Source: Litchfieldia sinesaloumensis (GTDB lineage Bacteria; Bacillota; Bacilli; Bacillales; Bacillaceae_L). From it: a stretch of 64,000 nucleotides of DNA. Under the pieces are notes generated by a model, which made no database searches, was not told where the DNA came from, and was given only the letters and a program-made list of their open reading frames with translations. The DNA lies in contig NZ_LT732529.1 in assembly GCF_900156865.1 (NCBI RefSeq), positions 885,056-949,055 of the forward strand. Reading direction: 5' to 3'. Shown here piece by piece: positions 1 to 64,000 of this stretch. The position numbers were made by a program, and so were the translations under genes. Position 1 is the stretch's first letter. Each line of letters begins with the position of its first letter.

Positions 1-10
1 CTTATCTATT

Positions 11-52
11 AAAAAGGCATTTGACAAGTAAATTGTTGAATGCTTTTTTATT
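11..52 (+). terminator. Intrinsic terminator of the gene upstream of the window
   Basis: AAAAAGGCATT is followed about 15 bases later by AATGCTTTTTT, giving an A/T-rich stem with a T tract. It most likely ends a transcript that starts before the window. Which gene it serves cannot be seen; in B. subtilis the ftsZ region lies upstream. Confidence 0.6.
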
Positions 53-146
53 ATTCCCCTTTTTTAAATCCATTCTCCTTTGTTCTAAGTTAACTGACAA
101 AATAAGAACTAATCCTTCAAAATTTCTCTTTTATTATCGGCATGAA

Positions 147-180
147 ATGACAGACTTCCATATAAGATGTACTATATACT
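147..180 (+). promoter_or_regulatory. spoIIG-type promoter with 22-bp spacer
   Basis: ATGACA (147-152) and TATACT (175-180) are separated by exactly 22 bases. The B. subtilis spoIIG promoter is known for this abnormal 22-bp spacing, which makes sigma-A RNA polymerase depend on Spo0A~P. TGACAAA at 95-101 is a weak 0A-box candidate; no clean tandem 0A boxes were found by eye. The start site would fall near 187, leaving a leader of about 75 bases before spoIIGA. Confidence 0.65.
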
Positions 181-263
181 AATTTCTAAGATTAAAAATT
201 TAATAAAAATAGTGTTAAAGCGTATGAAAAAGTATAGTGACTATTAGTGAAAGGAGAAATAGA

Positions 264-1190
264 TTGTCTATCTATATAGATGTAATCTGGTTGTTAAACT
301 TTTTCTTTGACGCCCTATTATTACTGTTAACTGCTATGATATTAAAACGTAGGATTGTCAAATGGAGAATTTTAGTAGGTTCTTTTATTGGGTCTTTGCT
401 CGTACTATTAGTGGTCTCTCCTTTTGCTGTGTTAGGGTCACATCCTATTACAAAGCTACTCTTTTCGATTGTGATTGTTGGAGTCGCATTTGGATATAAA
501 AGATTTCGCTATTTTATCCAAGGACTTTTAACCTTTTATTTTGCTACTTTCATGATTGGAGGTGGGATGATAGGGGTTCATTATTTCATGGAATTTGATG
601 TGAAAGTATTTGATGGATCTATTCTAACTAAATCTTCGGGCTATGGTAATCCAATTAGCTGGGGATTTGTATTGTTAGGTTTTCCGATTTTATGGTATTT
701 CTCTAAAAATAGAATTGAGGATATCGAGACGAAGCAAGTATTTTATGACCAGATTGTAGCTGTAAAGATTGTGATTGATGATGTAACAATACATTTAAAT
801 GGATTAGTAGACAGTGGTAATCAATTGTTTGATCCGATTACGAAAAGCCCAGTTATGATCTTGGATATAAATAAATATGAACATTTATTCCCGAAACCGT
901 TAATTGAACAATCAAAAAATATTGAGCTTTTAACAAATGACACAAATTCCGAATCACATAAATGGGAAAGTCGTGTAAGACTTATTCCATACCGAGGGGT
1001 TGGACAGGAGCATCAATTTTTACTAGCAGTTAAACCTGACCAGATTACAATCTATGAAGGGAATAAAGAAAATACTGTGAAAAAAGGTCTGGTGGCCATC
1101 AATCATACAACTCTGTCAACAGATGGGGAGTATGATTGTATCATTCATCCGAAAATGCTTGTTTCTGCCTCTATTCCGTCTGCATCTTAA
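264..1190 (+). CDS. spoIIGA: SpoIIGA, pro-sigma-E processing aspartic protease
   Basis: Membrane protease that removes the pro-peptide from pro-sigma-E in the mother cell after asymmetric septation. The TTG at 264 is preferred over an in-frame upstream start at 237 because AAAGGAGAA (250-257) sits about 7 bases before it. It gives 308 residues starting SIYIDVIWLLNF, matching the B. subtilis protein (about 309). The first 150 residues form about five hydrophobic segments. The cytosolic C-terminal half holds VDSGNQLFDP, whose Asp falls at residue 183 with this start, the position of the known catalytic Asp. RLIPYRGVG and IIHPKML near the end are family-typical. It is the first gene of the spoIIG operon, 74 bases before its substrate gene sigE. 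Confidence 0.96.
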   Translation: MSIYIDVIWLLNFFFDALLLLLTAMILKRRIVKWRILVGSFIGSLLVLLVVSPFAVLGSHPITKLLFSIVIVGVAFGYKRFRYFIQGLLTFYFATFMIGGGMIGVHYFMEFDVKVFDGSILTKSSGYGNPISWGFVLLGFPILWYFSKNRIEDIETKQVFYDQIVAVKIVIDDVTIHLNGLVDSGNQLFDPITKSPVMILDINKYEHLFPKPLIEQSKNIELLTNDTNSESHKWESRVRLIPYRGVGQEHQFLLAVKPDQITIYEGNKENTVKKGLVAINHTTLSTDGEYDCIIHPKMLVSASIPSAS

Positions 1191-1264
1191 CAAGAAGTCA
1201 AACTAAATAATGCTTATAAATATCATACTCATGTTTTTTACAAATTAGAAGGGAGAACGTACCT

Positions 1265-1984
1265 GTGGCTAAACTAAAATTAAAGCTTACATATTGGTGG
1301 TATAAAATATTACTTAAATTAGGTCTCAAAACTGATGAGATTTATTATATCGGAGGAAGTGAAGCATTACCTCCACCTCTTTCAAAGGATGAGGAAGAAG
1401 TCCTCTTAAATAAGCTACCTAGTGGTGATAAGGCTGCGAGATCAATACTAATAGAAAGAAATCTACGACTTGTCGTTTACATCGCACGAAAGTTTGAAAA
1501 TACCGGTATTAACATCGAGGATTTAATAAGCATTGGAACGATCGGACTAATCAAAGCTGTAAATACCTTTAACCCTGAAAAGAAAATTAAACTCGCAACC
1601 TACGCATCAAGATGTATTGAAAATGAGATTTTGATGTATTTGCGACGAAATAATAAAATTAGGTCGGAAGTATCCTTTGATGAACCATTAAATATCGATT
1701 GGGATGGTAATGAATTATTATTATCCGATGTGTTAGGAACAGAGGAGGATATTATCACAAAGGATTTGGAGGCAAATGTCGACCGCAAGCTTTTGGTGAA
1801 GGCATTACACCAACTTAATGATCGTGAAAAACAGATTATGGAGCTGCGATTTGGGCTCATTGGTGGAGAAGAAAAAACGCAAAAGGACGTTGCGGATATG
1901 CTTGGGATTTCCCAATCCTATATTTCAAGATTAGAAAAACGAATCATAAAACGTCTGCGTAAAGAATTCAATAAGATGGTCTGA
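1265..1984 (+). CDS. sigE: RNA polymerase sigma-E precursor (mother-cell sporulation sigma factor)
   Basis: Sigma-70 family factor for early mother-cell sporulation genes. GTG start at 1265 with GAAGGGAGAA upstream; 239 residues, as in B. subtilis. The N-terminal roughly 27 residues are basic and hydrophobic ([19 protein letters not shown]) and form the pro-sequence that anchors the inactive precursor. Region 2 follows ([17 protein letters not shown], then [19 protein letters not shown]), and region 4 ends with the helix-turn-helix [19 protein letters not shown]. Transcribed with spoIIGA, whose product processes it. No terminator is obvious between it and sigG. Confidence 0.98.
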
Positions 1985-2065
1985 ATGGAAAATTTATTTC
2001 GGACGCAACCTGTTGATTTAACTGTTTTTTTACATTTATTCTGGAAATAGTTGTGAATTAGAAAT

Positions 2066-2093
2066 GCATATTTTTCCCTCTAACGGAGATACT
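2066..2093 (+). promoter_or_regulatory. Sigma-F-like promoter for sigG
   Basis: GCATA (2066-2070) is followed 14 bases later by GGAGATACT (2085-2093), matching the GGnrAnAnT sigma-F -10 consensus. The spacer is one base shorter than the commonly quoted 15. Forespore sigG transcription by sigma-F, then by sigma-G itself, is established in B. subtilis. Confidence 0.5.
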
Positions 2094-2130
2094 TAACTTT
2101 GTACAGCAACTCCTGTTAGGAGGGAAAGAA

Positions 2131-2910
2131 TTGACTCGAAATAAAGTAGAAATTTGTGGTGTTGATACTTCAAAACTTCCAGTACTAAAGAATGAAGAGA
2201 TGAGACAGTTATTTAGACAAATGCAAAGTGGTGATTTGTCTGCTCGCGATAAGCTCGTAAATGGAAATTTACGACTTGTTCTCAGTGTCATTCAACGTTT
2301 TAACAACAGAGGAGAATTTGTAGATGATTTATTTCAAGTCGGATGCATTGGCTTAATGAAATCAATCGATAATTTTGACCTTGGTCAGAATGTGAAATTC
2401 TCCACCTATGCGGTACCGATGATTATCGGTGAAATTCGGCGCTATTTACGAGACAACAATCCTATCAGGGTGTCACGTTCACTTCGTGACATTGCCTATA
2501 AGGCTTTGCAAGTAAGAGAGCGTTTGATGAGTGAAACATCGAGGGAACCAACTGCTGAAGAAATCTCAAAGGTTCTCGAAGTGCCACACGAGGAAATAGT
2601 ATTTGCACTTGATGCCATTCAAGACCCTGTATCATTATTTGAACCTATCTATAATGATGGGGGAGATCCAATCTATGTGATGGATCAATTAAGTGATGAA
2701 CGAAACCGTGATTCAAACTGGATTGAGGAAATCGCCTTAAAGGAAGGTATGAGACGATTAAACGATCGCGAAAAGTTAATCCTTCGTAAACGATTTTTTC
2801 AAGGTAAAACACAAATGGAAGTTGCTGAAGAAATCGGAATCTCTCAAGCCCAAGTATCACGTCTTGAAAAAGCTGCAATCAAACAAATGAATAAGAATAT
2901 CCAAAATTAA
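2131..2910 (+). CDS. sigG: RNA polymerase sigma-G (late forespore sigma factor)
   Basis: Sigma-70 family factor that drives late forespore genes, including those for spore DNA protection and germination. TTG start at 2131 with a very strong ribosome site, TTAGGAGGGAAAG. 259 residues (about 260 in B. subtilis). Region 2 reads GNLRLVLSVIQRFNNRG and KFSTYAVPMIIGEIRRYLRD; the region 4 helix-turn-helix is VAEEIGISQAQVSRLEKAA. No pro-sequence, consistent with control by SpoIIAB and the SpoIIIA/SpoIIQ channel rather than proteolysis. Ends at a strong terminator. In B. subtilis ylmA and ylmB lie between sigG and ylmC; both are missing here. Confidence 0.98.
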   Translation: MTRNKVEICGVDTSKLPVLKNEEMRQLFRQMQSGDLSARDKLVNGNLRLVLSVIQRFNNRGEFVDDLFQVGCIGLMKSIDNFDLGQNVKFSTYAVPMIIGEIRRYLRDNNPIRVSRSLRDIAYKALQVRERLMSETSREPTAEEISKVLEVPHEEIVFALDAIQDPVSLFEPIYNDGGDPIYVMDQLSDERNRDSNWIEEIALKEGMRRLNDREKLILRKRFFQGKTQMEVAEEIGISQAQVSRLEKAAIKQMNKNIQN

Positions 2911-2962
2911 ATGGCTAAATGCCATTTATGGACAAGTTATAGCATGGATAAGTCAAATAACT

Positions 2963-2992
2963 AGACATTCGATATATTCGAATGTCTTTTTT
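2963..2992 (+). terminator. Intrinsic terminator after sigG
   Basis: Perfect 10-bp stem AGACATTCGA / TCGAATGTCT with a 5-base loop, followed by TTTTTT. Isolates the sigma-factor block from ylmC. Confidence 0.85.
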
Positions 2993-3058
2993 ATCTCATA
3001 AAAAGGAGTGAGTCAGGCATATAAATATACAATAGTAGGAATATAGGGGGCGTGGGAT

Positions 3059-3304
3059 ATGGTTAGGATTTCTGATTTTCAGGCAAAGGATGTTGTAAGT
3101 GTTGTCGATGGGAAGAGGCTTGGGAATATCGGGGACATCGATATCAACCTAACAACTGGAAAAATAGAATCGATAATTATTGGCGGTTACGGGAAGGTTT
3201 TGGGCTTATTTGGACGCGATGAAGAGATTGTCATTCCATGGAGAAATATAATAAAAGTAGGGAAGGATGTCATATTAGTAAGAACAGAGAGTCAAATCGA
3301 ATAA
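3059..3304 (+). CDS. ylmC: YlmC/YmxH family PRC-barrel protein
   Basis: Small 81-residue protein of the PRC-barrel family; molecular role unknown. ATG at 3059 with TAGGGGG 10 bases upstream. The sequence shows the family signature: DFQAKDVVSV, GNIGDIDINLTTGKI and VIPWRNIIKVGKDVILV, a single beta-barrel domain that usually mediates protein or RNA contacts. It stands between the sigG terminator and ylmD, as in B. subtilis once ylmA/ylmB are discounted. Identification rests on similarity to the remembered B. subtilis protein; the function is not inferable from sequence. Confidence 0.88.
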   Translation: MVRISDFQAKDVVSVVDGKRLGNIGDIDINLTTGKIESIIIGGYGKVLGLFGRDEEIVIPWRNIIKVGKDVILVRTESQIE

Positions 3305-3358
3305 TCTTAGCTTATTTGACATTTTTGCTAACATAATCTCCTTTCTTTTGCTAAGATA

Positions 3359-3367
3359 TGATAAAAT
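3359..3367 (+). promoter_or_regulatory. Possible extended -10 promoter for the ylmD cluster
   Basis: TGATAAAAT reads as an extended -10 (TGnTAAAAT) about 90 bases before ylmD. No good -35 lies 17 bases upstream, so support is weak. Confidence 0.3.
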
Positions 3368-3456
3368 AAGCAAAAGAAGGGCCTATTTATTAAGAATAAT
3401 AAAAAAATGTCGACCAATTTTTAAAGGTTGATTATGATAAATAAAGGGATGTTGTT

Positions 3457-4278
3457 ATGAAGGTTGAACCATTTATTCAGAATTCAGAACAAGTGTTAAC
3501 ATTCAATGGATGGAATCATTTTTCTAATCAGCTGGTCGTTGGTTTTACCACAAAAAATGGTGGATGTAGTGATAAGGAATTTAAATCCTTAAATCTTGGG
3601 TTGCATGTAAAAGATGAGTACAACACTGTTGTCTCCAATCGAAGAATATTGGCAGACATTCTCCAATTTCCTACTGAAAACTGGGTATGTTCTGAGCAAA
3701 CACATAAAAATACAATCGCTAAGGTCATGTTAGATGATCTTGGTGCAGGGGTTTTTACATACGAGGATAGCATAAAGGACACTGATGGTTTATATACAAC
3801 TCAAAAAAATATCCTGTTAACTCTTTGTTTTGCTGACTGTGTTCCGTTGTACTTTTTTGCACCTTCAAAGCAGATAATCGGTATAGCTCATGCAGGATGG
3901 AAGGGAACGGTTCATGATATTGCAGGAGAGCTAGTTCGTGCTTGGGCTAAAGAGGGTGTCATGCCTCATGAAATCCATGCTTTAATCGGACCAGCAATTG
4001 ATAATTGCTGCTATATTGTGGATGATTACGTGCTGAACTTTGTTAGTGCTTTGGATGAAGTTAATCAAAAAACATACGAGAAAGTAAGTGACAACCAGTA
4101 TCGATTAGATTTGAAAATAATGAATTACCAACTAATGGTAAGAGCAGGGATTCCTCCTGAACATATTCAAGTTTCCTCATATTGTACATCTTGTGAGAAT
4201 CAGCTATTCTTTTCACACCGGAGAGATGCCGGGAAAACGGGAAGAATGATGAGTTTTATTGGCTTTAAGGAGGATTAA
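3457..4278 (+). CDS. ylmD: YlmD, multicopper-oxidase-like purine nucleoside phosphorylase family
   Basis: Member of the DUF152/YfiH family, once called laccase domain proteins. Characterised members act as zinc-dependent purine nucleoside phosphorylases or adenosine deaminases. ATG at 3457 with AAAGGGA upstream; 273 residues. The metal/active-site residues are visible: His83 in EQTHKN, Cys128 in CFADCVPL and His145 in [15 protein letters not shown] and [14 protein letters not shown] near the end complete the family pattern. It starts the ylmD-ylmE-sepF-ylmG run, and its stop lies 7 bases before ylmE. The physiological substrate in this organism is inferred only from the family. Confidence 0.92.
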
Positions 4279-4285
4279 AATAAAA

Positions 4286-4963
4286 ATGAGCGTAAAAGAT
4301 AATCTGTTAAACATTCAAGAACACATTGCGCAGGCATGTAAACGATCCAACCGCAGAGAAGATTCTGTTTCAATCATTGCGGTTACAAAATATGTTAGTA
4401 TTGAAACGACAAGAGAAGCCATTAATGCTGGAATTTACCATATTGGAGAAAATCGTGATGATGGACTGTTAAACAAGCAGGAATCACTTGGCGATGAACC
4501 AACATGGCATTTTATAGGATCTCTTCAGACTAAAAAAGTAAAAAGGATTGTCAATAAAGTGGATTACATTCATTCACTTGATCGAATTTCTTTAGCGGAG
4601 GAAATACATAAGCGCGCAACAAATAAGGTGAAATGTTTTGTTCAGGTGAATACATCTGGGGAAGAATCAAAACATGGTATGTCACCGGAGCATCTAAAGC
4701 CTTTCATAAAGGAACTCGAAAAATTTTCTTCCATTGAGGTCGTGGGATTAATGACAATGGCCCCATTCACTGAAGATACTACTAACATACGCAAATGCTT
4801 CCAGAAGTTACGTACGCTAAGAGACGATGTACAAGCCCTTGGTTTACCATATGCTCCTTGTACAGAATTATCTATGGGTATGTCCAATGATTTTGAAATT
4901 GCCATTGAAGAAGGGGCCACTTTCATTCGCATTGGTACATCCCTCGTAGGAAAAGAGTTTTAG
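4286..4963 (+). CDS. ylmE: YggS/YlmE family pyridoxal-phosphate homeostasis protein
   Basis: Binds pyridoxal 5'-phosphate and is thought to buffer PLP and influence amino-acid pools; no catalytic reaction is established. ATG at 4286 is chosen over an in-frame upstream start at 4259 because AAGGAGG (4267-4273) precedes it, though with a longish spacer of about 12 bases; the upstream start would also overlap ylmD. 225 residues forming one alanine-racemase-like TIM barrel. The PLP lysine is Lys35 in [26 protein letters not shown] and [13 protein letters not shown] are conserved blocks. Clustering next to sepF is typical of Gram-positives. Confidence 0.94.
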
Positions 4964-4991
4964 CGCATTTGAATAAAGAGAGGTGTTATAA

Positions 4992-5426
4992 ATGAGTATA
5001 AAAACCAAATTTAAAAGTTTTTTTGCGTTAGAGGATGAATATGATTATGATGAGGAAGATTATTTTGAAGAAGAAGTGGAGCCTACAAAACCCACAAAAC
5101 CTGCTACAAAACAAAATGTAGTAAGCTTACAAAGCGTTCAGAAGTCTTCAAAAGTCATCCTGTTTGAACCACGTGTATATGCTGAGGCACAGGAGATTGC
5201 AGATCATTTAAAGAATAGACGAGCAGTCGTTGTAAACCTTCAACGCGTTGAGCACAATCAGGCAAAAAGAATTGTTGACTTTTTAAGTGGTACAGTCTAT
5301 GCAATTGGTGGAGATATACAACGAATTGGTTCTAATATATTCTTGTGTACTCCTGATAATGTCGATGTTTCAGGAAATATCTCTGAGATTGTCTCTAATG
5401 AAGAATATACTGAAAAGGGGTGGTAA
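4992..5426 (+). CDS. sepF: SepF, cell-division protein (FtsZ bundler and membrane anchor)
   Basis: Cytosolic division protein that polymerises into rings, bundles FtsZ and tethers it to the membrane. 144 residues (about 150 in B. subtilis). The N-terminus [13 protein letters not shown] is the amphipathic membrane helix. A very acidic linker follows (residues 15-30), then the globular SepF domain from about residue 55 ([19 protein letters not shown] through [14 protein letters not shown]). ATG at 4992 with AGAGAGGTG upstream. The 28-base gap after ylmE and 6-base gap before ylmG indicate one operon. Confidence 0.96.
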
Positions 5427-5432
5427 TCGAAA

Positions 5433-5693
5433 ATGGGTCTTATTTTCGGTATTTTAAGTCAAGTGCTTGTGTTGTATTCTTACGCACTTATCATCTATAT
5501 TTTATTGTCATGGTTTCCAAATGCTAGGGAGTCTGGAATTGGCCAGTTTCTAGCAAGAATCTGTGAACCATATTTGGAACCATTTAGACGATTTATACCT
5601 CCACTAGGAATGATCGATATTTCTCCGATTGTTGCAATCCTAGTTCTCAACTTCGCTGGAAGAGGAGTTTATGCGTTACAAAACATGTTCTAA
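5433..5693 (+). CDS. ylmG: YlmG, YggT family integral membrane protein
   Basis: Small membrane protein of 86 residues. Two hydrophobic segments are visible, about residues 2-24 ([20 protein letters not shown]) and 60-82 ([15 protein letters not shown]), joined by [21 protein letters not shown], the family signature loop. YggT relatives in plastids and cyanobacteria affect nucleoid or thylakoid organisation, and in bacteria the gene travels with division genes; its bacterial role is not defined. ATG at 5433, 6 bases after sepF, with GGGGTGG upstream. Confidence 0.92.
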
Positions 5694-5728
5694 AGGACCT
5701 TTTATGAGGTCCCTTTCTTCATTTTTGA
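5694..5728 (+). terminator. Weak intrinsic terminator after ylmG
   Basis: GGACCT / AGGTCC stem with a 6-base loop, then a T-rich but interrupted tail (CTTTCTTCATTTTT). May terminate only partially before rqcP. Confidence 0.5.
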
Positions 5729-5812
5729 CAAGGCTAAAATTGTTATAGTCCAAAGTCAAATAAAATAGGCTGCATTTCTTAAGCTTTTTTATTTAAAAGA
5801 GGTATCTACATT

Positions 5813-6586
5813 ATGAATTTATATCAACATTTTCGAAAAGAAGAGCATGCGTTCATTGATCAAGTTTTGGAATGGAAACAGCTTGTAGAAAACCAATACA
5901 GTCCCAAGTTAACTGATTTCCTAGATCCACGTGAACAGGAGATTGTAAAACAAGTGATTGGTACAAACGGAGACACGCTTGTTGATTTTTTTGGTGGAAA
6001 AGAAGGGCTTGAACGCAAGAGGGCTTTAATATATCCAACCTATTTTTCTCCAAATGAAGATGACTATAATCTTTCCTATTTTGAACTAAAGTATCCTGTC
6101 AAATTTGTTACTGTGGACCATCGTAAGGTGCTTGGTTCACTAATGTCACTTGGATTGAAACGATCTAAGTTTGGAGACATCCTAACCCACGATGAGAGAA
6201 TTCAATTAATCGTTGCGAAAGAGATTGCTGATTTTGTACGAATGAATTTAAACTCGGTTGGAAAAGCAACTGTTTCATTGACAGAAATACCTGTAACCGA
6301 AATTCTATTGGTAAATGAAGATTGGACAGAGCAAGTTGTTACAGTTTCTTCGTTGCGATTAGATACCGTACTTTCGTCGGTCTTAAATGTTTCCAGACAA
6401 AAAGTACAAGCTCTTATAGAAAATGGTCTTGTTAAAGTGAATTGGAAGGTAATTGATCAAACATCATTTGAATGTAAGGAAAGTGATGTTCTCTCTGTTC
6501 GTGGATATGGGAGAAGCAAACTCCATTCAATTGATGGAAAAACGAAAAGAGATAAATGGAGAATAAATGTAGGAAGACAAAAATAA
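5813..6586 (+). CDS. rqcP: RqcP (YlmH), S4-domain ribosome quality-control factor
   Basis: RNA-binding protein of 257 residues, homologous to B. subtilis YlmH/RqcP. That protein binds stalled 50S-peptidyl-tRNA complexes and works with RqcH to add C-terminal alanine tails. The N-terminal 150 residues are the YlmH-type region (DFLDPREQEIVKQVI, FFGGKEGLERKRA). The C-terminal S4 RNA-binding domain starts near residue 180 (SLRLDTVLSSVLNVSRQKV, then LIENGLVKVNWK). ATG at 5813 with AAAAGAGGTA upstream. RqcH is also in this window, about 18 kb downstream on the other strand. Confidence 0.93.
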   Translation: MNLYQHFRKEEHAFIDQVLEWKQLVENQYSPKLTDFLDPREQEIVKQVIGTNGDTLVDFFGGKEGLERKRALIYPTYFSPNEDDYNLSYFELKYPVKFVTVDHRKVLGSLMSLGLKRSKFGDILTHDERIQLIVAKEIADFVRMNLNSVGKATVSLTEIPVTEILLVNEDWTEQVVTVSSLRLDTVLSSVLNVSRQKVQALIENGLVKVNWKVIDQTSFECKESDVLSVRGYGRSKLHSIDGKTKRDKWRINVGRQK

Positions 6587-6684
6587 TTGAAAACAATGCA
6601 GGAATTTCTTCTTTTTTGTCGAAATGTAAAGTATCATTCAAATAGAGAATGTTTTTTATCTATTAATTTTTGGAGGTGGCATTC

Positions 6685-7185
6685 GTGCCTTTAACGCCAT
6701 TAGATATTCATAATAAAGAATTTAATAAAGGCTTTCGTGGTTATGATGAAGATGAGGTAAATGAATTTCTAGATCAAGTCATTAAAGACTATGAGTTGGT
6801 TATTCGTGAAAAAAAAGAGCTTGAATCAAAGCTATCAGAATTAAATGAGAAACTTGGTCATTTTACAAATATCGAAGAAACATTAAATAAATCAATTCTA
6901 ATTGCTCAAGAAACAGCTGAAGAAGTAAAGCGTAATGCTTCCAAGGAAGCAAAACTAATTATTAAAGAAGCAGAAAAGAATGCTGATCGTATTATTAATG
7001 AATCACTAGCTAAATCTAGGAAGATATCAATCGAAATTGAAGAATTAAAGAAACAATCCAAAGTATTTAAAACAAGATTTAAGATGCTAATTGAAGCTCA
7101 GCTTGATCTTTTAAATAACGATGATTGGGATCACTTAATGGAATATAACGTAGAGCCTGTGTTTGCGGAGTCAGAAGAAAACTAG
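6685..7185 (+). CDS. divIVA: DivIVA, polar/septal scaffold protein
   Basis: Coiled-coil scaffold that binds negatively curved membrane at division septa and poles; in B. subtilis it recruits MinJ and, during sporulation, RacA. The GTG at 6685 is chosen because TGGAGGTGG (6671-6679) precedes it with ideal spacing; it gives PLTPLDIHNKEFNKGFRGYD, the canonical N-terminus. An in-frame ATG at 6670 lies upstream of that ribosome site. 166 residues (164 in B. subtilis). The N-terminal lipid-binding domain is residues 1-60; the rest is heptad-rich coiled coil (ETAEEVKRNASKEAKLIIKE). Last gene of the ylm cluster. Confidence 0.97.
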   Translation: MPLTPLDIHNKEFNKGFRGYDEDEVNEFLDQVIKDYELVIREKKELESKLSELNEKLGHFTNIEETLNKSILIAQETAEEVKRNASKEAKLIIKEAEKNADRIINESLAKSRKISIEIEELKKQSKVFKTRFKMLIEAQLDLLNNDDWDHLMEYNVEPVFAESEEN

Positions 7186-7194
7186 TTTGAATAC

Positions 7195-7223
7195 TTGACT
7201 CTTTTGTTCATTACGCATATAAT
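7195..7223 (+). promoter_or_regulatory. Sigma-A promoter for the ileS T-box transcript
   Basis: TTGACT (7195-7200), 17-base spacer, TATAAT (7218-7223). Close to consensus and immediately upstream of the T-box leader. Confidence 0.9.
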
Positions 7224-7254
7224 TTTAAAACAACTAATTACACTTGAATACAAA

Positions 7255-7495
7255 AAGTAGCTATGAAAGGGACAGTAGTTTTTGTCGTTCTTATGTTAGC
7301 GAGTCAGGGTTGGTGGAAGCCTGATATAAGTGATAAAAATGAAAATCACCCTGGAGTTCGATGCTGAACATATATAAATGGTTCAACTATACCCTGTATA
7401 TTGACATTTCTAAGTAAGCATATCGCGAATCATTCACGTTACGAATGTCGAGTGGACGAATATAGTATATTTGTCTATAAGGGTGGTACCGCGAG
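7255..7495 (+). promoter_or_regulatory. T-box riboswitch (isoleucine) of ileS
   Basis: The 421-base gap before ileS holds a T-box leader. GGGACAGTAG near 7269 begins stem I; AGCGAGTCAGGGTTGGTGG and GCCTGAT form the distal stem I. The probable specifier codon is ATC (Ile) at 7345-7347, within GAAAATCACCCTGG. The T-box proper is AAGGGTGGTACCGCG (7479-7493), whose TGGT pairs with the ACCA end of uncharged tRNA. Specifier assignment is by pattern, not by folding. Confidence 0.92.
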
Positions 7496-7533
7496 AGCCT
7501 TCTCGTCCCTTTTTGGGATGAGAGGGCTTTTTT
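7496..7533 (+). terminator. T-box terminator hairpin
   Basis: AGCCTTCTCGTCCC (7496-7509) pairs with GGGATGAGAGGGCT (7515-7528), followed by TTTTTT. It is exclusive with the antiterminator that includes the T-box bulge. Confidence 0.92.
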
Positions 7534-7606
7534 GTATTCAACTCGTGTTTACTACCTGTCCATAGAAGCTGCAAGTAAGTTTTATCTAATTTAGGAGGAA
7601 AAGGTT

Positions 7607-10375
7607 ATGGATTACAAAGACACATTATTAATGCCAAAAACTGAGTTCCCGATGCGTGGAAATCTACCTAATCGTGAACCACAGATGCAAGAAAAATGGG
7701 AAAACATGAACATTTATCAAAAGGTTCAAGAACGCACAAAAGGTCGCCCATTATTCGTACTACATGATGGCCCTCCTTATGCAAATGGTGATATCCATAT
7801 GGGTCATGCACTCAATAAAATCATCAAGGACATGATTGTTCGTTTTAAATCAATGAACGGTTATTGTGCACCTTATGTTCCTGGTTGGGATACGCACGGA
7901 CTTCCAATTGAAACAGCACTTACAAAAAATAAAAAGGTAAATCGTAAATCAATGAGTGTTGCTGAATTCCGTAAGCTATGTGAGGAATACGCATATGAAC
8001 AAATAAATAACCAAAGAGAGCAATTTAAACGACTAGGCGTTCGGGGTGATTGGGAAAACCCTTATATTACATTAAAACCAGAATATGAGGCTCAGCAAAT
8101 CAAAGTATTTGGTGAAATGGCTAAAAAGGGTTATATCTATAAAGGACTTAAACCGGTATACTGGTCCCCTTCAAGTGAATCAGCACTAGCAGAAGCGGAA
8201 ATTGAATACCAAGATAAGCGTTCACCATCAATCTATGTTGCATTCCCTGTTAAGGATGGAAAGGGTGTGTTAGAAGGTGATGAAAAAATCATCATCTGGA
8301 CAACAACTCCATGGACGATTCCTGCAAATTTAGGAATCAGTGTACACCCAGAACTTGAATATAGTGTTATTAGTGTTGAAAACAATAAGTTTGTTGTTGC
8401 TTCAGCATTACTAGAAGCAGTAACAAAAGAGATTGGTTGGGAAGACGTAGTTGTTGTTAAAACATTTAAAGGTCGTGAATTAGATAAGGTCGTTGCGTCA
8501 CATCCAATCTATGGACGGGATTCATTAGTGATGCTAGGTGATCATGTAACAACTGATGCAGGTACTGGATGTGTACATACAGCACCTGGTCACGGGGAAG
8601 ACGATTTCATTGTGGGCCAAAAATACGGAATTGACGTTTTATGCCCTGTAGATGAAAAAGGCTACATGACAGCAGAAGCAGAAGGGTTTGAAGGGTTATT
8701 CTATGATGAGGCCAACAAACCGATTACAGAAAAGTTAAATGAAGTTGGAGCACTTTTGAAACTTTCTTTCATAACTCACTCATATCCACATGATTGGCGT
8801 ACGAAAAAGCCAACCATTTTTAGAGCTACTGCACAATGGTTTGCATCGATAAAGGACTTTAGAAATGAGTTAATGGAAGCTGTTAAAGAAACGAAATGGG
8901 TTCCAGCATGGGGCGAGACACGTCTCTACAATATGGTTCGTGACCGAGGAGACTGGTGTATTTCACGTCAACGTGCATGGGGTGTACCTATTCCAGTATT
9001 TTATGGTGAAAATGGTGAACCCATAATTACAGATGAAACAATTAATCATGTTTCAAATTTATTTAGAGAATACGGTTCAAATGTTTGGTTTGAACGTGAA
9101 GCGAAAGCCTTATTACCTGATGGATTCACGCATGAATCAAGTCCGAACGGTGTCTTCACAAAAGAAGATGACATTATGGACGTGTGGTTCGACTCTGGTT
9201 CATCCCATCAAGCGGTTCTGTTAGAAAGAGAAGATTTACAACGTCCGGCAGACCTTTATCTAGAAGGTTCTGACCAATATCGTGGTTGGTTCAACTCTTC
9301 ACTTTCGACTGCAGTTGCTGTAACAGGAAAAGCGCCTTATAAAGGAGTGCTAAGCCACGGTTTTGCCCTCGATGGTGATGGTCGTAAGATGAGTAAATCA
9401 TTAGGGAACGTTGTGGTACCTGAAAAGGTTATGAAACAGCTAGGTGCAGACATTTTACGATTATGGGTAGCATCTGTTGACTATCAAGCAGACGTCCGTG
9501 TTTCTGACGCAATATTAAAACAGGTAGCAGAGGTTTATCGTAAAATCAGAAATACGTTCCGGTTCTTATTAGGTAACCTGAGTGATTTTAATCCAGAAAC
9601 TAATGCAGTTCCAGTAAATGAGTTACGTGAGGTTGACCGTTATATCCTTGTTAAGTTAAATAAATTAATTGATAAGGTTAAAACATCTTATGATAATTAT
9701 GAATTTGCAGGTGTTTATCACTCTGTTCACAATTTCTGTACAATTGAATTAAGCTCATTCTATCTGGACTTTGCAAAGGATATCCTATATATTGAAGCGG
9801 CTGACCAACATGATCGTCGTTCTATTCAAACAGTCTTATATGAAGCATTAGTTAGCTTAACGAAGCTTGTAACGCCAATTCTTCCACACACAGCTGATGA
9901 AGTATGGTCTCACATTGATTCTGTTCATGAAGAAAGTGTGCAATTAGTTGATATGCCAACTTCAGTTGTGATTCCTAATGGAGATGAGCTAGAAGCAAAA
10001 TGGGATTCATTCATGGAGCTTAGAGATGATGTACTTAAAGCACTTGAGACAGCTAGAAATGAGAAAGTAATTGGTAAATCTTTAGCTGCTAGTATCACTC
10101 TTTATCCGAATTCCAAAACAAAAGAACTTTTAGACTCAGTTGAGGAAAATGTGCAGCAGTTATTTATTGTATCAGGCTTTACAATAGGTGGTTCCTATGA
10201 GGATGCCCCAGAAAACGCGCAAGTCTTCGATCAGGTTAAGATTGTTGTCGAAGTTGCAGAAGGTGAAACATGTGACCGTTGTTGGGTTGTGACACCAACT
10301 GTTGGTGAAGATAAGGATCACCCAGAGCTTTGTTTACGTTGTGCGTCTGTTGTGAAAGAAAATTACACAAACTAA
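7607..10375 (+). CDS. ileS: Isoleucyl-tRNA synthetase
   Basis: Class I aminoacyl-tRNA synthetase charging tRNA-Ile with isoleucine and hydrolysing mischarged Val-tRNA. 922 residues (921 in B. subtilis). The HIGH-type motif is HMGH at residues 64-67 after [15 protein letters not shown] is at 594-598. The CP1 editing domain lies between, with [12 protein letters not shown] and [15 protein letters not shown]. The C-terminal zinc motif CDRCW...CLRC is intact, marking the bacterial type 1 form. ATG at 7607 follows TAGGAGGAAAAGG. Transcription is set by the Ile-responsive T-box in front and ends at a strong terminator. Confidence 0.99.
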
Positions 10376-10381
10376 TCTAGT

Positions 10382-10415
10382 AAAAGTCATGGATCTTTGA
10401 TTCATGACTTTTTTT
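10382..10415 (+). terminator. Intrinsic terminator after ileS
   Basis: AAAAGTCATG pairs with CATGACTTTT across an 11-base loop, followed by a T tract. Defines a monocistronic ileS transcript. Confidence 0.88.
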
Positions 10416-10604
10416 GGAACTTATTTGCAACATGACGTTAATACAACTGTAAACAAACTCAACGCTTGCCAACCGTCAAATTTTAATGGAAATAGCGTAT
10501 TATGTAAGTAGAACATTCATTAATTATGGGAAAGGGAGGATGAAAAGGACTTCGTTGGTAACTTATCAGCATTCCTCTTTCGTCTTCTTATTTTCATACG
10601 AAAG

Positions 10605-10636
10605 GAAAAACTTGTTGGCTTTAAGAAAAACTTGTT
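10605..10636 (+). repeat. Short tandem-like direct repeat in the ylyA leader
   Basis: GAAAAACTTGTT occurs at 10605-10616 and again at 10625-10636 (period 20), inside the 286-base gap between the ileS terminator and ylyA. The gap also holds an imperfect CTTTCGT / ACGAAAG inverted repeat (about 10578-10604). I see no good sigma-A promoter or convincing gene in it. Meaning unknown. Confidence 0.6.
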
Positions 10637-10701
10637 CAGGTAACACTATCCTTACTACCTTAAAGAAGCATTAATCAAAAGCATGATAAGGAGGCGTTCC
10701 A

Positions 10702-11076
10702 ATGAACGATCAGTATGCAGAGATTAAAGCGGAATTAGAGTTAACGAAGAAGGAACTTTTATCTAGGTTGATGCAAACTGCAAAATATGAGGTCAGTCAA
10801 GAATTGTTCTTTCATAATGACCAATCCGAAAAAGAAAAAATTGTTATGAATCATATAAAAGAAGATTTACGAGATGTCGAAAGGGCCCTAAATAAATTTA
10901 ATTCTGGGATATTTGGAATTTGTGAGGAAACAGGTGCAGAAATTCCAATCGACAAGCTACGAATTTTACCAACAGCACGAACTATCTTTGAATTTTCCTT
11001 CACTGATTTATATGACAGAAGTAATGTCATACCTCTTCATAAAGAAAACCATCTACATTTAGTTGAACAGAAGTAA
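10702..11076 (+). CDS. ylyA: YlyA, DksA/TraR-like RNA polymerase-interacting protein
   Basis: 124-residue DksA/TraR-like protein; in B. subtilis YlyA, encoded at the same place, is reported to interact with RNA polymerase and influence sigma-G-dependent genes. The N-terminal two-thirds is helical and charged, likely the coiled coil that enters the polymerase secondary channel. The C-terminal zinc-finger region is degenerate: GIFGICEETGAEIPIDKLRILPTA keeps the fold signature but only one Cys of the usual four, so zinc binding is unlikely. ATG at 10702 with AAGGAGGCG upstream. Its stop codon lies inside a long inverted repeat. No sigma-G promoter was recognised. Confidence 0.82.
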   Translation: MNDQYAEIKAELELTKKELLSRLMQTAKYEVSQELFFHNDQSEKEKIVMNHIKEDLRDVERALNKFNSGIFGICEETGAEIPIDKLRILPTARTIFEFSFTDLYDRSNVIPLHKENHLHLVEQK

Positions 11077-11097
11077 ACCATTGTTTTACTTCTGTTC
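11065..11097 (+). repeat. 13-bp perfect inverted repeat over the ylyA stop codon
   Basis: GAACAGAAGTAAA (11065-11077) pairs with TTTACTTCTGTTC (11085-11097) around a 7-base loop. The TAA stop (11074-11076) is inside the left arm. GCTTCACCC follows instead of a T tract, so it is not a standard intrinsic terminator. Confidence 0.85.
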
Positions 11098-11113
11098 GCT
11101 TCACCCAAATAGA

Positions 11114-11143
11114 TTGTACACGCGTCTAATCATGTGCTAAAAT
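11114..11143 (+). promoter_or_regulatory. Sigma-A promoter for lspA-rluD
   Basis: TTGTAC (11114-11119), 18-base spacer, TAAAAT (11138-11143), about 40 bases before lspA. Confidence 0.65.
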
Positions 11144-11180
11144 CACATAAGGTAAAGTTTGTTAACATGGGGGCGTTTTC

Positions 11181-11669
11181 GTGTATTATTATTTATTAGC
11201 TTTGTTTGTTATTTTATTAGACCAGGTTACAAAATGGGTGATTGTCCGTTATATGGAACTTGGAGATTCAATTGAAGTTATTTCAGGCTTTTTGTACATA
11301 ACGTCACATCGCAATCGTGGTGCAGCATGGGGGATTTTACAAGGACAGATGTGGTTCTTTTATATTATCACCACTATCGTTGTGGTTATGCTCATTATAT
11401 ATATTCAACGTCTCAAACCAAACCAGCGTTTGTTCGGCATTGCGCTTTCACTAATGTTAGGTGGTGCAATTGGAAATTTTATAGACCGTATCTTTCGTAA
11501 AGAAGTTGTCGATTTTATAGATACATACATCTTTACATATAATTTTCCGATATTTAATATTGCTGATTCTGCGCTAGTAATTGGTGTCGGTTTAATATTT
11601 ATAGTAACAATTTTCGAAGGAAAATTAGAAAAGGAGAAATCAGATGAATCAATTCGAACTAACGATTGA
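11181..11669 (+). CDS. lspA: Lipoprotein signal peptidase (signal peptidase II)
   Basis: Membrane aspartyl protease that cleaves the signal peptide of diacylglyceryl-prolipoproteins. GTG start at 11181 with ATGGGGGCG upstream; 162 residues, slightly longer than the B. subtilis enzyme (154). Four membrane segments are visible. The conserved boxes are LLDQVTKW (residues 12-19), [20 protein letters not shown] with catalytic Asp102, and FNIADS with catalytic Asp129. The last 26 bases overlap the start of the downstream pseudouridine synthase gene, whose ribosome site lies within lspA, so the two are translationally linked. Confidence 0.97.
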
Positions 11670-12552
11670 GGAACACCAACATAATGACCGAATTGATAAA
11701 ATTGTCTCTGCCTTTAATTCAGAGTGGTCAAGGACCCAAGTTCAATCTTGGATTAAGGATGGAAATATTCTAGTCAACGGAAATCAAATTAAACCAAACT
11801 ATAAAGTTAATAGTGGGGATTATATAAAAATTGACATTCCAGATCCAGAACCACTAGATGTTATTCCAGAAGAGATGAATTTAGATGTTTATTATGAAGA
11901 TGCAGATGTACTTGTCGTGAATAAACCAAAAGGCATGGTCGTTCATCCTGCTCCAGGTCATGTAAGTGGAACACTAGTAAATGGTTTAATGGCCCATTGT
12001 AAGGACCTATCAGGAATTAATGGGGTAATGCGCCCTGGGATTGTACATCGAATCGACAAGGACACATCTGGCCTTTTAATGGTTGCAAAGAATGACGTTG
12101 CGCATGAATCTCTAGTGAATCAATTGGTAGAAAAATCGGTAACCCGTAAATATAAGGCAATCGTTCATGGGGTCATTCCGCATGACCAAGGCACAATCGA
12201 TGCACCGATTGGTAGAGATAAAAAAGACCGTCAAAGTATGACTGTGACGGACGAGAATAGTAAAAATGCAGTGACACACTTCAATGTCTTAGAACGTTTT
12301 AAGGAATTTACTTTTATTGAATGTCAGCTTGAAACAGGGCGGACTCATCAAATCCGCGTTCATATGAAATATATAGGATATCCATTAGCAGGTGATCCGA
12401 AATATGGACCTAAGAAAACGCTGGATATTGATGGACAAGCACTTCATGCGGGAGTTTTAGGCTTTATTCACCCTCGAACAAAGGAATACCTTGAGTTTGA
12501 AGCACCGCTTCCTGCTTATTTTGAGGAATTACTCGAAAAGTTACGCCATTAG
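11644..12552 (+). CDS. ylyB: RluD-type 23S rRNA pseudouridine synthase (YlyB)
   Basis: RluA/RluD family enzyme converting specific uridines of 23S rRNA to pseudouridine. 302 residues. An S4 RNA-binding domain covers residues 15-65 ([26 protein letters not shown]). The catalytic domain has [16 protein letters not shown] with catalytic Asp138, then [19 protein letters not shown] and [14 protein letters not shown] at 11644 is preceded by AAAAGGAGAA within lspA. The target positions are inferred from the family only. It ends 34 bases before the pyrR promoter. Confidence 0.94.
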
Positions 12553-12586
12553 AATCTAACTCTTGTCTTGAACTCATAAAAAAACA

Positions 12587-12615
12587 TTGACAAAATTCGA
12601 TAACGGTCGTAAAAT
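12587..12615 (+). promoter_or_regulatory. Sigma-A promoter of the pyr operon
   Basis: TTGACA (12587-12592), 17-base spacer, TAAAAT (12610-12615): consensus -35 with a good -10, at the head of the first PyrR leader. Confidence 0.9.
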
Positions 12616-12629
12616 TAAATTAATTAAAT

Positions 12630-12670
12630 GAGTCCCTTTAAAATCAGTCCCGTGAGGCTGAGAAGGAAAC
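12630..12670 (+). promoter_or_regulatory. PyrR attenuator 1 (pyrR leader), PyrR-binding loop
   Basis: CAGTCCCGTGAGGCTG (12645-12660) fits the PyrR anti-antiterminator consensus (AGUCCnGnGAGGYU) and closes as a CAG/CTG-based hairpin. UMP- or UTP-bound PyrR stabilises it, freeing the downstream terminator. First of three copies in the operon. Confidence 0.92.
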
Positions 12671-12710
12671 GGAGTTGCATATGGATAAGTATCCATTTGT
12701 ATTATTGTGT

Positions 12711-12744
12711 CCTCTCGCCTACGGTGAGAGGACTTTCTTTTTTT
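12711..12744 (+). terminator. Attenuator terminator before pyrR
   Basis: CCTCTC (12711-12716) pairs with GAGAGG (12726-12731), then ACTTTCTTTTTTT. Competes with the antiterminator of the pyrR leader. Confidence 0.88.
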
Positions 12745-12746
12745 AA

Positions 12747-13322
<576 letters not shown>

Positions 13323-13334
13323 ATAGATACCCTT

Positions 13335-13365
13335 TAATTGTAGTCCAGAGAGGCTAACAAAGGGG
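13335..13365 (+). promoter_or_regulatory. PyrR attenuator 2 (pyrR-pyrP), PyrR-binding loop
   Basis: TAGTCCAGAGAGGCTA (13341-13356) matches the PyrR-binding consensus, closed by TAG/CTA. The flanking CCCTTT (13330-13335) and AAAGGGG (13360-13366) extend the stem. Confidence 0.93.
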
Positions 13366-13403
13366 TAAACATTCCTTCTCGAATGATAGGGATTTGTATA
13401 CCT

Positions 13404-13432
13404 CTTTGTGTAAAAAACACAAAGATTTTTTT
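13404..13432 (+). terminator. Attenuator terminator before pyrP
   Basis: CTTTGTGT (13404-13411) pairs with ACACAAAG (13417-13424) and is followed by ATTTTTTT. Confidence 0.9.
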
Positions 13433-13466
13433 ATTTATGGAGTTTTACAATGAGGAGGAATAATTA

Positions 13467-14777
13467 ATGAGTAATAAAATCGTATTAGGAATTCATGAAA
13501 AGCCATCACCAGGTCTGTTTGCAGTCTTAAGCTTGCAGCATTTGTTTGCCATGTTTGGTGCAACCATCTTAGTACCATTTTTAGTTGGAATTAGTCCAGG
13601 AGTTGCTCTTATCTCGAGTGGATTAGGTACATTAGCATTTCTACTTATAACGAAAGGGCAGGTGCCAGCATACTTAGGATCTTCCTTTGCTTTCATCATT
13701 CCACTACAAACAGCTATCGAAGCTGACGGTCCGGGTGCCGCAATGATGGCAAGTTTACTTGCAGGTTTAGTGTACGGGATCGTTGCATTGCTTATTAAAG
13801 CAACAGGACATAAATGGCTTGTGAAAATTCTACCACCAGTTGTAGTTGGTCCAGTAATTATTGTAATTGGATTAAGTCTAGCGGGTACAGCAGTTGGAAT
13901 GGCAATGAATGATCCAAGTAGTGGTGCATACAGCCTGCAGCATTTTTCAGTAGCATTGGTTACGCTAGCTATCGTAATTATTGCAACAATCTTTTTTAAA
14001 GGGTTCTTTAATCTAATCCCGGTTTTAATCGGGATAATTGGCGGATATATATATGCATTAGCTGTTGGGTTAGTTGATTTTACTGCAGTAAAACAAGCTA
14101 AATTCTTTGAAGTGCCAGACTTTATAATTCCGTTCGTATCCTACACACCGCAATTTTCATTGGAACTGATTGCTCTAATCGTACCTGTAGCAATAGTAAC
14201 TTTATCAGAGCATATTGGACATCAAATGGTGTTAGGGAAAGTTGTTCAAAAAGACCTAATCAAAAAACCAGGTTTACATCGTTCCATTATGGGGGATGGT
14301 ATTGCAACAATGATCGCATCATTACTAGGTGGTCCACCAAATACAACGTATGGAGAAAACATTGGTGTCTTAGCCATCACCCGAATTTTTAGTGTGTATG
14401 TTATCGGTGGGGCTGCTGTTGTTGCCATATTCTTCGGTTTCAGTGGAACTATCAATGCATTAATAAGCTCCATTCCTACTCCAGTAATGGGTGGAGTATC
14501 CATCTTGTTATTCGGAATTATTGCTTCATCTGGATTACGAATGTTAGTTGATAGCAAAGTGGATCTTAGTGAAAATAGAAACCTTGTTATCTCATCTGTT
14601 ATCCTTGTCGTCGGGATTGGTGGAGCGTTCATTAAGGTATTAGGTTTTGAAATTCACAGTATGGCATTAGCTGCAATCATTGGTGTCTTACTAAACATAA
14701 TACTTCCTGGTGGAGAAGTTAGTGAAAAAGAAGATATTTACGAGGCTCATCATGAGGATGATAACTCGGTTGCATAA
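13467..14777 (+). CDS. pyrP: Uracil permease
   Basis: NCS2 (nucleobase-ascorbate transporter) family uracil:proton symporter of the cytoplasmic membrane. 436 residues with about 12-14 hydrophobic segments. Family motifs seen: LQHLFAMFGATILVPFL near the N-terminus, LSEHIGHQMVLG and GPPNTTYGENIGVLAITRI in the transport core. ATG at 13467 with GAGGAGGAA upstream. Flanked by PyrR attenuators on both sides, so salvage uptake is tuned by pyrimidine supply like the biosynthetic genes. Confidence 0.97.
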   Translation: MSNKIVLGIHEKPSPGLFAVLSLQHLFAMFGATILVPFLVGISPGVALISSGLGTLAFLLITKGQVPAYLGSSFAFIIPLQTAIEADGPGAAMMASLLAGLVYGIVALLIKATGHKWLVKILPPVVVGPVIIVIGLSLAGTAVGMAMNDPSSGAYSLQHFSVALVTLAIVIIATIFFKGFFNLIPVLIGIIGGYIYALAVGLVDFTAVKQAKFFEVPDFIIPFVSYTPQFSLELIALIVPVAIVTLSEHIGHQMVLGKVVQKDLIKKPGLHRSIMGDGIATMIASLLGGPPNTTYGENIGVLAITRIFSVYVIGGAAVVAIFFGFSGTINALISSIPTPVMGGVSILLFGIIASSGLRMLVDSKVDLSENRNLVISSVILVVGIGGAFIKVLGFEIHSMALAAIIGVLLNIILPGGEVSEKEDIYEAHHEDDNSVA

Positions 14778-14780
14778 TGC

Positions 14781-14818
14781 AACACCTTTTAAAGTAACCC
14801 AGAGAGGTTAGCAAGGGT
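14781..14818 (+). promoter_or_regulatory. PyrR attenuator 3 (pyrP-pyrB), PyrR-binding loop
   Basis: TAACCCAGAGAGGTTA (14795-14810) matches the PyrR-binding consensus with a compensatory CC/GG change. Outer pairing ACACCTTTT / AAGGGTGT extends it. AACACC and the distal ACACCC compete in the alternative structures. Confidence 0.92.
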
Positions 14819-14880
14819 GTAAGGATTTTGTGAAGAGGTATAGCATTAGTGTACCTTTTTTAATCAAAATCCTCGTTTTT

Positions 14881-14914
14881 ACACCCTTACCAGAGTAGGT
14901 AAGGGTGTTTTTTT
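14881..14914 (+). terminator. Attenuator terminator before pyrB
   Basis: Perfect 11-bp stem ACACCCTTACC / GGTAAGGGTGT with a 6-base loop and seven Ts. The strongest of the three pyr attenuator terminators. Confidence 0.95.
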
Positions 14915-14918
14915 ATAA

Positions 14919-17118
<2,200 letters not shown>

Positions 17119-17122
<4 letters not shown>

Positions 17123-18219
17123 AAAGGCAACTTATTTTAGAGGATGGAACCGTTTTTGTTGGTGAGGGATTTGGAAGCAATTCAGATAAAATCGGAGAAG
17201 TAATTTTTAATACGGGAATGACAGGATATCAGGAAATAGTATCAGACCCTTCCAATAGCGGGCACATTGTTACACTGACATACCCTCTAATTGGGAACTA
17301 CGGAATTAATAGAGATGATTTCGAATCAATTAACCCTTCAATTAGTGGTCTAATCGTGAATGAAGTCTGTGATCACCCATCTAATTTTAGGAGTCAGTTC
17401 AGTCTTAATGAATACTTTAAATCACAAGAGATTCCGGGTCTTTCAGGAATTGATACAAGAAAACTTACTAGGATTATCCGTCAATATGGAACCTTAAAAG
17501 GTGCAATTTGCGGAATGAATGTTGAAGTTGATGAGGTTGTGAAACAGCTAAATAAAATGATCCTGCCTACTGATCAAGTAAAGCAAGTATCAACAAAAAG
17601 TGCTTACCCAAGTCCAGGAAGAGGACATCGTATTGTATTAGTAGACTTTGGAATGAAGCATAGCATTCTTCATGAATTAAATAAACGAGGTTGTGATGTT
17701 ATTGTTGTTCCATATAACGTCACAGCGGCAGAGGTATTACGCCTGAGTCCAGATGGTGTTTTGTTAAGTAATGGTCCTGGAGATCCAAAGGATGTACCAG
17801 AAGCTATAGAAATGATTAAAGGGGTCCTAGGGAAAGTACCGTTATTCGGGGTGTGTCTCGGCCATCAATTATTCGCCTTAGCAAATGGAGCAGAAACAGA
17901 AAAAATGAAATTTGGACATAGAGGTTCAAATCATCCAGTTAAAGACGTAAAAACAGGAAAAATTGCCATTACTTCACAAAATCATGGGTATACAGTCAAC
18001 AAAGAGTCATTAACAGAAACAAATCTTGAAGTAACACATATAGCATTAAATGATGACACAGTTGAAGGCTTGCGACATTTAATTCACCCAGCTTTTACTG
18101 TCCAATTTCATCCAGAGGCACACTCGGGGCCTGATGATACAAATAGCTTATTTAACGACTTTTTACAGTTGATTGAAAACTCCAAGAAAGAAGGCGAAGA
18201 GCTATGCCAAAACGCTTAG
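17119..18219 (+). CDS. carA: Carbamoyl-phosphate synthase small subunit (PyrAA)
   Basis: Glutamine amidotransferase subunit supplying ammonia to CarB. The GTG at 17119, in a GTGA overlap with the pyrC stop, gives [18 protein letters not shown], the expected N-terminus; AAAGGAAG (17103-17110) precedes it. Earlier in-frame ATGs lie inside pyrC. 366 residues. N-terminal domain with [12 protein letters not shown]-terminal class I amidotransferase with nucleophilic Cys in [11 protein letters not shown] and the His-Glu pair in FHPEAHSGP. Being in the pyr operon, it is the pyrimidine-linked isozyme; whether an arginine-linked copy exists elsewhere is unknown. Confidence 0.97.
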
Positions 18220-21200
18220 ATATTAACAGTATATTAGTAATCGGGTCTGGTCCAATTGTCATTGGTCAAGCTGCAGAATTCGATTATGCAGGAACCCAAG
18301 CATGCTTATCTTTAAAGGAAGAAGGTTACCGTGTAATACTTGTTAACTCAAACCCAGCGACAATCATGACAGATGTGGAAATTGCAGACAAAGTCTATAT
18401 AGAGCCATTAACATTAGAATTTGTTAGCAAAATTATTCGTAAAGAAAGACCTGATGCAATTCTTCCTACACTTGGAGGACAAACAGGATTAAATATGGCT
18501 GTGGAACTATCAAAATCAGGAGTGCTAGATGAATGCGGAGTAGAAATCCTTGGTACTACCTTATCTGCTATTGAAAAAGCTGAGGACCGCGACTTATTCC
18601 GTAACTTAATGAATGAACTAAACGAGCCTGTACCTGATAGTGATATTATCCATAACCTAGAAGAAGCATATGGATTTGTTGAAAGGGTTGGATACCCAGT
18701 AATTGTAAGACCAGCCTTTACACTAGGAGGAACTGGTGGAGGGATTTGTAATAATGAAGAAGAGTTAATTGAAATTGTTACAAGTGGATTGAAAAATAGC
18801 CCTGTTACTCAATGTCTATTAGAAAAAAGCATCGCAGGCTACAAAGAAATTGAGTTTGAAGTAATGCGAGACTCAGCGGATAACGCAATTGTCGTATGTA
18901 GTATGGAGAATGTGGACCCAGTCGGAATTCATACAGGTGACTCCATTGTAGTTGCCCCTAGTCAAACATTGAGCGACCGTGAATATCAAATGTTACGACA
19001 TACATCCTTGAAAATTATTCGTGCACTTGGAATTGAAGGTGGCTGTAATGTACAGTTAGCCCTTGATCCATATAGTTATAACTATTATATTATCGAGGTT
19101 AATCCACGTGTCAGCCGTTCTTCTGCACTGGCATCAAAAGCAACAGGTTATCCAATCGCGAAATTAGCTGCAAAAATAGCTGTGGGCTTAACTTTAGATG
19201 AAATGAAAAATCCTGTAACAGGTACAACATATGCAGCATTCGAACCAACTATCGACTATATTGTAACGAAAATTCCGCGTTGGCCATTTGACAAATTCGA
19301 GTCTGCTAATCGCCGATTAGGAACTCAGATGAAAGCAACTGGAGAAGTCATGGCGATTGGTCGAAACTTTGAAGAATCTATTTTAAAAGCAGTTCGTTCA
19401 CTCGAGGCAAATGTGACGCATATTGAGCTTGAAGATGCAACGAATGCAGACCTAATAACGATTGAAAAACGAATTAGAAAAGCAGGAGATGAACGTCTAT
19501 TCTATCTAGCTGAAGCAATTAGACGAGGAATTACAATCGAGGAAATTCATGAATGGTGTGAAATCGACTTGTTTTTCCTGAAAAAGTTTGAAAATATCAT
19601 TACGTTAGAAGATACGTTACGCAATAATGTCGGAGATTTAGAAACATTAACGCATGCGAAAAGACGTGGATTTGCAGACTCAATCATTGCAAAACTTTGG
19701 AATCATTCTGAAGTTGAAATATATGAAACTCGTAAGCAAGATGGTATTGTTCCAGTCTTTAAAATGGTTGATACGTGTGCAGCAGAGTTTGAATCAGCAA
19801 CACCTTATTATTACGGTACTTATGCTGATGAAAATGAATCAATTGTATCCGACCGTAAGAGCGTAATTGTCCTTGGATCAGGTCCAATCCGAATCGGTCA
19901 GGGAGTTGAGTTTGATTATGCGACCGTTCATTCTGTTTGGGCAATAAAGCAAGCAGGCTATGAATCAATCATCATTAATAACAACCCTGAAACAGTTTCA
20001 ACTGACTTCAGTATCTCAGATAAACTTTATTTTGAACCATTAACAATCGAAGATGTTATGCATATTGTCGACTTGGAACAACCAGAAGGTGTAGTTGTTC
20101 AATTTGGCGGACAAACAGCTATCAATCTAGCGAGTGCCCTCGTTGAACGCGGAGTGAAAATCTTAGGAACATCTCTAGAAGATTTAGACCGTGCTGAAAA
20201 TAGAGATAAATTTGAGCAAACGGTTATTTCGCTAGGCATACCACAGCCAAAAGGAAAAACAGCAACGTCTGTTAAAGAAGCAGTTGTTATCGCAGAATCA
20301 ATTGGATATCCGGTGCTAGTAAGACCTTCCTATGTATTAGGTGGAAGAGCTATGGAGATCGTTTATCAAACAGAAGAACTTCTACATTACATGGAGAATG
20401 CTGTAAAAATTAACCCTGAGCACCCAGTATTAATAGATAGATACCTGACTGGAAAAGAAATCGAAGTAGACGCGATTTCTGATGGAGAAACAGTATATAT
20501 ACCTGGAATTATGGAGCATATTGAGCGAGCGGGAGTTCACTCTGGTGACTCAATTGCGGTATACCCACCACAAACCTTATCAGAACATGTGAAACAACAG
20601 ATTATTGACCATACAATTGCCCTGGCAAAAGGATTAAAGATTATCGGTCTACTTAACATCCAATTCGTAATTTATAACGAAGAGGTATTTGTAATCGAAG
20701 TGAACCCACGTTCAAGCCGTACAGTACCATTCTTAAGTAAAATTACTGGTATTCCAATGGCAAATATCGCGACAAAGGTTATTCTTGGACAATCTCTACC
20801 ATCATTAGGATACACGACTGGAATACATCCAGTAAGTGATGGAGTATATGTAAAAGTTCCAGTATTCTCGTTTGCTAAGCTTCGGAATGTTGATATTTCA
20901 CTTGGACCTGAAATGAAATCAACTGGTGAGGTTATGGGCAAAGACCATACATTAGAAAAGGCCTTGTATAAAGGGTTAGTTGCTTCAGGTATCACAATTC
21001 CGAAATACGGTTCAGTTTTATTAACAGTTGCAGACAAAGATAAGGAAGAAGCACTTGAAATTGCTCGACGATTCCATACAATTGGTTATCGTTTGTTAGC
21101 TACGAGTGGTACGGCAAGTTACTTACAAAATGCAAATATTCCCGTTACAGTTGTAAATAAAATCGGTTCAGAAGCACCAAATCTTATTGACGTAATCCGC

Positions 21201-21412
21201 CAAGGAAAAGCACAATTCGTAATTAATACGTTGACCAAGGGTAAGCAACCAGCAAGAGATGGATTTAGGATCCGTCGTGAAACGGTTGAAAACGGAGTAG
21301 CATGCTTAACTTCTTTGGATACAGCTAAAGCAATTGTAAAGGTTCTGGAATCAATGACATTCTCTAGCGAAGCAATGGGCTCTCATGTACAGAAGCATGA
21401 GGTGGTACATTC

Positions 21413-21416
<4 letters not shown>
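18204..21416 (+). CDS. carB: Carbamoyl-phosphate synthase large subunit (PyrAB)
   Basis: Makes carbamoyl phosphate from bicarbonate, ammonia and two ATP. 1070 residues (about 1071 in B. subtilis). Two homologous ATP-grasp halves are visible. The first starts [20 protein letters not shown]; the second begins near residue 550 with [38 protein letters not shown] and [19 protein letters not shown] mark the two active sites. The last 130 residues form the MGS-like allosteric domain ([12 protein letters not shown]), where UMP/PRPP control occurs in relatives. ATG at 18204 overlaps carA by 16 bases; the stop forms ATGA with pyrK. Confidence 0.98.
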
Positions 21417-23099
<1,683 letters not shown>

Positions 23100-23100
<1 letters not shown>

Positions 23101-23816
23101 TGCAACGACCATTAATTATCGCTCTTGATTTTCCGAACCAAAGAGAGGCTCAAGGATTTCTGAAGGATTTTCAAAATGAAAAGCTTTTCGTGAAGGTAGG
23201 AATGGAATTATTTTATCGAGAAGGTCCTTCCATCATTCATTATTTAAAAGAGCAAGGTCACTCTATTTTCTTGGACTTAAAGCTCCATGATATTCCAAAT
23301 ACCGTCTATTCCAGTATGAAGGGACTTGCCGGGTTAGGAGTTGATTTAGTCAATGTACACGCCGCAGGTGGACAGAAAATGATGGAAGCAGCACTAGAAG
23401 GACTTGAAGCAGGCACAGCAATCGGACAGTCAAGACCAAAATGTATCGCTGTTACACAGCTTACAAGCACAACTGAAGAAGTGATGAGACGGGAGTTGCT
23501 TATTGAACGGGATCTGCTTGATGTAGTAGTTGAATATGCTACTCTAACTAAGAAAAGCGGGTTAGATGGTATTGTCTGCTCTTCTCTTGAAGTACCGGTA
23601 ATCAACCGACAATTAGGGAATGATTTTATGACGGTTACGCCAGGAATCCGCCAGGCTTGTGATGATGTAGGTGATCAAGCGCGAATTGTTACACCTGAGA
23701 AAGCAAGAGAGTTAGGTTCAACTGCAATTGTTGTTGGTCGTTCTATCACACGTGCAAACAACCCGTTACAATCTTATAAATCAATACAAGCAGCATGGGA
23801 AGGGGTACAAGTATGA
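23100..23816 (+). CDS. pyrF: Orotidine 5'-phosphate decarboxylase
   Basis: Decarboxylates OMP to UMP without a cofactor. The ATG at 23100 (TAATG with the pyrD stop) is chosen over an in-frame ATG at 23076 because GGGAAGGAG lies between them. 238 residues (239 in B. subtilis). The catalytic array is seen in [13 protein letters not shown]: Asp59, Lys61 and Asp64, with Lys33 in [15 protein letters not shown] and VVGRSIT bind the phosphate. Overlaps pyrE by 4 bases. Confidence 0.98.
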
Positions 23817-24445
23817 AAAAAGAAATAGCAGAACATTTATTAGAAATTGGCGCAGTATTTTTACAGCCGAATGATCCATTTACATGGTCTTCAGGATTAA
23901 AATCACCAATTTATTGTGACAATAGAATGACCCTTTCTTTCCCTCATGTGCGCAAGAGAATTGCAAAGGGTTTATCGGACTTAATACAGACTCATTATCC
24001 TGAGGCTGAAGTGATTGCTGGAACAGCAACCGCGGGAATCCCTCATGCAGCATGGGTAAGTGATCTCCTTGATTTACCGATGTGCTACGTTCGTAGTAAG
24101 GCAAAAGCGCACGGTAAGGGTAATCAAATAGAAGGTAAAGTTGTGCAGGGTCAGAAAGTTGTGGTGATTGAAGATCTCATTTCCACAGGTGGGAGTGCAA
24201 TTACGGCGGCAGAAGCTCTACGTGAAGCGGGATGTGAAGTATTAGGCATCGTTTCCATTTTCTCCTATCAGCTTCAAAAAGCGAAATCAAACCTTGATGC
24301 AGCAAGGGTTCAGGTCCACACCCTTACAGACTATTCGACATTAATTGAAGTTGCTTTAGAAAAGACAGTAGTGTCAGAAAATGATATCGAAAGTCTAAAA
24401 AGCTGGCGTGAAAATCCAGCAGTATGGAATACGAGTAAAGTTTAA
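23813..24445 (+). CDS. pyrE: Orotate phosphoribosyltransferase
   Basis: Joins orotate and PRPP to form OMP. The ATG at 23813 (ATGA overlap with pyrF) follows AAGGGG; an in-frame ATG at 23795 lies upstream of that ribosome site. 210 residues. The PRPP motif [14 protein letters not shown] spans residues 116-129; [15 protein letters not shown] and [18 protein letters not shown] (catalytic Lys loop) are conserved. Last gene of the operon, closed by a hairpin shared with rqcH. In B. subtilis the cysH-ylnF sulfate/siroheme genes follow pyrE; here they are absent. Confidence 0.98.
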
Positions 24446-24454
24446 TAAGAAATG

Positions 24455-24483
24455 AACCCTAGGATTAATTCCTAGGGTTTTCT
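24455..24483. terminator. Bidirectional hairpin between convergent pyrE and rqcH
   Basis: Perfect 9-bp stem AACCCTAGG / CCTAGGGTT with a 7-base loop. A short T tract follows on each strand (TTTTCT on plus; GGTTCATTTCTT on minus). The rqcH stop codon lies inside the right arm, so the hairpin is partly coding on the minus strand. Confidence 0.75.
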
Positions 24484-26184
24484 AAGTTTTAAAATTAAAT
24501 CTTCTTCAGGGGTAACATATACAGTTTGTTGATTGTCATAAATGACATAACCTGGCTTTGAACCATTAGGTTTTTTCACGTGACGCACCAATGTATAATC
24601 AACAGGTACAGAAGAAGAATTTTTTGCTTTGCTGAAGTACGCAGCAAGTGTTGCAGCCTCCAGTATCGTTTCCTGTGAAGGCTGTTTACTTCTGATAATC
24701 ACATGGGAGCCTGGTATATCCTTTGTATGGAGCCAGATTTCATCTCTAGCAGCTAATTTATTTGTTAAATAATCATTTTGTTTGTTGTTTTTCCCGACAA
24801 GGATCTCAGTACCATCACTTGCTTGATAGTGTTCTATAGAAGGTTTACTAGGTTTTAATTTCTTATTCCCTCTTTGCTGCTTATTTTTGAGATAGCCTTC
24901 CTCCATTAGCTCCTCGCGAATCTCCTGTAAATCCTTCGGAGCAGCAGATTCAATTTGTTGCAATAATGAGTCAAAATAAGCAATTTCCTCACTTGCCTTC
25001 TCAATCTGATGTTCTACATAGGTAACAGCATTCTTTGCTTTTTGGTATTTAGAAAAATACGTTTGAGCATTTTCAGACGGTGTTTTTTGAGGACTTAATG
25101 GTATGGTTACCATCTCATTATCTTCAGAATAGTAATTCAACACATTAATCTCTTTATCACCCCTGGTGAACGCATACATATTCGCTGTCAAGAGTTCACC
25201 AAACAGCTTATATTTTTCAGCTTTTTCCGATTCTACTAGCGTCGCTTTCAGCTTTTTAATTTTTTTCTCATTTTTTGATTTTTCATTTGTGATAAACCGC
25301 TCTAAATCGTTACCTTGTTGCTTTACTCGGTCACGTTCCGCTTTGCCAAAATAAAAACGGTCTAGCATCTCACTAATTGAAGTGAATTCTTTTGCTACCC
25401 CACCAATATGATGTAAAGGGAGGATGTAGAAATAATCTTTTCGACCCTTGGTAAGAATTTGTGGAGTAGTTTTATTTTCTTTAAGAGTTTCTATCATTGC
25501 CAAGAATGGTCCAGGTAGTGTCTTCCGGTTCGCAATTCCAGCTCGAAAAATTACTTCTTTTGCAAATAAAGGAGAAATCCCCGAAAATTTATTTACAATT
25601 TGCTGATCTAATCGGCCTGCATTAAAGTCAATCTTTTTTAAAAATATTTCTTCATCAACTGAAAATGGGTTTGTTTTTTCCTGTGCAGGTGGAAATACAT
25701 ATGTATACCCTGGTAAGACAGTTCGATGACGATTCACCGCTAATGAAACATGTTTGATGCTGTCTAGAATCGTTTGCTTTTCCGTATCGACAAGAATGAT
25801 ATTACTGTGCCTTCCCATAATTTCTACAATAAGTTGTTTGAACGAAACGTCACCAAGTTCATTTCGGCCTTTTATATCAAAGATGATGATTCTATCCATA
25901 TCGACCTGACGAATGTTTTCAATGATGCTGCCTTCAAGGTGTTTACGCAGTAGCATACAGAACATTGGTGGCTCAGAAGGGTTATCATATGATTCTTTTG
26001 TAACATGGATACGTGCATAGCTCGGATGTGCAGATAGTAAAAGCTTTTGGTTCTTTCCATTTGCACGAACTTGAAAAATCAATTCATTTTTATATGGTTG
26101 ATATATTTTTGATATTCTCCCATTATTTAGTGTTTGCTGTAGTTCGTTTACGATTTGTTTTGTGAAAATTCCATCAAATGTCAT
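24472..26184 (-). CDS. rqcH: RqcH, bacterial NEMF/Rqc2-type ribosome quality-control factor
   Basis: Binds peptidyl-tRNA-blocked 50S subunits and recruits tRNA-Ala to add an alanine tail that marks the nascent chain for ClpXP-type degradation; also known as YloA/FbpA-like. 570 residues (about 570 in B. subtilis). NFACT-N spans residues 1-180 and contains the conserved Asp97-Arg98 pair (QVDMDRIII) needed for tRNA recruitment. Coiled coil at about 290-430, then NFACT-R with [16 protein letters not shown] and [15 protein letters not shown]. Ribosome site AGAGGATACA precedes the ATG (complement of 26182-26184). Minus strand, convergent with pyrE; upstream lies dispersed repeat copy A. Confidence 0.95.
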
Positions 26185-26239
26185 ACGTGTATCCTCTTTT
26201 CTATATAAATAAAAAGCAAAGTTTGGACTTAGTATTAGT

Positions 26240-26355
26240 GACTAGCTCCAGACACCATCGACTCTCTGGTCTAAGCCGATCCCTTCGGAAGGTAAAAAGT
26301 ACCTTCTAATCAGGTCTTGTCTTATGCTAGTCGCCTAAAGCTGCGCTCCTTGCAC
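26240..26355 (+). repeat. Dispersed intergenic repeat, copy A
   Basis: Non-coding 116-bp element between the divergent rqcH and yloB genes. It begins ACTAGCTCCAG, has a central perfect hairpin GAAGGTA / TACCTTC (about 26288-26306), then CTTATGCTAGTCGCC, and ends CCTTGCAC. These blocks recur in the same order in copies B (35189-35360) and C (43988-44103). Similar elements occur between genes in many Bacillaceae, from memory. Confidence 0.75.
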
Positions 26356-26466
26356 TATTCGTATAAATTAGTAACTTAGAAAAAGTATAGCATTTTTTTG
26401 GACGAGACTGAATAAGCTTTCATAGAGATGCAGATATACGATTTGTGAGGGGTGTGTAAAAGACGG

Positions 26467-29157
26467 ATGAAGTGGTATGAGCTTAGATCAGAAGAGGTCG
26501 AAAAAAAGGTAAATACAAGCCTTTCGAATGGTCTTACCGACCAGGAAGTAAAGCAGCGACAAAAGCAGTTTGGATATAATGAATTGAAGGAAGCTGAACG
26601 CCCTTCAGCACTTTTGCTATTTTTAGCACAGTTTAAGGATTTTATGGTACTAGTACTACTTGCTGCTACCCTAATATCTGGGTTATTGGGGGAATACATT
26701 GATGCCATCGCGATTATGGCGATTGTTTTAATTAATGGATTTTTAGGCTTTTTCCAAGAACGAAAAGCAGAAAAATCTTTACAGGCTTTAAAAGAGCTTT
26801 CCGCACCACAAGTGAATGTGTTTCGTAATAATGAATGGGTTCGAATTCTCTCGAAAGAACTTGTTGTAGGGGACATAATTAAATTTACTAGTGGCGATCG
26901 GATTGGGGCTGATGTTCGATTAATTGAAGTGAAAAGCCTAGAAATTGAAGAATCTGCATTAACTGGAGAATCCGTTCCTGTTACAAAACATGTAGACCCA
27001 ATTCAGGATGGTGACGTTTCATTAGGTGACCAGGAAAATATGGCTTTTATGGGGACAATGGTTACACGTGGAAGCGGTATAGGTATTGTTGTTGGAACTG
27101 GGATGAATACAGCGATGGGACAAATTGCTGAACTCCTTCAAACAGCGCATGCAATGATTACACCACTACAAAGAAGGCTAGAGCAATTAGGGAAAGTATT
27201 AATAACTGTAGCATTAATTTTAACCTTGTTAGTTGTTGTTGTTGGGGTTATAAATGGACATGAACTTTATGAAATGTTCTTAGCTGGGGTTTCATTAGCT
27301 GTTGCTGCAATCCCTGAAGGGCTACCAGCAATTGTTACTGTAGCACTTTCCTTAGGTGTTCAAAGAATGATTAAGAAGAATGCAATTGTAAGACGCTTGC
27401 CAGCTGTTGAAACATTAGGCTGTGCTTCAGTTATTTGCTCCGATAAAACGGGCACAATGACTCAGAATAAAATGACAGTTACGCATTTGTGGTCAGGAGG
27501 AAAAACGTGGTCTGTTTCAGGTACAGGCTATGATGTCGAGGGTAAATTTTTCTTTGGGGAAAGAGAAATCAAACCATCTGAGAATAAAACTCTTCAACAA
27601 TTGTTAACATTTGGTGTTTTATGTAACAATGCAACATTAAAACGAAAGGACCAAGATATTGTCCTTGATGGTGACCCAACAGAGGGTGCGTTACTTGTTG
27701 CAGGTATTAAGGCTGGTCTTACAAATGAATTCTTAGCACAGCAATTTGAGATAGTCGAAGAGTTTCCTTTTGATTCTTCAAGAAAAATGATGAGTGTGAT
27801 TGTAAGAGATAAATCTGGTAATCAATTTGTAGTTACGAAAGGAGCTCCTGATGTTCTACTTGGTGTAAGTAAATCTGTATTATGGGATAATAGGCAACAG
27901 CCTTTATCCGTAGATTCAGAGAATAAGATAAAGAAGGCGATCGAAGATTTAGCTTCGAACGCACTTCGTACAATAGCTGTTGGTTTTAAACCTTTAAGAC
28001 CCAATCAAAAACTTGTATCTGAACGTGAAGCAGAGTCAGACCTTACATTTATAGGAATTCAAGGGATGATTGACCCACCACGTCCAGAGGTAAAAGCGGC
28101 TGTAAGGGAATGTAAGGATGCAGGTATTAAGACAGTTATGATTACTGGTGACCACTTAATTACAGCAAAAGCAATCGCCACACAGCTTGGTATTTTACCA
28201 GAGGGTGGAAAAGTATTAGATGGATACGCGCTGTCAAAAATGGATCAAGAAGAGCTTGAAGAAATTGTTGATGACGTTTATGTATATGCGAGGGTTTCAC
28301 CTGAACATAAATTAAAAATTGTTAAGGCCCTACAAAGTAGAGGACATATTGTTGCTATGACTGGTGATGGTGTAAACGATGCTCCAGCCATTAAAGCTTC
28401 AGATATTGGAATTGCAATGGGTATTACCGGTACTGATGTAGCGAAAGAGGCGTCTTCACTTGTACTTCTCGATGACAACTTTGCAACAATTCGCGCAGCA
28501 ATAAAAGAAGGTAGAAATATTTATGAAAATATTAGAAAGTTTATTCGTTATTTACTAGCGTCCAATGTCGGTGAAATATTAGTAATGCTGTTTGCGATGT
28601 TAATGGGTCTTCCATTGCCACTCGTACCAATTCAAATCCTTTGGGTTAATCTTGTAACAGATGGCTTACCAGCAATGGCTCTTGGTCTTGATCAACCAGA
28701 GGGTAATCTAATGAAGCATGGCCCACGTCATCCAAAAGAGGGCGTGTTTGCAAGAGGATTGGGTTGGAAAATTATCAGCCGTGGATTCTTAATTGGAATT
28801 GCGACACTTGCTGCCTTTATGGTTGTCTATCATAGAGATCCAAACAATCTAGGATATGCGCAAACAATCGCATTCGCAACACTCGTTATGGCACAACTTA
28901 TCCATGTATTTGATTGCCGAAGTGAACGCTCGATTTTCCATCGTAATCCATTCCAGAATATGTACTTAGTATGGGCAGTTTTATCATCCATAGTATTAAT
29001 GTTAATTGTTATTTACTACCCACCACTACAACCAATTTTCAAGACTTATGCAATTGAACCAAGAGATTGGCTATTAGTCATCGGAATGTCTGCAATTCCA
29101 ACATTCCTATTGGCAGGTTCGTTATTAACAAGCCGACGTTCAACTGCCCGTGCATAA
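26467..29157 (+). CDS. yloB: P-type calcium-transporting ATPase (SERCA-like)
   Basis: ATP-driven cation exporter of the P2A type; B. subtilis YloB is a Ca2+-ATPase made during sporulation. The ATG at 26467 gives MKWYELRSEEVEKK; an in-frame GTG at 26452 is too close to the GTGAGGGG ribosome site. 896 residues. Actuator motif ALTGESVPV; phosphorylation site ICSDKTGTMTQNK with Asp326; nucleotide-binding KGAPDVLL; hinge MTGDGVNDAPAIKASDIG. Ten membrane segments, including VSLAVAAIPEGLPAIV with the Ca2+ ligands. Followed by a strong terminator, so probably monocistronic. Confidence 0.96.
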   Translation: MKWYELRSEEVEKKVNTSLSNGLTDQEVKQRQKQFGYNELKEAERPSALLLFLAQFKDFMVLVLLAATLISGLLGEYIDAIAIMAIVLINGFLGFFQERKAEKSLQALKELSAPQVNVFRNNEWVRILSKELVVGDIIKFTSGDRIGADVRLIEVKSLEIEESALTGESVPVTKHVDPIQDGDVSLGDQENMAFMGTMVTRGSGIGIVVGTGMNTAMGQIAELLQTAHAMITPLQRRLEQLGKVLITVALILTLLVVVVGVINGHELYEMFLAGVSLAVAAIPEGLPAIVTVALSLGVQRMIKKNAIVRRLPAVETLGCASVICSDKTGTMTQNKMTVTHLWSGGKTWSVSGTGYDVEGKFFFGEREIKPSENKTLQQLLTFGVLCNNATLKRKDQDIVLDGDPTEGALLVAGIKAGLTNEFLAQQFEIVEEFPFDSSRKMMSVIVRDKSGNQFVVTKGAPDVLLGVSKSVLWDNRQQPLSVDSENKIKKAIEDLASNALRTIAVGFKPLRPNQKLVSEREAESDLTFIGIQGMIDPPRPEVKAAVRECKDAGIKTVMITGDHLITAKAIATQLGILPEGGKVLDGYALSKMDQEELEEIVDDVYVYARVSPEHKLKIVKALQSRGHIVAMTGDGVNDAPAIKASDIGIAMGITGTDVAKEASSLVLLDDNFATIRAAIKEGRNIYENIRKFIRYLLASNVGEILVMLFAMLMGLPLPLVPIQILWVNLVTDGLPAMALGLDQPEGNLMKHGPRHPKEGVFARGLGWKIISRGFLIGIATLAAFMVVYHRDPNNLGYAQTIAFATLVMAQLIHVFDCRSERSIFHRNPFQNMYLVWAVLSSIVLMLIVIYYPPLQPIFKTYAIEPRDWLLVIGMSAIPTFLLAGSLLTSRRSTARA

Positions 29158-29200
29158 TCGAAACTTGGAATTCAGATACAATTTTATGTTATAATTCATG

Positions 29201-29233
29201 AGGTAATGGAGATATTCTCTATTACCTTTTTTT
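29201..29233 (+). terminator. Intrinsic terminator after yloB
   Basis: AGGTAATGGAGA pairs with TCTCTATTACCT (one G-T pair) across a 3-base loop, followed by TTTTTTT. Confidence 0.9.
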
Positions 29234-29351
29234 AATTAATAATTGAAGTTTTATGATTGGATTGTAGTGGAACGCGTCATCCTGCAGTGGAAATCACAAC
29301 AAATTTTAAAAGAGCCTTAATTTTTAAAAACTATTCGATTGATAAAAACAA

Positions 29352-29360
29352 TGGTAAAAT
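29352..29360 (+). promoter_or_regulatory. Possible extended -10 promoter for yloC-rpoZ
   Basis: TGGTAAAAT is an extended -10 (TGnTAAAAT) 58 bases before yloC. The -35 position is poor. A promoter is expected here because a terminator precedes. Confidence 0.4.
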
Positions 29361-29417
29361 AAGTATGGCAATTATGAGATTAAAGTGAAATACCTGTTAT
29401 GTTAGAATGGAAGTGAT

Positions 29418-30296
29418 ATGATGATAGCAAGTATGACAGGTTTTGGACGTGCCAAAAAGGAGACTGATGAATTCTCCGTTTATGTAGAACTGAAATCTGT
29501 AAACCATCGATTCTGTGAAATCAATACAAGAATCCCTAGACATTTACTGTTTCTAGAGGATAAAATAAAAAAAACAATAGTAGAACATGTGAAAAGAGGT
29601 CGTGTCGAAGTATTCCTTACTATAGAAGGTGAGGGGTTCGTAACGAAAACTCTATCCGTTGACTGGGAATTATTAAATACACTCGTTGTAACAACAAAGC
29701 AAATCCAAGAAAAATATCAACTAACCGATCAAATTACAACTCAGATGTTGCTTTCAAATGATAATATTCTCTCTATTGAAGAACAGAAAAAGGAGAATGA
29801 AGAATTAGAATTAATTATCCTTGAGGTGACAGAAAATGCGGTACAGCAACTGAAACAGATGAGGGAAGTTGAAGGGAATAAATTAATTGAAGACATCCTT
29901 TCATTTCTTGGTCAAATTGAAGAGAACGTACATACTGTTGAAGAATATGCACCAAGGGTAATTGCACATTATCGCGAACGTATTGAAAAAAGAGTGAAAG
30001 AATATGTGGGTAATGAATTTGATGAAAATCGGATTCTTACGGAGGTCGCATTATTTGCAGAAAAGGCTGACATAAGCGAAGAATTAACAAGACTAAGAAG
30101 CCATATTAGTCAATTTAGGGATACGGTAGATACGAATGAACCTATTGGCAGAAAACTTGATTTTATCATTCAAGAAATGAATCGAGAAACCAATACAATC
30201 GGTTCAAAAGCAAATGATCCTCAGATTGCTAAGCATGTGGTGGAAATGAAGAGCCTACTAGAGAAAATAAAAGAGCAAGTTCAAAATATTGAATAA
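29418..30296 (+). CDS. yloC: YicC/YloC family endoribonuclease
   Basis: Member of the YicC family; relatives have been described as endoribonucleases affecting sRNA and mRNA stability, and loss affects stationary-phase survival in E. coli. 292 residues from ATG 29418; the next ATG (29421) is equally possible, with GGAAGTGA upstream. The N-terminal signature IASMTGFGRA and SVNHRFCEINTRIPR are present. The C-terminal DUF1732 block reads EPIGRKLDFIIQEMNRETNTIGSKAND. The middle is charged helix. It begins the yloC-remA-gmk-rpoZ run. Biochemical function here is inferred from the family. Confidence 0.92.
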   Translation: MMIASMTGFGRAKKETDEFSVYVELKSVNHRFCEINTRIPRHLLFLEDKIKKTIVEHVKRGRVEVFLTIEGEGFVTKTLSVDWELLNTLVVTTKQIQEKYQLTDQITTQMLLSNDNILSIEEQKKENEELELIILEVTENAVQQLKQMREVEGNKLIEDILSFLGQIEENVHTVEEYAPRVIAHYRERIEKRVKEYVGNEFDENRILTEVALFAEKADISEELTRLRSHISQFRDTVDTNEPIGRKLDFIIQEMNRETNTIGSKANDPQIAKHVVEMKSLLEKIKEQVQNIE

Positions 30297-30356
30297 GCTT
30301 GATTATAAAGCTATTTTCACGGCAAAAATAGAGGGGAATACAATGGGGGAGATTAA

Positions 30357-30620
30357 GTGCAAATTAAATTAATAAATATCGGATTCGGGAATATTGTCTC
30401 GGCCAATCGAATCATTTCAATTGTTAGTCCCGAATCTGCTCCAATAAAACGAATTATTCAAGATGCTCGTGATCGAGGTATGCTCATTGATGCTACATAC
30501 GGTAGAAGGACGCGTGCAGTGATGATTATGGATAGTGATCATATTATTCTCTCTGCTGTACAACCTGAAACAGTTGCACAAAGATTATCAAAAGAAGATG
30601 AGCTAACAGACGAAGGGTAG
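30357..30620 (+). CDS. remA: RemA, DNA-binding biofilm matrix regulator
   Basis: Small DNA-binding protein; in B. subtilis RemA activates matrix operons (eps, tapA) and osmoprotection genes and forms arc-like oligomers. GTG start at 30357 with GGGGGAG (30345-30351) 5 bases upstream, giving [20 protein letters not shown]. 87 residues. [26 protein letters not shown] and [22 protein letters not shown] are nearly identical to the remembered B. subtilis sequence. In species without the eps/tapA operons its targets must differ; those genes cannot be checked here. Confidence 0.95.
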
Positions 30621-31249
<629 letters not shown>

Positions 31250-31250
<1 letters not shown>

Positions 31251-31483
31251 TGTTAAACCCATCTATTGACTCATTATTAAATAAATTAAATTCTAAATAT
31301 ACACTTGTTACGGTAGCAGCCAAAAGGGCAAGAGTAATGCAAGAGAAAAATGATGGAATGGTGCAAAAACCTGTCTCTTTTAAATCAGTTGGAAAAGCAT
31401 TAGAAGAAATTGATTCTGGCTTACTCTTTTATTCAAACGAGAAGAAGACGGCTGTTGATACTTCACCAACAACTACTGAATAA
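31250..31483 (+). CDS. rpoZ: RNA polymerase omega subunit
   Basis: Small RNA polymerase subunit that stabilises beta'. 77 residues, about 10 longer than B. subtilis (67) because of a C-terminal Thr-rich tail ending SPTTTE. The core is clear: [30 protein letters not shown] and [17 protein letters not shown] at 31250 overlaps the gmk stop, with TGGAGG in the gmk end as ribosome site. Followed by a strong terminator. Confidence 0.96.
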
Positions 31484-31487
31484 CCAA

Positions 31488-31522
31488 AAATAACAACCTC
31501 TCATGTAGGTTGTTATTTTTTT
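31488..31522 (+). terminator. Intrinsic terminator after rpoZ
   Basis: AAATAACAACCT pairs with AGGTTGTTATTT across a 7-base loop, with a T tract. Ends the yloC-rpoZ operon. Confidence 0.92.
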
Positions 31523-31542
31523 AAGAATAAGGGGGGATTTTC

Positions 31543-32745
31543 ATGCTTAATAAGAAAATACTGCTTTGTGTAAGTGGGGGAATTGCAGTATATAAGGCTG
31601 CAGCACTGACAAGTAAGTTAACTCAAGCAGGTGCCGAAGTTAAAGTCATAATGAGTGAATCGGCAATGAAATTTGTGACTCCATTAACATTCCAAGCTTT
31701 ATCTAGAAATGATGTGTATTATGATACATTTGACGAAAAGAATTCTGCAGTTATAGCTCATATTGATCTTGCAGATTGGGCTGATTTAATCCTTGTTGCA
31801 CCAGCAACAGCAAATGTAATTGGTAAATTAGCTACTGGTTTAGGAGATAATATGATTACAACTACCTTACTTGCAACTACTGCACCAGTCTGGATTGCTC
31901 CAGCAATGAATGTCCATATGTACGATCATCCCGCAGTAAAACGTAATATTAACACTTTAGCAAGTGATGGTTATCAATTTATCGAACCATCTGAAGGCTA
32001 TTTAGCATGTGGTTATGTTGGGAAAGGGCGTTTAGAAGAGCCTGAAAAAATTGTGGAGCTTATTATATCTCATTTCTCTGAACAACCATTTCTCCAAGGG
32101 AAAAGGATTCTGATAACAGCAGGACCTACTCGCGAGAAGGTAGATCCTGTTCGTTTCTTTACCAATCGTTCGACAGGAAAAATGGGCTATGCACTAGCAG
32201 AAACAGCAACAAAGGCCGGTGCCGAAGTAACCTTAATATCGGGGCCAACGAATTTACCTGCACCTCCAAACGTAAAAAGAATTACAGTTGAGTCAGCAGA
32301 AGAGATGCTTACACAGGTAATGTCCTATTATAAACAGACTGATATTGTTATTAAATCGGCAGCTGTTGCAGATTACCGTCCAAAACAGGTCTACGATGGG
32401 AAAATGAAAAAGAAGTCTGGAGACCTCTTTATAGAACTAGAGAGGACAACCGATATTCTAAAAACCTTAGGTGAACAAAAAGAGCACCAATTATTAGTTG
32501 GGTTTGCTGCAGAAACGGACAATGTTGATGAGTATGCGCAGCGAAAACTAACAACCAAAAATCTAGATATGATTGTGGCTAATAATGTTACGGCACAAGG
32601 AGCGGGATTTGGTACTGATACAAATCTTGTCACGATATTCAAAAAAGATGGGACCTCTATTCGATTGCCGTTAATGTCTAAGCTTGAAGTGGCTAATGCC
32701 ATACTTCAAGAAGTGAAAAAATCAATGGATGGCGAGAACAAATGA
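31543..32745 (+). CDS. coaBC: Bifunctional phosphopantothenoylcysteine decarboxylase / phosphopantothenate-cysteine ligase
   Basis: Carries out two steps of coenzyme A synthesis. The flavin-dependent CoaC domain is residues 1-185 (CVSGGIAVYKAAALTSKL, APAMNVHMYDHP, and catalytic Cys in LACGYVGKGRL). The CTP-dependent CoaB domain follows from about residue 190 (ILITAGPTREKVDPVRF, NRSTGKMGYALAE, KSAAVADYRPK, VGFAAETDN). 400 residues. ATG at 31543 with AAGGGGGGAT upstream. The stop overlaps the priA start (ATGA). Confidence 0.97.
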   Translation: MLNKKILLCVSGGIAVYKAAALTSKLTQAGAEVKVIMSESAMKFVTPLTFQALSRNDVYYDTFDEKNSAVIAHIDLADWADLILVAPATANVIGKLATGLGDNMITTTLLATTAPVWIAPAMNVHMYDHPAVKRNINTLASDGYQFIEPSEGYLACGYVGKGRLEEPEKIVELIISHFSEQPFLQGKRILITAGPTREKVDPVRFFTNRSTGKMGYALAETATKAGAEVTLISGPTNLPAPPNVKRITVESAEEMLTQVMSYYKQTDIVIKSAAVADYRPKQVYDGKMKKKSGDLFIELERTTDILKTLGEQKEHQLLVGFAAETDNVDEYAQRKLTTKNLDMIVANNVTAQGAGFGTDTNLVTIFKKDGTSIRLPLMSKLEVANAILQEVKKSMDGENK

Positions 32746-35156
32746 AAATTGCAAGCATAATTGTTGATGTGCCTGCCATGCAAACGGATAAAACGTATGA
32801 TTACCTAATTCCAGATAAATGGTGTGACATCGTTGTTCCAGGAATGCGGGTTGTTGTTCCTTTTGGTCCTCGTAAAGTTCAAGGATTTGTTATAAGTCTA
32901 TCAAAAAAAGCTGAGGTAAATAAGTTAAAGGAAATTGACTCTCTGCTTGATCTTACCCCGGCTTTAAATGAAGAACTTCTTCATATTGGTAAATGGTTAA
33001 CAGAGAAAACACTTTGTTTTACGATATCTGCATTACAAGCAATGCTCCCTTCTGCAATGCGAGCGAAGTATGAAAAAGAAATACGACTGCTTGACCCCTC
33101 GAAAAGAAGTGAATTAAATCCTGCCATCAAATTTTCATTTGAGAAGCAAGACGTAATTAGCTGGGAAGAAGCAAGTGAGCATGATTTATTGCATATTTAT
33201 CAAAAGGACATTAAAAAAGGGCTTCTTGAAGTAGTTTACAACGTGAAAAATCGAAGTAATAAGAAAACAATGAAGCAAGTACATCTTCAGCTTTCAATGG
33301 AGGATACAAATCAAATAATCGAAGAGCTTCCTGCATCTGCTAAACGCCAGAAAGAAGTTCTTCAATATTTTTTAGTCAACAATAAACCCATTTTTCTAAA
33401 GGATCTTTTGCAGGAAGTTAGCGTAACTGATAGCACAATCCGAACGATGGTCAAAAAAGGGTATCTTAGAGAAAAGAATGTTGAAGTTTACCGTGACCCA
33501 TATGCAGACAAAAGTTTTGGACAAACTTCACCAATGCCATTGACTACAGAACAGCAAAAAGCAATCACCCCCATTCTTTCTTCTATTGAGGATGTTATCC
33601 ATAAAGTGTTTTTAATGTATGGTGTTACCGGAAGTGGAAAGACAGAGGTGTACATGCAGGCAATCGATACTGTCCTAAAAAAAGGGAAAGAAGCGATCGT
33701 CCTTGTCCCAGAAATTGCACTGACTCCACAAATGGTGAATCGTTTTAAGGGAAGGTTTGGTTCTCGGGTTGCTGTCATGCACAGCGGACTTGGAATCGGA
33801 GAGAAATATGATGAATGGCGTAAAATTTATCGTAAAGAAGTAAGTGTTGTCGTTGGAGCGAGATCAGCAATATTTGCACCGTTTGAGAATCTAGGAATTA
33901 TTATTATTGATGAGGAACATGAATCAAGTTATAAACAGGAGGACAATCCGAGGTATCATGCGAGGGATGTTGCCATTTTTCGTGGGCAGTTGCATAACGC
34001 ACCTGTAATTTTAGGAAGTGCGACACCGACTCTAGAATCGTTCGCACGTGCCTCAAAGAATGTGTACGAACTCATTACCTTGAAGGAGAGAGTCAATAAC
34101 AGGGCACTACCATCTGTTGAAATTGTTGATATGCGTGAGGAATTACGAAATGGGAATCGGTCGATGTTTTCGAGTCTTTTATTTGAAAAATTAACTGCAA
34201 GACTTGAGCGTAAGGAACAATCGGTACTATTTTTAAATAAGCGTGGACATTCCTCCTTTATCATGTGCAGAGATTGCGGGTATGTAGCAAACTGTCCACA
34301 TTGTGATATTTCTTTGACCTATCACCGTTCACATCATAGCTTAAAATGTCATTACTGTGGATATGAAACCTATATGCCTACTACATGTAATGAATGTGGG
34401 AGTGAACATATCCGCTTTTTTGGAACGGGAACTCAGAAGGTTGAAGAGGAACTTGCAAAGGTTTTGCCTGAAGCCCGTGTCATTCGAATGGATGTGGATA
34501 CAACAAGCAGAAAAGGTGCTCATGAGAAACTATTGCGAGAATTTGGAGATAGGAAGGCTGATATTTTATTAGGTACGCAAATGATTGCGAAGGGACTGGA
34601 TTTCCCGAATGTTACATTAGTAGGCGTTTTAACGGCAGATACAATGCTGAACCTTCCCGATTTTCGCTCCTCTGAAAAAACGTTCCAACTGCTTACACAG
34701 GTAAGTGGGAGAGCTGGGCGGCATGAACTACCTGGAGAAGTTGTAATTCAAAGCTATACGCCAGAGCATTATAGTATTGAGCTTGCTAGCCATCACAATT
34801 ATGATGGTTTCTATCAGAGTGAGATGAGGATAAGAAAAGCACATGCTTACCCACCATTTTATTATCTTGCATTAGTTACAGTAACACATCCAGAATTAAC
34901 AAAAACGGTTGATGTTGCTGAGAAGATTGCAATTTACTTAAGGAAGTCTTTATCGAATCAATCGATAATCTTAGGTCCTGTCACTTCACCGATTGCGAGG
35001 ATTAATAATAGATATCGATATCAATGCATGATAAAATACAAAAACGAGCCAAATTTAAATAGAATATTAAAAGGAATCTTGGATCGTTATCAAAGAGAAA
35101 TTGCACAAAACTCACTCACTTTATCAATTGATTTAAACCCATATATCATGATGTAG
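32742..35156 (+). CDS. priA: Primosomal replication-restart helicase PriA
   Basis: 3'-5' DNA helicase that recognises stalled forks and loads the replisome. 804 residues (805 in B. subtilis). N-terminal DNA-binding domain (1-105); winged helix; helicase core with Walker A GVTGSGKT (294-301) and Walker B DEEH (390-393). A Cys-rich zinc region follows: CRDCGYVANCPHCD, CHYCGYE and CNECGS, eight Cys in total. Motifs QMIAKGLDFPNVTLVGVL and QVSGRAGRHELPGEV close the core. ATG at 32742 in a 4-base overlap with coaBC. Repeat copy B follows. Confidence 0.98.
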   Translation: MKIASIIVDVPAMQTDKTYDYLIPDKWCDIVVPGMRVVVPFGPRKVQGFVISLSKKAEVNKLKEIDSLLDLTPALNEELLHIGKWLTEKTLCFTISALQAMLPSAMRAKYEKEIRLLDPSKRSELNPAIKFSFEKQDVISWEEASEHDLLHIYQKDIKKGLLEVVYNVKNRSNKKTMKQVHLQLSMEDTNQIIEELPASAKRQKEVLQYFLVNNKPIFLKDLLQEVSVTDSTIRTMVKKGYLREKNVEVYRDPYADKSFGQTSPMPLTTEQQKAITPILSSIEDVIHKVFLMYGVTGSGKTEVYMQAIDTVLKKGKEAIVLVPEIALTPQMVNRFKGRFGSRVAVMHSGLGIGEKYDEWRKIYRKEVSVVVGARSAIFAPFENLGIIIIDEEHESSYKQEDNPRYHARDVAIFRGQLHNAPVILGSATPTLESFARASKNVYELITLKERVNNRALPSVEIVDMREELRNGNRSMFSSLLFEKLTARLERKEQSVLFLNKRGHSSFIMCRDCGYVANCPHCDISLTYHRSHHSLKCHYCGYETYMPTTCNECGSEHIRFFGTGTQKVEEELAKVLPEARVIRMDVDTTSRKGAHEKLLREFGDRKADILLGTQMIAKGLDFPNVTLVGVLTADTMLNLPDFRSSEKTFQLLTQVSGRAGRHELPGEVVIQSYTPEHYSIELASHHNYDGFYQSEMRIRKAHAYPPFYYLALVTVTHPELTKTVDVAEKIAIYLRKSLSNQSIILGPVTSPIARINNRYRYQCMIKYKNEPNLNRILKGILDRYQREIAQNSLTLSIDLNPYIMM

Positions 35157-35188
35157 TTTAAAGTTGCAGCCTAAGAGAGAGACTAGTA

Positions 35189-35360
35189 GAAAAGTGCAAG
35201 GAATCCAAAATCCGGCTGAGGGCATGAAGGTCCTGTGCCTAACACTGGAACACTAGCTAACCAGGCGTGGGCGACAAGTATAAGACGAGAGCTGACAGAA
35301 GTACATTTTACCTTCTGAAGCGATCGCTCATATCGATAGCTAATAGTGCTGGAGATAGAC
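35189..35360 (-). repeat. Dispersed intergenic repeat, copy B (inverted)
   Basis: Fills most of the 236-base priA-def gap. On the minus strand it begins GTCTATCTCCAG, has AGAAGGTAAAATGTACTTCT as central hairpin, then GTCTTATACTTGTCGCC, and ends CCTTGCACTTTTCT. Compared with copies A and C it carries about 55 extra bases between the GTCGCC block and the terminal CCTTGCAC. No coding potential was seen. Confidence 0.75.
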
Positions 35361-35392
35361 ATATAAAAAAGTAGAATGTTGGAGGAACAACC

Positions 35393-35866
35393 TTGTCTGT
35401 ATTGCCAATTGTCAAATACCCAAGCGAAATTCTTGAGGTTGAATGTGAAAAAGTTACAGTATTTGACCGAAAACTATCAAAATTAATTAAAGATATGTAT
35501 GATACAATGCTTGATGCGGATGGTGTAGGTTTAGCGGCCCCACAGGTTGGGATAGCTAAACAAATCGCCATTGTTGATATAGGGGACGAGAGTGGACTTA
35601 TCGAACTAATTAATCCTGTTATTTTAGAGCAAAGAGGCGAACAGATTGGTCCAGAAGGCTGTCTTAGTTTTCCGGACCTTTTTGGTGAAGTAACTAGATT
35701 TGATTATATTAAGGTTAGAGCACAAAATCGTAGAGGGAAAACATACATATACGAGGCGAACGATTTCTTGGCGCGTGCGATTCAGCATGAAATTGATCAC
35801 TTACATGGAATTTTATTTACAACGAAGGTAAACCGTTTTTATGAAGAAGGAGAAATTGAAGGGTAG
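35393..35866 (+). CDS. def: Peptide deformylase
   Basis: Metallo-hydrolase removing the N-formyl group from new proteins. TTG start at 35393 with GGAGG (35381-35385) 7 bases upstream. 157 residues, class I length. All three motifs are present: [10 protein letters not shown] (44-53), EGCLSFPD with metal ligand Cys90, and QHEIDHLHG with His132, Glu133 and His136. Immediately followed by fmt, 8 bases later, which adds the same formyl group. The start lies just past repeat copy B, so its promoter is either inside that region or upstream of priA. Confidence 0.97.
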
Positions 35867-35874
35867 GTAATTAC

Positions 35875-36828
35875 ATGGAACGAATTGTATTTATGGGTAC
35901 TCCTGACTTTTCAGTACCTGTTTTACGACAAATACTAGAGGATGGATATGAGGTTGTGGCGGTTGTAACACAACCGGACAGACCTGTAGGGAGAAAAAAG
36001 ATACTAACACCACCACCAGTTAAGGTCGAGGCATTAAAACATAATATTCCAGTCTTACAACCAAATAAAATTAGAGAAAAACAAGAAGTTGAACAGGTAT
36101 TAAGTTATAAGCCAGATTTAATCATAACGGCTGCATTTGGACAAATCCTCCCAATTGAATTATTGGAGGCGCCGAAATACGGCTGTATAAATGTCCATGC
36201 TTCTCTATTGCCGGAACTAAGAGGAGGAGCACCTATTCATTATTCAATTCTACAAGGGAAGAAAAAAACCGGTGTTACGATTATGTATATGGTAGAGAGA
36301 TTAGACGCTGGTGATATATTAACACAAGTTGAAATACCAATATTGGAATCGGATCATGTAGGATCTTTACACGATAAATTAAGTGTAGCGGGGGCAAAGT
36401 TATTATCAGAAACAATCCCTTTACTTTTAGCAGGCAAAATTACGCCTATTAAACAGGACGATGATAAAGCAACATTTGCGCCAAATATAAAACGTGATCA
36501 GGAAAAGATAGACTGGACAAAAAATGGGGAAGATATTTATAACCATATCAGAGGACTTCATCCATGGCCAGTTGCCTATACTACATTGAATGGTGATGTC
36601 ATAAAGGTATGGTGGGCTCAAAAAGTTCCTTTAGCAAATTCTGAACAACCTGGGAAAATTGTTTCTATTGAAAAGGATGGATTCATTGTTTCAACTGGAA
36701 ATACAACCTTTATTAAAATCACACAACTCCAGCCTTCTGGAAAGAAAAGGATGAGTGCAGAACAATTTCTACTTGGGGCGGATCTACAGGTAGGTAGTCA
36801 ACTAGGAGATGCCAATGGCGAAAACTAA
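35875..36828 (+). CDS. fmt: Methionyl-tRNA formyltransferase
   Basis: Formylates initiator Met-tRNA using 10-formyl-tetrahydrofolate. 317 residues, same as B. subtilis. Catalytic Asn106, His108 and Asp144 are visible in INVHAS and RLDAGDILT; the signature loop is [12 protein letters not shown] (110-121). [15 protein letters not shown] starts the Rossmann fold. The C-terminal tRNA-binding domain starts near residue 205. ATG at 35875; it overlaps rsmB by 14 bases with the chosen starts. Confidence 0.98.
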
Positions 36829-38158
36829 TATTCGAAACGTCGCACTTGAAATCTTATTGCAGATTGAAAAAAATCAGGCTTATAGTAATCTCCTCTTGAA
36901 CCAAATGATAAAAAAACATGAGGTGCAAGGGAAGGATGTTGGATTATTAACAGAGATTGTATATGGAACAATTCAACGTCGTGATACATTAGATTTTTAT
37001 TTAGCTCCATTTTTAAAAAAGACCAAAAAACTTGACCAATGGGTGAGGATTTTATTAAGACTCTCCCTTTATCAAATGGTTTATTTAGATAGAGTACCGG
37101 AACGGGCTATCTTCTTTGAAGCGGTTGAGATTGCAAAAAAGAGAGGACACAGAGGAACGGCTTCACTTGTGAATGGGGTATTACGCTCCATTCAACGTGA
37201 AGGCTTGCCTTCGATGGACCAAATTTTAGATGAAGTAGAAAGATTGGCAGTTGAAACGAGTCACCCTATCTGGCTTGTGAAGCGTTGGGTAAAGCAGATG
37301 GGGATTGAAGAAGCACGGAAAATGTGTGAAATTAACTGTACGCCACCCGAGCAGACAGCACGTGTCAACAATTCGGCAATTACTCAGGATGAGCTAATCC
37401 ACATGTTACATGAAGATGGAATTGAAGTGGTTAAAGGTGATGTTTCTGTAGATGCGATCAAGGCTGTTCGGGGAAATCTTGCTAAAACTAAAGCTTTTAA
37501 GGAAGGATATTTATCCATCCAAGATGAAAGTTCAATGCTTGTTGCACGTGCGCTCGGTGTTGAAGAAAACGACCATATCCTAGATAGTTGTGCAGCACCA
37601 GGCGGGAAAACTACACATATTGCTGAATTACTCCGTAATACGGGTAAAGTGTATTCGTTGGATCTTCATGAACATAAAGTGAAATTGATTAATGAAGCAG
37701 TAACTCGATTAGGGCTTGAAAATGTTGTGACAAAAGCTCATGATAGTCGAAAAGCAGGGGAAATCTTTGAACCCCAATTTTTTGATAAGATATTAGTTGA
37801 TGCCCCATGCTCTGGGTTTGGGGTAATAAGAAGAAAGCCGGATATCAAGTATTCAAAAACAGTGTCCGACAATCAACACTTAGCAAAAATACAGATAGAC
37901 ATACTAACAGAGGTTTCATCTTTGTTAAAAAAAGATGGTATACTCGTATATAGCACATGTACAATAGATTATGAAGAAAATGAAGGGGTAATCAATACTT
38001 TCCTCGAACAAAATAAAGATTTTGTATTAGACAACACAATTGAAAACTTCCTCCCAGAAATAGTGAAACCATATATAAAAAATGGACAAATTCAGCTTTA
38101 TCCGCATTATTTTGGAACGGATGGATTTTATATTGCAAGATTAAGAAAGCAGGTGTAA
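36815..38158 (+). CDS. rsmB: 16S rRNA (cytosine-967-C5)-methyltransferase RsmB
   Basis: SAM-dependent methyltransferase making m5C967 (E. coli numbering) in 16S rRNA. ATG at 36815 is chosen because AGGAG (36804-36808) leaves a 6-base gap; the in-frame ATG at 36809 directly abuts it. 447 residues. NusB-like N-terminal domain (1-140, e.g. [20 protein letters not shown]); the methyltransferase domain has [16 protein letters not shown] for [20 protein letters not shown] and the nucleophile-bearing VYSTCTID. Ends 5 bases before rlmN. Confidence 0.96.
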
Positions 38159-38163
38159 TGTAA

Positions 38164-39258
38164 TTGGAAGAAGTACAAACAACAAGAAGAAAGAAACAAA
38201 ACCTATCAAATTCAAAACCATCAATATACTCTATTCAATTAGACGAAATTGAAAACTGGCTCATCGAAAATGGAGAGAAAAAATTTCGTGGCAATCAGAT
38301 TTTTGAATGGCTTTATACGAAACGGGTGACAACATTTGAAGAAATGACAAACCTCTCAAATGAACTTAGACGGAAGCTTGCTGAGCATTTTACGATTACG
38401 ACTCTTAATACAATTATCCAGCAAACTTCAGCTGACGGGACAATGAAGTTTTTATTTGAACTTCATGATGGGTATTCAATTGAAACAGTCTTGATGAGAC
38501 ACAGTTATGGAAACTCAATCTGTGTAACAACACAGGTTGGTTGCCGGATTGGTTGTACCTTCTGTGCATCAACTTTAGGAGGACTAAAGCGTAATTTAGA
38601 GGCAGGAGAAATTGTTGCACAGGTTGTAAAGGTTCAAAAAGCACTTGATGAATTAGGTGAGCGTGTAAGCCATCTTGTAATTATGGGAATAGGTGAACCG
38701 TTTGATAACTATGATCAAATGCTTTCATTTTTAAAGATTATTAACCATGACAAAGGCTTAAATATAGGCGCTCGTCATATTACTGTTTCGACAAGTGGGA
38801 TTATTCCGAAAATCTATAAATTTGCAGATGAAAAATTACAAATAAATTTTGCAATCTCTTTACATGCACCTAATACAGAAATTAGAAGCAGGTTGATGCC
38901 GATAAATCGTGCATACAAACTACCTGACTTAATGGAAGCTGTACGATATTATATTGATAAAACAGGAAGAAGAATAAGCTTTGAATATGGATTATTTGGC
39001 GGAGTTAACGATCAAGTTGAACATGCCGAAGAACTAGCTGAGCTATTAAAAGGAATTAAATGTCATGTAAACTTAATTCCAGTCAATTATGTTCCTGAAC
39101 GCGATTATGTCAGAACGCCAAAAGAACAGATCTTCGAATTCGAGAAGACGCTAAAGAAACATGGTGTAAATGTGACAATTCGTCGTGAACAAGGTCATGA
39201 TATTGATGCTGCCTGTGGTCAATTACGTGCAAAGGAGCGTAAAGAGGAGACGAGGTGA
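38164..39258 (+). CDS. rlmN: Dual-specificity 23S rRNA/tRNA adenine-C2 methyltransferase RlmN
   Basis: Radical-SAM enzyme methylating A2503 of 23S rRNA and A37 of some tRNAs. TTG start at 38164, 5 bases after rsmB, with AGGTG in the rsmB end; 364 residues (363 in B. subtilis). The radical-SAM cluster motif CRIGCTFC holds Cys127, Cys131 and Cys134. [10 protein letters not shown] binds SAM; the second catalytic Cys, the methyl carrier, lies in AACGQLRAK at the C-terminus. Start choice is less certain because no ATG lies nearby. Confidence 0.96.
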
Positions 39259-39263
39259 AACAT

Positions 39264-40013
39264 ATGAAGTCATTCTTTTTAACAAATCGGGGAAAAGTAA
39301 GACAAATCAATGAGGACAGCTGTGGTGTATTTCATAACAAAGCGGGACAAGTCTTGGCGGTTGTGGCTGATGGAATGGGTGGTCATTTAGCAGGTGATGT
39401 TGCTAGCAGTATGACAACATCACAGCTCAAGTCCTACTGGGAGCCTGTAGAAAAAATTCATACTTCTGAATCAGCAGAAGAGTGGCTAAGAGAGTATATT
39501 TCAACCATAAATACAAATCTCTACACACATTCGCAAAACAATGATGAGTGTAAAGGAATGGGAACGACGGTTGTTGCTGCAATATGTACTGACTTGTTTA
39601 CAACAGTAGCACATATTGGTGATAGTCGATGTTATGTGTTAAATAGTCATGGATTCCAACAAATTACGGAAGACCATTCTCTTGTAAATGAACTTGTACG
39701 CTCTGGACATATCTCTAGGGAAGATGCAGAGCATCATCCACGAAAAAATGTTGTTTTACGTGCACTAGGCACAGAGACTTCTGTTCAAATGGATTTAAGA
39801 ACACTTATTTTAGAAGAAGGCGACATGCTTTTGATTTGCTCAGACGGTTTATCTAATAAAGTTGCTGATGCTGAACTAAAAAGCATGCTTGAAAGTGAAG
39901 GCAGTATCGAAAAAAAGGCTGAACAACTCATCCAATTGGCTAATGATAATGGTGGGGAAGATAATATTACCCTCGTAATCGTGGATTACACCCCTGAAAG
40001 TGAGGGCGAATAA
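39264..40013 (+). CDS. prpC: PrpC, PP2C-type protein phosphatase
   Basis: Mn/Mg-dependent Ser/Thr phosphatase opposing PrkC; known substrates in B. subtilis include PrkC itself, RsgA (CpgA) and elongation factors. The ATG at 39264 follows GAGGTG (39252-39257); the in-frame GTG at 39255 is inside that ribosome site. 249 residues. PP2C motifs: VRQINEDSCG, VVADGMGGHLAGDVAS, HIGDSRCYVL, EDHSLVNELV and LICSDGLSNKV. Ends 4 bases before prkC. Confidence 0.97.
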   Translation: MKSFFLTNRGKVRQINEDSCGVFHNKAGQVLAVVADGMGGHLAGDVASSMTTSQLKSYWEPVEKIHTSESAEEWLREYISTINTNLYTHSQNNDECKGMGTTVVAAICTDLFTTVAHIGDSRCYVLNSHGFQQITEDHSLVNELVRSGHISREDAEHHPRKNVVLRALGTETSVQMDLRTLILEEGDMLLICSDGLSNKVADAELKSMLESEGSIEKKAEQLIQLANDNGGEDNITLVIVDYTPESEGE

Positions 40014-40017
40014 TCCT

Positions 40018-41970
40018 ATGCTTATTGGTAGAAGATTAAGCGGCCGATATAAGGTTCTAGAAGTCATTGGTGGGGGCGGAATGGCTAATGTTTATCTCGC
40101 TCGTGACGTTATCCTCGAAAGAGATGTTGCCATAAAAGTTCTACGCTTAGACTTTTCAAACGATGAAGAATTTATCAAAAGATTCCGAAGAGAAGCACAT
40201 GCTGCTACAAGCCTCGCTCATCCTAACATTGTGAGTATTTATGATGTCGGAGAGGAAGAGGATATTTACTATATAGTTATGGAGTATGTTCCTGGCCAAA
40301 CATTAAAACAATACATACAGCGAAATGCACCGCTTCATTCAAAAGAAACGATTAACATAATGTTGCAACTAACATCAGCAATAACACACGCACACCAAAA
40401 TCAGATTGTACATCGAGATATTAAGCCACAGAATATTTTAATTGATCATGATGGGACAGTGAAAGTTACCGATTTTGGAATTGCCGTTGCTCTTAGCTCA
40501 ACAACAATTACTCAAACAAACTCTGTTCTTGGTTCTGTTCATTATTTGTCACCCGAACAAGCTAGAGGTGGAATGTCGACTAGAAAATCAGACATATATT
40601 CATTGGGTATCGTCATGTTTGAACTTTTGACAGGGCGCGTTCCTTTTGAAGGGGAATCTGCAGTCTCGATTGCCTTAAAACATTTACAATCAGATACACC
40701 TTCACCAAAGAGGTGGAATGCTACTATTCCACAAAGTGTGGAGAATATCATCTTAAAAGCAACTGCGAAAGATCCATTCCATCGCTACGATTCTGTTGAA
40801 CAAATGGAAGAGGATTTGCAAACCGCATTATACCCTAACCGTTTGAACGAAGAAAAATTTGTCATCCCAGACATGGATGACGAGGTAACGAAAGCAATTC
40901 CAATTATTAAAGATAATAGCTCGTTAGCTTCTAGTGATACCTTAGTTAAGGAGCCTCAGAATCATACAAATAAGACCGATCAGGTAAAATCAAAACCGAA
41001 GAAAAATAAACTTTTAATTTCTCTTGCAATAGTCTTTTTCTTTATCCTAGCAGCTGGGGTTGCTGCTGTTACAATTTTTCCAGCATTATTTTTACCTAAA
41101 GATGTAGATGTACCAACTGTTTCTAATATGCCATATGATCAAGCTGTAAAAAAATTAGAGGAAGCCGGGTTTAAGATTGGTGACACGATTGAAATAAGCG
41201 ACCAAGAAATTCCAGAGGGATATATTGTCCGAACCGATCCCGAAGCAGGTTCATCAATCAAAGAAGGTGCTTCTATTGATTTATATGAAAGTATTGGAAA
41301 AGAGAAGGTAGAGTTCAAAGATTATGTTGGTAAAAATTACGATGAGGTTAAAGAAAAATTAGGAAAAGAAAATTACTTTTATGTCGATAAAGAAGAAGTA
41401 TTTGATGACAGTACTCCTGGGACGATTCTTCGTCAATCAATTGATGAAGGGGAAGAGGTAGTTCCTGAAGAGACAGAGGTAACATTTGAGGTAAGTAAAG
41501 GACCAGAAACTATTAAACTTTCTGATTTAACTGGTTTTACTGCAGTAGCACTTGATAATTATGCAACACAAAACAGCTTATCCATTGATTATTCAGAGGA
41601 ACAACATTCAGAGGATGTACCAGCTGGTCAGGCTATTTCCCAAACACCTGCAAAAGATACAGAATTAACAAAGGGTGGCAAGGTAAAAGTAATTATGTCT
41701 AAAGGTCCTGAACCAAAAGATCCCAAAGAAGTAAAGCGGACCATAACGATTGATTATACTCCGGATAATGAGGAAGATCCACAGCTCGCACAAATTTATA
41801 TCCAGGATGCAACAAACAAAATTACCAATCTTTATAAACAACTTGATTTGAAAGAGCAAAGCACAATCGATATTACTTTTGTCATTAATCCAGGAGAATC
41901 TGCCGAATATCTGGTGTACATTAATGGAAGACCACATCAACAAGAGGAAATTCCATATCCTGAGGAATAG
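40018..41970 (+). CDS. prkC: PrkC, membrane Ser/Thr kinase with PASTA domains
   Basis: Hanks-type kinase sensing muropeptides or lipid II; in B. subtilis it triggers spore germination and phosphorylates RsgA and EF-G. The ATG at 40018 gives MLIGRRLSGRYKVLEVIGGG; an in-frame GTG at 40000 lies within the prpC end. 650 residues. Kinase domain 11-270: G-loop, catalytic Lys40, HRDIKPQN with Asp134, DFG Asp152, and a Thr-rich activation loop (SSTTITQTNS). One membrane helix at about 332-354; outside it three PASTA repeats (about 360-570) and a C-terminal Ig-like domain. Confidence 0.98.
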   Translation: MLIGRRLSGRYKVLEVIGGGGMANVYLARDVILERDVAIKVLRLDFSNDEEFIKRFRREAHAATSLAHPNIVSIYDVGEEEDIYYIVMEYVPGQTLKQYIQRNAPLHSKETINIMLQLTSAITHAHQNQIVHRDIKPQNILIDHDGTVKVTDFGIAVALSSTTITQTNSVLGSVHYLSPEQARGGMSTRKSDIYSLGIVMFELLTGRVPFEGESAVSIALKHLQSDTPSPKRWNATIPQSVENIILKATAKDPFHRYDSVEQMEEDLQTALYPNRLNEEKFVIPDMDDEVTKAIPIIKDNSSLASSDTLVKEPQNHTNKTDQVKSKPKKNKLLISLAIVFFFILAAGVAAVTIFPALFLPKDVDVPTVSNMPYDQAVKKLEEAGFKIGDTIEISDQEIPEGYIVRTDPEAGSSIKEGASIDLYESIGKEKVEFKDYVGKNYDEVKEKLGKENYFYVDKEEVFDDSTPGTILRQSIDEGEEVVPEETEVTFEVSKGPETIKLSDLTGFTAVALDNYATQNSLSIDYSEEQHSEDVPAGQAISQTPAKDTELTKGGKVKVIMSKGPEPKDPKEVKRTITIDYTPDNEEDPQLAQIYIQDATNKITNLYKQLDLKEQSTIDITFVINPGESAEYLVYINGRPHQQEEIPYPEE

Positions 41971-41978
41971 CTAGGAAT

Positions 41979-42002
41979 GGGTAGTGGAAATACCCACTAC
42001 CC
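41979..42002 (+). other. 9-bp hairpin between prkC and rsgA without T tract
   Basis: GGGTAGTGG (41979-41987) pairs perfectly with CCACTACCC (41994-42002) around a 6-base loop. AAAAAGAG follows, so it is not a normal terminator. May be an mRNA processing or stability element. Confidence 0.6.
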
Positions 42003-42044
42003 AAAAAGAGTCGTGACGAATGAGATAAAACAAGGAGTGAAACT

Positions 42045-42929
42045 ATGCCAGAGGGCAAAATCATAAAAGCACTGAGCGGTTTTTATTATGTTAAAAACGA
42101 AGATGGAGAACTGATTCAATGTCGAGGTAGAGGAGTCTTTCGAAAGAATAAAGTTACTCCATTGGTAGGAGATAATGTAGTATACCAGGCAGAAAATGAA
42201 ACTGACGGATATATTTTGGAAGTTTTTGATCGTAAAAATGAATTAATTCGTCCTCCAATAGCAAATGTAGATCAAGCTATTCTAGTTTTTTCTGCGATTA
42301 AGCCTGATTTTAGTCCATTGTTGTTAGATCGCTTTCTTGTTTTAGTTGAATCAAACGATATTAAGCCTATTATCTGTATTAGTAAAACAGATTTAATCTC
42401 GGAGGAAACATTTAAAGAAATAGAAGAATATGCTGGACACTACCGCAAAGTTGGCTATCAAGTTCTATTAACTTCTACAAAGGATATGGAAGGTCTAGAT
42501 CAATTAATTCCGTTATTAGAGAATCAAATTTCGGTATTTGCTGGTCAATCCGGTGTGGGAAAATCATCGTTGTTGAATATCCTTCGACCAGATCTTGAAT
42601 TAAAAACAAATGAAATTTCTACCTCTTTAGGTCGAGGAAAGCATACGACAAGGCATGTTGAATTGATTGAAGTTGGTAATGGACTTGTAGCAGATACTCC
42701 TGGTTTTAGTTCGTTAGAATTTCTTACACTTGAACTAGACGAGCTCTCCTACTGCTTCCCAGAGATATATGAAGTCGGTTCGAATTGCAAATTTCGTGGC
42801 TGTACGCATATTTCTGAACCGAAATGTGCAGTAAGACAAGCTGTTCAGGATGGAGAAATTATGCAATTCCGTTATGACCACTATGTAAGTTTTCATGAAG
42901 AAATAAAGGAAAGAAAGCCGAGGTACTAA
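42045..42929 (+). CDS. rsgA: RsgA (CpgA), circularly permuted ribosome-assembly GTPase
   Basis: GTPase that checks 30S subunit maturation; in B. subtilis it is a PrkC substrate and its loss alters cell-wall synthesis. 294 residues. OB-fold N-terminal domain (1-65); then the permuted GTPase, with G4 (SKTD, 113-116) coming before G1 (GQSGVGKSS, 167-175) and G3 (DTPGF). The C-terminal zinc motif is [19 protein letters not shown] at 42045 with AAGGAGTGAAA upstream. Two bases separate it from rpe. Confidence 0.97.
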
Positions 42930-42931
42930 AA

Positions 42932-43579
42932 ATGATTAAAATTGCACCATCCATTCTATCAGCAGATTTTGCTAAACTTGGAGAAGAGATCAGGGATGTT
43001 GAAAATGGAGGAGCAGACTATATTCATGTGGATGTCATGGATGGTCACTTTGTTCCGAATATTACAATTGGTCCATTAATTGTAGATGCAATTCGTCCTG
43101 TTACAAAATTACCATTAGATGTTCATTTAATGATTCAAAACCCTGATCAATATATACCTGAATTTGCAAAGGCAGGTGCGGACTTTTTAACAGTGCATGT
43201 TGAGGCATGTCCACATCTACACCGTACGATTCAATTAATTAAATCCCATGGTGTAAAGGCTGGAGTCGTCCTAAATCCAGCTACCCCTGTTGATACAATC
43301 AAACATGTAATAGATGAGATTGATTTAGTATTATTAATGACTGTAAACCCTGGTTTTGGTGGACAGAAATTCATTCATTCAGTACTTCCAAAAATTGCGG
43401 AAGTTGCGCAAATGGTGAAGGAAAGAAACTTAAATGTTGAAATAGAAGTGGATGGCGGAGTGAACGAAGAAACCGCGAAGCTATGTGTACAGGCTGGTGC
43501 AAATGTTCTAGTTGCTGGGTCAGCCATCTATAATAAAGAGGATCGGAAAGCAGCGATTGAAAAGATACGGAGTCTATAA
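42932..43579 (+). CDS. rpe: Ribulose-phosphate 3-epimerase
   Basis: Pentose-phosphate pathway enzyme interconverting ribulose-5-P and xylulose-5-P. 215 residues. [32 protein letters not shown] (metal His and Asp), [20 protein letters not shown] and [13 protein letters not shown] are the TIM-barrel signatures. ATG at 42932. It ends the prpC-prkC-rsgA-rpe run at a strong terminator. In B. subtilis thiN (thiamine pyrophosphokinase) follows; here the next 248 bases hold no such gene. Confidence 0.98.
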
Positions 43580-43607
43580 AAGGAGCAGATTTTCTGCTCC
43601 TTTTTTT
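43578..43607 (+). terminator. Intrinsic terminator after rpe
   Basis: AAAGGAGCAGA pairs with TCTGCTCCTTT across a 4-base loop and runs into seven Ts. Confidence 0.95.
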
Positions 43608-43757
43608 GCGGTATTAACTTAATTTGAATAAAGTTTTCGAAATGAACTTCAACTGAATTGTACTTTTTTTTACAGAATGGGCATATGAATATTTTAAGCA
43701 ACATTAAAAAGTAATTGCTTTTATTTATATGTACTATGGTACTATTTATTTTCATTT

Positions 43758-43788
43758 GAATATTATAATAAGGTAGACTACATGATTT
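43758..43788 (+). promoter_or_regulatory. Possible sigma-E promoter of spoVM
   Basis: GAATATT (43758-43764) fits the sigma-E -35 consensus KMATATT. CATGATTT (43781-43788) is a partial match to CATACAMT, with a 16-base spacer, slightly long. spoVM is sigma-E-dependent in B. subtilis. Weak by sequence alone. Confidence 0.35.
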
Positions 43789-43827
43789 AAATGAAAGTAC
43801 GTGATCAGCGCATTGAGGAGGGAAAGT

Positions 43828-43908
43828 ATGAAATTTTATACGATTAAGTTACCAAAGTTCTTAGGCGGTATCGTCCGTGCGATGTTAGGGTCATTTAAAA
43901 AAGGATAA
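43828..43908 (+). CDS. spoVM: SpoVM, 26-residue spore morphogenesis peptide
   Basis: Amphipathic peptide made in the mother cell; it recognises the convex forespore membrane and anchors SpoIVA to start coat assembly, and is an FtsH substrate. Reading from the ATG at 43828 gives KFYTIKLPKFLGGIVRAM after the initiator Met, identical to the known sequence, ending LGSFKKG where B. subtilis has LGSFRKD. GAGGAGGGAAAG upstream is a near-perfect ribosome site. The conserved Pro that bends the helix is residue 9. The gene stands alone between the rpe terminator and its own terminator. Confidence 0.98.
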   Translation: MKFYTIKLPKFLGGIVRAMLGSFKKG

Positions 43909-43937
43909 AAAAAGCACCGCCTGTAGGTGCTTTTTTT
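43907..43937 (+). terminator. Intrinsic terminator after spoVM
   Basis: AAAAAAGCACC pairs with GGTGCTTTTTT across a 7-base loop. It begins on the spoVM stop codon. Confidence 0.92.
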
Positions 43938-43941
43938 GTGC

Positions 43942-43979
43942 AAATTTTTAGCACTTACATATGTAAGTGCTAAAAATTT
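43942..43979. repeat. Perfect 38-bp palindrome between spoVM and rpmB
   Basis: Two 19-base arms, centred between 43960 and 43961, with no unpaired centre. The left arm ends GCACTTACAT and the right arm begins ATGTAAGTGC; A/T runs flank both sides. It could be a bidirectional terminator for the convergent spoVM and rpmB transcripts, a cruciform-forming site, or a protein-binding dyad. Confidence 0.85.
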
Positions 43980-43987
43980 TTCTTTAT

Positions 43988-44103
43988 GTCTGGCTCCAGT
44001 GGCCATCGACTTGAGTCATAAGCCAATTGGATCGGAAGGTAAGGGCACCTTCTGTCAGCGCTCGTTTTAAGCTTGACGCCAATAAACGCCCTTACACTTT
44101 TCT
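43988..44103 (+). repeat. Dispersed intergenic repeat, copy C
   Basis: 116 bp, beginning GTCTGGCTCCAG, with central GAAGGTAAGGGCACCTTC, then TTTTAAGCTTGACGCC, and ending CCCTTACACTTTTCT. It is the same family as copies A and B. It ends 3 bases from the rpmB stop codon and begins 8 bases past the 38-bp palindrome. A 94-codon plus-strand reading frame across it and rpmB is judged spurious. Confidence 0.75.
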
Positions 44104-44106
44104 TTA

Positions 44107-44295
44107 TTACACGCGTTCTACTTTACCAGATTTTAAAGCTCTTGCAGAAACGTATACGCGTTTTGGTTTACCATCAACTAAAATACGAACTTTTTGTAGG
44201 TTAGCTCCCCATTTACGCTTAGAAGCGTTCATTGCGTGGGAACGAGCATTACCAGTAGTAGTTTTTCTACCTGTAATTACACATTTACGTGCCAT
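44107..44295 (-). CDS. rpmB: Ribosomal protein L28
   Basis: Large-subunit ribosomal protein of 62 residues, minus strand. [33 protein letters not shown] and [16 protein letters not shown] are almost identical to Bacillus L28. Only one Cys remains, so this is the zinc-free (C-minus) form rather than the four-Cys form. Ribosome site AGGAGGGAAATAG precedes the ATG on the complement. It is convergent with spoVM and divergent from yloU, as in B. subtilis. Confidence 0.98.
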
Positions 44296-44363
44296 TCTAT
44301 TTCCCTCCTAACTTGCACAGCAACAATCAATCATAATCGCTTTCTTCATAGAAATACTTATAT

Positions 44364-44392
44364 AATTTATCATACTAAATGGGATATTGCAA
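44364..44392 (-). promoter_or_regulatory. Possible sigma-A promoter of rpmB
   Basis: On the minus strand TTGCAA (complement of 44387-44392), 17-base spacer, TAAATT (complement of 44364-44369). Confidence 0.45.
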
Positions 44393-44429
44393 TAGTTCAA
44401 GAGGGGTGTTTAAAGGAAAAATACTTGTC

Positions 44430-44460
44430 AAGACATAGATTTTTTAAAAAGTAATATAAT
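44430..44460 (+). promoter_or_regulatory. Possible sigma-A promoter of yloU-fakA
   Basis: Perfect -10 TATAAT (44455-44460). The -35 is weak: AAGACA (44430-44435) at a 19-base spacing. Lies in the 273-base divergent gap, which holds no gene. Confidence 0.45.
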
Positions 44461-44568
44461 AAAAGGTATGAATACAAACACTAAACATAATGAATTACTT
44501 TTAAAATCTCGGGTGTTATAGTAAAATGACTTTAGCCAAGGTGAACAATTATAAAGGGGGAGACTTCC

Positions 44569-44931
44569 ATGTCCATCGAATTAAAAACGAATTACGGGCA
44601 AATTGATATATCGAATGATGTGATTGCAACGGTTGCTGGAGGAGCTGCAATAGATTGTTACGGGATTGTAGGAATGGCATCTAGAAAGCAAATCAAAGAT
44701 GGTATAACTGAACTTTTACGTAAAGAAAATTTTGCTCGCGGTATTGTTGTTCGTCAAGAAAATGATGAAGTGCATATCGACATGTACATAATAGTAAGTT
44801 ATGGCACGAAAATATCTGAGGTTGCCCACAATGTTCAATCGAAGGTGAAATATACATTAAACCAGACAGTAGGACTTGCTGTTGACTCGGTTAATATTTA
44901 CGTGCAAGGAGTTCGTGTAACGAACCCATAA
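44569..44931 (+). CDS. yloU: Asp23/Gls24 family envelope-stress protein (YloU)
   Basis: 120-residue Asp23/Gls24 protein. In Staphylococcus aureus the related Asp23 sits at the membrane and its loss induces envelope-stress genes; a precise function is not known. Family blocks: GQIDISNDVIATVAGGAA, CYGIVGMASRK, VHIDMYIIVSYGTKI and VDSVNIYVQGVRV. ATG at 44569 with AAGGGGGAGA upstream. Paired with fakA 16 bases downstream, the usual order in Firmicutes. Confidence 0.94.
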   Translation: MSIELKTNYGQIDISNDVIATVAGGAAIDCYGIVGMASRKQIKDGITELLRKENFARGIVVRQENDEVHIDMYIIVSYGTKISEVAHNVQSKVKYTLNQTVGLAVDSVNIYVQGVRVTNP

Positions 44932-44947
44932 AGAGGAGGAAATTTGT

Positions 44948-46630
44948 GTGTCAATTACTACATTAGATGGAAAACGTTTTGCGAAAATGGTGTTATTAGG
45001 AGCTACTCATTTATCTAATAACTCAAAAATGGTAGATGCTCTTAACGTTTTCCCTGTTCCAGATGGTGATACAGGAACAAACATGAATCTATCCATGACA
45101 TCTGGTGCTAAAGAAGTAAAAAATAATGTTACTCCACATATAGGGAAGGTTGGAGCATCCTTAGCTCGAGGATTATTAATGGGTGCTAGAGGGAACTCTG
45201 GTGTAATCTTGTCTCAGTTGTTCAGAGGGTTTTCTAAGGCGATTGAACAAAAAGAAACCTTAACAGCCTCTGAGCTTGCCCACGCCTTTGAAATGGGTGT
45301 GGAAACAGCTTATAAAGCCGTTATGAAACCTGTCGAAGGAACAATACTAACTGTAGCAAAAGATGCTGCGAAACATGCGGTCGCTGTAGCAAAAGACGAG
45401 TCTGATGTTACTGTTGTAATGGAGGAACTCGTAAAAGAAGCAAAAGCATCGTTAGATCGAACACCTGATTTACTTCCTGTATTAAAGGAAGTTGGTGTAG
45501 TTGATAGCGGTGGTCAGGGATTATTACTTGTATATGAAGGATTCCTTGCTGAGCTAAAAGGTGAAACTATTGAAAATATGTCAATTGCGTCACCGTCAAT
45601 GAACGAGCTTGTTAATGCAGAACATCATAAAAGTGTACAAAGTCATATGAACACTGAGGACATTATATTTGGCTACTGTACAGAATTCATGGTAAAGTTT
45701 GAAGCAGAGAAAACTAGCAAAAATCCGTTCTCAGAAGAACAGTTTCGTAATGATCTAAGCAATTACGGTGATTCATTATTAGTTATTTCTGACGAGGACA
45801 TTGTGAAGGTACATATCCATTCAGAGCAACCGGGTAATGTCTTATCATATGGACAACGCTATGGAAGCTTAATCAATATGAAGATTGAAAATATGCGCGA
45901 GCAACATACTGCTATCTTAAACGAAGAAGAGGCACACCCTCCTGTACAAGCCAAAAGCAGCAAGGAAAAAGAAAAATATGCAATCATAACTGTTGCGATG
46001 GGTTCAGGTATAACAGAACTGTTTAAGAGTATTGGAGCTCATGTCGTTATTGAGGGTGGACAAACAATGAATCCGAGTACTGAGGACTTTGTGAAGGCTA
46101 TCGAATCAGTGAACGCGGAAAACTATATTCTTCTCCCAAATAACAAAAATATAATAATGGCAGCTGAACAGGCAGCTACTGTTGTTGAAGGAAATATTAT
46201 TGTTGTCCCATCCAAAACAGTCCCACAAGGGATGTCTGCGTTACTTTCATTTAATCCTACTGGAGAACTTGAAGGAAATCAGTCTTCCATGACAGATGCA
46301 TTAGGAAATGTGAAGACTGGGCAAATTACATTTGCAGTACGAGATACAAATATAGATGGCATAGATATTACCAAAGATGATTTCATGGGAATTGCTGATG
46401 GAAAAATAGTCGTGACAGACAAAGTTAAACTAACTGCGGCAAAAGAATTATTAGCAAATCTTATCTCTCCTGAAGAAGATGAAATCGTAACGATTATCTA
46501 TGGGCAAGATGCTACCAAAGAGGAAGTTAATGAAATCGCCAAGTACCTTGAAGAAGAGTATGAGGACATTGAGGTTGAAACACATAATGGCAATCAACCA
46601 TTATATTCGTTTATCTTCTCAGTTGAATAA
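44948..46630 (+). CDS. fakA: Fatty acid kinase catalytic subunit FakA (YloV)
   Basis: Phosphorylates FakB-bound fatty acids to acyl-phosphate, feeding exogenous fatty acids to PlsX/PlsY. GTG start at 44948 with GAGGAGG 8 bases upstream. 560 residues. The N-terminal DhaL (DAK2) kinase domain has NVFPVPDGDTGTNMNLSM with metal-binding Asp39 and Asp41, and GARGNSGVILSQLFRGF. The middle DAK2-associated region contains IIFGYCTEFMV; the C-terminal domain has FVVTD-like nucleotide-independent FakB-binding features. plsX lies 4.5 kb downstream. FakB is not in this window. Confidence 0.94.
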   Translation: MSITTLDGKRFAKMVLLGATHLSNNSKMVDALNVFPVPDGDTGTNMNLSMTSGAKEVKNNVTPHIGKVGASLARGLLMGARGNSGVILSQLFRGFSKAIEQKETLTASELAHAFEMGVETAYKAVMKPVEGTILTVAKDAAKHAVAVAKDESDVTVVMEELVKEAKASLDRTPDLLPVLKEVGVVDSGGQGLLLVYEGFLAELKGETIENMSIASPSMNELVNAEHHKSVQSHMNTEDIIFGYCTEFMVKFEAEKTSKNPFSEEQFRNDLSNYGDSLLVISDEDIVKVHIHSEQPGNVLSYGQRYGSLINMKIENMREQHTAILNEEEAHPPVQAKSSKEKEKYAIITVAMGSGITELFKSIGAHVVIEGGQTMNPSTEDFVKAIESVNAENYILLPNNKNIIMAAEQAATVVEGNIIVVPSKTVPQGMSALLSFNPTGELEGNQSSMTDALGNVKTGQITFAVRDTNIDGIDITKDDFMGIADGKIVVTDKVKLTAAKELLANLISPEEDEIVTIIYGQDATKEEVNEIAKYLEEEYEDIEVETHNGNQPLYSFIFSVE

Positions 46631-46636
46631 TGGTGT

Positions 46637-46668
46637 AAAATAGAAGGGATTTATCCCTTCTATTTTTT
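46637..46668 (+). terminator. Intrinsic terminator after fakA
   Basis: AATAGAAGGGA pairs with TCCCTTCTATT across a 4-base loop, followed by TTTT. Confidence 0.92.
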
Positions 46669-46770
46669 GGGCGCAATTTCCTGTAGATAAAAATGTTATA
46701 GACAAATAGAGTAATATGTAGGAACACAGATTAACCTTATACCATAAACAAAAGGTAAGGGGGAAAACGC

Positions 46771-47433
46771 ATGAAGTATAGAAGTGTTTTTGATATTATT
46801 GGTCCTGTAATGATTGGCCCATCAAGCTCTCATACAGCAGGAGCGGCTCGTATCGGAAGAGTGGCAAGAAGTTTATTTGGTCGAGAACCAAAATGGGCGA
46901 AAATCTCTTTCTACGGTTCATTCGCTGAAACGTATAAAGGTCATGGGACAGATGTTGCAATAGTCGGTGGTTTGCTTGATTTTGATACTTTTGATGAAAG
47001 AATTAAGACTTCGTTGGAAATTGCCAAGCAAGCAGGTATCAAAATAAACTTCATTGAAGAGGAAGCAATTCCAGAACATCCAAATACGGCTCGTGTTTCG
47101 ATTGGTGATGATGATGGGGAATTAGAACTAGTTGGAATCTCCATTGGTGGCGGTAAAATTGAAATCATTGAGTTGAATGGATTTCAGCTACGCTTGTCAG
47201 GTAATCACCCTGCCATTCTTGTTGTTCACAATGACCGTTATGGTGCGATTGCGGGAGTAGCGAATGTACTTGCAAAATATGCAATTAACATTGGGCATAT
47301 GGAGGTAGCGAGAAAAGAAAAAGGAATGCAAGCCCTTATGACGATAGAGGTAGATCAAAACATTGATCAGGAAGTGTTAGATGAACTTTCCACCCTACCT
47401 AATATATTAAAAGTAACTAAAATTGTCGACTAG
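46771..47433 (+). CDS. sdaAB: L-serine dehydratase, beta subunit
   Basis: Small subunit of the iron-sulfur L-serine deaminase that converts serine to pyruvate and ammonia. 220 residues. The N-terminal domain has FDIIGPVMIGPSSSHTAGA, the serine-binding SSSHT motif. A C-terminal ACT domain (about 145-220; AILVVHNDRYGAIAGVANVL) probably senses serine. ATG at 46771 with GTAAGGGGG upstream. Followed 47 bases later by sdaAA; the two-subunit form is typical of Bacilli. The 102 bases after the fakA terminator gave no clear promoter by eye. Confidence 0.97.
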   Translation: MKYRSVFDIIGPVMIGPSSSHTAGAARIGRVARSLFGREPKWAKISFYGSFAETYKGHGTDVAIVGGLLDFDTFDERIKTSLEIAKQAGIKINFIEEEAIPEHPNTARVSIGDDDGELELVGISIGGGKIEIIELNGFQLRLSGNHPAILVVHNDRYGAIAGVANVLAKYAINIGHMEVARKEKGMQALMTIEVDQNIDQEVLDELSTLPNILKVTKIVD

Positions 47434-47480
47434 GCATTACAAATCAAATGCGCCTTGCGCAAGCGACAGGAGGTTTTTGT

Positions 47481-48368
47481 ATGTTTCGTAATGTTGCTGA
47501 GTTAGTAGAGCTTGCCACGACTAAAAATATGAAAATAGCAGATGTAATGATTGAACAAGAGGTTGAAGTGACAGGAAAAAGCCGCGAAGTAATCATTACA
47601 CAAATGGAAAAAAATCTAGAAGTAATGGAAAAGGCTGTTGAGAGAGGTCTAGCAGGTGTGTCATCCCATTCAGGATTAACAGGTGGAGATGCAGTTCTAT
47701 TACAGGAATATATAAAAAAAGGTAATTTTCTAACTGGTCAAACAGTCTTAGATGCTGTCAGCAAAGCTGTTGCTACAAACGAAGTCAATGCCGCTATGGG
47801 AACAATCTGTGCCACACCAACTGCAGGTTCTGCCGGAGTTGTACCAGGTACCTTGTTTGCTGTAAAAGAGAAATTAAACCCCACTAAAGAACAAATGGTT
47901 CAATTTTTGTTTACAGCTGGTGCATTTGGTTTTGTTGTTGCAAATAATGCCTCTATTTCTGGTGCTGCCGGTGGCTGTCAAGCGGAAGTGGGTTCTGCTT
48001 CAGGTATGGCTGCTGCTGCCATTGTGGAAATGGCAGGAGGATCTCCGCAGCAATCTGCAGAAGCGATGGCAATTACCTTGAAAAATATGCTTGGTCTAGT
48101 ATGTGACCCAGTAGCTGGACTTGTTGAAGTGCCATGCGTAAAACGAAATGCAATGGGAGCAGCAAACGCAATGGTAGCAGCAGATATGGCTCTTGCGGGT
48201 ATTACAAGTAGAATACCGTGTGATGAAGTGATCGATGCGATGTATAGAATAGGTCAGACAATGCCAACAGCTTTAAAAGAAACGGCACAGGGAGGACTAG
48301 CCGCAACCCCAACCGGACGTGCACTTGAAGCTAAGATTTTTGGGAGTGCGCTAAACAGCGGTGAATAG
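47481..48368 (+). CDS. sdaAA: L-serine dehydratase, alpha subunit
   Basis: Catalytic iron-sulfur subunit of serine dehydratase. The ATG at 47481 follows CAGGAGGTTTT with ideal spacing; an in-frame ATG at 47448 has no ribosome site. 295 residues (300 in B. subtilis). Conserved blocks: GLAGVSSHSGLTGGDA, MGTICATPTAGSAGV, GLVCDPVAGLVEVPCVKRN and GGLAATPTGR. Cys in TICAT, VCDP and PCVK are the likely 4Fe-4S ligands. Overlaps recG by 8 bases. Confidence 0.96.
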   Translation: MFRNVAELVELATTKNMKIADVMIEQEVEVTGKSREVIITQMEKNLEVMEKAVERGLAGVSSHSGLTGGDAVLLQEYIKKGNFLTGQTVLDAVSKAVATNEVNAAMGTICATPTAGSAGVVPGTLFAVKEKLNPTKEQMVQFLFTAGAFGFVVANNASISGAAGGCQAEVGSASGMAAAAIVEMAGGSPQQSAEAMAITLKNMLGLVCDPVAGLVEVPCVKRNAMGAANAMVAADMALAGITSRIPCDEVIDAMYRIGQTMPTALKETAQGGLAATPTGRALEAKIFGSALNSGE

Positions 48369-50409
48369 TCTTTTACAGCAGCCTGTCACTGAAATCAAAG
48401 GGATTGGTGAGGAGACAGGACTGCAACTAAATGATATGCATATTTTTACTATTCTTGACCTACTTTTGTATTTCCCATATCGATTTGAAGATTATAGTTT
48501 GCGAGATCTTGCAGAGGTTAAGCACGAAGAGAAAATAACGATTGAGGGTAAGATTCATAGTGAACCACTTTTAACCTACTATAATCGCAAGCGTTCGCGT
48601 TTAACTTTCAGGGTCTTAGTGGGTCGCTATTTAATAACAGCGACCTGTTTTAATAGACCGTATTATAAAAATAAAATTTCATTAAATGATACCATTACAA
48701 TTACAGGGAAATGGGATCAACATCGTCAAACCATAACCGTTAGTGAGCTCGTGTTTGGTCCTATGATACAGGATAATCGGATTGAACCTATCTATTCAGT
48801 TAGAGGGAAAATTACTGTTAAAGGAATGAAACGATTTATCGCTCTTGCTCTCAAACAATACGGCAACCAGATTGAAGATAATCTTCCAGAGCAACTATTG
48901 ACAACATACCGTCTTATATCAAAGAAGGATGCTGTTAAAATTATGCATCATCCTACAAGTCATCAAGATTTAAAACATGCTAGAAGACGATTTGTGTATG
49001 AAGAGTTTCTTCTTTTTCAACTAAAAATGCAAGCATTAAGGAAGTTTGAAAGAGAACAAACAGCAGGTGCACCAATGGATTTTCAGATGGAACAATTAGA
49101 AGGATTTATGGATAAATTGCCATTTCCATTAACAAACGCCCAAACTCGTGTTGTTACTGAAATTATAAATGACCTCCGCTCCCCGTACAGAATGAATCGC
49201 TTGCTTCAAGGTGATGTAGGATCTGGAAAAACTGTTGTTGCAGCTATTTCTTTATATGCAGCTATTCTATCAGGATATCAAGGTGCATTAATGGTACCAA
49301 CTGAAATTCTAGCAGAACAGCATGCACAATCTCTAACGGATTTATTTGCGAAATATGACATAAATATTCAGTTGTTAACAAGTTCGGTTAAAGGTAAACG
49401 AAGACGGGAACTTTTAGAGCAACTTGAAACAGGAGAGATTCATATATTGGTGGGTACCCATGCCCTTATCCAAGATGAAGTTAATTTTCATAAACTTGGT
49501 CTGGTAATAACAGACGAACAACATCGATTTGGTGTTGAACAACGTAGGATTTTACGCGAAAAAGGCGAACATCCTGATGTTCTTTTTATGACTGCTACAC
49601 CTATTCCTAGAACGCTTGCGATTACCGTCTTTGGTGAAATGGATGTTTCGATTATCGATGAAATGCCAGCGGGGCGAAAGAGAATCGAGACATACTGGGT
49701 TAAGCATGAGATGTTGGAGAGGATACTTGTATTTATTGAAAAAGAGCTTTCAAAAGGTAGACAAGCATATGTAATTTGTCCTCTAATTGAAGAATCGGAT
49801 AAACTTGATGTGCAAAATGCCATTGATGTTCATACCATGCTTTCGTTTCATTTTCAAAATAAAGCAAATGTTGGATTAATGCATGGTAGGCTGTCCGCAG
49901 ATGAAAAGGAACATGTAATGAGGCAATTTAGTGACAATGACGTTCAAATCCTCGTTTCAACAACTGTAGTAGAAGTTGGTGTGAACGTTCCAAATGCGAC
50001 ATTAATGGTCATTTATGATGCAGAACGATTTGGATTATCTCAACTACATCAATTACGGGGACGTGTTGGCCGGGGGAGTGAACAGTCCTATTGTATCTTA
50101 CTTGCTGATCCAAAGTCAGAGGTTGGAAAAGAACGTATGCGGATTATGACCGAAACAAACGACGGTTTTGTTCTTTCGGAAAAGGACTTAGAGCTTCGTG
50201 GACCAGGAGACTTCTTTGGGAGAAAACAAAGTGGTGTTCCAGAATTCAAGGTAGCGGATATGGTTCATGATTATCGTGCCTTAGAGGTTGCTCGAAATGA
50301 TGCTACAAAATTAATCAATTCAGAAGCCTTCTGGAAGGATCAATCTTATAAATATCTAAGAGATGATTTACTACAATCAGGAGTTCTAGACGGAGAAAAG
50401 CTCGATTAA
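48361..50409 (+). CDS. recG: ATP-dependent DNA helicase RecG
   Basis: Branch-migration helicase that remodels stalled forks and Holliday junctions. GTG start at 48361, overlapping the sdaAA stop; ribosome site weak, so translation is likely coupled. 682 residues, identical in length to B. subtilis RecG. The N-terminal wedge (OB) domain contains KGIGEETGLQL and LLYFPYRFEDY. Helicase motifs: Walker A GDVGSGKT (284-291), DEQHRFGVEQR, MTATPIPRTLAI, STTVVEVGVNVPNAT and LHQLRGRVGRG. The C-terminal KDLELRGPGDFFGRKQSG is diagnostic. Confidence 0.98.
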   Translation: MNSLLQQPVTEIKGIGEETGLQLNDMHIFTILDLLLYFPYRFEDYSLRDLAEVKHEEKITIEGKIHSEPLLTYYNRKRSRLTFRVLVGRYLITATCFNRPYYKNKISLNDTITITGKWDQHRQTITVSELVFGPMIQDNRIEPIYSVRGKITVKGMKRFIALALKQYGNQIEDNLPEQLLTTYRLISKKDAVKIMHHPTSHQDLKHARRRFVYEEFLLFQLKMQALRKFEREQTAGAPMDFQMEQLEGFMDKLPFPLTNAQTRVVTEIINDLRSPYRMNRLLQGDVGSGKTVVAAISLYAAILSGYQGALMVPTEILAEQHAQSLTDLFAKYDINIQLLTSSVKGKRRRELLEQLETGEIHILVGTHALIQDEVNFHKLGLVITDEQHRFGVEQRRILREKGEHPDVLFMTATPIPRTLAITVFGEMDVSIIDEMPAGRKRIETYWVKHEMLERILVFIEKELSKGRQAYVICPLIEESDKLDVQNAIDVHTMLSFHFQNKANVGLMHGRLSADEKEHVMRQFSDNDVQILVSTTVVEVGVNVPNATLMVIYDAERFGLSQLHQLRGRVGRGSEQSYCILLADPKSEVGKERMRIMTETNDGFVLSEKDLELRGPGDFFGRKQSGVPEFKVADMVHDYRALEVARNDATKLINSEAFWKDQSYKYLRDDLLQSGVLDGEKLD

Positions 50410-50440
50410 AGTAGTGCAACCGAAATTGTAATTGAATTAG

Positions 50441-50483
50441 GGCAGATTGTGTGGAGTATTTCTTCTTGCAATCTGCTTTTTTT
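50441..50483 (+). terminator. Intrinsic terminator after recG
   Basis: GCAGATTG pairs with CAATCTGC across a 19-base loop, then TTTTTTT. Its right arm overlaps the -35 of the fapR promoter. Confidence 0.8.
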
Positions 50484-50494
50484 GATTATATACT
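50466..50494 (+). promoter_or_regulatory. Sigma-A promoter of fapR-plsX-fabD-fabG
   Basis: TTGCAA (50466-50471), 17-base spacer, TATACT (50489-50494). The start site would fall at about 50501, inside the FapR operator. Confidence 0.75.
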
Positions 50495-50498
50495 AACT

Positions 50499-50517
50499 AT
50501 TAGTACCTAGTCTTAAG
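50499..50517 (+). promoter_or_regulatory. FapR operator
   Basis: ATTAGTACCTAGTCTTAAG closely matches the FapR site recalled from B. subtilis (TTAGTACC...TCTTAA). It covers the predicted transcription start, so FapR would block its own operon; malonyl-CoA releases it. Confidence 0.88.
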
Positions 50518-50538
50518 AGTGCGGACGGTGTATTTTTA

Positions 50539-51120
50539 ATGAGAAGAAATAAAAAAGAACGGCAACAACTGCTTCAGGAAACCATTCAAGTTAATCCATT
50601 TATAACTGATGAAGATTTAGCAGAAAAATTTATGGTAAGTGTTCAAACAATTCGATTGGATAGACTAGAACTATCTATTCCTGAACTTCGTGAACGAATC
50701 AAAAATGTTGCTGAAAAAAAACTAGAAAATGAAGTGAAATCATTACCAATTGATGAGGTAATTGGTGAAATTATTGATATTGAACTTGATCAGAGTGCGA
50801 TTTCAATCTTTGAAGTCACCGATGAGCATGTTTTTAAACGAAATCATATTGCCCGTGGACATCATCTCTTTGCTCAAGCAAACTCGCTAGCTGTTGCTGT
50901 GATTAATGATGAACTGGCCCTTACTGCAAAAGCAAACATACGCTTTACGAGGCAGGTTAAATTAGGGGAAAGGGTCGTTGCAAAAGCAAAAGTGAAGGGC
51001 GTCCCAGATAAAGGAAGAACAATTGTAGATGTAAATAGCTATGTTGGAAATGAGCCTGTTTTTTCGGGTGAATTTACGATGTTTCGTTCAAATAAACAAG
51101 TTAAGCTTGATTCAGAATAG
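50539..51120 (+). CDS. fapR: FapR, malonyl-CoA-responsive lipid synthesis repressor
   Basis: Global repressor of fatty-acid and phospholipid genes; malonyl-CoA is the inducer. 193 residues (188 in B. subtilis). DeoR-type helix-turn-helix at residues 5-60 ([24 protein letters not shown]), a linker helix, then a hotdog-fold ligand domain (about 75-190; [33 protein letters not shown]). ATG at 50539 with a weak ribosome site (GGACGGTG). Autoregulated through the operator just upstream. Confidence 0.97.
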
Positions 51121-51181
51121 GTTAACGTTTGATAAAAGTGTAATAATACTATTTAACAGCAAACAGAAGGACTGATACAAA

Positions 51182-52183
51182 ATGAAAATAGCAATCGATG
51201 CAATGGGTGGAGACCATGCACCTGAAGAAATTGTTAAGGGAACAATGACTGCACTGCAGCACTATACTGATTTAGAAGTTACACTGGTTGGTGATGAAGA
51301 TAAAATTCGTCAATACATAACTTCGGAAGAAAGAGTATCCATTATACATACAACAGAAGTAATTGAAGGCACAGATGAGCCCGTTAGAGCGGTTCGTAGA
51401 AAAAAGAATGCATCCATGGTACTAATGGCCAAGGAAGTTAGTGAAGGTCGTGCAGATGCATGTATTTCTGCTGGAAATACTGGGGCACTAATGACGGCTG
51501 GGCTTTTTATCGTAGGGAGAATTGAAGGGATTGACCGCCCGGCTCTAGCACCTACATTGCCCACTTTAAATAAACAGGGCTTTCTTATGTTAGATGTTGG
51601 TGCAAATGTTGATGCAAAACCCGAACACCTACTTCAATATGCAATAATGGGATCCATCTACTCTGACAAAGTTCGAGGAGTCAAGAATCCAAGGGTGGGT
51701 CTATTAAATGTTGGAACGGAAGATAAAAAGGGTAATGAGCTTACAAAACAAGCATTTGATTTATTGAAATCATCCAAACTTAACTTTGTCGGAAACGTTG
51801 AAGCAAGAGATTTACTAGACGGAGTTGCAGATGTTGTAGTGACAGATGGTTTTACAGGAAACGTTGCTCTAAAGACAGTTGAAGGTACGGCACTTTCAAT
51901 GTTTAAGATGCTTAAAACAGCATTTACTAGTAATCTAAAAAGCAAACTTGCGGCCGGACTACTGATGCCACAATTAAAGATATTGAAAAAGACGATGGAT
52001 TACTCTGAATATGGTGGAGCGGGATTGTTTGGCTTAAAAGCGCCCGTTATTAAAGCACACGGTTCTTCGGATGCAAATGGTATATTTAGTGCAATACGTC
52101 AAACATACGATATGGTTGAAAAAGATGTTGCAGGAACAATACATAAAACATTAGAGGATATACATCCAAAAGTAAATGAATAG
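51182..52183 (+). CDS. plsX: Phosphate acyltransferase PlsX
   Basis: Converts acyl-ACP to acyl-phosphate for PlsY, starting phospholipid synthesis; peripheral membrane enzyme. 333 residues, same as B. subtilis. [18 protein letters not shown] at the N-terminus, [16 protein letters not shown] and [16 protein letters not shown] are conserved. ATG at 51182, 61 bases after fapR, with AGAAGGA upstream. Located between fapR and fabD as in other Bacilli. Confidence 0.98.
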
Positions 52184-52195
52184 GGGGAATATAGA

Positions 52196-53140
52196 TTGGG
52201 TAAATTGGCATTCGTTTTTCCAGGACAAGGTTCTCAAATTGTAGGAATGGGAAAGGAATTAGCAGACACTTCTGAAGTTGTTCAGCAAATCTTTACTAAA
52301 GCTGACAATGCTTTGGGTGAAGAACTTTCTTCACTGATTTTTAACGGTCCTCAGGAAACACTAACACTCACTGTGAACGCACAGCCATCACTATTAACAA
52401 CAAGTATAGCAATTCTTGAAAAATTCAAGGAGGCAAATCTTACACCTCAGTTCGTCGCGGGGCATAGTCTGGGTGAATACACAGCATTAGTTGCGGCTGG
52501 TGCACTGCGTTTCGAGGATGCGGTACGTACGGTTCGAAAACGTGGTGAATTCATGGAAGAGGCGGTTCCAGCAGGTCAAGGAACGATGGCAGCCATCCTC
52601 GGGATGAGCAGTGAAGATTTACAAGCAGTTACTGAAGAGATTTCCGGTTCCGGACACCCTGTTCAATTAGCAAATATTAATTGTCCAGGTCAGATTGTTA
52701 TTTCAGGTGCAGCTGAAGGGGTAAAACAGGCTTGTGAACTCGCTAAGGAGAAGGGGGCCAAGCGTGCAATTCCTCTTGAAGTTAGTGGACCATTTCATTC
52801 TATCTTAATGGAGCCTGCTGCTGAAAAGTTACGTTCGGTATTAGATCAGATTGACATTAATGACGCATCCATACCTGTAGTAGCAAATGTAAATGCAAAG
52901 TCTATGACTGGTTCTGATCAAATAAAAGAAAATTTAGTCAAACAATTATATTCTCCTGTTCTATGGGAAAATTCAATTCAGTTCATGCTTGACCAAGGCG
53001 TAGATACCTTTATTGAAATTGGTCCTGGTAAAGTCCTTTCAGGATTAATTAAAAAAGTAAATCGAAGAGTTGCAACATATGCAATTAGCGATACAGAAAC
53101 TCTTCAAGCAACAATCAATGCGTTAAAGGAGGGCAATTAA
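52196..53140 (+). CDS. fabD: Malonyl-CoA:ACP transacylase
   Basis: Moves malonyl from CoA to acyl carrier protein. TTG start at 52196 with TAGGGGGAA upstream; 314 residues (317 in B. subtilis). [16 protein letters not shown] begins the alpha/beta-hydrolase-like fold; the nucleophile is Ser91 in GHSLGEYTA. The catalytic His lies in [21 protein letters not shown] and [12 protein letters not shown] are further family blocks. It sits 12 bases after plsX and 1 base before fabG. By consuming malonyl-CoA it also lowers the FapR inducer. Confidence 0.98.
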
Positions 53141-53141
53141 T

Positions 53142-53882
53142 ATGTTAAATGGCAAAGTGGCATTGGTTACTGGTGCATCTCGTGGAATCGGGCGCACGAT
53201 TGCACTTGAATTAGCAAAAGCTGGTGCAAAGGTTGCAGTGAATTATTCTGGTAGTGAACAAAAAGCAAACGAAGTTGTAGATGAAATTAAAGCATTAGGA
53301 CAAGAAGCGGTTGCTATTCAGGCAAATGTATCTGATTCTGAATCAGTGACAAACATGGTAAAGGAAGTTATTTCTACTTTTGGTAGCCTTGATATACTCG
53401 TAAATAATGCCGGAATCACCCGAGATAATTTATTGATGAGGATGAAAGAAGAAGAGTGGGACGATGTTATTAATATAAACCTAAAAGGAGTATTCCTTTG
53501 TACAAAGGCTGTAACAAGACAAATGATGAAGCAGCGCTCTGGGAAAATTATTAACATTGCTTCAATTGTGGGTGTTAGTGGAAATCCAGGACAAGCTAAC
53601 TATGTTGCCGCAAAAGCCGGTGTTATCGGCCTAACAAAAACTGCAGCGAAGGAGTTAGCAAGCCGCAATATCAACGTGAATGCTGTAGCTCCAGGGTTTA
53701 TTACTACTGATATGACTGATAAATTGCCTGACGATGTTAAAAATGAAATGCTTAAGTTAATTCCTCTTGCAAGATTTGGTGATACAACAGATATCTCAGG
53801 AGCTGTATTATTCTTAGCCTCGGATAACAGTACTTATATGACTGGTCAAACATTACATATTGATGGTGGAATGGTGATGTAA
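53142..53882 (+). CDS. fabG: 3-oxoacyl-ACP reductase
   Basis: NADPH-dependent reductase of the fatty-acid elongation cycle; short-chain dehydrogenase family. 246 residues, same as B. subtilis. Cofactor motif TGASRGIG (10-17); NNAG (88-91); catalytic Ser141, Tyr154 and Lys158 in the [20 protein letters not shown] block. C-terminal [19 protein letters not shown] is typical. ATG at 53142 with GGAGGGCAA upstream. acpP follows with its own promoter. Confidence 0.98.
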
Positions 53883-53949
53883 CTAGAAACTTATTGGTTT
53901 CTGTCATTAGTAACGAAATGAAAACTACAACCTTTTCTACTATAGGACC

Positions 53950-53979
53950 TTGCGCTTTCCTAGTAAAACCAAATATAAT
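53950..53979 (+). promoter_or_regulatory. Sigma-A promoter of acpP
   Basis: TTGCGC (53950-53955), 18-base spacer, perfect TATAAT (53974-53979). Confidence 0.7.
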
Positions 53980-54002
53980 ACTTTGAGGGGAGGTGAATGG
54001 AA

Positions 54003-54236
54003 ATGGCAGATGTTTTTGAGAGAATTACAAAAATCGTTGTTGACCGCTTAGGTGTTGAAGAATCAGCAGTAACTTTAGAAGCTTCTTTTAAAGATGACCT
54101 AGGAGCGGATTCATTAGACGTTGTTGAACTAGTTATGGAACTAGAAGATGAGTTTGATATGGAAATTTCAGATGATGAGGCTGAAAAGATTTCTACAGTT
54201 GGTGACGCTGTAAATTACATAAAAAGCCAGCTATAA
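54003..54236 (+). CDS. acpP: Acyl carrier protein
   Basis: Carries acyl chains on a phosphopantetheine arm. The ATG at 54003 is chosen over 53997 because the ribosome site AGGGGAGG (53987-53994) then has proper spacing and the product matches the 77-residue Bacillus protein. The attachment Ser37 lies in [16 protein letters not shown]. The protein is strongly acidic ([15 protein letters not shown]). It has its own promoter and terminator, giving a short abundant transcript. Confidence 0.98.
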
Positions 54237-54247
54237 TAATTCTTAAA

Positions 54248-54277
54248 GAAAAGTCCCGTTATTTAACGGGGCTTTCT
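54248..54277 (+). terminator. Terminator after acpP
   Basis: AAAGTCCCGTT pairs with AACGGGGCTTT (one G-T pair) across a short ATTT loop; the tail is only TTTCTC. Confidence 0.65.
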
Positions 54278-54294
54278 CAAGGTTTTAGCGCAGT

Positions 54295-54466
54295 CGTCTA
54301 GCTCTCATCAGGTCTAATAACCTTTGTCAAGAAAAGTCAAAGAGAAGAGCGACTTTTTTTGACAAAGAACATTAGCTTGTCGGGCTTTTACAGGACAAAG
54401 ATGTGCTGACGTCTACATTCGTCACAGGACGTAGACAATCCACTCTTATTGCGCCTGCGCTTTTCT
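54295..54466 (+). repeat. Dispersed intergenic repeat, copy D, in the rnc leader
   Basis: 172 bp filling most of the acpP-rnc gap. It begins CGTCTAGCTC, contains CTTGTCGGGCTTTTACAGG and ends GCGCCTGCGCTTTTCT. It is a different subfamily from copies A-C, sharing the GTCTAGCTC start and CTTTTCT end. Its end is 6 bases from the rnc ribosome site (GGAGGT, 54472-54477). Contains the 17-bp hairpin listed separately. Confidence 0.7.
54322..54367 (+). other. 17-bp hairpin in the leader of the RNase III gene
   Basis: CTTTGTCAAGAAAAGTC (54322-54338) pairs with GACTTTTTTTGACAAAG (54351-54367), 16 Watson-Crick pairs and one G-U, around a 12-base loop. Lies inside repeat copy D, about 120 bases before the rnc start. 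Confidence 0.8.
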
Positions 54467-54485
54467 AATTGGAGGTTAACGTAAG

Positions 54486-55217
54486 GTGAAGCGGATAAAT
54501 AAAGATAGAAGCAGTAGGGTCGTTTTAAAATTTAAGACGTTTCAGGAGCGACTTGGCATTGAGTTTCATGATGAGAGTCTTCTTATTCAAGCATTTACAC
54601 ATTCATCTTATGTGAATGAGCATCGAAAAAAGCCGCACGAAGACAATGAACGGCTCGAATTTTTAGGGGATGCTGTTTTAGAACTTACCATTTCCAAGTT
54701 TTTATTTAAAAAGTTTCCAATTATGAGTGAAGGTGAACTAACAAAGATGCGTGCAGCAATTGTGTGCGAACCATCTTTGGTAACATTTGCTAACGAACTA
54801 AAATTTGGAGAATTTGTTTTACTAGGAAAAGGTGAAGAAATGACCGGTGGTAGATCACGTCCAGCTTTACTTGCAGATGTATTTGAAGCTTTTATTGGGG
54901 CTTTGTATCTTGATAAAGGTTTAGAGGTTGTGAATCAGTTCTTAGATAAAACAGTTATTCCAAAAATTAATGCGGGTGCTTTTTCTCATGTGATGGATTA
55001 TAAAAGTCAACTGCAAGAACTAGTTCAGCGAGACGGAACTGGGATTATTGAGTATAAGGTCTTACAAGAAAAAGGACCAGCTCATAGTCGAGAATTCGTT
55101 TCAAGGGTTTCTCTAAATGGTGAGGAGCTAGGTACTGGTTCAGGAAGATCTAAAAAAGAAGCAGAGCAACATGCTGCAGAAATAGCTTTACAAAAGCTTA
55201 AGAATAAACAACAATAA
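54486..55217 (+). CDS. rnc: Ribonuclease III
   Basis: Double-strand-specific endoribonuclease that processes rRNA precursors and structured mRNAs. GTG start at 54486 with TTGGAGGTT upstream; 243 residues (249 in B. subtilis). The catalytic domain has the signature [16 protein letters not shown], with Glu and Asp metal ligands, and [16 protein letters not shown]. The C-terminal dsRNA-binding domain starts near residue 168 ([33 protein letters not shown]). Precedes smc and ftsY, as in B. subtilis. Confidence 0.98.
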
Positions 55218-55218
55218 A

Positions 55219-55253
55219 CAGAAGCCCCACGAATCCGTGGGGTTCTATTTTTG
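55219..55253 (+). terminator. Intrinsic terminator after rnc
   Basis: AGAAGCCCCACG pairs with CGTGGGGTTCT (one bulge) across a 4-base loop, then ATTTTTG. Confidence 0.85.
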
Positions 55254-55343
55254 ACTTTTTAGTTATGGTATAAAAAGTAATCCCGAACGAAACTAGTTTG
55301 TGATAAAATATGTAAGACTTAATTACAATTGAGGGGGAAGTTT

Positions 55344-58300
55344 ATGTTCCTCAAACGTTTAGATATAGTAGGATTTAAATCGTTTGCTGAAAGAATAGCG
55401 GTAGATTTTGTACCAGGTGTAACGGCTGTCGTTGGCCCGAACGGTAGTGGGAAAAGTAATATTACTGATGGAATCCGATGGGTTCTTGGGGAACAGTCCG
55501 CAAAATCTTTGCGTGGAACGAAAATGGAAGACATCATTTTCGCAGGAAGTGACAGCCGTAAAGCATTAAATGTGGCTGAAGTAACCTTAACTTTAGATAA
55601 TGAGGATCATTTTTTACCTATCGATTATCATGAAGTAAGTGTAACAAGACGTGTATATCGTTCAGGTGAAAGTGAATTTTATATAAATAAACAATCATGC
55701 CGATTAAAGGATATTGTTGATTTATTTATGGATTCAGGACTTGGTCGAGAAGCATTTTCGATAATAAGCCAAGGGAAAGTGGAAGAGATTCTTAGCAGCA
55801 AAGCCGAAGAACGAAGAAGTATCTTTGAAGAAGCTGCAGGAGTGTTAAAGTATAAAACTCGTAAGAAAAAAGCAGAGTATAAACTTGCAGAAACACAGGA
55901 AAACTTAAACCGAGTTAATGATATTATTCACGAACTTGAATCTCAAATAGAACCATTGCAGATACAATCATCGATTGCAAAGGACTATCTTGCAAAAAAA
56001 GAAGAGCTTGAGAAAATTGAAGTTGGCTTAACGGTGTTTGAAATTGAAGATCTTCACGAAGAATGGGAGAAATTTTCAAAACTTGTTGAAGAGCATAAGG
56101 AACAGGAACTTGCTTTAAATACACAACTTCAACGTAAAGAAGCAAAAATTGAAGAACTTCGAACAGGTATTGAATCTACAGATGCGTCGATACACGAACT
56201 ACAACATCATTTATTGAGAACTAGTGAAGAGCTTGAAAAGTTAGAAGGTAGAAAAGAAGTTTTAAAGGAACGGAAAAAAAATTCAACACAAAATAAAAGT
56301 CAGCTTGAAAATTCTATTCTTGAATTATCACAAAAGCTGGAAATCGTAACGAATACTAAGCAAATAGAACAATTAGAATTATCAAAGTTAGTTGAGGAAG
56401 TTAAAGAACTTGAATTACAGTTAAAAGAAAAGCAAACTTTGCTAGCTTCGTATGACCAAAACATTGAAGAAAAAATTGAACAACTAAAAAGCGATTATTT
56501 TGATTTGCTTAATAAGCAGGCATCTTACCGAAATGAAAATACTTATATCAAGGAACAGATATCACAGCAAAAGTCGAAGATAAATCGTCTGGATGAATCA
56601 AACCAAAAGTATTTAACGGAGCGCAAGGAGATTCTTAATGAAAAAGTACGTCTCCAGACAAAGCTTTCTGTTATTGAACAAGAGATAAATAACCAAATTG
56701 GATCTTTTAGAGAGTTACAAACAAAACTTGAAAATAGTAAGAAAAATTATCAGAAGCAAGAAAGCATGCTCTATCAAGCATATCAATACCTTCAACAGAC
56801 AAAGTCAAGAAAAGAAATGCTTGAAGAGATGCAGGATGATTATTCCGGGTTCTTTCAGGGAGTAAAAGAGGTTCTAAAAGCTAGAAATGACCAACTTGAA
56901 GGTATTGAAGGTGCTATTGCTGAACTTATTCATGTTCCTAAGGAATATGAGACTGCGATTGAAATTGCTCTTGGTGCAGCCACACAACACATCGTTGTGG
57001 ACAATGAAAAAAATGCAAGAGCTGCCATTCAATATCTAAAGAAACACTCTTATGGACGAGCAACATTTTTACCAATGAACGTCATTAAAGAACGTTCAAT
57101 AAGTGCAACCCAACTAGTCGCCATTAAAGGACATCAATCATTCATCGGATTAGCCTCAGAATTGATAACCTTTGAAAGTAAGTACAGTTCGATAATCTCG
57201 AACTTATTAGGAACTATTCTGATTACAACAGATTTAAAGGGTGCAAATGAACTGGCATCACTCATAGGTCATAGGTATCGAATTGTTACACTTGATGGTG
57301 ATGTCGTCAATCCGGGAGGTTCAATGACTGGTGGTGCAGTTAAGCAGAAATCAAATTCACTACTTAGCCGTGGTAGGGAGCTTGAGGCAATAACTGTGAA
57401 GTTTGCTGAAATGGAAACAAAAACCGCTGAACTTGAAAAGAATGTGAAGAGCAAGAAAAAACAGATATCCGAGCAGGAAGAGTTGTTGGAGAATCTGCGA
57501 CAGTTGGGAGAAACTTTACGACTAAAAGAACAAACTGTTAAAGGTGAATATCGGGAAGTTGTATTGAAAGAGCGAAATGTGAATGAGCATCTAGAGCTTT
57601 ATGATGATGAGAAGAACCAATACTTGGTAGATGAAGATAAAATGACAGCTAGGTTAAATGAATTGCAACAGGAGCTAACTGTGCTTGAGAATGAGCTCCA
57701 AACTCTAGATACAACCATCACTCAGCTCAATTCACAAAAGTCAGTACAACAGACTTCTCGTGAAACGGTCCAAGCAGAAATTACCGATCAAAAAGTAATT
57801 TTAGCTAGGAAAAAACAAGCACTCGAACACCAACAGGAGAAAATGAACCGATTAGAAGAAGAGTATAATGATGGCTTTGCTAGACTCACAGATTTGAAAG
57901 AGGATTTAGCCCTTCTCGATAGTGAAATGACTAGTAGTAATTCTGGAGAATTAGAACTTGAAGAGGCATCGAAGAAGAAGCTGCATGACAAAAATGAAAC
58001 AGTCCAAATGATTAGCAACAAACGAGAGTATCGCCTCCAGCTACAAATGACACTAGAAGACCTTGAAAGAGATTTGAAAGAATCCAGACGTCAGTATAAA
58101 CAACTTGTTGACATTCTCCAGGACGAAGAAGTTAAGGTGAATCGTTTGGATGTAGAACTTGAAAATTGTCTAACACATCTTCGCGAGGAATATATGTTAA
58201 CTTATGAGGCTGCAAAGGAACAATATCCGCTTCAAATTGAAGTTTCCGAAGCAAGAAAGAGAGTAAAATTAATAAAACTTGCAATCGAGGAACTAGGTAC

Positions 58301-58913
58301 AGTAAACCTCGGAGCGATTGATGAGTATGATAGGGTTTCAGAAAGATTTACATTCTTAAGTGAACAACAAAATGACCTACAAGAAGCAAAGGATACGTTA
58401 TTTCAGGTAATTGATGAAATGGATGACGAAATGAAAAAGCGTTTTGAAACTACTTTTACAAGTATTCGTTCCCATTTCGAATCGGTTTTTCAAGCACTCT
58501 TTGGTGGTGGACGAGCAGACCTTCGTCTTACTGATCCAAATGATCTACTAAATACAGGGGTTGAGATTGTTGCCCAGCCTCCGGGCAAAAAACTCCAAAA
58601 TCTAGGGCTTCTATCTGGTGGTGAACGTGCATTAACAGCAATTGCATTACTATTCTCAATCCTTAAAGTACGCCCGGTTCCATTCTGTGTACTTGACGAG
58701 GTGGAAGCAGCACTCGATGAAGCTAATGTGTTTCGTTTCGCCCAATATTTAAAAAATTATAGCCATGAAACACAATTTATTGTGATTACCCATCGTAAGG
58801 GTACTATGGAAGAGGCGGATGTATTGTATGGAGTGACTATGCAAGAGTCAGGGGTTTCAAAACTAGTGTCCGTACGTCTAGAAGATACAAAAGAATTGGT
58901 AACGCAGAATTAG
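55344..58913 (+). CDS. smc: Chromosome segregation ATPase Smc
   Basis: SMC condensin subunit that organises and segregates the chromosome with ScpA/ScpB. The ATG at 55344 follows GAGGGGGAAG and gives FLKRLDIVGFKSFAERI; an in-frame start at 55329 lies upstream of that ribosome site. 1189 residues (1186 in B. subtilis). Walker A GPNGSGKSN (31-39); coiled coils about 170-500 and 680-1020; hinge between, with VVNPGGSMTGGAV. C-terminal signature LLSGGERALTAIALLFS and Walker B VLDEVEAALDEAN. Confidence 0.98.
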   Translation: MFLKRLDIVGFKSFAERIAVDFVPGVTAVVGPNGSGKSNITDGIRWVLGEQSAKSLRGTKMEDIIFAGSDSRKALNVAEVTLTLDNEDHFLPIDYHEVSVTRRVYRSGESEFYINKQSCRLKDIVDLFMDSGLGREAFSIISQGKVEEILSSKAEERRSIFEEAAGVLKYKTRKKKAEYKLAETQENLNRVNDIIHELESQIEPLQIQSSIAKDYLAKKEELEKIEVGLTVFEIEDLHEEWEKFSKLVEEHKEQELALNTQLQRKEAKIEELRTGIESTDASIHELQHHLLRTSEELEKLEGRKEVLKERKKNSTQNKSQLENSILELSQKLEIVTNTKQIEQLELSKLVEEVKELELQLKEKQTLLASYDQNIEEKIEQLKSDYFDLLNKQASYRNENTYIKEQISQQKSKINRLDESNQKYLTERKEILNEKVRLQTKLSVIEQEINNQIGSFRELQTKLENSKKNYQKQESMLYQAYQYLQQTKSRKEMLEEMQDDYSGFFQGVKEVLKARNDQLEGIEGAIAELIHVPKEYETAIEIALGAATQHIVVDNEKNARAAIQYLKKHSYGRATFLPMNVIKERSISATQLVAIKGHQSFIGLASELITFESKYSSIISNLLGTILITTDLKGANELASLIGHRYRIVTLDGDVVNPGGSMTGGAVKQKSNSLLSRGRELEAITVKFAEMETKTAELEKNVKSKKKQISEQEELLENLRQLGETLRLKEQTVKGEYREVVLKERNVNEHLELYDDEKNQYLVDEDKMTARLNELQQELTVLENELQTLDTTITQLNSQKSVQQTSRETVQAEITDQKVILARKKQALEHQQEKMNRLEEEYNDGFARLTDLKEDLALLDSEMTSSNSGELELEEASKKKLHDKNETVQMISNKREYRLQLQMTLEDLERDLKESRRQYKQLVDILQDEEVKVNRLDVELENCLTHLREEYMLTYEAAKEQYPLQIEVSEARKRVKLIKLAIEELGTVNLGAIDEYDRVSERFTFLSEQQNDLQEAKDTLFQVIDEMDDEMKKRFETTFTSIRSHFESVFQALFGGGRADLRLTDPNDLLNTGVEIVAQPPGKKLQNLGLLSGGERALTAIALLFSILKVRPVPFCVLDEVEAALDEANVFRFAQYLKNYSHETQFIVITHRKGTMEEADVLYGVTMQESGVSKLVSVRLEDTKELVTQN

Positions 58914-58930
58914 ATTGAAAGGGGATTAAC

Positions 58931-59920
58931 ATGAGTTTTTTTAAGAAATTAAAAGATAAAATTACAAATCAGGCCGATGCAGTTACAGAAAAATTTAAAG
59001 ATGGTTTATCAAAAACCCGTAATTCTTTTTCGGAACGAGTGAATGATTTAGTAGCACGTTACCGGAAAGTAGATGAGGACTTTTTTGAAGAACTTGAAGA
59101 AATTTTAATTGCTGCCGATGTCGGTGTTTCTACAGTGATGGAACTCATTGACGAACTTAAGATGGAAGTTAAAAAGAGAAACATTCAGGACACAAGAGAA
59201 GTTCAAAGTGTTATATCTGAAAAGCTTGTTGAAATTTACCAAGGGGGCGATGAAAAATCTCCAAAGCTTAATATTCAAGAGGATGGACTTACAGTCATTT
59301 TAGTAGTGGGTGTAAACGGTGTTGGGAAAACAACATCCATTGGAAAAATCGCAAACCGTCTTAAGAGTGAAGGGAAGTCTGTCTTATTAGCTGCGGGAGA
59401 TACTTTCCGTGCTGGTGCGATTCAACAACTTGAAGTGTGGGGAGATCGTGTTGGTGTAGAGACAATCAAACAATCAGAGGGATCGGACCCTGCAGCTGTA
59501 ATGTATGATGCGGTACAGGCAGCGAAGTCTCGAAATGTTGATGTATTAATTTGTGATACTGCGGGCCGCCTTCAAAACAAAGTGAACCTAATGAAAGAGC
59601 TTGAAAAAGTAAAACGAGTGATTGAACGTGAATTACCAGGTGCACCTCATGAGGTCCTACTAGTTTTAGATGCAACTACTGGACAAAATGCCTTAACACA
59701 AGCGAAAACATTTTCTGCGGCCACAGATGTAACGGGAATTGTTTTAACGAAATTAGATGGAACAGCTAAAGGTGGTATCGTCCTTGCAATCCGAAATGAG
59801 TTGAACATTCCTGTAAAACTAGTAGGACTCGGAGAAAAAGTTGATGACCTGCAAGAATTTGATGCACAAAACTATGTTTACGGCTTATTTGCAGACATCG
59901 TCGAAAAAACAGAAGAATAA
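58931..59920 (+). CDS. ftsY: FtsY, signal recognition particle receptor
   Basis: SRP receptor GTPase that docks Ffh-ribosome complexes at the membrane. 329 residues, same as B. subtilis. A short basic N-terminal helix (FFKKLKDKITNQA) replaces the long acidic A-domain of E. coli. NG domain: G1 GVNGVGKTTS (127-136), DTFRAGAIQQLEVW, CDTAGRLQNKVNLM, TKLDGTAKGG, and closing GLGEKVDDLQEF. ATG at 58931 with GAAAGGGGAT, 17 bases after smc. Ends at a strong terminator; ffh follows after ylxM. Confidence 0.98.
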   Translation: MSFFKKLKDKITNQADAVTEKFKDGLSKTRNSFSERVNDLVARYRKVDEDFFEELEEILIAADVGVSTVMELIDELKMEVKKRNIQDTREVQSVISEKLVEIYQGGDEKSPKLNIQEDGLTVILVVGVNGVGKTTSIGKIANRLKSEGKSVLLAAGDTFRAGAIQQLEVWGDRVGVETIKQSEGSDPAAVMYDAVQAAKSRNVDVLICDTAGRLQNKVNLMKELEKVKRVIERELPGAPHEVLLVLDATTGQNALTQAKTFSAATDVTGIVLTKLDGTAKGGIVLAIRNELNIPVKLVGLGEKVDDLQEFDAQNYVYGLFADIVEKTEE

Positions 59921-59927
59921 ACCAATC

Positions 59928-59957
59928 CAAAAAGAGCCTGCGTAACGGGCTCTTTTT
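59928..59957 (+). terminator. Intrinsic terminator after ftsY
   Basis: AAAAAGAGCC pairs with GGCTCTTTTT across a 9-base loop; also reads as a hairpin on the minus strand. Confidence 0.9.
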
Positions 59958-59974
59958 AAGTAAAGTAAATTGAC

Positions 59975-60006
59975 TTGACAAGCTAGTAGCGATTAGTTAA
60001 ACTAAT
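59975..60006 (+). promoter_or_regulatory. Sigma-A promoter of ylxM-ffh with overlapping dyad
   Basis: TTGACA (59975-59980), 17-base spacer, TAAACT (59998-60003). The dyad ATTAGTT-A-AACTAAT (59992-60006) covers the -10, a position suited to an operator. Confidence 0.82.
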
Positions 60007-60045
60007 AACTTGTAAAGGTATTTCACTTAACAAGGGGGAGATACT

Positions 60046-60375
60046 ATGCTTGAAAAAACAACGAGAATGAACTATCTCTATGATTTCTATCAATCGTTGT
60101 TAACACCAAAGCAAAGAAATTATATGTCTTTATATTACTTAGATGACTTTTCCCTTGGTGAAATAGCAGAGGAGTATAAGATTAGTCGTCAAGCTGTCTA
60201 TGACAATATCAAGCGTACAGAGACCATGCTTGAAGAGTATGAAGAAAAACTGTTACTATTTCAAAAGTTTCAAGAGCGAAGAGAACTGATCACTGAGCTA
60301 AAACAGCTTTCTCAAGAATATGAGAATAGCACTAGGCTTCAAAATGTGATACAGTTGCTTGAGAAATTAGAATAG
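60046..60375 (+). CDS. ylxM: YlxM, UPF0122 helix-turn-helix protein
   Basis: 109-residue protein with a sigma-70 region-4-like helix-turn-helix ([21 protein letters not shown], about residues 42-62) followed by a long charged helix. In streptococci YlxM has been reported to contact SRP components; in Bacillus its role is unclear. [26 protein letters not shown] is the conserved N-terminal block. ATG at 60046 with AAGGGGGAG upstream. Always placed just before ffh, 13 bases here. A DNA-binding role is suggested by the fold but not shown. Confidence 0.93.
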
Positions 60376-60388
60376 GGGGCGGTGAGAA

Positions 60389-61729
60389 ATGGCATTTGAA
60401 GGGTTATCCGAACGACTGCAAGGTACACTGCAGAAAATTCGTGGTAAAGGAAAAGTATCTGAATCCGATGTAAAAGAAATGATGCGCGAAGTTCGTCTTG
60501 CATTGCTCGAGGCTGATGTTAATTTCAAAGTTGTTAAGGACTTTGTAAAGCGTGTTAGTGAAAGAGCTGTCGGACAGGAAGTAATGAAAAGCTTAACACC
60601 TGGACAACAAGTTATTAAAGTCGTTCAGGATGAACTTACCACACTTATGGGTGGTGAGCAAAGTAAACTTGCAGTTGCCAAAAGACCACCAACGGTTATC
60701 ATGATGGTTGGTTTACAAGGTGCTGGTAAAACAACAACTACTGGTAAGCTTGCAAATCTATTACGAAAAAAACATAATCGTAAACCACTTCTTGTGGCGG
60801 CTGATATTTATCGTCCAGCAGCGATTGACCAATTGCAGACTTTGGGAAAACAGCTTAATATGCCTGTTTTTTCTCTTGGGGATCAGGTTAGTCCTGTTGA
60901 GATTGCAAAACAAGCCATCGAAAAGGCTAAGGAAGACCATCATGATTATGTCTTAATTGATACAGCTGGTCGTTTGCACATCGACGAAGAGCTGATGGAC
61001 GAGCTTAAGCAAGTTAAGGAAGTCACAAAACCTGATGAAATCTTTCTTGTTGTTGACGCAATGACAGGACAGGATGCAGTTAATGTGGCACAAAGCTTCA
61101 ATGATTTACTTGGTTTAACTGGCGTTGTTTTAACAAAGCTTGACGGTGACACCCGAGGTGGTGCTGCATTATCAGTCAAGGCAGTTACAAATACTCCAAT
61201 TAAATTTGTAGGTCTTGGTGAAAAGTTAGATGCGATTGAAGCATTTCATCCGGAACGGATGGCTTCCCGTATACTAGGGATGGGTGATGTACTTTCTCTA
61301 ATTGAGAAAGCACAAGCATCAGTTGATGAGGACAAAGCAAAAGAGCTGGAAAAGAAGTTCAAGACAATGTCCTTTACATTTGATGATTTTCTCGAGCAAT
61401 TAGCTCAGGTACGTAAGATGGGTCCGCTTGATGAGATTCTTGGTATGCTACCGGGTGCTAATAAAATGAAAGGCCTTAAGAATGTTCAGGTTGATGATAA
61501 ACAAATTGGTCATGTCGAAGCAATAATAAAATCCATGACCAAAGTTGAAAGAGAACAACCTGAAATCATCAATTCAAGTCGCAAAAAACGGATTGCAAAA
61601 GGTAGCGGTCGAACTGTCCAAGAAGTAAACCGTCTCTTGAAGCAATTTGAAGACATGAAGAAAATGATGAAGCAAATGTCGAACATGTCAAAAGGTAAGA
61701 AAAAAGGATTTAAATTTCCTTTTATGTAA
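60389..61729 (+). CDS. ffh: Ffh, signal recognition particle GTPase
   Basis: SRP protein subunit that binds signal sequences and 4.5S/scRNA. 446 residues. NG domain with GLQGAGKTTT (108-117), DIYRPAAIDQLQ, DTAGRLHIDEELM, TKLDGDTRGGAAL and GLGEKLDAIEAFHP. The C-terminal M domain (from about 295) is Met-rich, with KRIAKGSGRTVQEVNRLLKQF for RNA binding and DMKKMMKQMSNMSKGKKKG at the end. ATG at 60389 with AGGGGGCGG upstream. The SRP RNA gene is not in the window. Confidence 0.98.
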   Translation: MAFEGLSERLQGTLQKIRGKGKVSESDVKEMMREVRLALLEADVNFKVVKDFVKRVSERAVGQEVMKSLTPGQQVIKVVQDELTTLMGGEQSKLAVAKRPPTVIMMVGLQGAGKTTTTGKLANLLRKKHNRKPLLVAADIYRPAAIDQLQTLGKQLNMPVFSLGDQVSPVEIAKQAIEKAKEDHHDYVLIDTAGRLHIDEELMDELKQVKEVTKPDEIFLVVDAMTGQDAVNVAQSFNDLLGLTGVVLTKLDGDTRGGAALSVKAVTNTPIKFVGLGEKLDAIEAFHPERMASRILGMGDVLSLIEKAQASVDEDKAKELEKKFKTMSFTFDDFLEQLAQVRKMGPLDEILGMLPGANKMKGLKNVQVDDKQIGHVEAIIKSMTKVEREQPEIINSSRKKRIAKGSGRTVQEVNRLLKQFEDMKKMMKQMSNMSKGKKKGFKFPFM

Positions 61730-61799
61730 GAAAAGGCATGAATTTTCTTTAAGGAAACGTAGTAATAATAACCATTTAACTGATGTAAAGAAAAAACAC

Positions 61800-62138
<339 letters not shown>

Positions 62139-62139
<1 letters not shown>

Positions 62140-62384
62140 TGGGTAACCTACAGATGAAAGAGTTAATTAAAACAATCGTACAGCCGCTTGTTGATCACCC
62201 TGAAGAAGTTGAAGTAACTGAGACTTCTGATAATCGTAACATCACCTATTTACTTAGTGTGAATAAGGAAGATATGGGTAAGGTTATCGGGAAACAAGGT
62301 CGTGTTATTAAGGCGATTAGAACTGTTGTCTACGCAGCAGGGACAGGACATGATAAACGAATTCATCTAGAAATTAACGAATAG
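62139..62384 (+). CDS. khpA: KhpA (YlqC), KH-domain RNA-binding protein
   Basis: 81-residue single KH-domain protein. In streptococci and Bacillus KhpA pairs with KhpB/Jag and affects cell elongation and RNA binding. The KH core is VNKEDMGKVIGKQGRVIKAIR, with the GKQG loop. ATG at 62139 (TAATG with the rpsP stop) is kept because the length then matches B. subtilis and translation can be coupled; ATG at 62154 (76 residues) is an alternative. Followed by a strong hairpin that would reduce transcription into ylqD. Confidence 0.93.
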
Positions 62385-62388
62385 CAAT

Positions 62389-62427
62389 ACAGAAAAAAGG
62401 GCGAGGGAAACCTCCCCTTTTTTCTGT
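62389..62427 (+). terminator. Long hairpin terminator after khpA
   Basis: ACAGAAAAAAGG pairs with CCTTTTTTCTGT, with an inner GAGG / CCTC stem and GAAA loop. The T run sits in the outer stem. May be partial, since ylqD follows without a clear new promoter. Confidence 0.8.
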
Positions 62428-62450
62428 AAAAACGTAAGGGTTGTGTGCGT

Positions 62451-62837
62451 GTGAAAATTATCCAAAACGTTGAAGTGAAACAAATCTTAACAGAAAACAG
62501 CAAAACAAAACTCATCGATTCATTGCAAACCAACAAAAATCAACTCCTAAAAGAATGCGGGCAGCTTACATTCGAACTTAAAAAGATGGAAAAACTTAAT
62601 AAGTTTGAACCTTCTAAAATAAATCTATATTTTACAAACGAGATTGAGACTAGGCAGGAAAAAATCAAACAACTTGATTTTCAAATTGAGCAAATACATA
62701 TGCTACCACTAGGTAGTGAAATTAAAGAGAAGGAAGTTCAAGCATTACTAGAAATTAACGTAGGTGACAACTGGAACGAAGTAACAACTGCACGAACTAT
62801 TGTAATCAAAGAAGGAAGAGTCGAAGAAATTCGTTAG
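62451..62837 (+). CDS. ylqD: YlqD family protein of unknown function
   Basis: 128 residues from the GTG at 62451, which has TAAGGG about 10 bases upstream; the in-frame GTG at 62445 is only 4 bases from it. It begins KIIQNVEVKQILTENSKTKL. The middle (residues 20-90) is a charged coiled coil (LLKECGQLTFELKKMEKLNK; EIETRQEKIKQLDFQIEQI). The C-terminal LLEINVGDNWNEVTTARTIV looks like a small beta domain. I recognise the family from its place between khpA and rimM, but no function is established. Confidence 0.85.
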   Translation: MKIIQNVEVKQILTENSKTKLIDSLQTNKNQLLKECGQLTFELKKMEKLNKFEPSKINLYFTNEIETRQEKIKQLDFQIEQIHMLPLGSEIKEKEVQALLEINVGDNWNEVTTARTIVIKEGRVEEIR

Positions 62838-62848
62838 AGGTGAGATAA

Positions 62849-63361
62849 ATGGACAAGTGGTATAACGTCGGAAAGATTGTGAATACTCATGGGATAAGAG
62901 GTGAGGTTCGGATTATTTCAAGAACGGATTTCCCTGAAGAGCGATATAAGATTGGAAACACACTGCATATTTTTTTACCTGATACAGAACCAATTGAAGT
63001 TACAGTACAGTCGCACCGTATACATAAAAATTTCGATTTAGTCACATTTGAAGGCTATGATAACGTAAACGATGTGGAACCATTTAAAGGCTCATTAGTG
63101 AAAGTACATGAGAGTCAGCTAGGAGAATTAGAAGAAGGGGAATATTATTTTCATGAAATTGTTGGCTGTACGGTCGTAACAGAGGAAGGTAATGAGATAG
63201 GAATAATAAAGGAGATTTTAACACCAGGTGCAAATGATGTATGGGTCGTAAAGGGAGAGAAGAATAAAGAAGTATTAATTCCGTTTATTGACGATATCGT
63301 CAAGGAAATTAATATCCAGGAAAAACGAATTACGATTCAACTTATGGAAGGATTAATCTAA
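62849..63361 (+). CDS. rimM: 16S rRNA maturation factor RimM
   Basis: Helps assemble the 30S head by binding S19 and 16S rRNA. 170 residues (174 in B. subtilis). The N-terminal RimM domain starts [20 protein letters not shown], followed by a linker and a C-terminal PRC-barrel (about 95-170; [36 protein letters not shown]). ATG at 62849 with AGAGGTGAG upstream, 11 bases after ylqD and 2 bases before trmD. The usual rpsP-rimM-trmD ribosome operon is intact. Confidence 0.97.
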
Positions 63362-63363
63362 AA

Positions 63364-64000
63364 ATGAAAATTGATATTTTAACCCTTTTTCCAAATATGT
63401 TCTCAGGTGTACTTGGTGAATCAATCTTAAAAAAGGCTCAGGAAAAAGAAAAAGTTTCGTTTAGAGTGGTAAACTTTCGTGAATACGCTGATAACAAGCA
63501 TCAAAAAGTTGATGATTATCCTTATGGTGGTGGCGCAGGGATGGTGTTAATGCCTCAGCCGATTATTGACGCAGTTGAGGATCTCACTAATCAAACTGAA
63601 ACAAAGCCTAAAGTAATTCTACTTTGTCCCCAGGGTAAAAGATTTACTCAGAAAAAAGCTGAGGAATTGGCAAAAGAAGATCATCTGATATTTATTTGTG
63701 GCCACTATGAAGGGTATGATGAAAGAATCCGCGAACACTTGAATACTGAAGAAATATCAATCGGTGATTTTGTTCTAACCGGTGGAGAGCTTGGAGCAAT
63801 GGTCATCTCGGATAGTGTTGTTCGACTTTTACCTGGAGTTTTGGGAAACGAAGACTCGCCTGTTCTCGATTCCCATAGCACAGGATTATTGGAACATCCC
63901 CATTATACAAGACCTGCAAATTTTCGAGGGATGACAGTTCCAGATGTTTTATTATCGGGAAATCATAAGAATATTGAAGAGTGGAGAGAAAAAGAATCGC
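63364..64000 (+). CDS. trmD: tRNA (guanine-37-N1)-methyltransferase, 3'-truncated by window end
   Basis: Makes m1G37 in tRNAs, preventing +1 frameshifts; SAM-dependent SPOUT-family dimer. The reading frame opens at the ATG at 63364 and stays open to the window edge, giving 212 codons of about 243. [13 protein letters not shown] starts it; [26 protein letters not shown] and [13 protein letters not shown] form the trefoil-knot SAM site. [19 protein letters not shown] is the tRNA-binding region. The last residues, including the rest of the C-terminal domain, lie outside. rplS would be expected next. Confidence 0.97.

Follow-up and report, generated by a model that had tools for sequence, protein, structure and literature searches.

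A dispersed, hairpin-bearing Bacillaceae repeat between acpP and the RNase III gene of Litchfieldia sinesaloumensis: probably a passenger at its insertion site

The repeats most similar by description to the element analyzed here are the Correia or NEMIS sequences (CREE) of Neisseria, short and mobile-looking, with inverted ends. In the available part of the paper describing them, CREE hairpins, when transcribed, can bind RNase III and be either cut or protected, altering the mRNA of neighbour genes (PMC2649163). Structured repeats of comparable kind, again by description only, are known in Bacillus: Bcr1, Bant-1, Bhal-1 and Bhal-2, 72–167 bp long, are listed for B. anthracis and B. halodurans in the accessible sections of PMC2267715, and bcr1 is called B. 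cereus group-specific in the title of its own paper. A relation of our repeat to Bhal-1 or Bhal-2 is possible. RNase III also acts on its own mRNA. According to the excerpts at hand, the E. coli enzyme cuts the rnc 5'UTR (PMC8708148), and the S. aureus enzyme autoregulates by cutting its own coding region instead (PMC3386247). Mapped duplexes of B. subtilis RNase III measure 10–36 bp in the available text of PMC11780869.

The window, a stretch of 64,000 nucleotides from the 4.56 Mb genome of L. sinesaloumensis (G000), carries a repeat, copy D, in the 249 bases that separate acpP from rnc (Table 1). The nearest named relatives of the encoded RNase III are found in Fredinandcohnia onubensis and Bacillus timonensis (93–90% identity), and rnc was found in all nine genomes of the genus compared (G000 to G008). 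The candidate target differs from those of E. coli and S. aureus in being an inserted repeat, known from its sequence; it differs from CREE in that the stem is an inner one, the CREE stem being the terminal repeat, and in that cleavage is predicted.

An earlier note on this DNA had the repeat fill almost all of the spacer from position 54295 and end 6 bases from the rnc ribosome-binding site. Copy D does occupy most of the spacer, but it starts some 12 bases further upstream, at about 54283, and although it ends close to the ribosome-binding site, the distance is 4 bases. The left end (TTTTAGC, corresponding to TGTCTAGC) was set by alignment with the counterpart in G005; it is degenerate (TTTTAGCGC) and recognisable only through that counterpart. 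The string GTCTAGCTC at 54296, where the match to the repeat model starts too, is an internal look-alike of the element end. Family members are bounded by TGTCTAGCTCC...GCGCTTTTCT, and the right end lies in copy D at 54457-54466, the last seven bases, 54460-54466, reading CTTTTCT. The 5' and 3' motifs AGCGCAG and CTGCGCT could pair as a terminal stem of the family; this stem is absent from the lowest-energy fold of the leader.

Table 1. Features of the acpP-rnc region and related sequences (positions in the 64,000-nucleotide window, unless a locus is named)
Feature	Position	Strand	Basis or remark
Repeat copy A	26239..26361	+	match to repeat model R1; in the model's alignment
Repeat copy B	35246..35361	-	match to R1; outside the model's alignment
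Repeat copy C	43987..44103	+	match to R1; in the model's alignment
acpP (acyl carrier protein)	53997..54236	+	named from sequence, DSLD motif
Hairpin 3' of acpP, CCCGTTATTTAACGGG, terminator-like	54255..54270	+	just 4 T in the next 8 bases
Repeat copy D: Bacillaceae core element carrying a decayed module insert	54283..54466	+	alignment with G005 counterpart and empty sites; R1 match 54295-54391
AGCGCAG near element 5' end	54287..54293	+	by eye, sequence and family alignment
Flanking 5-bp helix, 5' arm CTAAT	54314..54318	+	fold; 3x3 internal loop between helix and stem
17-bp central stem, 5' arm CTTTGTCAAGAAAAGTC	54322..54338	+	sequence, folding, window stem scan
17-bp central stem, 3' arm GACTTTTTTTGACAAAG	54351..54367	+	sequence, folding, window stem scan
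Flanking 5-bp helix, 3' arm ATTAG	54371..54375	+	fold and subfamily alignment
Decayed module like Bacillaceae-1 (RF01690) in copy D	54393..54442, limits approximate	-	comparison with G005 counterpart
CTGCGCT, possible 3' partner of terminal stem	54455..54461	+	by eye, sequence and family alignment
rnc ribosome-binding site GGAGG	54471..54475	+	read in sequence; also in relatives
rnc (RNase III)	54486..55217	+	GTG start at 54486
R2 hairpin	L071:2713-2789, L109:2720-2816; 12 further named loci		between acpP and rnc; Cytobacillus-type genomes

The core repeat is about 122 bp long, TGTCTAGCTCCAGCGCC...GGCGCTTGCGCTTTTCT, and contains an inner hairpin, as read from the copies. Its model, R1 (123 positions), was made from 26 module-free copies, hand-picked for clear ends; they include A and C of the window as well as members from loci L070 and L079, but neither D nor B. 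That copy D is part of a dispersed repeat, as proposed, holds well: R1 finds four copies in the window and at least 75 matches genome-wide. Copy D, absent from the model alignment, scores 50.6 bits in the window (E 8e-10), carries family ends, and is inserted at a gap otherwise shared. At E 0.01 the matches in G000 to G008 are at least 75, 39, 35, 50, 40, 76, 87, 74 and 47, all lower bounds, 150 candidates being scored per genome. The element end GCGCCTGCGCTTTTCT occurs 23 times in the host genome with up to 2 mismatches, versus none for the reversed pattern, and TGTCTAGCTCCAGC 76 times versus 6. Copy D is divergent, genome BLAST giving just partial DNA matches, four besides itself. Gapped BLAST of copy D in the window revealed no other copy, and the ungapped repeat search of the window missed the family, motif and model searches being needed.

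RNAalifold predicts 25 consensus pairs in the 26 core copies, 20 of them with at least one double change. At 26 loci of the host genome, taken with a rough ORF finder, some holding partial elements and the rRNA copies left out, 19 repeats lie between tandem genes, 11 of them in sense and 8 in antisense orientation, while 5 separate convergent and 2 divergent genes. The family is of interest in itself, with dozens of copies per genome that covary and reside also at the 3' ends of 23S rRNA genes. A copy with the end TCGCCTACGCTTTTCT is found at the 23S rRNA 3' end at 12 places in the host genome (L017:1295-1519, L009-L012, L016 and L020-L025, as far as the flanks are shown); the copy in L017, the one such locus scanned with Rfam, lies between 23S and 5S rRNA. 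Immediately upstream of copy C is a palindrome (43942-43979) whose 17-bp arms match perfectly and enclose a loop of 4 bases. Where scanned, the core repeat matches no Rfam family except for the Bacillaceae-1 module, and no description of it was found in the portions of the literature available. The string that it shares with PMC2817692 is part of a Citrobacter REP sequence, judging from the accessible text. The host genome has two Y1_Tnp matches, one with a 264-aa ORF (L148:1093-1887, minus strand); by eye, no family ends, such as would link the family to REP or REPIN elements mobilised by a Y1 transposase, are seen in the 350 bp on each side of this ORF.

The 17-bp stem described in the earlier note is present at the coordinates of Table 1. 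It is made up of 17 pairs, one being G-U, and closes a loop of 12 nt. The 46-nt hairpin has a predicted energy of -19.7 kcal/mol (z -5.6), the 62-nt hairpin including the flanking CTAAT/ATTAG helix -22.4 kcal/mol (z -6.0), and the fold of the 221-nt rnc leader a z of -3.5. Stems of at least 17 bp (G-U allowed, loop 3–20) are four in the 64-kb window, versus one in total in 12 dinucleotide shuffles. Rfam matches to copy D below threshold, to miRNA and sRNA families, were taken as chance.

The stem is a trait of the subfamily to which copy D belongs, recognised by the pattern AGGTCWAATAACCT.....CAAGAAAAGTCAAAGAGCGACTTTTTT. Genome G004 holds 30 matches to copy D at E 0.01, none of them at rnc. 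The subfamily was aligned in 27 rows (20 distinct), comprising 22 copies from G004, one each from G002, G005, G007 and G008, and copy D; the G004 copies come from 20 short stretches and 3 fetched loci, L171 and, for G007, L160 being left out. When the stem is written from copy D, 96.7% of the cells are paired, compared with 89.6% in shuffles and 40.1–46.5% in slid registers. Five stem pairs exhibit changes on both sides (e.g., CTGATGC/GCATCAG, CTGTGGC/GCCACAG, CTGGGGC/GCCCCAG), and one pair of the flanking helix a two-sided change. The 17-bp stem is the central helix of the family, and compensatory changes preserve it in copies located elsewhere than at rnc. Covariation among dispersed copies shows the helix to be important for the repeat itself, whether as DNA or as RNA; it is silent on rnc.

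Several core copies host in their 3' half, on the opposite strand, a Bacillaceae-1 RNA module. Nine loci were scanned for RF01690; matches occur in seven and exceed the gathering score in six, and by position those in L002, L003, L004, L005 and L008 (a copy fetched also as L051) fall within core copies. The module is intact in the G005 counterpart of copy D (65.9 bits, above the 35 bits taken as threshold for the covariance model), but copy D no longer matches, RF01690 giving no hit up to E 5; nor does that model cover the 122-bp core and the 17-bp stem within it. Entries of the published table in which Bacillaceae-1 appears are qualified by three columns, which we take to be RNA, cis-regulatory and switch. 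The row of Bacillaceae-1 reads 'Y n n' in the available part of Weinberg et al. 2010 (PMC2864571). In all, the insert at rnc would consist of the core of about 122 bp with its central hairpin and of a Bacillaceae-1 module on the opposite strand.

The pattern of distribution within the genus suggests gain. The acpP-rnc gap measures 249 bp in G000, 250 bp in G005 and 60–70 bp in the other seven genomes (61 or 70 bp in G004, according to the start codon chosen), so that two genomes of nine carry a copy, at the same junction. The empty junction reads CTTTCTCCTTGGAGG in six genomes and CTTGGGAGG (CTTTCTCCTTGGGAGG) in G008, and only about 10 bases separate the acpP terminator stem from the rnc ribosome-binding site at empty sites. 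Four empty named loci, L059, L060, L061 and L062, are the same records as G002, G001, G007 and G004, already counted, and therefore add no evidence. On the question raised by the earlier note, whether the hairpin at rnc is gained or conserved, the leaders of relatives side with the former: copy D looks gained, and conservation at rnc does not stand, the structure being shared at this place by two of nine genus genomes, and a family copy by 4 of 80 named rnc loci.

The age of the insertion is less easily read. An old element, inherited vertically at this site from the common ancestor of G000 and G005 and precisely lost elsewhere, which is compatible with any functional reading, appears rather unlikely to us. 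Copy D and the G005 copy share the junction and are joined in a tree of 20 module-bearing copies chosen among those fetched (99/96; branch lengths 0.22 for D and 0 for the G005 copy), and the G005 copy is the best BLAST match of copy D. Site B is filled in G000, G005 and G008; G003, and perhaps G007, retains a short remnant, and the site is clean in G006 and in the near-identical relatives G001 and G002. Yet G005 is sister to G008, with 100% support in trees from about 3.4 kb and from 32 kb, and the G008 site is empty, which requires several scarless losses. Further, the highest raw BLAST scores of the G005 copy, up to 219 bits, are obtained with G004 copies, its score with D being 140 bits. 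Copy D and the G005 copy are 84% identical over 174 columns and their mostly coding neighbourhood 82.2%, a low divergence for non-coding DNA of such age unless constrained. The data would fit two separate insertions at the same junction, a transfer, or a single old insertion with several scarless losses afterwards. Sites A and C, the former filled only in G000 and occupied by an unrelated insert in G005, the latter filled in G000 and G007, indicate together with site B that turnover of this sort is nothing unusual, shared sites being subject to clean losses or repeated gains.

The rnc gene is not a favoured target. At E 0.1, R1 places copies between acpP and rnc at 4 of the 80 named rnc loci (L070, L079 twice, L127 and L128), L070 and one L079 copy being members of the model first found by eye, and 10 loci have minus-strand copies upstream of acpP; the 80 loci include the four records found also among the seven empty genus genomes. 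The notion of rnc as a repeat hot spot was rejected on this count of 4 versus 10, which ignores lineage. By a rough guess, about 75 copies and 3000 gaps per genome, a given gap would be struck in a few per cent of genomes, and 4 of 80 is therefore unremarkable. The two copies of L079 indicate that rnc leaders tolerate such repeats.

All this bears on the proposal of the earlier note that a repeat supplied rnc with an RNase III target. The proposal survives in that a dispersed repeat with a conserved hairpin sits where seven of nine genomes have a short gap; it loses ground in that nothing here is special to rnc, the stem being a subfamily trait, copies at rnc being fewer than those upstream of acpP (4 vs. 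10 of 80), and most sisters having none. We rank first, and consider likely, that copy D is mostly a neutral passenger, and probably an RNase III substrate by accident of its structure; feedback on rnc ranks second. A dispersed structured Bacillaceae repeat would have landed in the short spacer that follows the weak acpP hairpin terminator and precedes the rnc ribosome-binding site, bringing along a 17-bp stem which is the central helix of the family and would not have arisen for rnc. The empty gaps leave no room for a promoter of rnc in their roughly 10 bases, and the acpP hairpin has no strong T tail (it does not pass a plus-strand terminator scan), so rnc is presumably expressed at least in part by read-through from acpP. 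If so, the hairpin would reside within the rnc-bearing transcript, and its presence in rnc mRNA is probable. Since 17 bp is within the range of B. subtilis duplexes, the stem is a fair substrate, and its cleavage by RNase III, parting acpP from rnc, is plausible. The effect on the level of rnc would be small and unselected.

Two features fit a neutral passenger less well. Repeated insertion at the junction shared with G005, or else prolonged retention there, is less readily expected of it; and the stem of D is perfect while the rest of D has decayed, a hint of constraint. The stems of D and of the G005 copy feature 3 differences in 34 positions, with 17/17 and 16/17 positions paired, respectively, two of the differences forming a compensatory change of one pair and the third repairing a mismatch. 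With three random stem changes, an equally good outcome is reached in 0.4% of trials (P = 0.004); the figure is post hoc and supposes that D derives from a stem like that of G005, and the substitutions may have arisen within the mobile family prior to insertion.

Self-regulation of rnc through copy D is possible by analogy with the systems above. RNase III would cut the inserted stem in the acpP-rnc transcript and rnc mRNA would degrade faster, for example from the new 5' end, limiting synthesis of the enzyme. A suitable and perfect stem, of a length cut in B. subtilis, is positioned between acpP and the rnc ribosome-binding site, E. coli and S. aureus provide precedents for RNase III acting on rnc mRNA, and CREE for repeats that can bind it and be cut. 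We nevertheless hold autoregulation to be unlikely, given that seven of nine genus genomes have no copy, that the hairpin is generic to the repeat, and that copies are not enriched at rnc; moreover, the string 'autoregul' is absent from the available portion of a paper on B. subtilis RNase III (PMC3531473). Quite unlikely, too, is the stronger form, in which the repeat gave rnc, perhaps separately in G005, an RNase III hairpin and with it a new feedback loop, the hairpin alone being under selection. An effect on transcription, the insert altering read-through at the acpP terminator or bringing in a promoter with no cleavage of RNA, is improbable: copy D lies directly 3' of the terminator-like hairpin and relatives have only the short interval noted above, but no sigma-A-like site is found on the plus strand from 53850 to 54600 by a simple and weak scan, which finds no plus-strand promoter for acpP either, and a promoter sought within copy D itself was not found by this weak scan.

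Whichever way the passenger and substrate reading turns, the locus is informative. If the hairpin is cut, it would make a natural experiment in which a mobile hairpin rewires a housekeeping operon, the two filled and seven empty junctions of one genus allowing a direct comparison of RNase III level; if uncut, it illustrates cleanly how a structured intergenic repeat can appear regulatory through nothing more than its landing place.

Another hairpin, R2, was observed past the acpP stop codon but ahead of the acpP terminator in 14 of the 80 named loci, with 24 bp and approximate arms GTRTTTACTGTCCGTTRTTACCTG...CAGGTRRYTRYGGACAGTAAATAC. In the 24-pair structure drawn by eye 93.8% of the cells are paired, compared with 90.7% in shuffles and at most 48.8% in slid registers; double-change pairs are 6, versus 2.9 in shuffles (6 being reached by 9 of 500), and further pair types 20, no more than in shuffles (19.5). 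The R2 model has a single match in each of 10 genomes, out of 14 given. Among 40 genomes of one family it was detected in three, one of the ten again and two new, and the hairpins of these two differ from all 14. In all 12 loci inspected, R2 is flanked by acpP and rnc motifs. No Rfam family is found at gathering score over the hairpin in seven loci. R2 was not detected in 17 genomes of the window's family, where up to 150 candidates per genome were scored, with no known positive among them, and a search of 299 genomes of the order, carried out with stricter filters and about 13 candidates per genome among the matches listed, again with no known positive, was empty, an outcome that carries no weight. 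Single-copy, long, and beside rnc wherever found, R2 is a better conserved RNase III target candidate than copy D; it is possibly a native RNase III target or an acpP 3'UTR element. It precedes the acpP terminator, however, and promoter-like sequence may follow it.

In Neobacillus and kin, many acpP-rnc gaps contain a terminator-like hairpin ending CAAGTTTCTTTG (pattern in 23 of 80 loci) and a promoter-like TTGCG..TAAACT (28 of 80), both counts being without control; neither is seen in the short Fredinandcohnia gaps. Elsewhere in the window, a T-box leader and three PyrR binding sites reach gathering score (7254-7513, 12631-12742, 13327-13435 and 14782-14915), which we take to be ordinary for the ileS and pyr region of Bacillus.
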